Positions 1 through 29,569 of a stretch of DNA of 29,569 bases are shown one piece after another. Origin of the DNA: a virus. The stretch spans positions 1 through 29,569 of the IMG/VR virus record IMGVR_UViG_3300045999_002124; one strand, written 5' to 3'. A model generated the notes under the pieces. The model saw only the letters and a list, made by a program, of their open reading frames with translations, did no database searches and was not told the origin of the DNA. A program made the position numbers and the translations under genes. The first letter of the stretch is position 1. Each line of letters starts with the position of its first letter.

Positions 1-56
1 CTGGGGCGAACGAACGACCCACACAGTGTTGGCGCGGAAGGACCCGCTCGCGTCAT
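1..56 (-). CDS. Start of an unidentified gene, cut by the left window edge
   Basis: An ATG at 56-54 overlaps the TGA stop of the gpZ-like gene (53-55) as ATGA, the coupling used throughout this genome. The frame stays open for 18 codons to the edge and begins MTRAGPSAPTLCGSFVRP. Too little is visible to name a family. In lambda-like order the gene after gpZ is a tail terminator, but a terminator-like gene already sits at 28543-28971. The call rests only on the overlapping start and the open frame. Confidence 0.35.
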   Translation of the reverse strand, partial: MTRAGPSAPTLCGSFVRP

Positions 57-745
57 CGCGCGGTCGCCATCGCTTTGTCGAGCGCGGCGCTGAGCATGTC
101 GTTGAAGTTGCGCTGCACAATTTTTTCGCCGATGTCTTGGATCGGGAAGCGGCCTGTGTAGCGGGGTGCTGCTGATGCTGCGATGAAGTAGGGAAAGAGC
201 TGCTCTCGTGATCGGCGATAGATACCAGGCGGTCGGTTGCCTGCCCCTCGTGGTGTGCCGACAAAGAAGCCGCCGCGTTTGTTGGTGGTGCTCAGTCCTT
301 TGCTGATGGATCGCAGGGTCGCGAGGCTGACGTTGCCTGCGTCTGTGGTCTTGACCAGGGAGGTGGGTACCAGGGCTGTGCCAGGTGGCAGTGTGCCGTC
401 GTTGTCAGCGCCAGCGAAGTAACGCTCAAAGCCTTTGGCTACACGTGGCCCGCCTTGGATGCCATAGCGGAGGTAGCGGGCACGGTTGCGGCCCTCTTGG
501 TTATTGGCGAAGACGTAGGCGGTGAGGGTGGTCTTCTTGGCCTTCTCAACCAGGAACGCGGTCTGGGTGAACTTGACGGGCCCTTGGAAGTATTGCTTGG
601 TTGCGCCGTTGAGGGATGTGCGTGCTTTGAAGGCCACGTCGTTCAGCGCGACGGACGTGGCGAAGGGCAGCTGCTTAGCGACAGCCTGCGACCACCGCGT
701 GGCATCCACGAGGCCCTGCTGATCGATCTCAAGGGTGATGGCCAT
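53..745 (-). CDS. Minor tail protein Z-like (tail completion) protein, 230 aa
   Basis: Likely a structural protein at the head-tail or tail-completion step, similar in style to lambda gpZ. Visible features are an N-terminal region rich in alanine and helix formers (residues 18-45, AVAKQLPFATSVALNDVAF), a basic middle part, and a C-terminal segment with PRGAGNRPPGIYRR followed by LFPYFIAASAAPRYTGRFPI and an amphipathic helix. That Pro-Gly-hydrophobic, then R-FP, then helix order is typical of gpZ proteins. The start is the ATG at 745; no strong ribosome site precedes it. The gene lies downstream of the replication operon but is separated from it by 231 non-coding bases, so it may begin a structural unit running off the left edge. 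Family assignment is from pattern recognition without a search. Confidence 0.6.
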   Translation of the reverse strand: MAITLEIDQQGLVDATRWSQAVAKQLPFATSVALNDVAFKARTSLNGATKQYFQGPVKFTQTAFLVEKAKKTTLTAYVFANNQEGRNRARYLRYGIQGGPRVAKGFERYFAGADNDGTLPPGTALVPTSLVKTTDAGNVSLATLRSISKGLSTTNKRGGFFVGTPRGAGNRPPGIYRRSREQLFPYFIAASAAPRYTGRFPIQDIGEKIVQRNFNDMLSAALDKAMATAR

Positions 746-778
746 GCACCAAGGGTAGGCGGAGCCGCCATGGCATTA

Positions 779-864
779 CCTGCCGACCTGCCGACCTGCC
801 GACCTCAGGCGAACACTTGCCGCCCGATCTGGCGCGGTGGCATCAACTGTCAACCTGCCGACCT
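779..864 (+). repeat. CCTGCCGACCT direct repeats, four copies
   Basis: Exact copies of CCTGCCGACCT start at 779, 787 and 795; these overlap and form three 8-base units of TGCCGACC. A fourth lies at 854-864. A one-mismatch version (CCTGCCAACCT) lies at 981-991, inside the end of the primase gene. Its exact inverted copy lies at 3063-3073, just upstream of the primase start. The set therefore brackets the primase gene. Confidence 0.8.
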
Positions 865-926
865 CGTCAACGTTGCCCCTATAGCTCCTTTTTCTACCCT
901 CTCCCCTTTTTATTAAATCCTTTAGA

Positions 927-951
927 AAGGTTAGAAGGTTAGTAAGGTTAG
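927..951 (+). repeat. AAGGTTAG direct repeats, three copies
   Basis: AAGGTTAG occurs at 927-934, 935-942 and 944-951, giving spacings of 8 and 9 bases. The reverse complement core AACCTT also occurs within the CCTGCCAACCTTT motif at 981-993, so the two repeat families may be related. The block lies between the AT-rich patch and the end of the primase gene. Confidence 0.75.
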
Positions 952-976
952 GGGAGTCGCTGCGCTGCAGTGGATC

Positions 977-3028
977 TCAGCCTGCCAACCTTTCCTCAGA
1001 GGTTGGAAGGAATACCCATCTGGATCGTCCATCGACCCATTGGCGCTGTTTGACGAAGCCGAGCTCCCGCATAATCGATGCCACCTGCATCTGATCGGCA
1101 CGGCCTTGGCGCTCGACTGGTTTGCTGATCGCTTCGGTGAGCAGCAGCTCGCTGGTGATGGGTCGGCCGTCGTTGCGGGGTGCGTTGACCCATTCCTGGA
1201 TGGCGGCTTTCCATGGGCTATCGACGAGGTATGACTCGTTTTCGTGATCGACCTGTGAGCTGTGCTCGCGTGAAAGGTGGTTGGGTTCGCCTGCGCGGTA
1301 TGCGGCGACGGCTGCGCTCCAGATGGCATCACGCTCGAGCAGAAGGCCATCCACGGGGATGTGTGGCGCTGCCGTGACGGGTATCACCCAGAAGCGGCGG
1401 TTGCCGGTGTCGTCGACCAGGAAGCCGGTGTCCCGGTTGGTGGAGCCAACGATGATGGATCGCCGCGGGTATGCCTCCGTGGTGCGTTGGTATGGCGCGC
1501 GGAACATGTCCGTTTGCTGGGTGAGGAATGCCTTCACCTGGCCGGCGTGTTTACGGCCGGTGATGTGATCGAGCTCGGCCCATTCCATTAGCCAAGAGCG
1601 ATGGAGCACCATGAGGTCGTCCTTGGAGCCGATGTCGCGTAGGGCATCGCTGAACCAGAGACCGCCGAGGTTGCGCCAGAAGGTGGATTTACCGCAGCCC
1701 TGAAGGCCCATGAGCACACAGGCTGAGTCGTGCTTGCAGCCGGGCTCAAAGATGCGGCGCACAGCGGCCACGAGCGTGGCCTTGAGCATGGCGTCATAGA
1801 GGGTGCCGGGGGCATCACCAGGCCGCAGGTAGGCGGAGGCAAGGTGGTCGATTTGAATTGGTGGGATGTGATCGGCTACGTGCTCGAGGTATTCGCGGAC
1901 TGGGTCGTATGGGTTCTCGAGTGCAACGACGTGGACGGCATCAGCTGCAAGGTCTTTGGTGACCTTGACGCCTTGCTGCGAGAGGGCGAGGTAGAAGTGT
2001 TCGATGTGCTCGAGGGGTTGCTGATCGAGCTCGATGGTCTTGGTAAACAGGTTCCAGCGGAGGCGATCGGCCATCTGCTGACGCAGCAGCGCGAGAAGCT
2101 CATTGGATTCAAGCTTCAGGAGCTTGCCGTTGTGGCTTGGGGTAGGGTTCGGTGCGCCATCTGGTGCATGGACGGATGGCCGCGCGGCTGGAGACGTGCG
2201 GCTTTTCTGATGGCCTGCTAGGTGCGCGAGAGTGCCAAGGGAGACGCCACCTGCTGAGGCTGAGAAGGTGCGCCATTTGGCTTCGCAGGCACCGGGCTCA
2301 AATTTGCCGGAGATGGTCGACCACTGGATCCAATCGGCGAGCAGTGCATCGTCGACGCTGTGAAGTGCCATGCCGACACGTAGCCATGCGTCGTAGTCGT
2401 CTGCGTCTGCTGCTGGCACTGATGCGAGGTAGGTGCGAGCGCGTTGGATGTCGGTATCTGGCAGCTGCAGGAGCGGGGCCGGTGCGGGCTTCTGGCGCTG
2501 CATCTGCTGCAGCAGTAGCGATGGCGCGTCTGCGATGGCGAGATCGCCGGGTGCGCGATCTTTGAGCCAGCGGTATGCGCCAGTCATCGGGTGAGCACCA
2601 GCTACGACGGATTGGCAGCCAGCCCAGCGGAGCTCCAGTTGCTCGCCTTTAATGCTGCTGCGCAGCTTGGCGGTCTTGATCGTGGCCCAGAAAGGTTCGG
2701 GCACCTGGTAGATGATCTGCACGCGGCCATCGCGGCCGGATGTAACGGCCCAAGACTTGGGCAGCTCGCGGAGCGGTGCGCCGATCTGTTCGAGCACCTC
2801 TGAGGCGCCGAGACCATCGTGATCGACGAACAGCAGGCCACCGGATTGCGGGCCAGCGATGACGCCGATCGCTACGGCACGACCGGCCTGGATCTCAGCC
2901 GTGAGGTCGATGCGGCTGATCGGGTGCTTTTGCCATTCGGGTTGATAGGGGCGCTTGTCGTTGCCTACGGCTACCAGTGCCCAGTGGTCAGGGATATTGG
3001 CGAGTTGCTCGAGGAGATCGGCTATCAC
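977..3028 (-). CDS. PrimPol/VirE-type primase-helicase, 683 aa
   Basis: Probable phage replication protein that makes primers and unwinds DNA at the origin. The N-terminal bifunctional primase/polymerase domain (about residues 15-165) has the LFVDHDG acidic motif (67-72). A PriCT-2-like domain follows (about 195-272, YDAWLRVGMALHS then GKFEPGACEAKWRTFS). The C-terminal virulence-associated-E type P-loop ATPase (about 375-600) has Walker A GLQGCGKST (441-449), Walker B WLMEWAELD (479-487), and the family signature STNRDTGFLVDDTGNRRFW (529-547). A proline-rich linker (280-300) separates the halves. The ATG start at 3028 follows a 52-base gap after the VRR-NUC gene; that gap carries an inverted copy of the iteron-like motif. 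This is the last gene of the leftward replication operon. Confidence 0.9.
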   Translation of the reverse strand: MIADLLEQLANIPDHWALVAVGNDKRPYQPEWQKHPISRIDLTAEIQAGRAVAIGVIAGPQSGGLLFVDHDGLGASEVLEQIGAPLRELPKSWAVTSGRDGRVQIIYQVPEPFWATIKTAKLRSSIKGEQLELRWAGCQSVVAGAHPMTGAYRWLKDRAPGDLAIADAPSLLLQQMQRQKPAPAPLLQLPDTDIQRARTYLASVPAADADDYDAWLRVGMALHSVDDALLADWIQWSTISGKFEPGACEAKWRTFSASAGGVSLGTLAHLAGHQKSRTSPAARPSVHAPDGAPNPTPSHNGKLLKLESNELLALLRQQMADRLRWNLFTKTIELDQQPLEHIEHFYLALSQQGVKVTKDLAADAVHVVALENPYDPVREYLEHVADHIPPIQIDHLASAYLRPGDAPGTLYDAMLKATLVAAVRRIFEPGCKHDSACVLMGLQGCGKSTFWRNLGGLWFSDALRDIGSKDDLMVLHRSWLMEWAELDHITGRKHAGQVKAFLTQQTDMFRAPYQRTTEAYPRRSIIVGSTNRDTGFLVDDTGNRRFWVIPVTAAPHIPVDGLLLERDAIWSAAVAAYRAGEPNHLSREHSSQVDHENESYLVDSPWKAAIQEWVNAPRNDGRPITSELLLTEAISKPVERQGRADQMQVASIMRELGFVKQRQWVDGRSRWVFLPTSEERLAG

Positions 3029-3062
3029 ATGAACAGTGAGAGGCCGGCTAACTGTGGCAGAA

Positions 3063-3073
3063 AGGTTGGCAGG
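3063..3073 (-). promoter_or_regulatory. Iteron-like motif upstream of the primase gene
   Basis: AGGTTGGCAGG here is the exact reverse complement of CCTGCCAACCT at 981-991, and one mismatch from the four CCTGCCGACCT copies at 779-864. It sits 35 bases before the primase ATG, next to a short inverted repeat TGGC-AGGTT-GCCA (3067-3079). A copy of the origin repeat in front of a replication gene is a common autoregulation arrangement. That role is inferred. Confidence 0.4.
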
Positions 3074-3080
3074 TTGCCAG

Positions 3081-3431
3081 TTATCTCAGGAGATCGTTTG
3101 CGTCTTGGACTGAGCGGGCGATCCCTGCGATGCCACCGGCGCCTTGCACGGTGTTCAGCCATGCGTGCTGCTCTGGCCGGATGCGCCCGGTGGGGGTCTT
3201 CACTTCGATGCTGGTGAACACCGCCACCTGACTGCCGACCATGCCGGGGGTGATGGTGATGATGCGCCAGCCGATCAGATCAGCGGAGCCGCGTGCGAGT
3301 CCGAACTGCACGGGCCGGCCGGTGCGTGGATCGGGCAGCTGGCCGACTTGATTGCGAAAGAGGCGCAGATCGGAACGGGTGCCGAGTGCTAGGCGGATCT
3401 GCTGTTGGAGGGTGGTCTCAGCATTTGCCAC
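3081..3431 (-). CDS. VRR-NUC domain nuclease, 116 aa
   Basis: A stand-alone VRR-NUC nuclease of the PD-(D/E)XK superfamily. In phages these are usually found beside helicases and primases and may resolve branched DNA. Seen in the protein: an N-terminal glutamate (E5), GSADLIGW with catalytic-type D51, the IEVK motif (E76, K78), and TGRIRPEQHAWL followed by GGIAGIARS, the usual order for the family. The length matches minimal phage VRR-NUC proteins. The start is GTG at 3431, lying 14 bases inside the 3' end of the helicase gene, so translation is probably coupled. The helicase-nuclease-primase order suggests a common role in replication-fork processing. Confidence 0.9.
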   Translation of the reverse strand: MANAETTLQQQIRLALGTRSDLRLFRNQVGQLPDPRTGRPVQFGLARGSADLIGWRIITITPGMVGSQVAVFTSIEVKTPTGRIRPEQHAWLNTVQGAGGIAGIARSVQDANDLLR

Positions 3432-4794
3432 GCGCCTGATGGATCCGATACGCCCAGCCAGGAGCGTAACCGCGTTCTTTGGCGAGGGCGAGTAGTTGGG
3501 GCAGGGTGCGGGCTGCCTGGCGTTGCCGTTTGGCGTGATCGCGTTCTGCGATGCGCTGTTGCACTGATTCGCGCTTCAGTTCTTTCAGCTCGCCCATGAG
3601 CTGCTGAATCTTGCGCGATTTGATCGGCGCACACTGCGCACCGCACACCGGGCAGATCGGCGCGGGCTTGAATGCTGCGTAGCACTCTGGGCATGTGCGG
3701 ACTGATGGGGCTGGTGTGCCGCGGCCACCGCGGACGATGCCTTCGGCCAGGCTCCACTCGCGCGGATCATCCGGGAATCCATGGCGGGTGACATTACCAA
3801 CGTGATCCAGGATCAGTGCTGCATCCTTGCCGGGAGCCGGGCGCAGCACGCGGCCCACCTGCTGTAGGTAGAGGCCGAGCGATTGCGTGGGCCTGAGCAG
3901 GATCGCGCAGCTAGCGGCTGGCACATCGAAGCCCTCGCTCACCACATCCACGGTCACGAGCACACGCACGATGCCAGCGGCGAAATCAGCCACCACCTGA
4001 TCGCGGGCGTCAGTGCCACCCAGCAGCAGCGCTGCGCTGATCTTGGCCGTCTTAAATGCGTCGCACACTGAGACGGCATGAGCGACATTGCAACAGAACG
4101 CGATGGCCTGCTGTCCTGCAGCCAGGCGCTGATAGTGGGCGATGGCGTCACCCGTGACTGTGGGCCGATCCATGGCAGCTGCAGCCTGATCGTTGGCGTA
4201 ATCACCAGCGCGGCGCTTAACCGCCGATAGATCAGCCACGACAGGCGGCGCATAGATCCGCGCGGCAGATAAGAAGCCCCAAGAGGTGAGATCAGCCACC
4301 GATGGACCGAGCACCAGTTGATCGAACGCCTCGCTTAGGCCGCGGCCATCTAGGCGGCATGGCGTGGCTGTGACGCCTAGGCGATAGGCATCAAACCAGT
4401 GGTTGAGGATCTGCCGCCAGCTGCCAGCTGCTGCGTGGTGCGCTTCATCGATAATCACCAGCGATGGCTTCCATGCCATGCGGGATAGGCGCCGCACGAG
4501 CGTCTGCACGGATGCGATCTGCACCGCGTGATCGGATGCGGGATGGCCTGCGGCGATGGTGCCGTGCTCGAGGCCAGCCCATGCGAGCTTGCTGCTGGTC
4601 TGGTGGATCAGCTCACGGCGATGCACAAGGATCAGCACCTGCCGGCCACGTGCTGCAGCTTGCGCGGCGATGCTGGTCAGGATCACGGTCTTGCCGCCAC
4701 CAGTCGGGAGACATAGCAGCGGTGCCTTGGCGCCCTGCTGCATGGCGGAGCGCAGATCGCTGATCGCTAGCTGCTGGTAATCCCGCAGATTCAT
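3418..4794 (-). CDS. DEAH-box superfamily 2 helicase with zinc ribbon, 458 aa
   Basis: ATP-dependent DNA helicase/translocase of superfamily 2 for phage replication or repair. Motifs in order, counted from the chosen start: PTGGGKT (30-36, Walker A), DEAH (116-119), TATP (142-145), TVDVVSEGFDVP (281-292), and QQVGRVLRP (311-319, motif VI with the arginine finger). A zinc ribbon follows (C368, C371, C381, C384), then a basic coiled tail (KELKRESVQQRIAER). The start is the ATG at 4794, giving MNLRDYQ, which is how such helicases normally begin and which overlaps the previous stop as ATGA. The frame is open for 53 more codons upstream, but that stretch reads as out-of-frame sequence of the preceding gene. 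Its 3' end overlaps the VRR-NUC start. Confidence 0.92.
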   Translation of the reverse strand: MNLRDYQQLAISDLRSAMQQGAKAPLLCLPTGGGKTVILTSIAAQAAARGRQVLILVHRRELIHQTSSKLAWAGLEHGTIAAGHPASDHAVQIASVQTLVRRLSRMAWKPSLVIIDEAHHAAAGSWRQILNHWFDAYRLGVTATPCRLDGRGLSEAFDQLVLGPSVADLTSWGFLSAARIYAPPVVADLSAVKRRAGDYANDQAAAAMDRPTVTGDAIAHYQRLAAGQQAIAFCCNVAHAVSVCDAFKTAKISAALLLGGTDARDQVVADFAAGIVRVLVTVDVVSEGFDVPAASCAILLRPTQSLGLYLQQVGRVLRPAPGKDAALILDHVGNVTRHGFPDDPREWSLAEGIVRGGRGTPAPSVRTCPECYAAFKPAPICPVCGAQCAPIKSRKIQQLMGELKELKRESVQQRIAERDHAKRQRQAARTLPQLLALAKERGYAPGWAYRIHQARGKC

Positions 4795-5123
4795 AGCGGC
4801 AGTTCCAGCTGGGTACCGTCTGCGGGTGCACCATGCATGGCGATCTGAGCCATCGTCACAGCGCGGCGCTGCTGATCGTATGCAGGTCGTGCAAAGCCGA
4901 GCTGGTACAGGTGCAGATCGTTCTGCAGCAATGACACGGCTACTGCACGCCACGATGGCGCACGGCCGGATGCTGCCACCTTGGCTGGCACTTCATCGGG
5001 AATCTCGTGCGAATAACAACGGGCTTGCCACGTCCGCACGTATTCCGAGACTCGCTCTGTAGCGCACCTCCCAGGACTGAATGGCTCTGTCTGCTTGGCG
5101 GTTCGCCAGAATCCGTTGCTCAT
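4791..5123 (-). CDS. Small protein resembling the C-terminal module of IbrA/DUF3440, up to 110 aa
   Basis: No function is known. The segment APSWRAVAVSLLQND then YQLGF, then QQRR matches the C-terminal part of the IbrA-like protein two genes upstream (SWKRFAITVLKND, KYLGL, then QQRR) in order and spacing to within one residue. It also has HEIPDEVP, a phrase I associate with the DUF3440 C-terminal region. It may be a detached or duplicated module of that protein. The ATG at 5123 would make it overlap the previous gene by 131 bases, and its first 28 residues look out of frame. A GTG at 5039 (VRTWQARCYS) is an alternative start, though no good ribosome site precedes it. The stop overlaps the helicase ATG as ATGA. 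Confidence 0.65.
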   Translation of the reverse strand: MSNGFWRTAKQTEPFSPGRCATERVSEYVRTWQARCYSHEIPDEVPAKVAASGRAPSWRAVAVSLLQNDLHLYQLGFARPAYDQQRRAVTMAQIAMHGAPADGTQLELPL

Positions 5124-5418
5124 CGGTCAATAGCCCCCAGGCTTGTCGTGTAATGTCTTCAGGGCATCGCAAGGCGAGAGCACAGGCTGCGTGCCCAATC
5201 CATGCTTTGCGGTTCAGGTTGTAGTCAGTCAATGCATTGATGCAACTGTTGGGCCACTCCACGGTGACCCGTTGCATATAGCGCCCGTAAAGGCGGTGAT
5301 TACCGGTGAAGATCACGGCCCTTTGCAGGAAGAGGCGGCGATTGGCCACCTCGCCCCACATGTTGAAACCGATCTCTTCCCAGGTTTCAATGGGCAACCA
5401 GATCCTCTTCAGCTTCAC
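4993..5418 (-). CDS. Conserved-looking phage protein of unknown function, 141 aa
   Basis: I do not recognise a named family. The protein begins MKLKRIWLPIETWEEIGFNM and contains GNHRLYGRYMQRV, EWPNSCINALTDYNLNRKAW and LTDEQRILANRQADRAI. It is rich in Trp, Tyr and Arg, has no membrane segment, and looks soluble. A TTG at 5424 is possible, but GTG at 5418 is the better start because GGAGG lies at 5428-5432 with a 9-base spacer. The start lies inside the 3' end of the EctC/ParB fusion gene (overlap 32 bases), so it is probably coupled to it. Its 3' end overlaps the next gene by up to 131 bases, which is unusually long here. Its position ties it to the IbrA/IbrB-like pair. Confidence 0.8.
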   Translation of the reverse strand: MKLKRIWLPIETWEEIGFNMWGEVANRRLFLQRAVIFTGNHRLYGRYMQRVTVEWPNSCINALTDYNLNRKAWIGHAACALALRCPEDITRQAWGLLTDEQRILANRQADRAIQSWEVRYRASLGIRADVASPLLFARDSR

Positions 5419-6328
5419 GTTCAAGATCCTCCGTCACGCTGTCAATCTGCTCAACATCCCATGCTTTACTGAAATCCTTGCCAAGGAACAGAGACGCAAG
5501 GCCGGTCACCTGCTTAAGGCGCAGCAGTTCATCAGGACTCATGCCGATGTGCTTGCAGATCCATGCGTCGCCCTTGCCCATCTCGATCAGCTCGGCAACG
5601 ATCACGCTCATCAGTTCGATGTTGTGCGAACCACGGGCGCGGTTGTGACGGATGGTTGACGCCATTCGGTCGTGCAGCTCTTTGCGAAGCACAACCACGG
5701 GCAAGCGTCCGCCTTCGCGTTCGCGTATTCGCTGGCTGTTCTTCAGCGTCAAATATCGGTGAAAACCGTCAACGACCACATATAGGTCACGTTCGGCATC
5801 ATGCACGACAACGACAGGTTGTGTGTAGCCGTCTTCCCAAATCGATGTTTCGAGTAGTGCCATTTCAGGCGGCGCCACAGAGTTGGGGTTGTAATCGTTG
5901 GCGGTAACTTTCTCGATAGGAATACTGCGGACAGAGTAGACCGGGGATCGCCAAGGGTAAGAATCGTTCTCATCGTGCAGTTCGTCGCCTTTAAGGGGTG
6001 GATTGAAAACACAGATCAATGTTGTAGGCTCTAACGCTTCAAACGTGTGGGCATCGTGCTTGTCGAGCACGTATGTCACATCAGGGCCAATGTCTGTAAT
6101 TTCCTGTGTTGCCTCGTTAATCAGCACGCCTTTGCCGCTAACGCAGTAACAGGTTTCAAGGTGGTGCTGATAGTGCCAACGATGCGGCTTGCCGGGGTGA
6201 ATGACGGTTTTGGTCATGCTGTAGCCCATGCCGTCGGTTTCAACGACAAGCCGATGGCTGGTGAAACCACCACGCGGGCATTGCACAACGCGGTCATCAG
6301 GGAGCCGAGCGGCGTTCAGGATCTTCAT
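5387..6328 (-). CDS. Ectoine-synthase-like cupin fused to an IbrB/ParB-like domain, 313 aa
   Basis: Two domains. Residues 1-125 match the EctC (L-ectoine synthase) cupin: DGMGYSMTKTVIHPG, HYQHHLETCYCVSGKG, TYVLDKHDAHTF, and VFNPPLKGDELHDE then YP. Relative to my memory of Paenibacillus lautus EctC, all positions shift by one. The iron ligands correspond to E58, Y86 and H94, and R26, T41, Y53, H56, F108, E116 and H118 are kept; W21 is F22 here. Residues 130-300 are ParB/IbrB-like: SIPIEKVTANDYNPNSVAPP, the VDGFHRY motif (187-191), RHNRARGSHN (227-236), and a KorB-like helix-turn-helix (about 240-282). The ATG at 6328 overlaps the IbrA-like stop as ATGA. EctC normally cyclises N-gamma-acetyl-diaminobutyrate. 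The substrate here is unknown, since no EctA or EctB is visible. Confidence 0.85.
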   Translation of the reverse strand: MKILNAARLPDDRVVQCPRGGFTSHRLVVETDGMGYSMTKTVIHPGKPHRWHYQHHLETCYCVSGKGVLINEATQEITDIGPDVTYVLDKHDAHTFEALEPTTLICVFNPPLKGDELHDENDSYPWRSPVYSVRSIPIEKVTANDYNPNSVAPPEMALLETSIWEDGYTQPVVVVHDAERDLYVVVDGFHRYLTLKNSQRIREREGGRLPVVVLRKELHDRMASTIRHNRARGSHNIELMSVIVAELIEMGKGDAWICKHIGMSPDELLRLKQVTGLASLFLGKDFSKAWDVEQIDSVTEDLEREAEEDLVAH

Positions 6329-7641
6329 TTGGAGGAACGGTTGAGAACTTGGCTGTACTTGCGTTGGATTGATCTTTGGCGGCGCTGCTGTTCTTGCGTT
6401 GGCGCCAGGCCAAGGTATTTGCAGGTGTGATCGTTCTTAAGCACGGTGATAGCAAACCGTTTCCAGGACGTGACCATGCTGTTGTGGCATGGCAGGTCAT
6501 CCAGATGATCAGGAGGAACCTTGATCACGACACGGCGCAGATTGTTGCCACCGTGACGCGTTGTGCCATTGATATAGAAGCGAATGCCAATACGGCCGAG
6601 AGCTTCAATGATGGATTCAGGAAGACCGCGCCCCACCCTGCCCCAGTAACGGATTGACTGAATGAAGCGCTGCTTAAAATTTGCGCTTGATTGATCGGGC
6701 AGCGTTGCCAGCAAGAACTTGACAAACGATTTCCACGTATGGCCAGCCGGCAGCCTGAAGGATTTGTAATCAAGCTGTTTGCCATATGTGGCCATGAAGT
6801 TGGCACCGCCGACCCTGGCGCAAAGTCTGGCCCAGATCTGCGGGTCGATTACCCGATACATGGCGAGGCTGGATTTGGACTCTGACATAAACGGCGAGGC
6901 AACCCGCATCTTTTTAATGGGGATACCAGCCATGTAGAACACGTCATAAAGCTTGTTGTAATCCCAACCAAACTTGGCGTTAGCGGTCCAGATGTCCTCT
7001 GTGCGCCAGTCATAGATCGGATAGCAGTTGTAGGTATGCGCCGTGTTTTTTTTGGTCCACATGCGGCCGAGCATGGTTTCCTTGTCTTGGTTCAGGATCG
7101 CCCTAAACCGGTTCAGTGATTCAACGGTGCGGATACCGATCAAGTTGGCGCAGGGCTCGCCTTGGCTGTACCACTCCGCAAACATGTCCCAGAAGGTGGC
7201 GTAGTCCATGTTTTCAATGAACAGATCGCCAAAGGGATGGTTCTGCAGGTTAACGATGTAATCCTGCTGCGGCATGGGGCGAATCCAGCGGTGGCGATCA
7301 GCCTCGCCCCAGCATTGCCAGTCAATCTCGTAAGAGCTGACGGTGCATGGCAGGGTGATGGGCAGACAGCACCAGTAGATGTCGAGGATGTCTCGATTGG
7401 CTTCGAGAATGCGATGCATAAACTCCTCGCTGTGGTTGTAGTTGGCTTCGTTGTCCATGATCTGGACGCCAACCTTGACCGGCAGCTGCCGCTCTCGTAT
7501 GTAGTCGCAAACGAGATTTAAGAGAACGCCGCTGTCCTTGCCGCCAGAGAAGGAGACGTAGACGCGCGTGAAGTGGGCAAAGATGAAATCAAGCCGCTCT
7601 ATAGCGGCGTCGTAGACGGATTGTTCGAGGTACTGGCGCAT
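6325..7641 (-). CDS. ibrA-like: IbrA-like PP-loop ATPase (PAPS-reductase family, DUF3440), 438 aa
   Basis: A member of the PAPS reductase/adenine nucleotide alpha hydrolase superfamily, of the DUF3440 type known as IbrA in E. coli prophages. The PP-loop reads YVSFSGGKDSGVLLNLV (SGGKDS at 32-37). After it come the family phrases VGVQIMDNEANYNHSEEFM, YWCCLPITLPCTVS, LIGIRTVESLNRF, CYPIYDWRTEDIW and PIKKMRVASPF. The C-terminal part (about 390-438) has SWKRFAITVLKND and QQRR, repeated in the small protein at 4791-5123. The proteins use ATP to activate a substrate; the true reaction of IbrA is not established. It is the first gene of the leftward operon, starting at ATG 7641 beside the divergent repeat region, and is coupled to the EctC/IbrB fusion. 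IbrA and IbrB normally occur as a pair. Confidence 0.88.
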   Translation of the reverse strand: MRQYLEQSVYDAAIERLDFIFAHFTRVYVSFSGGKDSGVLLNLVCDYIRERQLPVKVGVQIMDNEANYNHSEEFMHRILEANRDILDIYWCCLPITLPCTVSSYEIDWQCWGEADRHRWIRPMPQQDYIVNLQNHPFGDLFIENMDYATFWDMFAEWYSQGEPCANLIGIRTVESLNRFRAILNQDKETMLGRMWTKKNTAHTYNCYPIYDWRTEDIWTANAKFGWDYNKLYDVFYMAGIPIKKMRVASPFMSESKSSLAMYRVIDPQIWARLCARVGGANFMATYGKQLDYKSFRLPAGHTWKSFVKFLLATLPDQSSANFKQRFIQSIRYWGRVGRGLPESIIEALGRIGIRFYINGTTRHGGNNLRRVVIKVPPDHLDDLPCHNSMVTSWKRFAITVLKNDHTCKYLGLAPTQEQQRRQRSIQRKYSQVLNRSSK

Positions 7642-7670
7642 GGTGGGTGCCGTGGCAAGCCGAACCTAGC

Positions 7671-7718
7671 AGCATCTGGCCGTAAGTGCTAGCATCTGAT
7701 CGCAACTCGCAGCATTTT
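7671..7718. promoter_or_regulatory. Three direct repeats at 20-bp spacing in the divergent control region
   Basis: The 77 bases between the divergent ibrA-like and recE-like genes contain AGCATCTG at 7671-7678 and 7691-7698, and AGCATTTT at 7711-7718. The starts are exactly 20 bases apart, about two turns of B-DNA. The first two 20-base units agree at 13 of 20 positions. The third copy abuts the recE-like ATG (7719). This fits a cooperative operator controlling both arms, but no clear -10/-35 pair could be named. Confidence 0.5.
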
Positions 7719-8555
7719 ATGGAAAACGCCGACTATCACCGGCATTGGGCGGTGAGTAAGTCCGGCCTTGATCAGATCGCTAAAAGCCCGCTGCACTACT
7801 GGGCGCGGTACTTAGATCCTGATCGGGTTTGGCCTGAGCCGACCCCAGCCATGCGTCTTGGCACGGCGCTACACACGCACGTGTTGGAGCTGAGCAAGTG
7901 GGACGAGCAGATTGCCGTTGCACCTAGCGACATCAATCGCCGCACCAAGGAAGGGCGCGAGCAATGGGCAGCGTTTGAGGCTGCAGCTAAACGCAAAACG
8001 GTGATTACCGCCGACGATGCCGCGCAAGTGATGGCCATGGGCCGTGCTGTGCTGCGCCACCCTGCTGCAGCGATGCTGCTTGGGCTGCCGGGCAAGGCTG
8101 AGACCACGCACATGTGGACGGATGCCAGCACCGGGCTTGAGTGCAAATGCCGGCCGGATTGGCTGACAGATGACGGCAGCATCGTGGTTGATCTCAAAAC
8201 CACGAAAGACGCCAGCCCGCGAGGGTTCAAGCAAAGCGTTGCCAACTATCGCTACCACGTGCAGGCCGCTTGGTATCTGCACGGGCTTGAACAGGCCACC
8301 TGCAAGCGCCCCGATCAGTTCATCTTCATCTGCGTCGAATCAAGTGCGCCCTATGCGTGCGCCGTGTACGCCGCCGATGCGGAGATGATCGAGCGCGGGC
8401 ACGATCAGGCCATGCGCGATTTGGCGAAATTGGCGGTTTGCAAGGCCGCTGATCACTGGCCGAGCTACAGCGAGCAGATCGAAACGCTCAGCCTGCCCGG
8501 TTGGATGACGGGCGCCACAGGCCAGCAGCAGACCACTGAGATCGAGACCTACTAA
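7719..8555 (+). CDS. RecE/ExoVIII-like PD-(D/E)XK exonuclease, 278 aa
   Basis: A phage 5'-3' exonuclease that would resect double-stranded ends to feed the RecT-like annealase encoded next. It has the RecE-like C-terminal nuclease layout: MENADYHRHWAVSKSGL then MRLGTALHTHVLE (H52), E128 before the core, CRPDWL (D147), VVDLKTT (D158, K160), and the QAAWY motif (Q182, Y186). The length suits the nuclease domain alone. ATG at 7719 is chosen because these proteins begin close to the Y-H-x-H-W-A-V-S-K-S segment. A GTG at 7686 would add 11 residues from within the repeat region. The stop overlaps the recT-like start as TAATG. Confidence 0.9.
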   Translation: MENADYHRHWAVSKSGLDQIAKSPLHYWARYLDPDRVWPEPTPAMRLGTALHTHVLELSKWDEQIAVAPSDINRRTKEGREQWAAFEAAAKRKTVITADDAAQVMAMGRAVLRHPAAAMLLGLPGKAETTHMWTDASTGLECKCRPDWLTDDGSIVVDLKTTKDASPRGFKQSVANYRYHVQAAWYLHGLEQATCKRPDQFIFICVESSAPYACAVYAADAEMIERGHDQAMRDLAKLAVCKAADHWPSYSEQIETLSLPGWMTGATGQQQTTEIETY

Positions 8556-9226
8556 TGGATCCACAATCAGCCATCACCACCCAGCCCACCGGCTCAGTGT
8601 TCTCTGGCATCCAAGCCTTCGAGGATGCCCAGCGCATCGCCAAGGCACTGGCCAGTAGCACGTTGATTCCGCCTCAGTTCCAAGGGCAGCAGGGATTTGC
8701 CAATTGCCTGGTGGCGCTTGAGATTGCAGGCCGGATGGGCATCAGTCCATTCCTAGCCATGCAGCATCTGCACGTGATCCACGGCCGCCCCAGCTGGAGT
8801 AGCAGCTTCATCATTGCGATGGTGAATGGCTGCGGCAGGTTCAGCCCATTGCGGTTTGAGCTCAGCGGTGAGGGCGACTCGCTCGCCTGCTATGCCGTGG
8901 CCACTGATCTTGCCAGCGGTCAAGAGCTGAAGGGTCCCACCATCACGATGGCGATGGCCAAGAAGGAAGGATGGGCGACCAAGAGCGGCAGCAAGTGGCT
9001 GAGCTTCCCTGAGTTGATGATCCAATACAGAGCCGCTGCGTTTTGGGGCCGTCTGTATGCCAGCGACATGTTGCTAGGGATGCAGAGCCAAGAGGAAGTG
9101 GTGGACGTGGAGCCCGTCACCGTCACCGAGACCAGCGTGGCGGATCTGAACGCTGCCATCGCTCAGCCGGTGCCACCGGCACCCGTTGCAGCACCCGTTG
9201 AGGCGGATCAGGATGAACTCTTCTAG
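8555..9226 (+). CDS. recT-like: RecT-family single-strand annealing protein, 223 aa
   Basis: Binds single-stranded DNA and promotes annealing or strand invasion in phage recombination together with the RecE-like exonuclease. RecT features seen are the central CLVALEIAGRMGISPFLAMQ, HVIHGRPSWSSSFI, and the characteristic SFPELMIQYRAAAFWGRLYA followed by SDMLLGM. The C-terminal 40 residues are Pro/Ala-rich and acidic, ending in EADQDELF, which looks like an SSB acidic tip. It is shorter than E. coli RecT but typical of small phage versions. It starts one base inside the upstream stop and overlaps the next gene by 14 bases. Confidence 0.88.
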   Translation: MDPQSAITTQPTGSVFSGIQAFEDAQRIAKALASSTLIPPQFQGQQGFANCLVALEIAGRMGISPFLAMQHLHVIHGRPSWSSSFIIAMVNGCGRFSPLRFELSGEGDSLACYAVATDLASGQELKGPTITMAMAKKEGWATKSGSKWLSFPELMIQYRAAAFWGRLYASDMLLGMQSQEEVVDVEPVTVTETSVADLNAAIAQPVPPAPVAAPVEADQDELF

Positions 9227-9404
9227 TTACCTCACCGCCACGCAGGTGGCGCAGCGTTGGGGGTTGCACCCTGACACGCTGAAACGATGGCGTGATGCGG
9301 GCAAGGGTCCGCCGTATTTCCGCACGCCCGGTTTCGTGCTCTACCCCCTGGCCGAGGTGGAGCAATACGAACAGGCCAACACCATCAACCCCGAGAACAA
9401 ATGA
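9213..9404 (+). CDS. AlpA/MerR-type helix-turn-helix protein, 63 aa
   Basis: A small DNA-binding protein of the HTH_17 (AlpA/excisionase-like) class. Seen: YLTATQVAQRWGLHPDTLKRWRDAGKGPPYFRTPGFVLYPLAEVEQY, that is a winged-helix core (TATQVAQRWGLHPDTLKRW) followed by the usual wing and the V-x-x-Y end. The start is ATG 9213 (MNSSSYLT), inside the recT-like gene. A longer reading from 9186 would be the out-of-frame RecT tail. The following gene starts on its stop as ATGA. It could be an excisionase or a local transcription regulator. No integrase is visible to support the former. Confidence 0.8.
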   Translation: MNSSSYLTATQVAQRWGLHPDTLKRWRDAGKGPPYFRTPGFVLYPLAEVEQYEQANTINPENK

Positions 9405-9736
9405 GCTTCAAGTTCAACCTAAGCATCTTCAAATCCACCAAGCCCGAGAGCAAGGTGGATTTCAGCGGAATGATGAACGTGAAGGTCGAGGAGCTCGACG
9501 CCTTCTGCGCGTTCGTGATGAGCCAGACGCCGGATCAGTACGGCTCGGTGCAGGTGCCTATCACCGGCTGGAAGAAGACCAGTCAGAAGGGTGTGGCGTA
9601 TGTGAGCGCTGTGGCTCAGCCGCCACGTGACTGGGTGCCGCCTGCTGCTGCTCAGGCTGCTCAGGCCGCTGCCCAGAATCTGGCGACCGCCATGGATGGA
9701 GTGGTGACCGAGATCGTGGAAGTCGATCTGTTCTAA
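9401..9736 (+). CDS. Candidate SSB-like protein of the recombination operon, 111 aa
   Basis: No family is certain. The protein has a soluble N-terminal region (residues 1-78, including GSVQVPITGWKKTSQKG then YVSAVAQPP), an Ala/Gln-rich linker, and an acidic-hydrophobic C-terminus EIVEVDLF. A small single-strand binding protein with a flexible linker and an acidic tip ending in Phe is common in phage recombination operons, and the gene lies directly after recE-like, recT-like and HTH genes. The sequence is too short of recognisable OB-fold motifs to be sure. It overlaps the upstream stop as ATGA and converges with the small minus-strand gene at 9733. Confidence 0.7.
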   Translation: MSFKFNLSIFKSTKPESKVDFSGMMNVKVEELDAFCAFVMSQTPDQYGSVQVPITGWKKTSQKGVAYVSAVAQPPRDWVPPAAAQAAQAAAQNLATAMDGVVTEIVEVDLF

Positions 9737-9936
9737 CGGCCCATCAGCTCGCACTCGAGCCGGGCGATTTCATGAACGGCCTGCTGCAGCAGCTGCTGCT
9801 GGTAGCAGGCTTGCTTCAAGAGCGCCGCGGCCATTACGCCTGCATCTGGACTGGCAATCAAGGTGCGGGCTTGCTTTTCGATTTCAAACTGCTGCTCAGC
9901 TGTCAGCTGGACAGCCATCCACTCACCGAAGTTCAT
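9733..9936 (-). CDS. Small alpha-helical protein, 67 aa
   Basis: Unknown function. It is predicted all helical: LTAEQQFEIEKQARTLIASP, then AGVMAAALLKQACYQQQLL and AVHEIARLECELMGR. The Ala/Gln/Leu pattern is coding-like, and the opposite frame reads less well. The ATG at 9936 (MNFGEW) or the ATG at 9918 (MAVQLTAEQQ) could be used; GGTGAG precedes the second closely. It is the only minus-strand gene between 7719 and 12648. Its 3' end overlaps the end of the SSB-like gene by four bases on the opposite strand. Confidence 0.6.
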   Translation of the reverse strand: MNFGEWMAVQLTAEQQFEIEKQARTLIASPDAGVMAAALLKQACYQQQLLQQAVHEIARLECELMGR

Positions 9937-9977
9937 GGTGCCATAGTGGTGGTGTACATCAGCACGTTAGCGAAGCT

Positions 9978-10211
9978 GTGAACTGTCCCCGGTGCGGCTG
10001 CGGTGTGATCCGCGCAACGCTTACCAACGGCAGAGATAAGGATCGCGTGATTCGGCAGCGCCGCTGCACCGAGTGCCGCCATGTCTGGTACACCGCAGAA
10101 CTGCCGGTGAGCGTGGCTGTTGTGGGATGGGAGCGGACGCCGGGCACGGGAAAGAGCGTGCCAACGCTGCGCGTGCCTGTCGACCTGGCGGTGGGATCCA
10201 ACGCGGTGTAA
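9978..10211 (+). CDS. Zinc-ribbon protein, 77 aa
   Basis: A small predicted zinc-binding protein. It has MNCPRCGCGVIRATLT then RQRRCTECRHVWYTAE, an NrdR/Com-like pattern with ligands C3, C6, C30 and C33 followed by an aromatic-T-x-E turn. This fold usually contacts nucleic acid or protein. The C-terminal half is low-complexity and lacks recognisable motifs. The start is GTG at 9978. It is divergent from the helical protein, with a 41-base gap that may carry both promoters. It could be a transcription factor; no target is visible. Confidence 0.7.
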   Translation: MNCPRCGCGVIRATLTNGRDKDRVIRQRRCTECRHVWYTAELPVSVAVVGWERTPGTGKSVPTLRVPVDLAVGSNAV

Positions 10212-10419
10212 CGGAATGCGACTGCATCCCTAGCGCGTACACCGCGGACGGTGTAGGATCCGATCACGCCACAAGCCCGATAGCACGGCGCGGGATTCTC
10301 TCCATGCAGACAAGAGGCCATGGGGCGGAACAGATCACACGACGCCTACACCTCGAGATCAACACGGCCTGACTAAGCCTGCACCGCCGGTTGGTCCGGC
10401 ACCCCATTACACCCACACC
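10212..10419 (+). other. Intergenic leader with two perfect hairpins, no supported gene
   Basis: 208 bases with no convincing gene. TACACCG-CGGA-CGGTGTA (10238-10255) is a perfect 7-bp stem with a 4-base loop. GCCGG-TTGGT-CCGGC (10386-10400) is a perfect 5-bp stem 19 bases before the next ATG. Neither is followed by a T-run. They may be processing, attenuation or operator sites ahead of the small-gene cluster. Tiny frames of 18-22 codons exist but show no supporting feature. Confidence 0.4.
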
Positions 10420-10572
10420 ATGAAACGCCTCCTAACTAGCGACTGGGGGCCAACGTTCTACCTATGGACTGCCCAGCTCGCAGAGATCATCGTGGCCGTG
10501 TACGTCGCCGGGCGAATGTTCGGCGAGTGGCTGCATCACCTAAACGACCGCATCGCAAGGATCACACAATGA
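10420..10572 (+). CDS. Small membrane protein, 50 aa
   Basis: A short gene starting MKRLLTSDWGPTFYLWTAQL, with one hydrophobic segment at about residues 12-34 (TFYLWTAQLAEIIVAVYVAG) and a basic C-terminus (NDRIARITQ). It is predicted to be a single-pass inner-membrane protein; function unknown. It is supported by the clean frame, the membrane-like composition, and the ATGA overlap with the next gene at 10569-10572, as in the genes that follow. It begins the overlapping small-gene cluster. Confidence 0.65.
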   Translation: MKRLLTSDWGPTFYLWTAQLAEIIVAVYVAGRMFGEWLHHLNDRIARITQ

Positions 10573-10697
10573 TCAACCGCCTGAACAACGCCATCTGCTG
10601 CCTGATCGCTGCGAGCGTGTTCGCCATGATCGGCATCGAATCCGGCGCACATCACAGCCCTACCCACAGCGGCACGCAGCAGGTGGTGCGCAAATGA
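10569..10697 (+). CDS. Small secreted or membrane-anchored protein, 42 aa
   Basis: It begins MINRLNNAICCLIAASVFAM, with a positively charged start, a hydrophobic stretch (residues 8-22) and then a His/Ser-rich polar tail (AHHSPTHSGTQQVVRK). It looks like an uncleaved signal anchor. The ATG at 10569 overlaps the upstream stop as ATGA. A longer frame from 10464 is rejected because its extra part is Arg-rich shadow sequence of the preceding gene. Function unknown. Confidence 0.65.
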   Translation: MINRLNNAICCLIAASVFAMIGIESGAHHSPTHSGTQQVVRK

Positions 10698-10855
10698 CGC
10701 CACGCCGCTTTTACTTCCAGATCAAGGCCGCCAACGTGCTCGAGTGCATCACGGCAACCAGCCTTACCGAGGCCAAGCTGATCGCCGCTGATACGTGGCT
10801 CGAGTGGTGGTCACAAATTGAATGGATCAACGCAGAACCCACACACCATGGCTGA
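10694..10855 (+). CDS. Small soluble protein, 53 aa
   Basis: It reads MTPRRFYFQIKAANVLECIT and continues with LTEAKLIAADTWLEWWSQIEW. The pattern of a beta strand pair followed by an amphipathic helix (TEAKLIAADTW) resembles the small DUF-type phage proteins in which a helix with an A-x-A motif follows two strands. ATG at 10694 overlaps the upstream stop as ATGA, and the gene overlaps the next by 8 bases. Function unknown. Confidence 0.65.
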   Translation: MTPRRFYFQIKAANVLECITATSLTEAKLIAADTWLEWWSQIEWINAEPTHHG

Positions 10856-11081
10856 GATAAATGGGGCCCTTTTTCAGTGGCGCACGGATGAGGCTGAGAT
10901 TGGCAACTATGGCGAAGGCGTCAGCAGGCCACGCCACAATGCCCGCGTGCGTGATTACAAAGTGATCATCTACCCGCAAGGCGCACGCCCGATCACGTGG
11001 TACACGCGCGCCGAATCGAAACGCGCTGCCGAGAAGTACGCGCGCAATCGCTGGCCAGGTGCTGCTGTGGAGGTGGAGTGA
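10848..11081 (+). CDS. Hypothetical protein, 77 aa
   Basis: It begins MAEINGALFQWRTDEAEIGN and ends with YTRAESKRAAEKYARNRWPGAAVEVE. The last part (strand, A-E-S-K-R-A-A-E-K-Y-A helix, strand) is like the helix of the preceding 53-aa protein and suggests a related small alpha/beta fold. The ATG at 10848 lies inside the upstream gene; a start at 10818 would add ten residues with no support. The stop overlaps the next start as GTGA. Function unknown. Confidence 0.7.
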   Translation: MAEINGALFQWRTDEAEIGNYGEGVSRPRHNARVRDYKVIIYPQGARPITWYTRAESKRAAEKYARNRWPGAAVEVE

Positions 11082-11275
11082 GCGACATCCGCCATCGCAT
11101 CGAACAGCTTCTGAGTGACACAAGCGCCTTTGCAGCCGGTCAAACTGAGGAGCGCCAACGGATCCGCCAGCTGATTGATATCCGCATCGATCAGCTGCAT
11201 GGCACCCTTGGCATCCGCAACCGGCAGCAGCTTTGCGCTGAGCTGCTGCACATTCGCCAACTTCTTGAATCATGA
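11078..11275 (+). CDS. Helical protein, 65 aa
   Basis: Starts at GTG 11078 (MSDIRHRIEQLLSDTSAFAA) overlapping the previous stop as GTGA. It is almost entirely helical with heptad-like Leu/Ile spacing (RQRIRQLIDIRIDQLHGTL, then LCAELLHIRQLLES), so a coiled-coil or dimeric protein is likely. A frame open from 10997 adds a Cys/Arg-rich shadow stretch and is rejected. The next gene overlaps as ATGA. Function unknown. Confidence 0.7.
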   Translation: MSDIRHRIEQLLSDTSAFAAGQTEERQRIRQLIDIRIDQLHGTLGIRNRQQLCAELLHIRQLLES

Positions 11276-11541
11276 TCCCGGCATCATTCCTAGATCAGCA
11301 GCGCGCCGACATGATGGACGCGCTCTATGAACGCAGCGGCCGCACCTGCGGCACCTACACCGGGCTTTGGGAGGAGTTTGCCCATGATCTGGCGGCCAAC
11401 TTCCGCGACACGTCATACCCCGAGCTGCTGGCCCGTGTCGTGCGCGCCATGGATGCCACCGAGTCGGTGATGACGCAGAAGCAAGCGCAGCAGGCTATCG
11501 AGGTATGCCGCCAGCAGCTGCTGGGCGATAAGTGGCGATGA
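11272..11541 (+). CDS. Hypothetical helical protein, 89 aa
   Basis: Begins MIPASFLDQQRADMMDALYE. It contains CGTYTGLWEEFAHDLAANFR and ends in a helix EVCRQQLLGDKWR. No family is recognised. The composition is coding-like and soluble with one short Cys pair region. It is coupled by ATGA overlaps on both sides, between the coiled-coil protein and the HTH protein. Confidence 0.7.
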   Translation: MIPASFLDQQRADMMDALYERSGRTCGTYTGLWEEFAHDLAANFRDTSYPELLARVVRAMDATESVMTQKQAQQAIEVCRQQLLGDKWR

Positions 11542-11723
11542 GCCGGCCATTCAAACGTGGCGAGGAAAACCACGCGGTGATCCTGAGCGAGGATCTGGTG
11601 CGCGAGCTGCGCCAGCTGCGCGCTGATGGCTTGAGTTACCAACAGCTTGCTGATCGATATGAAATCGACAAGAAACACGCATGGCGCATTTGCCAACGCA
11701 TCGCGTGGGGGTGGCTTGAATGA
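11538..11723 (+). CDS. Helix-turn-helix DNA-binding protein, 61 aa
   Basis: The segment LSEDLVRELRQLRADGLSYQ followed by QLADRYEIDKKHAWRICQRI is a resolvase/sigma-type helix-turn-helix: a first helix, the G-L-S-Y-Q-Q-L-A turn, then a recognition helix rich in Lys, His and Arg. The start is ATG 11538 (MSRPFKRGEENHAVI), coupled as ATGA; the two residues upstream in frame are not needed. It is a likely small transcription regulator or a DNA-binding adapter. Its target is unknown. Confidence 0.75.
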   Translation: MSRPFKRGEENHAVILSEDLVRELRQLRADGLSYQQLADRYEIDKKHAWRICQRIAWGWLE

Positions 11724-11941
11724 CTGACCCAATCAACCCATCCCACTACCGCCGCGGCCCTGTTGAGGCCATCGATGTGATCGAATCCGCGATCACCGAT
11801 GCACCACACATGGTGCCGGCATACCTGCAGGGCCAGGCGCTCAAATATCTGCTGCGCATGTGGTGCAAGGGCAACGCGCTCGAGGATGCCCGCAAATGCC
11901 ACTGGTATCTGAGCCGTCTTATCGCCAAACTGGAGGGATGA
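11720..11941 (+). CDS. DUF3310 family protein, 73 aa
   Basis: The sequence INPSHYRRGPVEAIDVIES, then VPAYLQGQALKYLLRMWCKG, then ALEDARKCHWYLSRLI is the DUF3310 (SaV-like) pattern: N-P-x-H-Y near the start, E-A-I-D-V-I-E, and Y-L-x-R-x-x-x-K-x-x-x-x-E-D. DUF3310 proteins are common in phages, often near nucleotide metabolism genes; their biochemical role is not established. Coupled by ATGA overlaps to both neighbours. Confidence 0.88.
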   Translation: MTDPINPSHYRRGPVEAIDVIESAITDAPHMVPAYLQGQALKYLLRMWCKGNALEDARKCHWYLSRLIAKLEG

Positions 11942-12171
11942 TGCCCCAACTGCCTGGCCTCAACCTGCTCGAGCGCTGGGCGCTTGGCATCCTTGTGCGC
12001 AGCCGTCGCACCGGGCTGGTAGTTGTCAAGCCATACGCCCGCTCTTGCGTGTTTGTCGCCGCTGATGCCACCGATCCGATTGCGGCCTATGTCACTGATG
12101 GCCCGGATGAACCGGCCAGCATGGTGCTCGAACGGATCTATCACCAGCCAGCAGCAGGCGAGCTGGAATGA
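11938..12171 (+). CDS. Hypothetical protein, 77 aa
   Basis: Starts at ATG 11938 (MMPQLPGLNLLERWALGILV), which overlaps the DUF3310 stop as ATGA; the next ATG at 11941 is also possible. It has an N-terminal amphipathic helix, a beta-rich middle (GLVVVKPYARSCVFVAADAT) and an acidic end. No family is recognised. Coupled to the next gene by ATGA. Confidence 0.65.
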   Translation: MMPQLPGLNLLERWALGILVRSRRTGLVVVKPYARSCVFVAADATDPIAAYVTDGPDEPASMVLERIYHQPAAGELE

Positions 12172-12491
12172 TCAGCCTGCACGGTGGCCGATTGTTGCTG
12201 CTGTGCAGTCGATCTGATCGCACCTGGCACGCTCGCGTGGTGCTCGGCCCCAAGCCAGAGCATCAGCTCGAAATGGATACGGGCACCATTCAGCTGCAGG
12301 CTGCGCTGTTGAAAGCGCAGCATATCTATCAGGCCGCACGCGCGAAACTGCGCCCTGCTGGTGAGCCGCTGATGTGCTGGGATTGCCAGCATTGGCAGAT
12401 GCGCCATCAGCGCTGCGGGTTGGAGTTGCCAGAATCAAAGAGAAGCGGCGGCCGTTATGCGGCCAGGTGTGAGCTGTATGTTCGGCCCTGA
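12168..12491 (+). CDS. Small four-cysteine protein, 107 aa
   Basis: The N-terminal half is beta/alpha (GRLLLLCSRSDRTWHARVVL, then a helix). The C-terminal half has CWDCQHWQMRHQRCGLELPE then AARCELY, giving C70, C73, C83 and C101. This C-W-D-C-x-H-W, R-C-x-L, A-x-x-C spacing suggests a compact zinc knuckle. Function unknown. ATG 12168 overlaps the previous stop as ATGA; the 3' end overlaps the next gene by 14 bases. Confidence 0.75.
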   Translation: MISLHGGRLLLLCSRSDRTWHARVVLGPKPEHQLEMDTGTIQLQAALLKAQHIYQAARAKLRPAGEPLMCWDCQHWQMRHQRCGLELPESKRSGGRYAARCELYVRP

Positions 12492-12648
12492 AGTGATCAG
12501 CCGCACAGATCGAGACGGCGGTTACATCGAGACGCTGATGCCCGTGCATGGTGAGGTGTATTACCGGAGCTGCGTCGGTGGCATCTGCCGCTACAGCAGT
12601 GATCAATGGCAGGCCGAGCTATATCTCGATCAACTGCTGGCGCAATAG
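12478..12648 (+). CDS. Hypothetical protein, 56 aa, last of the small-gene cluster
   Basis: Starts at ATG 12478 (MFGPEVISRTDRDGGYIETL) within the end of the preceding gene; the seven residues readable upstream belong to the shadow frame. It continues MPVHGEVYYRSCVGGICRYS then WQAELYLDQLLAQ. The predicted fold is beta hairpins followed by a helix, similar in build to the 53- and 77-aa proteins upstream. Function unknown. Hairpins follow its stop. Confidence 0.65.
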   Translation: MFGPEVISRTDRDGGYIETLMPVHGEVYYRSCVGGICRYSSDQWQAELYLDQLLAQ

Positions 12649-12684
12649 ATGCCCGGCGACCAGGGCTCACGCACCACTGGCCTC

Positions 12685-12732
12685 AACGCTACCGGGCGCA
12701 GCGTTACCGCCTAGTTTCCTGAGAAAACTAGG
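12685..12732. terminator. Tandem hairpins between convergent operons
   Basis: AACGCT (12685-12690) pairs with AGCGTT (12700-12705), and CCTAGTTT (12710-12717) pairs perfectly with AAACTAGG (12725-12732) around a 7-base loop. They lie between the end of the rightward small-gene cluster (12648) and the end of the leftward HNH gene (12741). No T-run follows on either strand, so factor-independent termination is uncertain. Confidence 0.4.
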
Positions 12733-12740
12733 GTGCAAGC

Positions 12741-13046
12741 TTAGCTCTCACCTGCCACCCATCGCGCGATTGCCCACTCACTGAGGCTGTCCCAGAACGG
12801 CTGCGCGCGATACCAATCCACCCATGGCTTGTGCCCTTTGCTGGAGTTGCAGCCGAGGCAGCAGGCAACCATATTGCTGCGCACGGTTGAGCCGCCATGC
12901 ACCTTTGGGATCACATGATCAAGCGTTGGGCTGCGGCCTAGTTCATCGCCGCAATAGGCGCAGCGGTAGTTCCAAGCCAAGAGGATCTGATCGCGAGCGC
13001 TGCGCCGTGTGACCAGCCTTGTCTCTTCAATGTGGTGTCGATCCAC
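12741..13046 (-). CDS. HNH endonuclease, 101 aa
   Basis: A small HNH nuclease with flanking zinc-binding cysteines: CAYCGDELGRSPTLDHVIPK then VHGGSTVRSNMVACCLGCNS. The residues are C29/C32, D43-H44 (first H of HNH), N58, and the C63/C66 pair followed by N-S-S-K-G. Phage HNH proteins nick DNA during packaging or act as homing enzymes. Here no terminase gene is adjacent, so packaging partnership cannot be shown. The GTG start at 13046 lies 20 bases inside the preceding gene, so the two are probably coupled. Confidence 0.9.
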   Translation of the reverse strand: MDRHHIEETRLVTRRSARDQILLAWNYRCAYCGDELGRSPTLDHVIPKVHGGSTVRSNMVACCLGCNSSKGHKPWVDWYRAQPFWDSLSEWAIARWVAGES

Positions 13047-13260
13047 TGAGATCTGCTGGCAGCGGAACAGCGTTCACCTCGATGTCGATGATGTCCTCAT
13101 CAGATCGGATGTACTCAGCCATGTGGCTGTAGATATCTGCCGGCAAGTCATCAGGGTCCGCGTTGGACCTGATGATCAGCTTGGCGGTGATCTCTAGGTA
13201 GAACGCCCGCATGGGCTGGCCGCCGCTTGGCATACGGTAGCGGTCGCCACTGAGTCTCAT
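13027..13260 (-). CDS. Hypothetical protein, 77 aa
   Basis: ATG at 13260. It reads MRLSGDRYRMPSGGQPMRAF then YLEITAKLIIRSNADPDDLP and ADIYSHMAEYIRSDEDIIDIEV. The pattern of a beta strand, an acidic helix and another strand suggests a small soluble alpha/beta protein of about 60 residues if the ATG at the second Met-Arg (MRAFYLEI) is used. No family is recognised. It lies upstream of, and overlaps, the HNH gene, and is divergent from the 70-aa gene at 13316. Confidence 0.65.
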   Translation of the reverse strand: MRLSGDRYRMPSGGQPMRAFYLEITAKLIIRSNADPDDLPADIYSHMAEYIRSDEDIIDIEVNAVPLPADLSGSTPH

Positions 13261-13315
13261 GGGATTACAGAATTGCTATGGGATTGCGCGGCATGATTCG
13301 CGCTACCGTCCCGCA

Positions 13316-13528
13316 ATGCAATACATCCTCCGCATCGGCCCGTGGCACGTCGGGCCGTTTGACACGCACCAAGGCGCGCAGCACTGGGCAGAGCGCCACG
13401 GCTGCGATGACTTCACGATGGTGCCGCTTGACGATCCAGCTGAGTCGCCTGGCATTATCCACCGGGTGCGGATGGCACCGTTGGCTCATCCCATGAAAAA
13501 AGCGCCGGCTGCGCAAGCCAGCGCCTAG
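13316..13528 (+). CDS. Hypothetical protein, 70 aa
   Basis: Begins MQYILRIGPWHVGPFDTHQG, then AQHWAERHGCDDFTMVPLDD and ends PMKKAPAAQASA. It is a small alpha/beta domain with a helix in the middle. I chose ATG 13316 since the 19 residues readable upstream (from 13259) lie in the divergent promoter gap. Its last ten codons coincide with the hairpin and A-run that form the opposite-strand late terminator (13496-13524), so its C-terminal tail may be dictated by that structure. Function unknown. Confidence 0.6.
   Translation: MQYILRIGPWHVGPFDTHQGAQHWAERHGCDDFTMVPLDDPAESPGIIHRVRMAPLAHPMKKAPAAQASA
13496..13524 (-). terminator. Rho-independent terminator of the leftward late operon
   Basis: Read on the minus strand, GCGCTGGCT, loop TGCGC, then AGCCGGCGC form a 9-bp stem with one G-U pair, followed directly by TTTTTT. 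It lies 26 bases past the dCTP deaminase stop (13550), the last late gene. On the plus strand no T-run follows, so it acts in one direction. Confidence 0.85.
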
Positions 13529-13549
13529 CCTTCACTCCACAGGCGAACG

Positions 13550-14065
13550 CTAGCCCTTGGATGCGGTGACGCCAAGGTCTGCGTTGTAGCGGCCAACCTC
13601 CGCGTAGCTGCGCTCCACGGTGCCGCTGACCAGCAGGAACTTCATTTGCCCAATGCGCAGCCCAGGCCAAATCGGCAGTGGATGCAACCGGCGTTGATTG
13701 CGCAGTTCCATGGTGAGCCTGCTGCCAAACCAACCGGGATCTGCCCAGCCGGCCTCAGCATGATCCCAGCCCTCGCGTGCGCGGCTTGACTTGAGCACGA
13801 ACTGCGCGCCGACGTGATTGGGCAAGTTGAAGATCTCCTGCGTTTCAGCCAGGAAGAATTCACCCGGCTGGATCCAGAACGGATCGTCTTGAGTGTGACC
13901 ATGCAACTGCACTTTCTGCAGCTCAATGGTGTTGGCCACCTCCATCATGATCTGCGTGCCCAGCGTCACGTCATAACTGGCTGGGTTTAGCTGCTCCTCG
14001 TTGTATGGCTGCAGCATTGAATGCTGTTGGCACAGCCGGCGAATCTCGTGATCAGGTAGCAGCAC
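13550..14065 (-). CDS. dcd-like: dCTP deaminase / dUTPase-superfamily protein, 171 aa
   Basis: Converts dCTP to dUTP (or, in bifunctional forms, to dUMP), raising the supply of thymidylate precursors. Motifs: LNPASYDVTLG (26-36), KSSRAREGWDH (92-102) for phosphate contacts, AGWADPGWFGSRLTMELRN (105-123) with the catalytic-type E120, and LPIWPGLRIGQMKF (130-143). The length is close to the bacterial enzyme but slightly short. The start is GTG at 14065, six bases after the endolysin stop. It is the last gene of the late operon, an odd place for a nucleotide enzyme. Confidence 0.87.
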   Translation of the reverse strand: MLLPDHEIRRLCQQHSMLQPYNEEQLNPASYDVTLGTQIMMEVANTIELQKVQLHGHTQDDPFWIQPGEFFLAETQEIFNLPNHVGAQFVLKSSRAREGWDHAEAGWADPGWFGSRLTMELRNQRRLHPLPIWPGLRIGQMKFLLVSGTVERSYAEVGRYNADLGVTASKG

Positions 14066-14071
14066 AGGCGA

Positions 14072-15151
14072 TCAATAATCCCAGCGCACCTTAGCCCTGC
14101 TGCTGCGGATGCCTAGGTGGATGAAGCCTTTATATGCGCCATAGCCCAGTGAGTAGGGCCAAGCTTTGTCGCACCAGTTCTGCACCGCGTATATATCGGC
14201 GCCATCGATGTAGAAATCAACCGCACCGCATCCGGTTTTGTAGAGGTGCTCGCTGTTGCTGGCACCACCTGCCTGCCGGTTGATCGCCTCAGGCCGATAG
14301 CCGGATGTGATCACGATGGGTTTGCCGCCGAACTGCACGCGCACCCGCTCCAAGAATGCCGCCAGCTCTGCAGCAATATCAAGCTGCCCCTGATTCTGGA
14401 ACCGCCTGGCCTCCTGATCCAGCGCAAACTCTCCCAACCTGATGTGCGGCGTAATCCTGGCCGTGAACGGGCTGCTGGGGCGCAGCTTGGCGGTTTCAGG
14501 TTCGGCCGCGGCCTGATGCTGTCCCCATAGTTTGCCCTCAGCGCGACGGCGCCGCAGCAGGCCAGCCTCAACATTGGTGCCAGGATTGCGGTAGAGCTCC
14601 AAGGCTGCAGGGACCGCGGCCCAGTTGCGTTCACGCAGGCATTTACTGATGGTCTCGAATCCAGCGGAGCCGTAGAAGCCAGCGCCGAGGTTGTAGGCAA
14701 AGCTCACCAGCGCAGAACGCTGATCGTCATCCATCACATTCCAATGCGGCACGGTGGTGCGCAACTTGTCGGTGATGCGGTCGATCTCGAGGCGCAGCAG
14801 CATATCGGCCTCGATCACGTTAATCATGTCGCCACGCTTCACTGGCGTGCCGTTGCTGTAGCGCGTGGTGCCATAGCCGATGGTCCACGGCTCACCACCG
14901 CTGAGCGGATCGGGGTAGGCGCTGAGGTGACAGCCCTCGAACTCCTTAATCAGCTTGATGGCGCCGGCCAGATCGGTTTGCTTGCCGTCTTGGCTCCACG
15001 TCTGAAACCATTCCCGATCTCTTCTCATCACGGCGTCGTAGCCGTTCTGCGCAAGATCCGTTTCGAGCTGCTGAATCGCGGCGCTCTGATGCGGCTGGCC
15101 CTTGTAATACTTGAAGAGCTGCTGCAGGGTGATTGGCGCGTCGTTCGCCAT
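14072..15151 (-). CDS. Two-domain endolysin: GH24 lysozyme plus M15-type peptidase, 359 aa
   Basis: Degrades peptidoglycan for host lysis by cutting both glycan and peptide bonds. The N-terminal helix region (1-60) is followed by a T4-type lysozyme domain (about 60-212): EFEGCHLSAYPDPLSGGEPW then TIGYG, with catalytic-type E72, D81 and T90. The C-terminal D-alanyl-D-alanine-type peptidase domain (about 238-359) has zinc-site residues H302 (NSEHLY), D312 (GAVDFY) and H345 (GFIHLG). No signal peptide is seen, so it depends on a holin. It lies between holin-like small genes and the dCTP deaminase. The ATG start is at 15151. Confidence 0.9.
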   Translation of the reverse strand: MANDAPITLQQLFKYYKGQPHQSAAIQQLETDLAQNGYDAVMRRDREWFQTWSQDGKQTDLAGAIKLIKEFEGCHLSAYPDPLSGGEPWTIGYGTTRYSNGTPVKRGDMINVIEADMLLRLEIDRITDKLRTTVPHWNVMDDDQRSALVSFAYNLGAGFYGSAGFETISKCLRERNWAAVPAALELYRNPGTNVEAGLLRRRRAEGKLWGQHQAAAEPETAKLRPSSPFTARITPHIRLGEFALDQEARRFQNQGQLDIAAELAAFLERVRVQFGGKPIVITSGYRPEAINRQAGGASNSEHLYKTGCGAVDFYIDGADIYAVQNWCDKAWPYSLGYGAYKGFIHLGIRSSRAKVRWDY

Positions 15152-15154
15152 GAT

Positions 15155-15301
15155 TCAGCGGCGTTGCTTTGGGAAAGCGATGCGGAGCGCTTGAAAGATC
15201 AGCTGCACCCAGCTGTTGGACTTCAGCGGTGACACGGCGATGATCTCAGAGCCTGCCGCCACGATGATGGCGACGATGGCGATTGTGGTTGCCTGATCCA
15301 T
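15155..15301 (-). CDS. Small membrane protein (holin-cassette candidate), 48 aa
   Basis: MDQATTIAIVAIIVAAGSEI followed by IAVSPLKSNSWVQLIFQALR and a basic end (IAFPKQRR). One hydrophobic helix occupies residues 5-24, then a polar Lys/Asn loop and an amphipathic basic helix. It was found by reading the minus strand between the endolysin and the 83-aa gene. The ATG is two bases after the upstream stop and the stop is 3 bases before the endolysin start. Position and topology suggest a holin or antiholin partner; unproven. Confidence 0.7.
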   Translation of the reverse strand: MDQATTIAIVAIIVAAGSEIIAVSPLKSNSWVQLIFQALRIAFPKQRR

Positions 15302-15303
15302 GG

Positions 15304-15555
15304 CTAAGAAGATGGCGGGCGTGCTTCCAACCTAGAGACCCGCTGCTCTACCGTCGATAGCCGGCCAAACGTCTCTTTGCGATCTTCCTTGATATCGGTA
15401 TGAAGCACCTCGAGCTGTGTTGCGATGTGCTCCACAGCTGAGGTGAGTCTGATCACGGCATCACGGGCCTGATCATTGCGCCGTGTGGCACCAGCAGCCC
15501 CCATGGCGGCGACGGTTATTGATGCACCTGCCACTGCGGCGATGATCTCGATCAT
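15304..15555 (-). CDS. Membrane-anchored coiled-coil protein (holin-like), 83 aa
   Basis: An N-terminal membrane helix (residues 3-24, IIAAVAGASITVAAMGAAGA) is followed by a long charged helix with heptad spacing (LTSAVEHIATQLEVLHTDIK, then ETFGRLSTVEQRVSRLE). This one-TM plus coiled-coil build is common in phage lysis cassettes (holin-associated or spanin-like), and the gene is next to a small membrane protein and the endolysin. No lipobox is present, so it is not an o-spanin. ATG at 15555. Confidence 0.75.
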   Translation of the reverse strand: MIEIIAAVAGASITVAAMGAAGATRRNDQARDAVIRLTSAVEHIATQLEVLHTDIKEDRKETFGRLSTVEQRVSRLEARPPSS

Positions 15556-15579
15556 GGCGGCAACGGCTACAGGATCAGC

Positions 15580-15717
15580 TTACCGACCCTGACCGCGTAA
15601 GGGTTTCTTGCCGCGACGGCGTGGGCGTGAATGTTGGCCGAAGCCTTGGCGCGTGGTTTTAGGCGGCCCTGGCTGATGATCGATCCGCGCGGTGCCGGTC
15701 TTGGATTTGACGGCCAT
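15580..15717 (-). CDS. Very basic small protein, 45 aa
   Basis: MAVKSKTGTARIDHQPGPPK continues TTRQGFGQHSRPRRRGKKPL and ends RGQGR. It has about a dozen Lys/Arg and only one acidic residue, with no predicted hydrophobic core; it should be disordered and nucleic-acid binding. The ATG at 15717 overlaps the upstream stop as TGATG. I have an impression of similar small basic proteins in cyanophage genomes, but cannot check it. Function unknown. Confidence 0.7.
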   Translation of the reverse strand: MAVKSKTGTARIDHQPGPPKTTRQGFGQHSRPRRRGKKPLRGQGR

Positions 15718-16214
15718 CAGATCTCTTCGGCGTCGTCAGCAACTGGAGTCGGTGCGTAGGGATCAGCGGGCCATGCGGGATAGTCGGGACCGGTGATGTA
15801 GGTAGCCAGCTCTTCGGTGGTGGTGGTTGCCTCAATGGCAGTCACCTTGTCGCCAGTGGCAAAGCGCACGTCCTGCCGCCAGATCTTGAGTAGCGGATCT
15901 GCCGGGGTGCCGTTGTCTGCCTCGCGGATGATTATCCAGTCGGTTGGCGTGAGCAGCGTGTTGGCAGTGGTGCGCGTCTGCTGCGTCCACTGCTCAACCA
16001 GCTGTGCGTGATCCTTAGGGATCAGGTTGCCGTCAGCGTCATAGCCCCAGTAGAAGCGTTGATCCCAGGTTTTTGGGGCGGGTTCTTCAGTGACGCCAGC
16101 TTCTAGGCGTTCTTCGGGGCTTGCCAGACGGAGCCAGTTGGCTGGGCGTTGGATGCCATGCGCATCAACAAACGCCACGTCTGGACTAAGGGGGTTGCCG
16201 TTGAGGATGAACAT
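15717..16214 (-). CDS. Phage tail/fibre assembly chaperone-like protein, 165 aa
   Basis: Contains LLTPTDWIIIREADNGTPAD then KIWRQDVR (about 87-117), the S/T-D-W-x-x-x-R, E-x-G-x-x, W/Y-R-x-x-x-R core of tail assembly chaperones found beside fibre genes. The N-terminal part has FYWGYDADGNLIPKDHAQLV, and the C-terminus is acidic and proline-rich (PAWPADPYAPTPVADDAEEI). It likely helps fold or attach the large protein encoded just upstream. ATG at 16214, 97 bases after that gene; the gap holds no recognised element. Confidence 0.75.
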   Translation of the reverse strand: MFILNGNPLSPDVAFVDAHGIQRPANWLRLASPEERLEAGVTEEPAPKTWDQRFYWGYDADGNLIPKDHAQLVEQWTQQTRTTANTLLTPTDWIIIREADNGTPADPLLKIWRQDVRFATGDKVTAIEATTTTEELATYITGPDYPAWPADPYAPTPVADDAEEI

Positions 16215-16311
16215 GGGCGTGGCGCGTTGATACTACTTTAGACGGGGTGGCTAGGCGTGTTCACTTGTGGAATCAGGCCAATGCAGGAAAAGCGGAGCAT
16301 TTGATGAATCT

Positions 16312-19300
16312 TTAGCGGGCGCGGGCGTATTGGAATGGTGATTCGGCGAAGGCGGCATAAATAAAGGTCTGAGAGCTTGCGTTACTGGAGTTGTAATCAG
16401 CTCTCAGCTTGAAACCATTAGAGAGGATGTCAAACGTGGCAGGAGAAAGAGTGGCTTCCGCGTCGGAAGAGTTTGGCTTTAAGCGAGCTGCCGCTGCATT
16501 GCGTGGATCGCGTACAGCGTCGTAAACATCCCAGTCGTAAGCCGCTGTCGTGCATTTCCACATGATCCACCTCGGCCTAAACCCGGTATAAACAAACGGC
16601 CCGTCTGCGCTGCCATTGCCGGTGTAGCTGCCAAAAGAAGAGTACCCGGCTACTGGGGCGAAGCAGTAGGCGACGTAGTTGAGAGAACCATTGAGATCAC
16701 TATCCGACCCCAATGTAAATACGGTTGAGGATGGAGTTGTATTGTTCCAACGGTTGCTACTTGTGCCTGCGGCGCTGGTGCTATTTAATTCAAGATACTT
16801 TGTATTCCCTATCGCTTGATGGTAAACCTGCCAGAACCCACCAGAAACATTATTACGTGCCTTAATAATGATAAGTTGCGGAGCTACACCTAGGCCATGT
16901 CCAACAGTTGCGCCAACGGTGCTGTTCCCCGTATAAGTAACAATCGAGAACCCCGCACTTGCATTAGCCCTCACCTGACTAGAGATGGAGCCTTGTGTGT
17001 TGGTGACGGTGCTGCTCCCCGCATCCCAGCACCAGGCGACATATGAATTGCCGGAGCCGTTGACTTCGTTTGTGTTGCCTACGGAGAAACCGTTGGAATT
17101 GAAAGCCGTGAGCGTTTGAGCGTTTGTGGCCTCGGCGCTGGTGGAGTTGCTAAATAGTCTCGTCGTGGCGCCAACAATCGTATTGAAAAGACCGTGCCAG
17201 TCCCCTCCGTTTCTTTGCTTCAGCCACACCAGATCTGGGCTAAACCCGCCTGGCAATGTGATTGTCTGTGATGACCCGTTGCCGACCCAGATAGAGGTAT
17301 CGAAAACAGTATTAGGCTTGGCGACTACTGGGGCGGGTAAAAGTGTGTCTACGATTGGGCGGAATCCACTAGGTGCTGCATAAGCCCAACTCCTTTGGCC
17401 GAAGTTGGCCGTACCAGTATTGGTGTCGTAAATAGCAAACCCAAAGAAGTAGTTGCTCGTTGGAGAATTAAGCGTGCCTATCTCATTTGTTCCTGAAGCA
17501 GGGTTTCCACTTAATTGCCATGTACCGTTCTTTGCGAACCAGATCTTTCTTGTGGTGGCATCGTAAGCAATGGAAATGATATCGCCCGTCGTGTAAGTCG
17601 ATCCTGTTTGAGTTGCTTTACCATCGCATCCAATATCACCATTGCTGCGATAATAAGAGCCTGCGCCATCGGCCCATAGGATTCCGCTATTTGTGAAAGT
17701 CTGGCGGCCAGAATCAGAAATGCCTATTCCGTAGCCAATGCCAGAAGATCCGGTATTTGTAATTTCGCAATACCATTTACCTGATATGGGTAGTGCGATT
17801 GTTGCTGAAGCCCCCAAAGCCGAACCGGACGACCAAGCTGCATCAAGGTTGCCGTTCAGCAGATTTAAGCCAGAGTTCTTATTGATCGGATTTAACGTCG
17901 CGTAGTTCCCCCTCACCTCACCACCAGCGCCTGTATCGGTGCCGTAAGAAGTCGGGGTGTCTACGAGGCTGTCGTTGCCTGCAGCTATCGTGGGGTTTTG
18001 CGTGGAGCTGGGCGGGTTGAAATTGCTGGTGTATTTGGCAAAGCCAGAATACATCCGAAAATCTTGACAATATCCTTTCCCTGGAACGGTATTATCAAGC
18101 GCAGCAAATACAGTCGCTTCTGTAGAAGTTAAGGAGCCAGTGTTGCCTGATGTTGTTGCAGTCAGAACCCCGTTGACATAAAGTAATCCTGCTGTTCCGT
18201 TTCGGACTATGGCTACATGTACCCAAGTGTTGATTGGTATTGCCGATAATGCAACACTGTTGTCGTTATTGGATGTGCCATCTGCTGTCCAATACCAACC
18301 ATTTCCTTCGTGCTTGATTAAGTAAACTCCGGTACCTCCTCCAGAGGAGCGCGTATCAAAAATGTACTGGCGTTGTCCTGCAATATATTCAAGATAGAAC
18401 CAGCATTCGACTGTGTGGCTTCCCGTCCCAATGGAATTTAGTCCGGTGATGCGTAGATAATCGCCTGATCCGTCAAAATACGCGCTACTTCCGTAAAACT
18501 TTGAAGATGCTGTGACTGTTTTGGCGTCACCAACTCTTGAAATACTGCGTGCGCTGCCTGATCCGCGAATTGTCGCGCTTTCGTCCGTAAATGTAGTTCC
18601 GTTATTGGCTCCATCCATTGGAAGAGCTAGGTTTATCGAACTTGCACCTGAATCAGTGCGAGTACCTGTTCCTTTAGTTGCGCCGTAGGTGTCGGTTGTG
18701 TTGTAGATCGGCAGTGCGCCTGATGCCGCAGCTACCGAGGTGGGACCACCGCTGATCACACTGAGGTTATTCGGCGTCCAGTTGTTGCCCAGACCTGAGC
18801 TGTCCTTACCCAAGGTCGTGGCCGTTGCAGCAGAATTGTCCGCAAACTTGAGCCAGAACGAATTGCCGGCGAATGTTCCCGTGTAAGCCTTAGGAATCAG
18901 TTGCCCAGTAGTGGCACTGACTTCTGTGAAGCTGCTGGGGGTTAGGGCTTGGCCGTCGATGAAGTGGATGTCGGCGAGGTAGCCGTTCAGGTATCGATTT
19001 ACAGTTGCCGTTGTTTGGCCTATGCGATGCTGCTGTGTGTCATTGATTTCGGTCGTAGCAAAGTCAAGACTAGGGTTTGTATTTGCGTTCCAATTAACAA
19101 TTCTTTGTCCGTTAACATAAAGCCTTGCTCTATCTTCTGCCGTAGCGTTAGCTGTATCTAAAACTGCGACAATATGATACCAAGCGGAAAAATCGCGGAA
19201 AACCTGATCACTCTTTTTTTGCCAAGTAAAACTGCCGTCCCATTCGTACATATGAAGGCGATCGTCAGTGTCAAAAACTAAGCCGAAATCATCGTTATCA

Positions 19301-19515
19301 GGACCAGCGGCCAGTAGTACTTGCATATTTCCGGACGTAGAACTGCTCCTCTTCACCCACCCCGCCCAGGTCCACGTCTTCCTGTTGCCCGCTGTAGACG
19401 GAACTCTGGACAAGAAACCACTGTCACTACTATTGAAACGGAGCGAACGCTCGACTAAATACTGCGGCGCTCCACCAGCGCCCAGCAGGTTATTGACGCT
19501 TCCGGGGATTCCCAT
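16312..19515 (-). CDS. Large LamG/SPRY tail-associated (host-binding) protein, 1067 aa
   Basis: Probably a virion surface protein contacting host glycans. Order: first concanavalin-A/LamG fold (about 45-195, RKTWTWAGWVKRSS to GYLADIHFIDGQAL); second LamG fold (about 340-495, AYFDGSGDYLRITG, HTVECWFYLEYIA, TWVHVAIVRNGTAG, LYVNGV); SPRY-like domain (about 550-715, GKWYCEITNTGSSGIGYGIG, RKIWFAKNGTW, FFGFAIYD); and a C-terminal region (about 735-1067) with two repeats of a VWLKQRNGG / LIIIKARNN, GSGNSYVAWCW / GSLNYVAYCF type as in DUF7483-like phage proteins. The DNA is visibly more AT-rich than its neighbours, a sign of separate origin. ATG 19515 is three bases after the upstream stop. The chaperone-like gene follows. 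Confidence 0.85.
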   Translation of the reverse strand: MGIPGSVNNLLGAGGAPQYLVERSLRFNSSDSGFLSRVPSTAGNRKTWTWAGWVKRSSSTSGNMQVLLAAGPDNDDFGLVFDTDDRLHMYEWDGSFTWQKKSDQVFRDFSAWYHIVAVLDTANATAEDRARLYVNGQRIVNWNANTNPSLDFATTEINDTQQHRIGQTTATVNRYLNGYLADIHFIDGQALTPSSFTEVSATTGQLIPKAYTGTFAGNSFWLKFADNSAATATTLGKDSSGLGNNWTPNNLSVISGGPTSVAAASGALPIYNTTDTYGATKGTGTRTDSGASSINLALPMDGANNGTTFTDESATIRGSGSARSISRVGDAKTVTASSKFYGSSAYFDGSGDYLRITGLNSIGTGSHTVECWFYLEYIAGQRQYIFDTRSSGGGTGVYLIKHEGNGWYWTADGTSNNDNSVALSAIPINTWVHVAIVRNGTAGLLYVNGVLTATTSGNTGSLTSTEATVFAALDNTVPGKGYCQDFRMYSGFAKYTSNFNPPSSTQNPTIAAGNDSLVDTPTSYGTDTGAGGEVRGNYATLNPINKNSGLNLLNGNLDAAWSSGSALGASATIALPISGKWYCEITNTGSSGIGYGIGISDSGRQTFTNSGILWADGAGSYYRSNGDIGCDGKATQTGSTYTTGDIISIAYDATTRKIWFAKNGTWQLSGNPASGTNEIGTLNSPTSNYFFGFAIYDTNTGTANFGQRSWAYAAPSGFRPIVDTLLPAPVVAKPNTVFDTSIWVGNGSSQTITLPGGFSPDLVWLKQRNGGDWHGLFNTIVGATTRLFSNSTSAEATNAQTLTAFNSNGFSVGNTNEVNGSGNSYVAWCWDAGSSTVTNTQGSISSQVRANASAGFSIVTYTGNSTVGATVGHGLGVAPQLIIIKARNNVSGGFWQVYHQAIGNTKYLELNSTSAAGTSSNRWNNTTPSSTVFTLGSDSDLNGSLNYVAYCFAPVAGYSSFGSYTGNGSADGPFVYTGFRPRWIMWKCTTAAYDWDVYDAVRDPRNAAAARLKPNSSDAEATLSPATFDILSNGFKLRADYNSSNASSQTFIYAAFAESPFQYARAR

Positions 19516-19518
19516 GGA

Positions 19519-20040
19519 TCAGACCTTCACGTCGTTGAGCATTTGAGCTGTGATGCGCGTGCTGCTCTCGACGTAGTACAGAAGCACGCACACGCTGCTG
19601 GCCGTCGTCGTTTTTGTCGGCACCGTACCGCCTGGGAACTTCCAATTGCTGCCGTAGCTGACGGTGTAGGGTCCGCCTGAGCTGGCCTGCGTGATCACCA
19701 CCGCGCCCGATTGCCCTGCAGTCAGGTTGCTGGGGTTGGCGAGGGTAACGTTATGACCGAGCGTGAGGCTGAAGTTGTTACTGTCAGCCATATCAATGGT
19801 CACAGTGCTGGCACTGGTTAATGCCGTCACCTCGCCCCGCTGGCCTGCAGTAAAGGTTTGAGCAGTTGCCAGGTCAGCGTAGGAAGGTGCCGTAAGCGTG
19901 GCGCTTTCCACCACGTAAACCTTGTTCTGATCTGTCGCGTAGCAAATCTCACCCTCTTGCAGATCAGCGATGCTGCTGTTGAGGTTGCTGTATGTCCCGC
20001 GAGCAATACGAACAGGCGTGCGCGTGGCTGGTGTTGGCAT
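19519..20040 (-). CDS. Tail fibre-type protein with adaptor-like N-terminus, 173 aa
   Basis: The N-terminus RIARGTYSNLNSSIADLQEG followed by EICYATDQNKVYVVE matches the short adaptor motif of phage receptor-binding proteins (major-tropism-determinant N-terminal type). The rest is Ser/Thr/Gly-rich beta sequence (ALTSASTVTIDMADSNNFSL, TLGHNVTLANPSNLTAGQSG), ending in a strand-rich end with ITAQMLNDVKV. It is probably a trimeric fibre or accessory tail protein. It overlaps the upstream stop as TGATG and precedes the LamG/SPRY protein. Confidence 0.75.
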   Translation of the reverse strand: MPTPATRTPVRIARGTYSNLNSSIADLQEGEICYATDQNKVYVVESATLTAPSYADLATAQTFTAGQRGEVTALTSASTVTIDMADSNNFSLTLGHNVTLANPSNLTAGQSGAVVITQASSGGPYTVSYGSNWKFPGGTVPTKTTTASSVCVLLYYVESSTRITAQMLNDVKV

Positions 20041-21431
20041 CAGTTGAAGCTCCCGCCGTCGATGGTGCTGCTGGTTGTCACAATGCTACTTCCATTGGCA
20101 AAATTGCCACCATCCACAATCACGGCACCGCCGGCCTGCGACCAGCTCAGCACGCCAGCAGCATCACTCACCAAGGCATAGCCGGCAACTGCTGCATCAG
20201 TCGCTGGCAGTGTCCAGGTGACATTTGATGCAATCGCGGCTGGCGCCTGAAATGCGACCCAGTTCGTGCCGTTTGCGGTTGCTTCGCCAAACCTGAGATC
20301 AGATTGATTGCCCAGCAGCAGATCGCCCGTCAGCGTGCCGCCTGATGGTTGTATGGCTGCCGCAGCAAGGTCATAGGCTGCCTTGACCGCAGCTGGCACG
20401 GCTGCCGTTGTGGTGCTTGTGCTGCTGGTGGAGTTTTCTAGCTGTACTGCACCTTTCTGGCTGGTGGTGGCATCTTGAATGCTGATCGCTGGTGTGGTGC
20501 CACCGGTGCTAGCAATCGGACTGGTGCCAGTAACTGCCGTGACGGTGCCGCCACTGCCAGTTGCACTGATCGTGATGGTGCCGCTGCCGTTGCTAATCGT
20601 GACGCCTGAGCCAGCCGTCAGCGTTGATTTGCTCAGCGTGTTGCCGGTGCTGTTGCCGATTAACAGCTGACCATCTGTATAGGTGGTCTGGCCTGTGCCG
20701 CCGTAGCCGGTGCCGATGGTGGTGCCATTCCATATGCCGGTGCCAATGGTGCCAACGCTGGTGAGGCTGCTGCTCACCACGGCACTGCCGAGGCTGGTGG
20801 CATCTAGCACCTTTGTGCCGGCGATGCGGTATTCCTTGGTGCTGGCGATGTTGAGGTGCTCGCTGAATGTCCACGCATCGGTGGCATCAATCCAGCTGAT
20901 CGTCTTATCGGTGGTGCCCTTCAGCGTGATGCCGCCACCATCAGCCGTCACATCGGTTGGTGTGGTGACCTTGCCGATAACAATGTTCTTGTCTTCGACG
21001 TCCAGCGTCTGCGTGTTGATGATTGTTTCGGTGCCGTTGACCGTCAGATCACCTTGAATGATGACGTTGTTGTCAAAGGTCGCAGCACCCGTCACATCTA
21101 ACGTGCCAGGCACGTCGATATTGCTGGCCCACTCAACGCCCGTACCGGCTGCATCGGTCTGCAACAGTTGCCGCGCTGTGCCATCAGCCAGCTTGCTGAC
21201 GGCGATCTCAGCATTGCTGGCAATCGATGAATCCGTGATTGGGAATGCCGGGATCAGACTCCAAGGCGTGTAGCTCAGCGAAGTCCACGCCGTGGAACCT
21301 GTGCCAACTTTCCACTTGCCCGTGTCGGTTTCATAGCCCAGCTCGCCAGCCAGCAGCGTTGGGTTGTTAAACGTCCAGTTGGCTGCGGTATCGCGGCGCT
21401 GCTGCTGGAATGCGAGAACAGTGGTTGTCAT
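20040..21431 (-). CDS. Tail fibre protein, 463 aa
   Basis: The N-terminal adaptor reads QQQRRDTAANWTFNNPTLLA then GELGYETDTGKWKVGTGSTA, the same motif as the truncated gene at the right edge. A repetitive beta region follows: GTLDVTGAATFDNNVIIQGD, LTVNGTETIINTQTLDVEDK, NIVIGKVTTPTDVTADGGGI, typical of fibre shafts. Gly/Ser/Thr-rich repeats (TIGTGYGGTGQTTYTDGQLL) and a C-terminal domain complete it. No intramolecular chaperone signature is seen. ATG 21431 overlaps the upstream stop as ATGA. Confidence 0.87.
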   Translation of the reverse strand: MTTTVLAFQQQRRDTAANWTFNNPTLLAGELGYETDTGKWKVGTGSTAWTSLSYTPWSLIPAFPITDSSIASNAEIAVSKLADGTARQLLQTDAAGTGVEWASNIDVPGTLDVTGAATFDNNVIIQGDLTVNGTETIINTQTLDVEDKNIVIGKVTTPTDVTADGGGITLKGTTDKTISWIDATDAWTFSEHLNIASTKEYRIAGTKVLDATSLGSAVVSSSLTSVGTIGTGIWNGTTIGTGYGGTGQTTYTDGQLLIGNSTGNTLSKSTLTAGSGVTISNGSGTITISATGSGGTVTAVTGTSPIASTGGTTPAISIQDATTSQKGAVQLENSTSSTSTTTAAVPAAVKAAYDLAAAAIQPSGGTLTGDLLLGNQSDLRFGEATANGTNWVAFQAPAAIASNVTWTLPATDAAVAGYALVSDAAGVLSWSQAGGAVIVDGGNFANGSSIVTTSSTIDGGSFN

Positions 21432-21928
21432 GCCGATGCGCCGCCGTTAACAATCAGGATACGAGCAGGAGTGGCGGCAGCGCCACCAGCATTGAGGATG
21501 TATTCCCTAGCGGGTGCGCTAGCGGAATCAGCAGCATTAAAGATCAGATCACTGAGATCGATGGCGTAGGTGGTCAACTCAACCTCAACGCTCCACAAGT
21601 CACAGGATCCGTCTGTAATGACTGGCGGAGCTGCATAGCGCCATGCGTAGTCGGCAATGATGCCAACCGGTGGCGAGTCATAACCATTCCAGATTTCAAC
21701 CGGCAGGAAGAAGATGCCATAAGTGCCATCCTGCGCAATGTAGTGCGCCTTGATTAGATCTAGGTCAGCCTCACTGATGTTGTTGAAAGCCAGCTGCAGC
21801 GTTTGCTCCACACGGCGATTGCCTTGTCGGTAGGCAACAGTGCTGCCGGACAGTGCAACCTGCTGCACTTGCGGCACATTGCCTGGCACATAGGTGCGAG
21901 CTGATGGGATCAGAGCAGGAAACGCCAT
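21428..21928 (-). CDS. Distal tail protein, copy 1 of a tandem pair, 166 aa
   Basis: Pattern FPALIPSARTYVPGNVPQVQ, then NNISEADLDLIKAHYIAQDG, then LPVEIWNGYDSPPV and YAWRYA. It shares order and key residues with the next upstream gene (21931-22302): F-P-x-L-x-P, PQ, SEA/SEADLDLI, H-Y-x-x-Q-x-G, E-[IV]-W-x-G-Y, PPV, W-R-Y. It has an extra C-terminal beta extension (ILNAGGAAATPARILIVNGG) that could connect to the fibre encoded downstream. Function is inferred from position between tail tip and fibre genes. Confidence 0.75.
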   Translation of the reverse strand: MAFPALIPSARTYVPGNVPQVQQVALSGSTVAYRQGNRRVEQTLQLAFNNISEADLDLIKAHYIAQDGTYGIFFLPVEIWNGYDSPPVGIIADYAWRYAAPPVITDGSCDLWSVEVELTTYAIDLSDLIFNAADSASAPAREYILNAGGAAATPARILIVNGGASA

Positions 21929-21930
21929 GG

Positions 21931-22302
21931 CTAGATCGGCACCGTTTCTAGTTCAAGTGTGAGGCTGTATCGCCGGGGCGATGCGATGCTCACATCAAAA
22001 GCACCGGTATACCGCCACTTGTAACTGGCTGAGCTGACTGGCGGAGTGGTGTAGCCGCCCCATACTTCAGCCGAGAGATCAAATGGGATCAGGCTGCCCT
22101 CCTGTCCCGCATAGTGATCCAAGATCTGCTGCGCTTCAGATTCGGTCAGATATTCGTAGCCAATGGTCAAGCGTTGCGCGACATAGGCTGAACCCTGCTT
22201 GAAGCGCACCTCGCCACCACTGGTGCCCTTGTACACCTGCTGCGGTATGTCGCCCAAGCTGAGCGATCTTGTGCGCGGCGCCAGCGAGGGGAAGGTTGCC
22301 AT
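21931..22302 (-). CDS. Distal tail protein, copy 2 of a tandem pair, 123 aa
   Basis: FPSLAPRTRSLSLGDIPQQV, EYLTESEAQQILDHYAGQEG, LSAEVWGGYTTPPV and YKWRYTG line up with the neighbouring 166-aa protein. It lacks that protein's C-terminal extension, so it is the minimal form. It lies between the large tail tip gene and the longer copy, suggesting tandem duplication with divergence. The ATG at 22302 overlaps the tail tip stop as TGATG. Confidence 0.75.
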   Translation of the reverse strand: MATFPSLAPRTRSLSLGDIPQQVYKGTSGGEVRFKQGSAYVAQRLTIGYEYLTESEAQQILDHYAGQEGSLIPFDLSAEVWGGYTTPPVSSASYKWRYTGAFDVSIASPRRYSLTLELETVPI

Positions 22303-24332
22303 CAGACGACCGTGAACGTGCCATTGAGCACTTCATTGCTAATCGTAGGCACGGTGCTGCCGTTGACTGGGAACTGCGCCGCTTCGATAGTTGTAGTGCC
22401 GTCAGTGTTGTGATTGATGGAAGTGATCTGGTAATACTCAGTTTCGGTGCGGTTGTCGCCTGCACTGCTGATGCGTTGCTTCTGAATGCGGATGATATTG
22501 GTAGGGATCAGACCAGTGGTGTCGAGCGCAGTCTCAAACTCAATCGAATGCACTGAATAGCGCCGCCGCGCCAAGAAGTGCTTTGCGTAGATGATCGCAT
22601 GGTTGCGGTTTGAGCAGAAATCCGACATATCAAACTGCTCAACCGGGGCATCAAGGCTCACGCCGCTGTAGCGCACCTGCACGCTCTGCTGTGTGCCGAT
22701 GGCATCAGGGTCATTCTTGCGGAATAGAACGGTGACATTGAGATCGGACTTTTCGGCTGCGCTCACATAGGTTTTGCTGTAGCTGCCGGGCAGGATCTCG
22801 TCTTCGGTAAACGTAGCCGCAGGCGATAGCGTTGCCGTGCTGATCTGCTGGCTGCCATTGAGTGGCAGCACCGGAGCGAAGCGATACTGGCCGCCGGTTG
22901 AGATGAAGGACAGCAGGAAGAACGGCGCAGTCTCGCTCAACAGTTCGATGATGTTGACCGATTCGGCAATGATGCCATTGAACTGCAGGCTGTAGTTATT
23001 GCAGAAGCTTGCCAGCGTCGGCATGTTCGTGGTCAGAATCGGCCGCGATACATCCGGTGTTGTGCCAGCGGTTTGGCGCTTGTAGCTGGTGAACAGATAC
23101 ATGGCCAAGTCCACCAGCTGATTGCTGGCGCCTTGCGTACTGCCTGCTGCATCCACGCTATAGAGCGCAACGCGGATGCCCTGTTCGTAATAGATCGAGA
23201 GTTGCCGTGTAGTCGTTGGATAGGAACCAGCCTCCGGTGGATCGTAAATATCGCCAACCACCTTCAGAAAGGTGATGTCTGCATAGGATGAGTTATCAGC
23301 GGTTGGGGTGCTGGATGGGTTGGCGTATTTGCTAACTATGAACTCAAACTGAACAGACTCAAGCGTTCCACCAGTAGCCGAGAACGTTCCAATGAAGGGG
23401 TCAAACGCCCCGAGCATCGTCCAAACTTCTGTAACGCTGCCAGACGATCCAATCCCGGCCCAGAAACTTCCATTAGGTGGGATAAAATACGAAGCATCAA
23501 TAGCGAAATCTTGCACTAAATCAACCGCGCCCATCACGGGCATCGTTGTCGGATAGGTCAGGGTTGTATTGACAGCAAACTGAGTTGTACTAGGAATTCC
23601 TAGCGCTGCGAAATAAGCGCTCGTGAGATCGGTGCCAGTTACATTATCGAACACCTCAATGGTCGCCTTGAACCCAACATTGGTTGTATCGCCACTTCCG
23701 CGCGCAACCGTTCTAAATGCCCAGTATGAACTGCCCTGATAATCGGCGCGGTTTGTCCATTTGCCAGTGGCAGGGACTGCCTCAGCCAGAAAAGAATAAG
23801 TATCGTTCCCGCAATACATCCCCGCGCCGAGCACCGGGCAAGTGCCTGGGGAGGCTGCCAACGTGGCGGCGCTATTGTAAATATTGCTGATTGTGATCGT
23901 CTGATCTTCTAAGAATGCCATGCATCGCAGGCCAACCCATGTGCGGTGCTTCACCGGGCTGCTGACGATCTCGCCCTGACTGACAGGAAACAGAAAGCTG
24001 CCTTTGAAGAAATAGGATCCTGCCTTGACCAGTGCAGGCTGAATCCACACGCCGCCGCTATTGCTGACGCGTTTGCCGAACAGGATCGGTACAGTCTCGC
24101 CGGCAGTAGCGATGCGCTGATCGGCACCGAGATCAGCCTCCGGTGTTTTGCGGTTGCCAGGTGAACGGTCTTTATTGCTGATCGATTGATTGGGGGATGA
24201 CTTAGGCGCAGGAAATCCGCATGTGTCCTGCGTTGTGTTGACCACACCTTTGGCACGTTTCAGCCGCCGCCTAATGCGCTTTTTATCGGTGAGGCGATCA
24301 AGCCATTTGTTTGCCGGTGAAAGCCTGCTCAT
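22302..24332 (-). CDS. Tail tip / host-specificity protein, 676 aa
   Basis: Large central tail-tip protein expected to sit at the end of the tail tube and carry the fibres. A basic N-terminal region (KKRIRRRLKRAKGVVNT) is followed by ATAGETVPILFGKRVSNSGG then VWIQPALV, a phrase typical of phage tail-tip proteins. A long beta-rich middle with many aromatic/Ser stretches follows. The C-terminal part has LNVTVLFRKNDPDAIGTQQS then VQVRYSG and SVHSIEFETALDTTGLIPTN, then IIRIQKQRI, like tail proteins related to gpJ/gp27 hubs. It follows the small Cys-rich gene in the tape-measure-to-fibre order expected of siphoviruses. ATG 24332. Confidence 0.82.
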   Translation of the reverse strand: MSRLSPANKWLDRLTDKKRIRRRLKRAKGVVNTTQDTCGFPAPKSSPNQSISNKDRSPGNRKTPEADLGADQRIATAGETVPILFGKRVSNSGGVWIQPALVKAGSYFFKGSFLFPVSQGEIVSSPVKHRTWVGLRCMAFLEDQTITISNIYNSAATLAASPGTCPVLGAGMYCGNDTYSFLAEAVPATGKWTNRADYQGSSYWAFRTVARGSGDTTNVGFKATIEVFDNVTGTDLTSAYFAALGIPSTTQFAVNTTLTYPTTMPVMGAVDLVQDFAIDASYFIPPNGSFWAGIGSSGSVTEVWTMLGAFDPFIGTFSATGGTLESVQFEFIVSKYANPSSTPTADNSSYADITFLKVVGDIYDPPEAGSYPTTTRQLSIYYEQGIRVALYSVDAAGSTQGASNQLVDLAMYLFTSYKRQTAGTTPDVSRPILTTNMPTLASFCNNYSLQFNGIIAESVNIIELLSETAPFFLLSFISTGGQYRFAPVLPLNGSQQISTATLSPAATFTEDEILPGSYSKTYVSAAEKSDLNVTVLFRKNDPDAIGTQQSVQVRYSGVSLDAPVEQFDMSDFCSNRNHAIIYAKHFLARRRYSVHSIEFETALDTTGLIPTNIIRIQKQRISSAGDNRTETEYYQITSINHNTDGTTTIEAAQFPVNGSTVPTISNEVLNGTFTVV

Positions 24333-24547
24333 TGTTCACACTCCTGACAGCTGCCGAGCACTGCGGCCAGCGCCATAGGCGGCAGCACAGCAACGCATTC
24401 ATCAATGCACTCAACCCCTTCTAGTTCGCTGCCATCAGCAGCCAAATAGATGCGGCGATTATCCTCAACCGCCAGCGTTACGCCTTCATGCGTGCAGCCA
24501 TCAGCGCATTGCACCTCAAGGTTGATGCCAACCACAATCCTGCTCAT
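24329..24547 (-). CDS. Small cysteine-rich tail-region protein, 72 aa
   Basis: MSRIVVGINLEVQCADGCTH then VECIDECVAVLPP and a GSCQECEQ end, giving C14, C18, C47, C51, C67 and C70, three C-x(2-3)-C pairs in 72 residues. This suggests bound zinc or an iron-sulfur cluster, as has been shown for lambda gpL in the same tail-tip region. That parallel is from position only. It overlaps both neighbours as ATGA. Confidence 0.7.
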   Translation of the reverse strand: MSRIVVGINLEVQCADGCTHEGVTLAVEDNRRIYLAADGSELEGVECIDECVAVLPPMALAAVLGSCQECEQ

Positions 24548-25047
24548 CGTCCCGTAAACCTCCCAATCAGATCAGATGCAACCTTGCGCGTTGGCACTTG
24601 TGGCTTTGTCTTATCGATCATTGGGCTAACCGTCCACGACACGGAATCATCATCAACCTGTGCGCCATCAATACCGCCAATGTAACGACTGATCAGCTGG
24701 GCGCTACTAGGATCAACTGCATCCATGCCTGCATCCTGCAGATACAGCGATGCAATCACTAGGCGATTGGTGCCGATCGCTGTATCGGTGAGATCAATCA
24801 CGTCGCCAGTGGCTGCAATCTCAATCGACAAATCGCCGATGCTATTGGCAGCCCGCAAAGCGAAGCCAGACGCGGTAAATGGGATGTAAAAAAAATCACC
24901 CTGAACATCGCTATCGATCAGCGACATATCCTGCGGCACTTGGTAGAAGTTCTGCCAGCGCCGTGTCGGTGTGCGCTTGCCGCCGCTATAAACGCTGTTC
25001 CGGTCAGCGTAGTATTCAAGGAAGCACAGCAGATCATATTCAGCCAT
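24544..25047 (-). CDS. Minor tail protein (tape-measure downstream), 167 aa
   Basis: Begins MAEYDLLCFLEYYADRNSVY and has GGKRTPTRRWQNFYQVPQDM and AANSIGDLSIEIAATGDVID. The C-terminus has DDDSVSWTVSPMIDKTKPQV. Its place directly after the tape measure and before the Cys-rich and tip genes corresponds to lambda gpM/gpL positions. The sequence alone does not place it in a family I can name. ATG 25047 overlaps the tape measure stop as TAATG. Confidence 0.65.
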   Translation of the reverse strand: MAEYDLLCFLEYYADRNSVYSGGKRTPTRRWQNFYQVPQDMSLIDSDVQGDFFYIPFTASGFALRAANSIGDLSIEIAATGDVIDLTDTAIGTNRLVIASLYLQDAGMDAVDPSSAQLISRYIGGIDGAQVDDDSVSWTVSPMIDKTKPQVPTRKVASDLIGRFTGR

Positions 25048-26855
25048 TACGCCAGCCCCAGTGAGCGCCGCACGCTGCTATCGCCTGCAAGCAGGCTCAG
25101 CGTTTGATTGACGCCAGCTTGCACGGCTGCGCTGAGATCTTCGGTGGTGACGAAGTTCGTGCCATCCATCTGAGTGACCGGGCCAGTCTGAATGCTGACG
25201 CTGGCGCTACCAGGCACCACCATGCCGCCCTCAGCAAATCGTGGGATAGCAGCCGGGCCACGCACACCGGCCATCCAGTTGGCGGCAAATGCACCAGCCT
25301 TGGATTGCGGCACGATGTATTCAGGCTCGCCGCCTTCGCCAACCATGGCCAGGGTCGGGCCGCTGACCACTCCGCCCTCAGCGAAGCGTGGAATCTGTGG
25401 CATCGGCAATTGCGGGATCTGTGGCAACTGCAGCCTGGCGAGTGCGGCATTGGCACCGCGAATGATGCCATTGATTGCGTTGACCACGCTGCCGATAGCG
25501 GTGCCGATGCCATTGAGAATCTGATTGACGATGCCACGCACGGCAGTGAACGCCGCCTTGAATGGTGCTGTAATTGCATCGGTGACGGTCTTAAAGGTGT
25601 TGGCAATGCTCTGAACCAACTGGGTGATTGCTTGGCTAAGCGGCTGGACAAAGCTGACGTTCACGAACTGCACAACAGCCTGAAAACCCTGAATGACCGG
25701 ATCGATAAACACCGTCTTGAAGCCCTGCGCCGCCTGCTGCAGCACATAGCCGATAGCCTGAAATGCTTGGCCGATCTGATCGCGGAATGCGTAGATCGCC
25801 ACGCCAGCTGCAACAGCAAGCGCCACCCAGCCAACTGGGCCGCTGAATACGCCGATCAGGATCTGGCCCAACGTGCCAAGGCCGGCCACTAGCGGGCCAA
25901 TAGCGCCAGCCCAGCCGGCGATCAAAGCCGGAATGCCAACCAATGCGGCACCGATGCCGGTGAGCAGCGGGCCAAGCGCGGTAAAGATTGTGACGATGGA
26001 CGCCAAGGCCGGGCCAAATACAACCAAGACAGCTGTAAGAGCGCCGATACCAGCAACAAGGTTTTGAACCGGTTGCGGTAAACCAGAGAACCATTGCGCC
26101 CAGCCGGCGATGGCCTGCGCCACCTGCGTCAGATAGGGCAGCAATGCCGTGACCGCTTCATTGAATGGCCCGGCAATAGATCGCGCGATGCCATTCAACG
26201 CATCGTTGAACTTATCCGCAGCCTGCGCCATCTCGGTATCGATGGTCGCTGAGTATTGGCTGAGAGCATCACGGCCGCCATTCAACATCGGGATCAGGTT
26301 CATACCCGACTTGCCGAATAGCTCCATCGCTAGAGCAGTTTTCTGCGCACCGTCTGGCATCTTGGCGAACTTATCCGCCAGGTCCAGCATGATCGCGTCG
26401 ACGCCGCGAATCTTGCCCTGAGCATCCGTTGAGCTGATGCCAATCGCCTTCAGGGCTTCATTGGTTTTGGATGCGGGGTCAACAATCCCCTTTGATAGCC
26501 GCCCCATCGCCTTGGCGACTTCATCGATGCTGCTGCCTGAATCCTCTGCTGCAGCGCCAAATTTGCTCAGGATCGGCACCGCAACGCCCGTGCGCTGGCT
26601 GAGATCGTTGAGGTTATCGGCTGCATCAATGGCACGCTTGCCCATTGCCGTCAGGCCAGCGATACCAGCAGCTGGCACCAACGCACCAAGCGCACCGCCG
26701 ATACCAGCAGTAGCGCCTTTCAGTCGGCCAAATGTACCGGATAGTCCTGCCGCTTCCTTGTTGGTTTTGCCAAGCGCACGATCCAGATTCTCGATCTGTG
26801 CCAGACCGTCAACCTTTGCCCTGATCGTCAGGGCTGTTGTCATGTCCAGCGCCAT
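25047..26855 (-). CDS. Tail tape measure protein, 602 aa
   Basis: Sets tail length and is carried within the tail tube. Seen: N-terminal coiled region (LDRALGKTNKEAAGL), Gly/Ala-rich segment, the conserved core KRAIDAADNLNDLSQRTGVA then KMPDGAQKTALAMELFGKSG, hydrophobic helices in the middle (about 260-355), long amphipathic helices, and a C-terminal FAEGGVVSGPTLAMVGEGGE then YIVPQSKAGAF motif common in tape measures. At 602 aa it would predict a fairly short tail (roughly 90 nm at about 1.5 angstrom per residue). It lies after the frameshift chaperone genes. ATG 26855. Confidence 0.92.
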   Translation of the reverse strand: MALDMTTALTIRAKVDGLAQIENLDRALGKTNKEAAGLSGTFGRLKGATAGIGGALGALVPAAGIAGLTAMGKRAIDAADNLNDLSQRTGVAVPILSKFGAAAEDSGSSIDEVAKAMGRLSKGIVDPASKTNEALKAIGISSTDAQGKIRGVDAIMLDLADKFAKMPDGAQKTALAMELFGKSGMNLIPMLNGGRDALSQYSATIDTEMAQAADKFNDALNGIARSIAGPFNEAVTALLPYLTQVAQAIAGWAQWFSGLPQPVQNLVAGIGALTAVLVVFGPALASIVTIFTALGPLLTGIGAALVGIPALIAGWAGAIGPLVAGLGTLGQILIGVFSGPVGWVALAVAAGVAIYAFRDQIGQAFQAIGYVLQQAAQGFKTVFIDPVIQGFQAVVQFVNVSFVQPLSQAITQLVQSIANTFKTVTDAITAPFKAAFTAVRGIVNQILNGIGTAIGSVVNAINGIIRGANAALARLQLPQIPQLPMPQIPRFAEGGVVSGPTLAMVGEGGEPEYIVPQSKAGAFAANWMAGVRGPAAIPRFAEGGMVVPGSASVSIQTGPVTQMDGTNFVTTEDLSAAVQAGVNQTLSLLAGDSSVRRSLGLA

Positions 26856-26857
26856 GC

Positions 26858-27148
26858 TCAGCCCTTGCGCTTGTTAATCGCTCCCACCACTGTAGCCTCA
26901 ATGATCTGTAGGTCACTGAACACCTCAGCCGGATCAGCGATCTGCAGTAGATCAAACACCCAGCGCACGGCGCTGTAGTCCAGACCGATCAACGTACCTG
27001 AATCGGTACGCCATTGCGTCTGCACCTTGAGGAACACACGCACTGCAGCCCATGCATCAGGCTCCACCTCATAATTGACGGCCGCTTTGCTTGGTGGTGG
27101 CTCGATCCCGAAGACGGCCGCATCCTTTGCGGTCTCATCGATTTCCAT
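26858..27148 (-). CDS. Tail assembly chaperone, T part (DUF1799-like), 96 aa or fused by frameshift
   Basis: The segment AAVRVFLKVQTQWRTDSGTL then IGLDYSAVRWVFDLLQ matches the DUF1799 pattern (L/V-F-x-x-x-x-T-Q-W-R, G-L-D-Y, then a hydrophobic helix). It is open upstream of the ATG at 27148 in this frame for 11 more codons (LIGAAEHWLGG), back to the slippery site at 27181-27187. It is therefore most likely made as the C-terminal part of a G-T type fusion with the upstream chaperone, although the ATG could also be used. The tape measure gene follows by two bases. Confidence 0.85.
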   Translation of the reverse strand: MEIDETAKDAAVFGIEPPPSKAAVNYEVEPDAWAAVRVFLKVQTQWRTDSGTLIGLDYSAVRWVFDLLQIADPAEVFSDLQIIEATVVGAINKRKG

Positions 27149-27177
27149 CCCACCAAGCCAGTGCTCAGCGGCCCCTA

Positions 27178-27558
27178 TTAGTTTTTTCGCTTCTGCTCCA
27201 CCAGCGATTCGAAGTAGGCAGCCACCAGTGAGCCAGCCATCATCGGCACATCCAACAGCTGCGCCTTCACGGCATTGCTAAATGGCACCGGCTCACCATC
27301 GCCGTCGACGATGCCATCCCATCCCACCAGGATCTCAGCTGCAATGCTCTGATCGCTGATGCCTTCGCCAGAATCCTCGCCCCGTTCAGCAGCATTGACC
27401 CGCAGCTGCACCTCACGCTGAATTTCATTGATGCGGCTCTGGGGCAGCCGCTTGAACTCAGCATCAAAGGTCTGCCGCTCCCGCTTGCCACCATTGGCCG
27501 GGAGCTTAATGCTCACCGGCCAGGTGTAGGAGTCTGACTGCTTGAGAACAAAAGCCAC
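27178..27558 (-). CDS. Tail assembly chaperone, G part, 126 aa
   Basis: Binds the tape measure during tail assembly. It is acidic and helical with ADFKRLPQ-type motifs (QTFDAEFKRLPQSRINEIQR, then EILVGWDGIVDGDGEPVPFS), a K-R-K-N end, and a position between the tail tube and tape measure genes. It ends EQKRKN just after the heptamer AAAAAAC (27187-27181, read in frame as A-AAA-AAC). A -1 slip there would join it to the next frame to give a 233-aa protein. ATG 27558; five bases separate it from the tail tube stop. Confidence 0.85.
   Translation of the reverse strand: MAFVLKQSDSYTWPVSIKLPANGGKRERQTFDAEFKRLPQSRINEIQREVQLRVNAAERGEDSGEGISDQSIAAEILVGWDGIVDGDGEPVPFSNAVKAQLLDVPMMAGSLVAAYFESLVEQKRKN
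27181..27187 (-). other. Programmed -1 ribosomal frameshift site (A-AAA-AAC)
   Basis: On the minus strand the 0-frame codons read AAG CGA AAA AAC TAA, so the heptamer A AAA AAC is in the canonical X-XXY-YYZ phase. After a -1 slip the reading continues CTA ATA GGG GCC and stays open to the ATG of the downstream chaperone part, whose frame is exactly -1 to this one. The predicted product is 126 + 11 + 96 = 233 residues. Lambda G/GT uses the same strategy with another heptamer. Confidence 0.85.
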
Positions 27559-27563
27559 GCGGA

Positions 27564-28502
27564 TCAGGTAAAGACAATCTCCATCTCATCATTGCCCGAA
27601 TCGGTCGGGGTGGCAATGTATGGCAGGGTAAGCATCTGGATCCCATCCTCATCGCTGTAGGACGGGTTGCCCAGATCGATCTGATCAGCGGTGAAGGTGA
27701 CGATGTTGCCAGCGGTTTGGCCGTGCTGGAAGGTCAGGTTGCCGGTGCTGTTGCCGGTGGCATCGTTGAAGAAGTTGTGAGCGCTGACCGATACCGCCTC
27801 GATCATCACTTCACCAGCGGGAGCCCGGTTGGTGATGATCACCTCTTTAGTGCAGCCCACCAGCTCGCGATAGACCAGCTCATTAGCCAGTTCCATCGTG
27901 AAGCTCTGCAGGCAGCCGGCATAGCTGAACACCTCGAAGCCCGTGGTGTTGCCCTGCTTGAACACCACCGGATCAGCCTGATTGGCGTAGGTGGGGGCGC
28001 TGATGGCCGATGCGGTCGGTGCGTTATAGATGCCGGTGAACTCAAACGCAATCGTTGGGATCTCACCCACGGTGCAGTTCAGCGAGAAGGTGCCGCGGCA
28101 GCCGGTTGCCTTGTGCAGCACGCCGTCGTTGTTGAAATAGATAGTGACCGAGCCGGGCGCCGCGTTGCTGTTGGGTGTGTAGGTAACGCTCGTGCTGGCC
28201 GATACGGTCTCGGTAAAGGAGCACGCTTTCAGCAGCGGGCCATAGGCGGGTGCAGTGCCAGCTGTACCAGAACCTGCCAGCTCTACCTCAAAGTTGACCA
28301 GCACGCGCGTCTGCGCCAGCAGCTGCTCAGATTGACCGAGGTAAGGCCGGATCAGCTCACGGCTAACGGTGTCAGCCTCGAGCGGAGTCACCTCAATATT
28401 GCGCACCAGAATTGCGTTGGCGCCAACAGTAGGCGTAGGGTCAACGCCGTAAGTGGTTTCAATTTCGGCCAGCAGCAGCTGGCGGCGGGAAAGCAGCGGC
28501 AT
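27564..28502 (-). CDS. Major tail tube protein, 312 aa
   Basis: Polymerises into the tail tube. It begins LLSRRQLLLAEIETTYGVDP and has VELAGSGTAGTAPAYGPLLK then ACSFTETV, with repeated beta motifs (LNCTVGEIPTIAFEFTGIYN, GNLTFQHGQTAGNIVTFTAD) and an acidic end. The TTYGVDP start, the LxxAC motif in the middle and the length match tail tube proteins of cyanophage-like siphoviruses. Its position before the chaperone pair and tape measure fits. ATG 28502. Confidence 0.88.
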   Translation of the reverse strand: MPLLSRRQLLLAEIETTYGVDPTPTVGANAILVRNIEVTPLEADTVSRELIRPYLGQSEQLLAQTRVLVNFEVELAGSGTAGTAPAYGPLLKACSFTETVSASTSVTYTPNSNAAPGSVTIYFNNDGVLHKATGCRGTFSLNCTVGEIPTIAFEFTGIYNAPTASAISAPTYANQADPVVFKQGNTTGFEVFSYAGCLQSFTMELANELVYRELVGCTKEVIITNRAPAGEVMIEAVSVSAHNFFNDATGNSTGNLTFQHGQTAGNIVTFTADQIDLGNPSYSDEDGIQMLTLPYIATPTDSGNDEMEIVFT

Positions 28503-28542
28503 GGCTTGGCCGGATGGAATCTTTCATCCCATCGTAGCCGGG

Positions 28543-28971
28543 TCAGCTGATAGTTAAATTGGTGATAGAGGTGCGATAGCGCACGAGATATTCGCAGCCA
28601 ATCACGCCGGCTGGCTGATCCGCTTCGATCATGTCGAAACTGACCGACTGCGGCTGCACATCGATGGCATAACCGCCCAGCGTGAGATCCGCCATGATCT
28701 TGGCGTGCAAGCTTTCGATGATTGGATCAGCGGTCTGATCCGGCACCGTGCCGCGCACGATCACCGCAATCCGTACCGTCAGGCTCCAATCCAGCGTGGG
28801 CAGGCTGGTGTTTTGCTGCGCCGTATCGGATACGGGCTCGATCACGATGGCCGGGCTTTCGCCGCGGCTCAGCGGTTCCACCCTGCTGCGGTAGATCCGC
28901 GTGCTCACGCCCGTGGTGCCGGTGAGCGCCGTGCGGATCGCGGTCAGTACCTGTTCGCGTTTGGTGGTCAT
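28543..28971 (-). CDS. Tail terminator-like protein, 142 aa
   Basis: Likely caps the tail tube, as gpU does in lambda. It starts with a helix TKREQVLTAIRTALTGTTGV, then IYRSRVEPLSRGESPAIVIE and a beta-helix-beta core (LPTLDWSLTVRIAVIVRGTV), ADPIIESLHAKIMADLTLGG, and ends in a strand (YLVRYRTSI). The order helix, R-S-R, E-x-P, D-W/H-S-L-T-V is that of the tail-terminator fold. It is two bases after the upstream stop and 40 bases before the tail tube gene. ATG 28971. Confidence 0.75.
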   Translation of the reverse strand: MTTKREQVLTAIRTALTGTTGVSTRIYRSRVEPLSRGESPAIVIEPVSDTAQQNTSLPTLDWSLTVRIAVIVRGTVPDQTADPIIESLHAKIMADLTLGGYAIDVQPQSVSFDMIEADQPAGVIGCEYLVRYRTSITNLTIS

Positions 28972-28973
28972 CG

Positions 28974-29569
28974 TTAGGCGGAGGCGACTTGTACCACTGT
29001 GCAGATGATGCCAGGAATGGCGGGATGTGCAGGGCTGGTTTCTGCAACCTCAGCATGGATGTAGGCGGCGACGTTGTTCGTCATCCACATCAGCTCGATA
29101 TAGTCATTTGCCGCCAAGCCCAGAACAAAGTTCACCGTGCCGATCACGTTGCCAGCAATGCCGCCATGGCTTGAGATGATGCTGAAGCGGCTGTCACTGT
29201 CGGGCACATTACCGGCGCTGCCGGCATTGTTCTTGCGCAGCCAAACGTTGATGTCGTGGATTGAGTTGCTGGTATTGCTGAACTGAATCGAGAAGGTGAA
29301 GCTGTAAATACCTGGGTAGTCGACCGTGATCCGGCCGTCTGATATGACCCTGATCCCGCGGCTTGCCGTGTCAACCTGCCGCAGTTTGATCGGATAGGCC
29401 GTATCGATGACAGCCGCAATCTGCGAAGTGGTATCCCAGAACGATCCCCAGTAACCAGGGCAGCCGTGATACGGCAGACTCACCCATGGTGATCTGCCAT
29501 TGCCGATCTTCAGGTTCTGTGTGTCGCTCTCAAGGCCGAACTCGCCTGCCGTCAGCACAGGATTCAGCG
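28974..29569 (-). CDS. Fibre-type protein with adaptor N-terminus, cut by the right window edge
   Basis: The visible part reads LNPVLTAGEFGLESDTQNLK then IGNGRSPWVSLPY, the same adaptor motif as the fibre at 20040-21431, and continues in beta-rich sequence (YSFTFSIQFSNTSNSIHDIN, then VWLRKN and GTVNFVLGLAANDYIELMW), like a C1q/TNF-type or jelly-roll head domain. The frame is open to the last base; the GTG at 29558 is not the start, since the motif extends upstream of it. It lies just before the tail terminator, an unusual place for a fibre. Confidence 0.8.
   Translation of the reverse strand, partial: LNPVLTAGEFGLESDTQNLKIGNGRSPWVSLPYHGCPGYWGSFWDTTSQIAAVIDTAYPIKLRQVDTASRGIRVISDGRITVDYPGIYSFTFSIQFSNTSNSIHDINVWLRKNNAGSAGNVPDSDSRFSIISSHGGIAGNVIGTVNFVLGLAANDYIELMWMTNNVAAYIHAEVAETSPAHPAIPGIICTVVQVASA

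What the first reader, a model, noticed from the sequence alone, without database searches (positions are those of the whole stretch)
5387..6328. Ectoine-synthase-like cupin fused to an IbrB/ParB domain in a phage
Residues 1-125 follow EctC almost site by site. With a constant +1 shift against my recollection of P. lautus EctC numbering, the iron ligands (E57, Y85, H93 become E58, Y86, H94) and R25, T40, Y52, H55, F107, E115 and H117 are all present; only W21 (F here) and N38 (T here) differ. The remainder is a ParB/IbrB domain with VDGFHR and RHNRARG motifs. Keeping an active site inside a DNA-linked ParB fusion, with no EctA/EctB nearby, suggests the cupin acts on or senses a small molecule in a phage system rather than making an osmoprotectant.
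Basis: partly seen in the sequence, partly recalled or inferred. Interest (0 to 1): 0.88.

Follow-up and report, generated by a model that had tools for sequence, protein, structure and literature searches.

The report
Ectoine-synthase-like cupin wired into phage IbrA/IbrB
A phage protein joins a relative of ectoine synthase, an enzyme that normally makes a salt-protectant, to a ParB-type DNA-linked protein; it is one part of a conserved five-gene phage block that keeps the enzyme's metal site but lacks the ectoine pathway, so it probably does different chemistry, and automatic calls of viral 'ectoine synthase' deserve rechecking.

Summary
The minus-strand ORF 5387-6328 (313 aa) is an EctC-type cupin (residues 1-126) fused to an IbrB/ParB-like domain (about 130-313). 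EctC is by far the nearest family by profile, by solved-structure sequence and by predicted fold. The metal triad E58/Y86/H94 is invariant in all relatives examined. The fusion is not new to databases: Mycobacterium phage Gaia gp104 is already annotated 'ectoine synthase/ParB multidomain protein'.

New here: the cupin belongs to a conserved block IbrA > cupin-IbrB > gene4 > gene5, followed by a helicase. In other phages the cupin is a separate gene, gene4 is fused to IbrB, IbrA is fused to IbrB, or the order is permuted. The cupins form their own clade apart from ectoine-operon and orphan EctC. In every one, the conserved EctC tryptophan (Pl Trp-21) is Phe. Cupin-linked IbrAs form one clade with an invariant CC-x6-C motif. 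A reverse search with that motif found the cupin beside all but one contig with enough sequence. No EctB was found in 25 records.

Best reading: an active metal enzyme with changed substrate, working with IbrA and IbrB, perhaps on nucleic acid. It is not an osmoprotectant maker. Chemistry and target are inferred, not shown.

The parts
5387..6328 (-). Fusion protein: EctC-like cupin + IbrB/ParB-like domain, 313 aa
5951..6328 (-). EctC-like cupin domain (residues 1-126); metal ligands E58 (6155-6157), Y86 (6071-6073), H94 (6047-6049); F22 in place of Trp-21, T39 in place of Asn-38
   Evidence: PF06339 125.5 bits; ectoine synthase structures are fold hits 1-8, rmsd 0.7-0.9 A to several of them; ligands invariant in 80 and 31 relatives
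5390..5941 (-). IbrB-like part: ParB_N domain with DGFHR and RHNRARG motifs, then a helical C-terminal region
   Evidence: helices in the model
6325..7641 (-). IbrA: PP-loop ATPase/PAPS-reductase-like + DUF3440, 438 aa; its stop overlaps the fusion's start (ATGA)
   Evidence: fusion plus IbrA in 147 of 151 viral loci, the rest at contig ends
7531..7548 (-). PP-loop SGGKDS of IbrA (residues 32-37)
7336..7377 (-). IbrA signature YWCCLPITLPCTVS (residues 89-102), invariant CC-x6-C in cupin-linked IbrA
   Evidence: 24 of 24 cupin-linked IbrA, variable in 34 others; reverse search
4993..5424 (-). gene4: all-helical protein without known relatives; fused to the C-terminus of IbrB in another phage lineage (start codon uncertain)
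4791..5123 (-). gene5: 110 aa, related to the C-terminal tail of DUF3440/IbrA
   Evidence: homolog in L546 scores DUF3440 25.7 bits
3418..4953 (-). RadD/ResIII-type helicase following the block (start codon uncertain; the ORF overlaps gene5)

Best explanation
The cupin is an ectoine-synthase-derived, metal-dependent enzyme recruited once into a phage IbrA-IbrB complex. It keeps the Lewis-acid metal site and most of the amino-acid/amide-binding pocket but has a changed substrate, because the Trp 'piston' is always Phe and the carboxylate-binding Asn is usually Thr. It works with a specialised IbrA (PP-loop ATPase with a CC-x6-C motif), with IbrB (ParB/sulfiredoxin-fold, probably nucleotide- and DNA-binding) and with the helical gene4 protein. 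The most likely role is a step in building or removing a modification on nucleic acid or a nucleotide: the cupin makes or breaks an amide/amidine-type bond on an amino-acid-like group that IbrA activates with ATP. Shown here: EctC descent, predicted fold, conserved pocket, obligate partners, co-inheritance. Inferred: catalysis, complex formation, substrate, and the nucleic-acid target.
For: EctC is the nearest family by HMM, PDB sequence and Foldseek (ranks 1-8 all ectoine synthases, E 6e-14 to 1e-12; next cupins 2e-8), with cupin pLDDT about 93-98 over most of the barrel. Metal triad, Thr-40, Tyr-52, Arg-25 and Ser-23 equivalents are invariant in 31 divergent IbrB-linked cupins. 9 of 11 EctC ligand positions are among the 28 invariant columns of 126 (hypergeometric 1.7e-5), although the cupin diverges faster than the ParB domain (56% against 79% identity in far relatives). 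Partners: IbrA and IbrB+cupin in 28 of 28 chosen diverse loci, gene4 in 23. Separate but coupled cupin and IbrB ORFs, gene4-IbrB fusions in 31 of 80 loci of another lineage, one IbrA-IbrB single ORF, and permuted orders that keep all parts together. Cupin-linked IbrA is one clade at 100/100 with the signature columns removed. Signature-first search: 80 IbrA, 66 with the cupin, 13 at contig ends, 1 exception; three of the contigs checked further do hold the cupin. Precedent: PP-loop enzymes with ParB-superfamily partners in DNA phosphorothioation (PMC10853773), and ParB-like DpdB with DpdA (PMC12839542). EctC also cyclises glutamine (PMC5924519).
Against: No activity or complex was measured. 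A conserved pocket is also expected of a ligand sensor. Nothing here shows modified nucleic acid. In one phage contig (L546) a 1-Cys peroxiredoxin fills the cupin's slot, which does not fit cyclisation chemistry easily. The only IbrAB phenotype met in the literature read is activation of prophage eib genes (title of Sandt 2002, cited in PMC10434257), which points to regulation. The co-inheritance reflects one origin, so it is not a set of independent events.
Confidence: 0.45

Rival explanations
1. Sensor: the cupin binds a metal-coordinated small metabolite without turnover and gates IbrB's DNA binding or the IbrA/IbrB activity, so that IbrAB acts as a metabolite-tuned regulator of phage or host genes.
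For: Fusion of a small-molecule-binding domain to a ParB-type protein; loss of the Trp that is needed for EctC activity (W21A keeps 9.7%, PMC6344544); IbrAB is known as an activator of prophage eib genes (title cited in PMC10434257).
Against: Metal triad and the proton-relay Thr stay invariant at large divergence. The cupin is often a separate gene and its presence goes with a change in IbrA's PP-loop region rather than only with IbrB.
Confidence: 0.25
2. Auxiliary metabolic gene: a working ectoine synthase that helps the infected host cope with salt.
For: Passes the Pfam and NCBIfam ectoine synthase cut-offs; one 2026 paper reads a viral 'ectoine synthase' this way (PMC13079714; whether that gene is a member of this family was not tested).
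Against: No EctB in 25 records, while the control search does ring on generic relatives. Trp-21, conserved in 437 operon and 145 orphan EctC proteins (PMC6344544), is absent in all 31 members. The cupin clade is separate from operon EctC and always tied to IbrA/IbrB.
Confidence: 0.06
3. Redox or sulfur chemistry: IbrA's CC-x6-C is a cysteine/metal site for sulfur transfer, IbrB acts like sulfiredoxin, and the iron cupin (or, once, a peroxiredoxin) handles oxidised or sulfur-carrying intermediates.
For: Invariant extra cysteines in cupin-linked IbrA; peroxiredoxin in the cupin slot of L546; weak DndC similarity of IbrA; ParB/sulfiredoxin kinship (PMC11662687).
Against: The cupin has the EctC Glu/Tyr/His triad and pocket, not a thiol dioxygenase site; the peroxiredoxin case is a single 8 kb contig.
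Confidence: 0.14
4. The cupin is a structural or dimerisation module that kept its pocket by inertia.
For: EctC is a head-to-tail dimer (PMC5924519).
Against: Pocket positions are far more conserved than the rest of the domain.
Confidence: 0.1

Closest known systems
Ectoine synthase EctC (PF06339; structures 5bxx, 5by5, 5onm-5ono)
   Same: Cupin fold (rmsd 0.7-0.9 A to several 5bxx chains), E/Y/H metal triad, most substrate-contact residues, lid residues
   Different: Phe in place of Trp-21, usually Thr in place of Asn-38; no ectoine operon; always tied to IbrA/IbrB; own clade
Orphan (solitary) EctC proteins of bacteria
   Same: No ectA/ectB partner, variable residue at the Asn-38 position, unknown substrate
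   Different: Orphans keep the Trp (in one of two registers) and are not next to IbrA/IbrB
IbrA/IbrB pair (DUF3440 PP-loop protein + ParB-like protein; E. coli ibrAB, ybdN/ybdM)
   Same: Gene pair, PP-loop SGGKDS, DGFHR and RHNRARG motifs
   Different: Ordinary pairs lack the cupin and the CC-x6-C motif; many also lack gene4/gene5
Mycobacterium phage Gaia gp104 'ectoine synthase/ParB multidomain protein' (KJ567043)
   Same: Same fusion, same IbrA before it, gene4 and gene5 after it
   Different: Annotation only; an extra gene lies between the fusion and gene4
DndB/DndC and DpdA/DpdB nucleic-acid modification systems
   Same: PP-loop enzyme or base-exchange enzyme working with a ParB-superfamily protein
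   Different: IbrA is only weakly similar to DndC (E 5e-7); no cysteine desulfurase, DndD/E, or queuine-type transglycosylase in the block

Membership tests
Ectoine synthase (EctC) | Profile match above curated cut-off | tested here: met
   PF06339 125.5 against 27; NCBIfam 133 against 128
Ectoine synthase (EctC) | Cupin fold nearest to EctC structures | tested here: met
   Foldseek ranks 1-8
Ectoine synthase (EctC) | Iron ligands Glu/Tyr/His | tested here: met
   E58, Y86, H94 in 80 of 80 and 31 of 31
Ectoine synthase (EctC) | Catalytic Trp-21 | tested here: not met
   Phe in all 31, at either register
Ectoine synthase (EctC) | Asn-38 contacting the carboxylate | tested here: not met
   Thr here; Thr, His, Cys or Met in the family; in my operon set Asn 18, His 10
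Ectoine synthase (EctC) | EctA/EctB pathway present | tested here: not met
   No EctB in 25 records; EctA not searched by itself; the records may be fragments
Ectoine synthase (EctC) | Ectoine formation | not testable with these tools
   needs purified protein
IbrB / phage ParB-like family | ParB_N domain with DGFHR and RHNRARG motifs | tested here: met
   PHROG 2159 1.3e-77; invariant motifs
IbrB / phage ParB-like family | Gene next to IbrA (DUF3440) | tested here: met
   6325..7641, 4 bp overlap
IbrB / phage ParB-like family | DNA or nucleotide binding | not testable with these tools
   inferred from fold matches to ParB/Noc/KorB
DNA phosphorothioation (Dnd/Ssp) | DndC-type PP-loop protein plus DndD/DndE or Ssp partners | tested here: not met
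   Only weak DndC hits for IbrA and no Dnd hits for the other block proteins in PADLOC

The most novel reading that the evidence does not exclude
The block is an undescribed phage pathway that puts a new modification on nucleic acid or a nucleotide, in which an ectoine-synthase-derived metal cupin supplies amide/amidine chemistry to an ATP-driven IbrA and a DNA-bound IbrB.
Probability: 0.27. Interest if true: 0.85.

Novelty: new variant of a known kind. Interest (0 to 1): 0.6.

Why it matters
IbrA/IbrB pairs are common in phages and plasmids, yet no biochemical role for them was found in the literature searched. A variant with a recognisable enzyme attached, with known residues to mutate and isolated phages that carry it (Gaia, Nebkiss, XCL1123), makes that question testable. 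It also gives a lead on orphan EctC chemistry, and it is a caution: all 25 checked records pass Pfam's ectoine synthase cut-off, so viral 'ectoine synthase' genes read as salt-stress helpers may in part be this IbrB partner.

Tried and rejected
Ectoine-making auxiliary gene: rejected on missing EctB, Phe for Trp and a separate clade. Other cupin family: rejected. Frameshift or assembly artefact for the split forms: rejected, since split ORFs with their own start codons recur in several contigs and in phage XCL1123. A stand-alone phage EctC in MT835761: rejected, an EctB-like aminotransferase lies just upstream and the record is marked UNVERIFIED, so it looks like bacterial ectoine operon DNA. 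Gene4: no useful Pfam, PHROG or PDB-fold relative; one viral model of the same family. IbrA: no solved relative by sequence. PADLOC: no defence-system hit for the fusion. Asn-38 to Thr as a special mark: dropped, orphan EctC proteins vary there too. Literature searches for IbrA/IbrB, DUF3440 and ectoine synthase with ParB found no functional study of the fusion; subscription papers are not covered.

Full report
What is there. The named interval holds a minus-strand ORF of 313 codons, 5387..6328. Its first 126 residues match the ectoine synthase family far above the Pfam cut-off and just above the NCBIfam one, and the rest matches phage ParB-like proteins. Its start overlaps the stop of IbrA, 6325..7641, in an ATGA. 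The window is phage DNA: tail, endolysin, exonuclease VIII, RecT-like, prim-pol and helicase genes surround it.

Is it EctC? The only strong PDB sequence matches are the solved ectoine synthases. A model built from an alignment of 72 sequences has pLDDT near 93-98 over most of the barrel. Its eight best PDB fold matches are all ectoine synthases, with rmsd 0.7-0.9 A to several of them and E values about ten-thousand-fold or more better than the next cupin. The overall pTM of 0.49 means that the relative placing of the two domains is not reliable.

The pocket. In the P. [quoted passage not shown] The triad is invariant in 80 viral relatives and in 31 divergent members including split forms. Nine of eleven ligand positions are among the 28 invariant columns (p = 1.7e-5), although the domain as a whole diverges faster than the ParB part. 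The exception is telling. The paper reports Trp-21 in all 437 operon EctC and 145 orphan EctC proteins, in some orphans shifted by two positions. My set shows the same Trp in two registers (positions 22 and 19 in window numbering), and in all 31 IbrB-linked cupins it is Phe, again in either register. So the metal chemistry is kept while the part that pushes the substrate is altered.

Ancestry. With 79 bacterial EctC-type sequences (28 with an EctB gene in the fetched stretch, 51 without), the IbrB-linked cupins form one side of a 100/100 branch, and still do (100/98) with seven further split forms. The alignment is short and the tree unrooted, the bacterial sample is biased by the search patterns towards a few families, and 'orphan' means only that no EctB lay within the fetched flanks.

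The block. Two viral scans gave 151 loci, many of them the same contigs seen twice. 147 hold fusion plus IbrA; the other four are cut by contig ends. The usual order is IbrA > cupin-IbrB > gene4 > gene5, often followed by a RadD-like helicase. Gene5 resembles the C-terminal tail of DUF3440 proteins. In isolated phages, gene4 and the cupin are both found in Gaia, Nebkiss and XCL1123. The fusion itself is already annotated in Gaia and XCL1123.

Physical linkage. The cupin is a separate, overlapping or adjacent ORF in XCL1123, in two bacterial MAG contigs (Planctomycetota, Saprospiraceae; possibly prophages, not established) and in several viral contigs. Gene4 is fused to the C-terminus of IbrB in 31 of 80 loci of a cupin-less lineage. 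In one faecal phage contig IbrA and IbrB are one ORF. In others the order is permuted but the parts stay together: cupin-IbrB first and IbrA last in L493 and L507, cupin > IbrB > gene4 > gene5 > IbrA in L522, and IbrB > gene4 > gene5 > IbrA > cupin in L599. IbrB looks like the hub of a complex; this is inference from gene fusion, not a binding result.

IbrA co-variation. Twenty-four diverse cupin-linked IbrA proteins all carry [YH]WCC[LM]P[IV][TS]LPC, residues 89-99 in the window protein, downstream of the PP-loop (SGGKDS, residues 32-37); 34 others vary there. A tree without those columns puts the 24 in one clade at 100/100 on a long branch. Three contigs whose stretch was too short or out of order (L514, L558, L560) do contain the cupin. 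This is one shared history, not 66 independent events, but through it the cupin has almost never been lost or exchanged.

The exception. In L546 (IMGVR_UViG_3300049489_000692) a 1-Cys peroxiredoxin (AhpC-TSA 2.6e-24) lies exactly between IbrA and IbrB, with gene4 and gene5 following. It is one contig of 8 kb; I treat it as a lead for the redox rival.

Mechanism. EctC uses its metal to activate an amide for attack by an amine, and can also cyclise glutamine (PMC6344544, PMC5924519). PP-loop enzymes activate carbonyl or phosphate groups with ATP (general knowledge). PP-loop and ParB-superfamily proteins occur together in DNA phosphorothioation (PMC10853773), and a ParB-like ATPase, DpdB, serves deazaguanine insertion in DNA (PMC12839542). 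In phage phiFN37, IbrA/IbrB lies a few genes from another ParB-like gene followed by a queuine-type transglycosylase. Together these make a nucleic-acid or nucleotide modification role the most likely, but nothing here shows a modified product. Sensor, redox and structural readings remain open, at the stated probabilities.

Consequence for annotation. All 25 records checked pass the Pfam ectoine synthase cut-off, and none has EctB. A 2026 study reads viral 'ectoine synthase' as salt adaptation (PMC13079714). Whether its gene belongs to this family I could not test.

Verdict. The fusion was already annotated, but its conserved five-part setting, the Phe-for-Trp change and the matching IbrA signature were not found described in the literature searched.

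Noticed in passing
L546:3868-4617 (IMGVR_UViG_3300049489_000692): A 1-Cys peroxiredoxin gene occupies the cupin's place between IbrA and IbrB in an otherwise typical block.
   Followed up: partly
L245:218-1840 (MT836384, faecal phage contig): IbrA and IbrB form a single 541-residue ORF.
   Followed up: partly
L336, L342, L343 and about 28 further loci: Gene4 is fused to the C-terminus of IbrB in a cupin-less phage lineage; gene4 is helical with no PDB fold match.
   Followed up: partly
L238 (MT835761, labelled Bacteriophage sp., UNVERIFIED): Carries an EctB-like aminotransferase directly before a canonical EctC: probably bacterial DNA labelled as phage.
   Followed up: partly
L242:2716-8492 (Fusobacterium phage phiFN37): IbrA/IbrB followed by a helicase and, further on, a second ParB-like gene beside a queuine tRNA-ribosyltransferase gene.
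   Followed up: no
L237 (Pseudomonas phage Amjad_SA), L240 (Microcystis phage Mwe-JY13): IbrB > gene4 > IbrA order without cupin; the C-terminal tail of IbrA there resembles gene5.
   Followed up: partly
window 13550..14065 -: dCTP deaminase gene (TIGR02274 above its cut-off) next to a lysozyme/peptidase M15 endolysin gene, away from other nucleotide genes.
   Followed up: no
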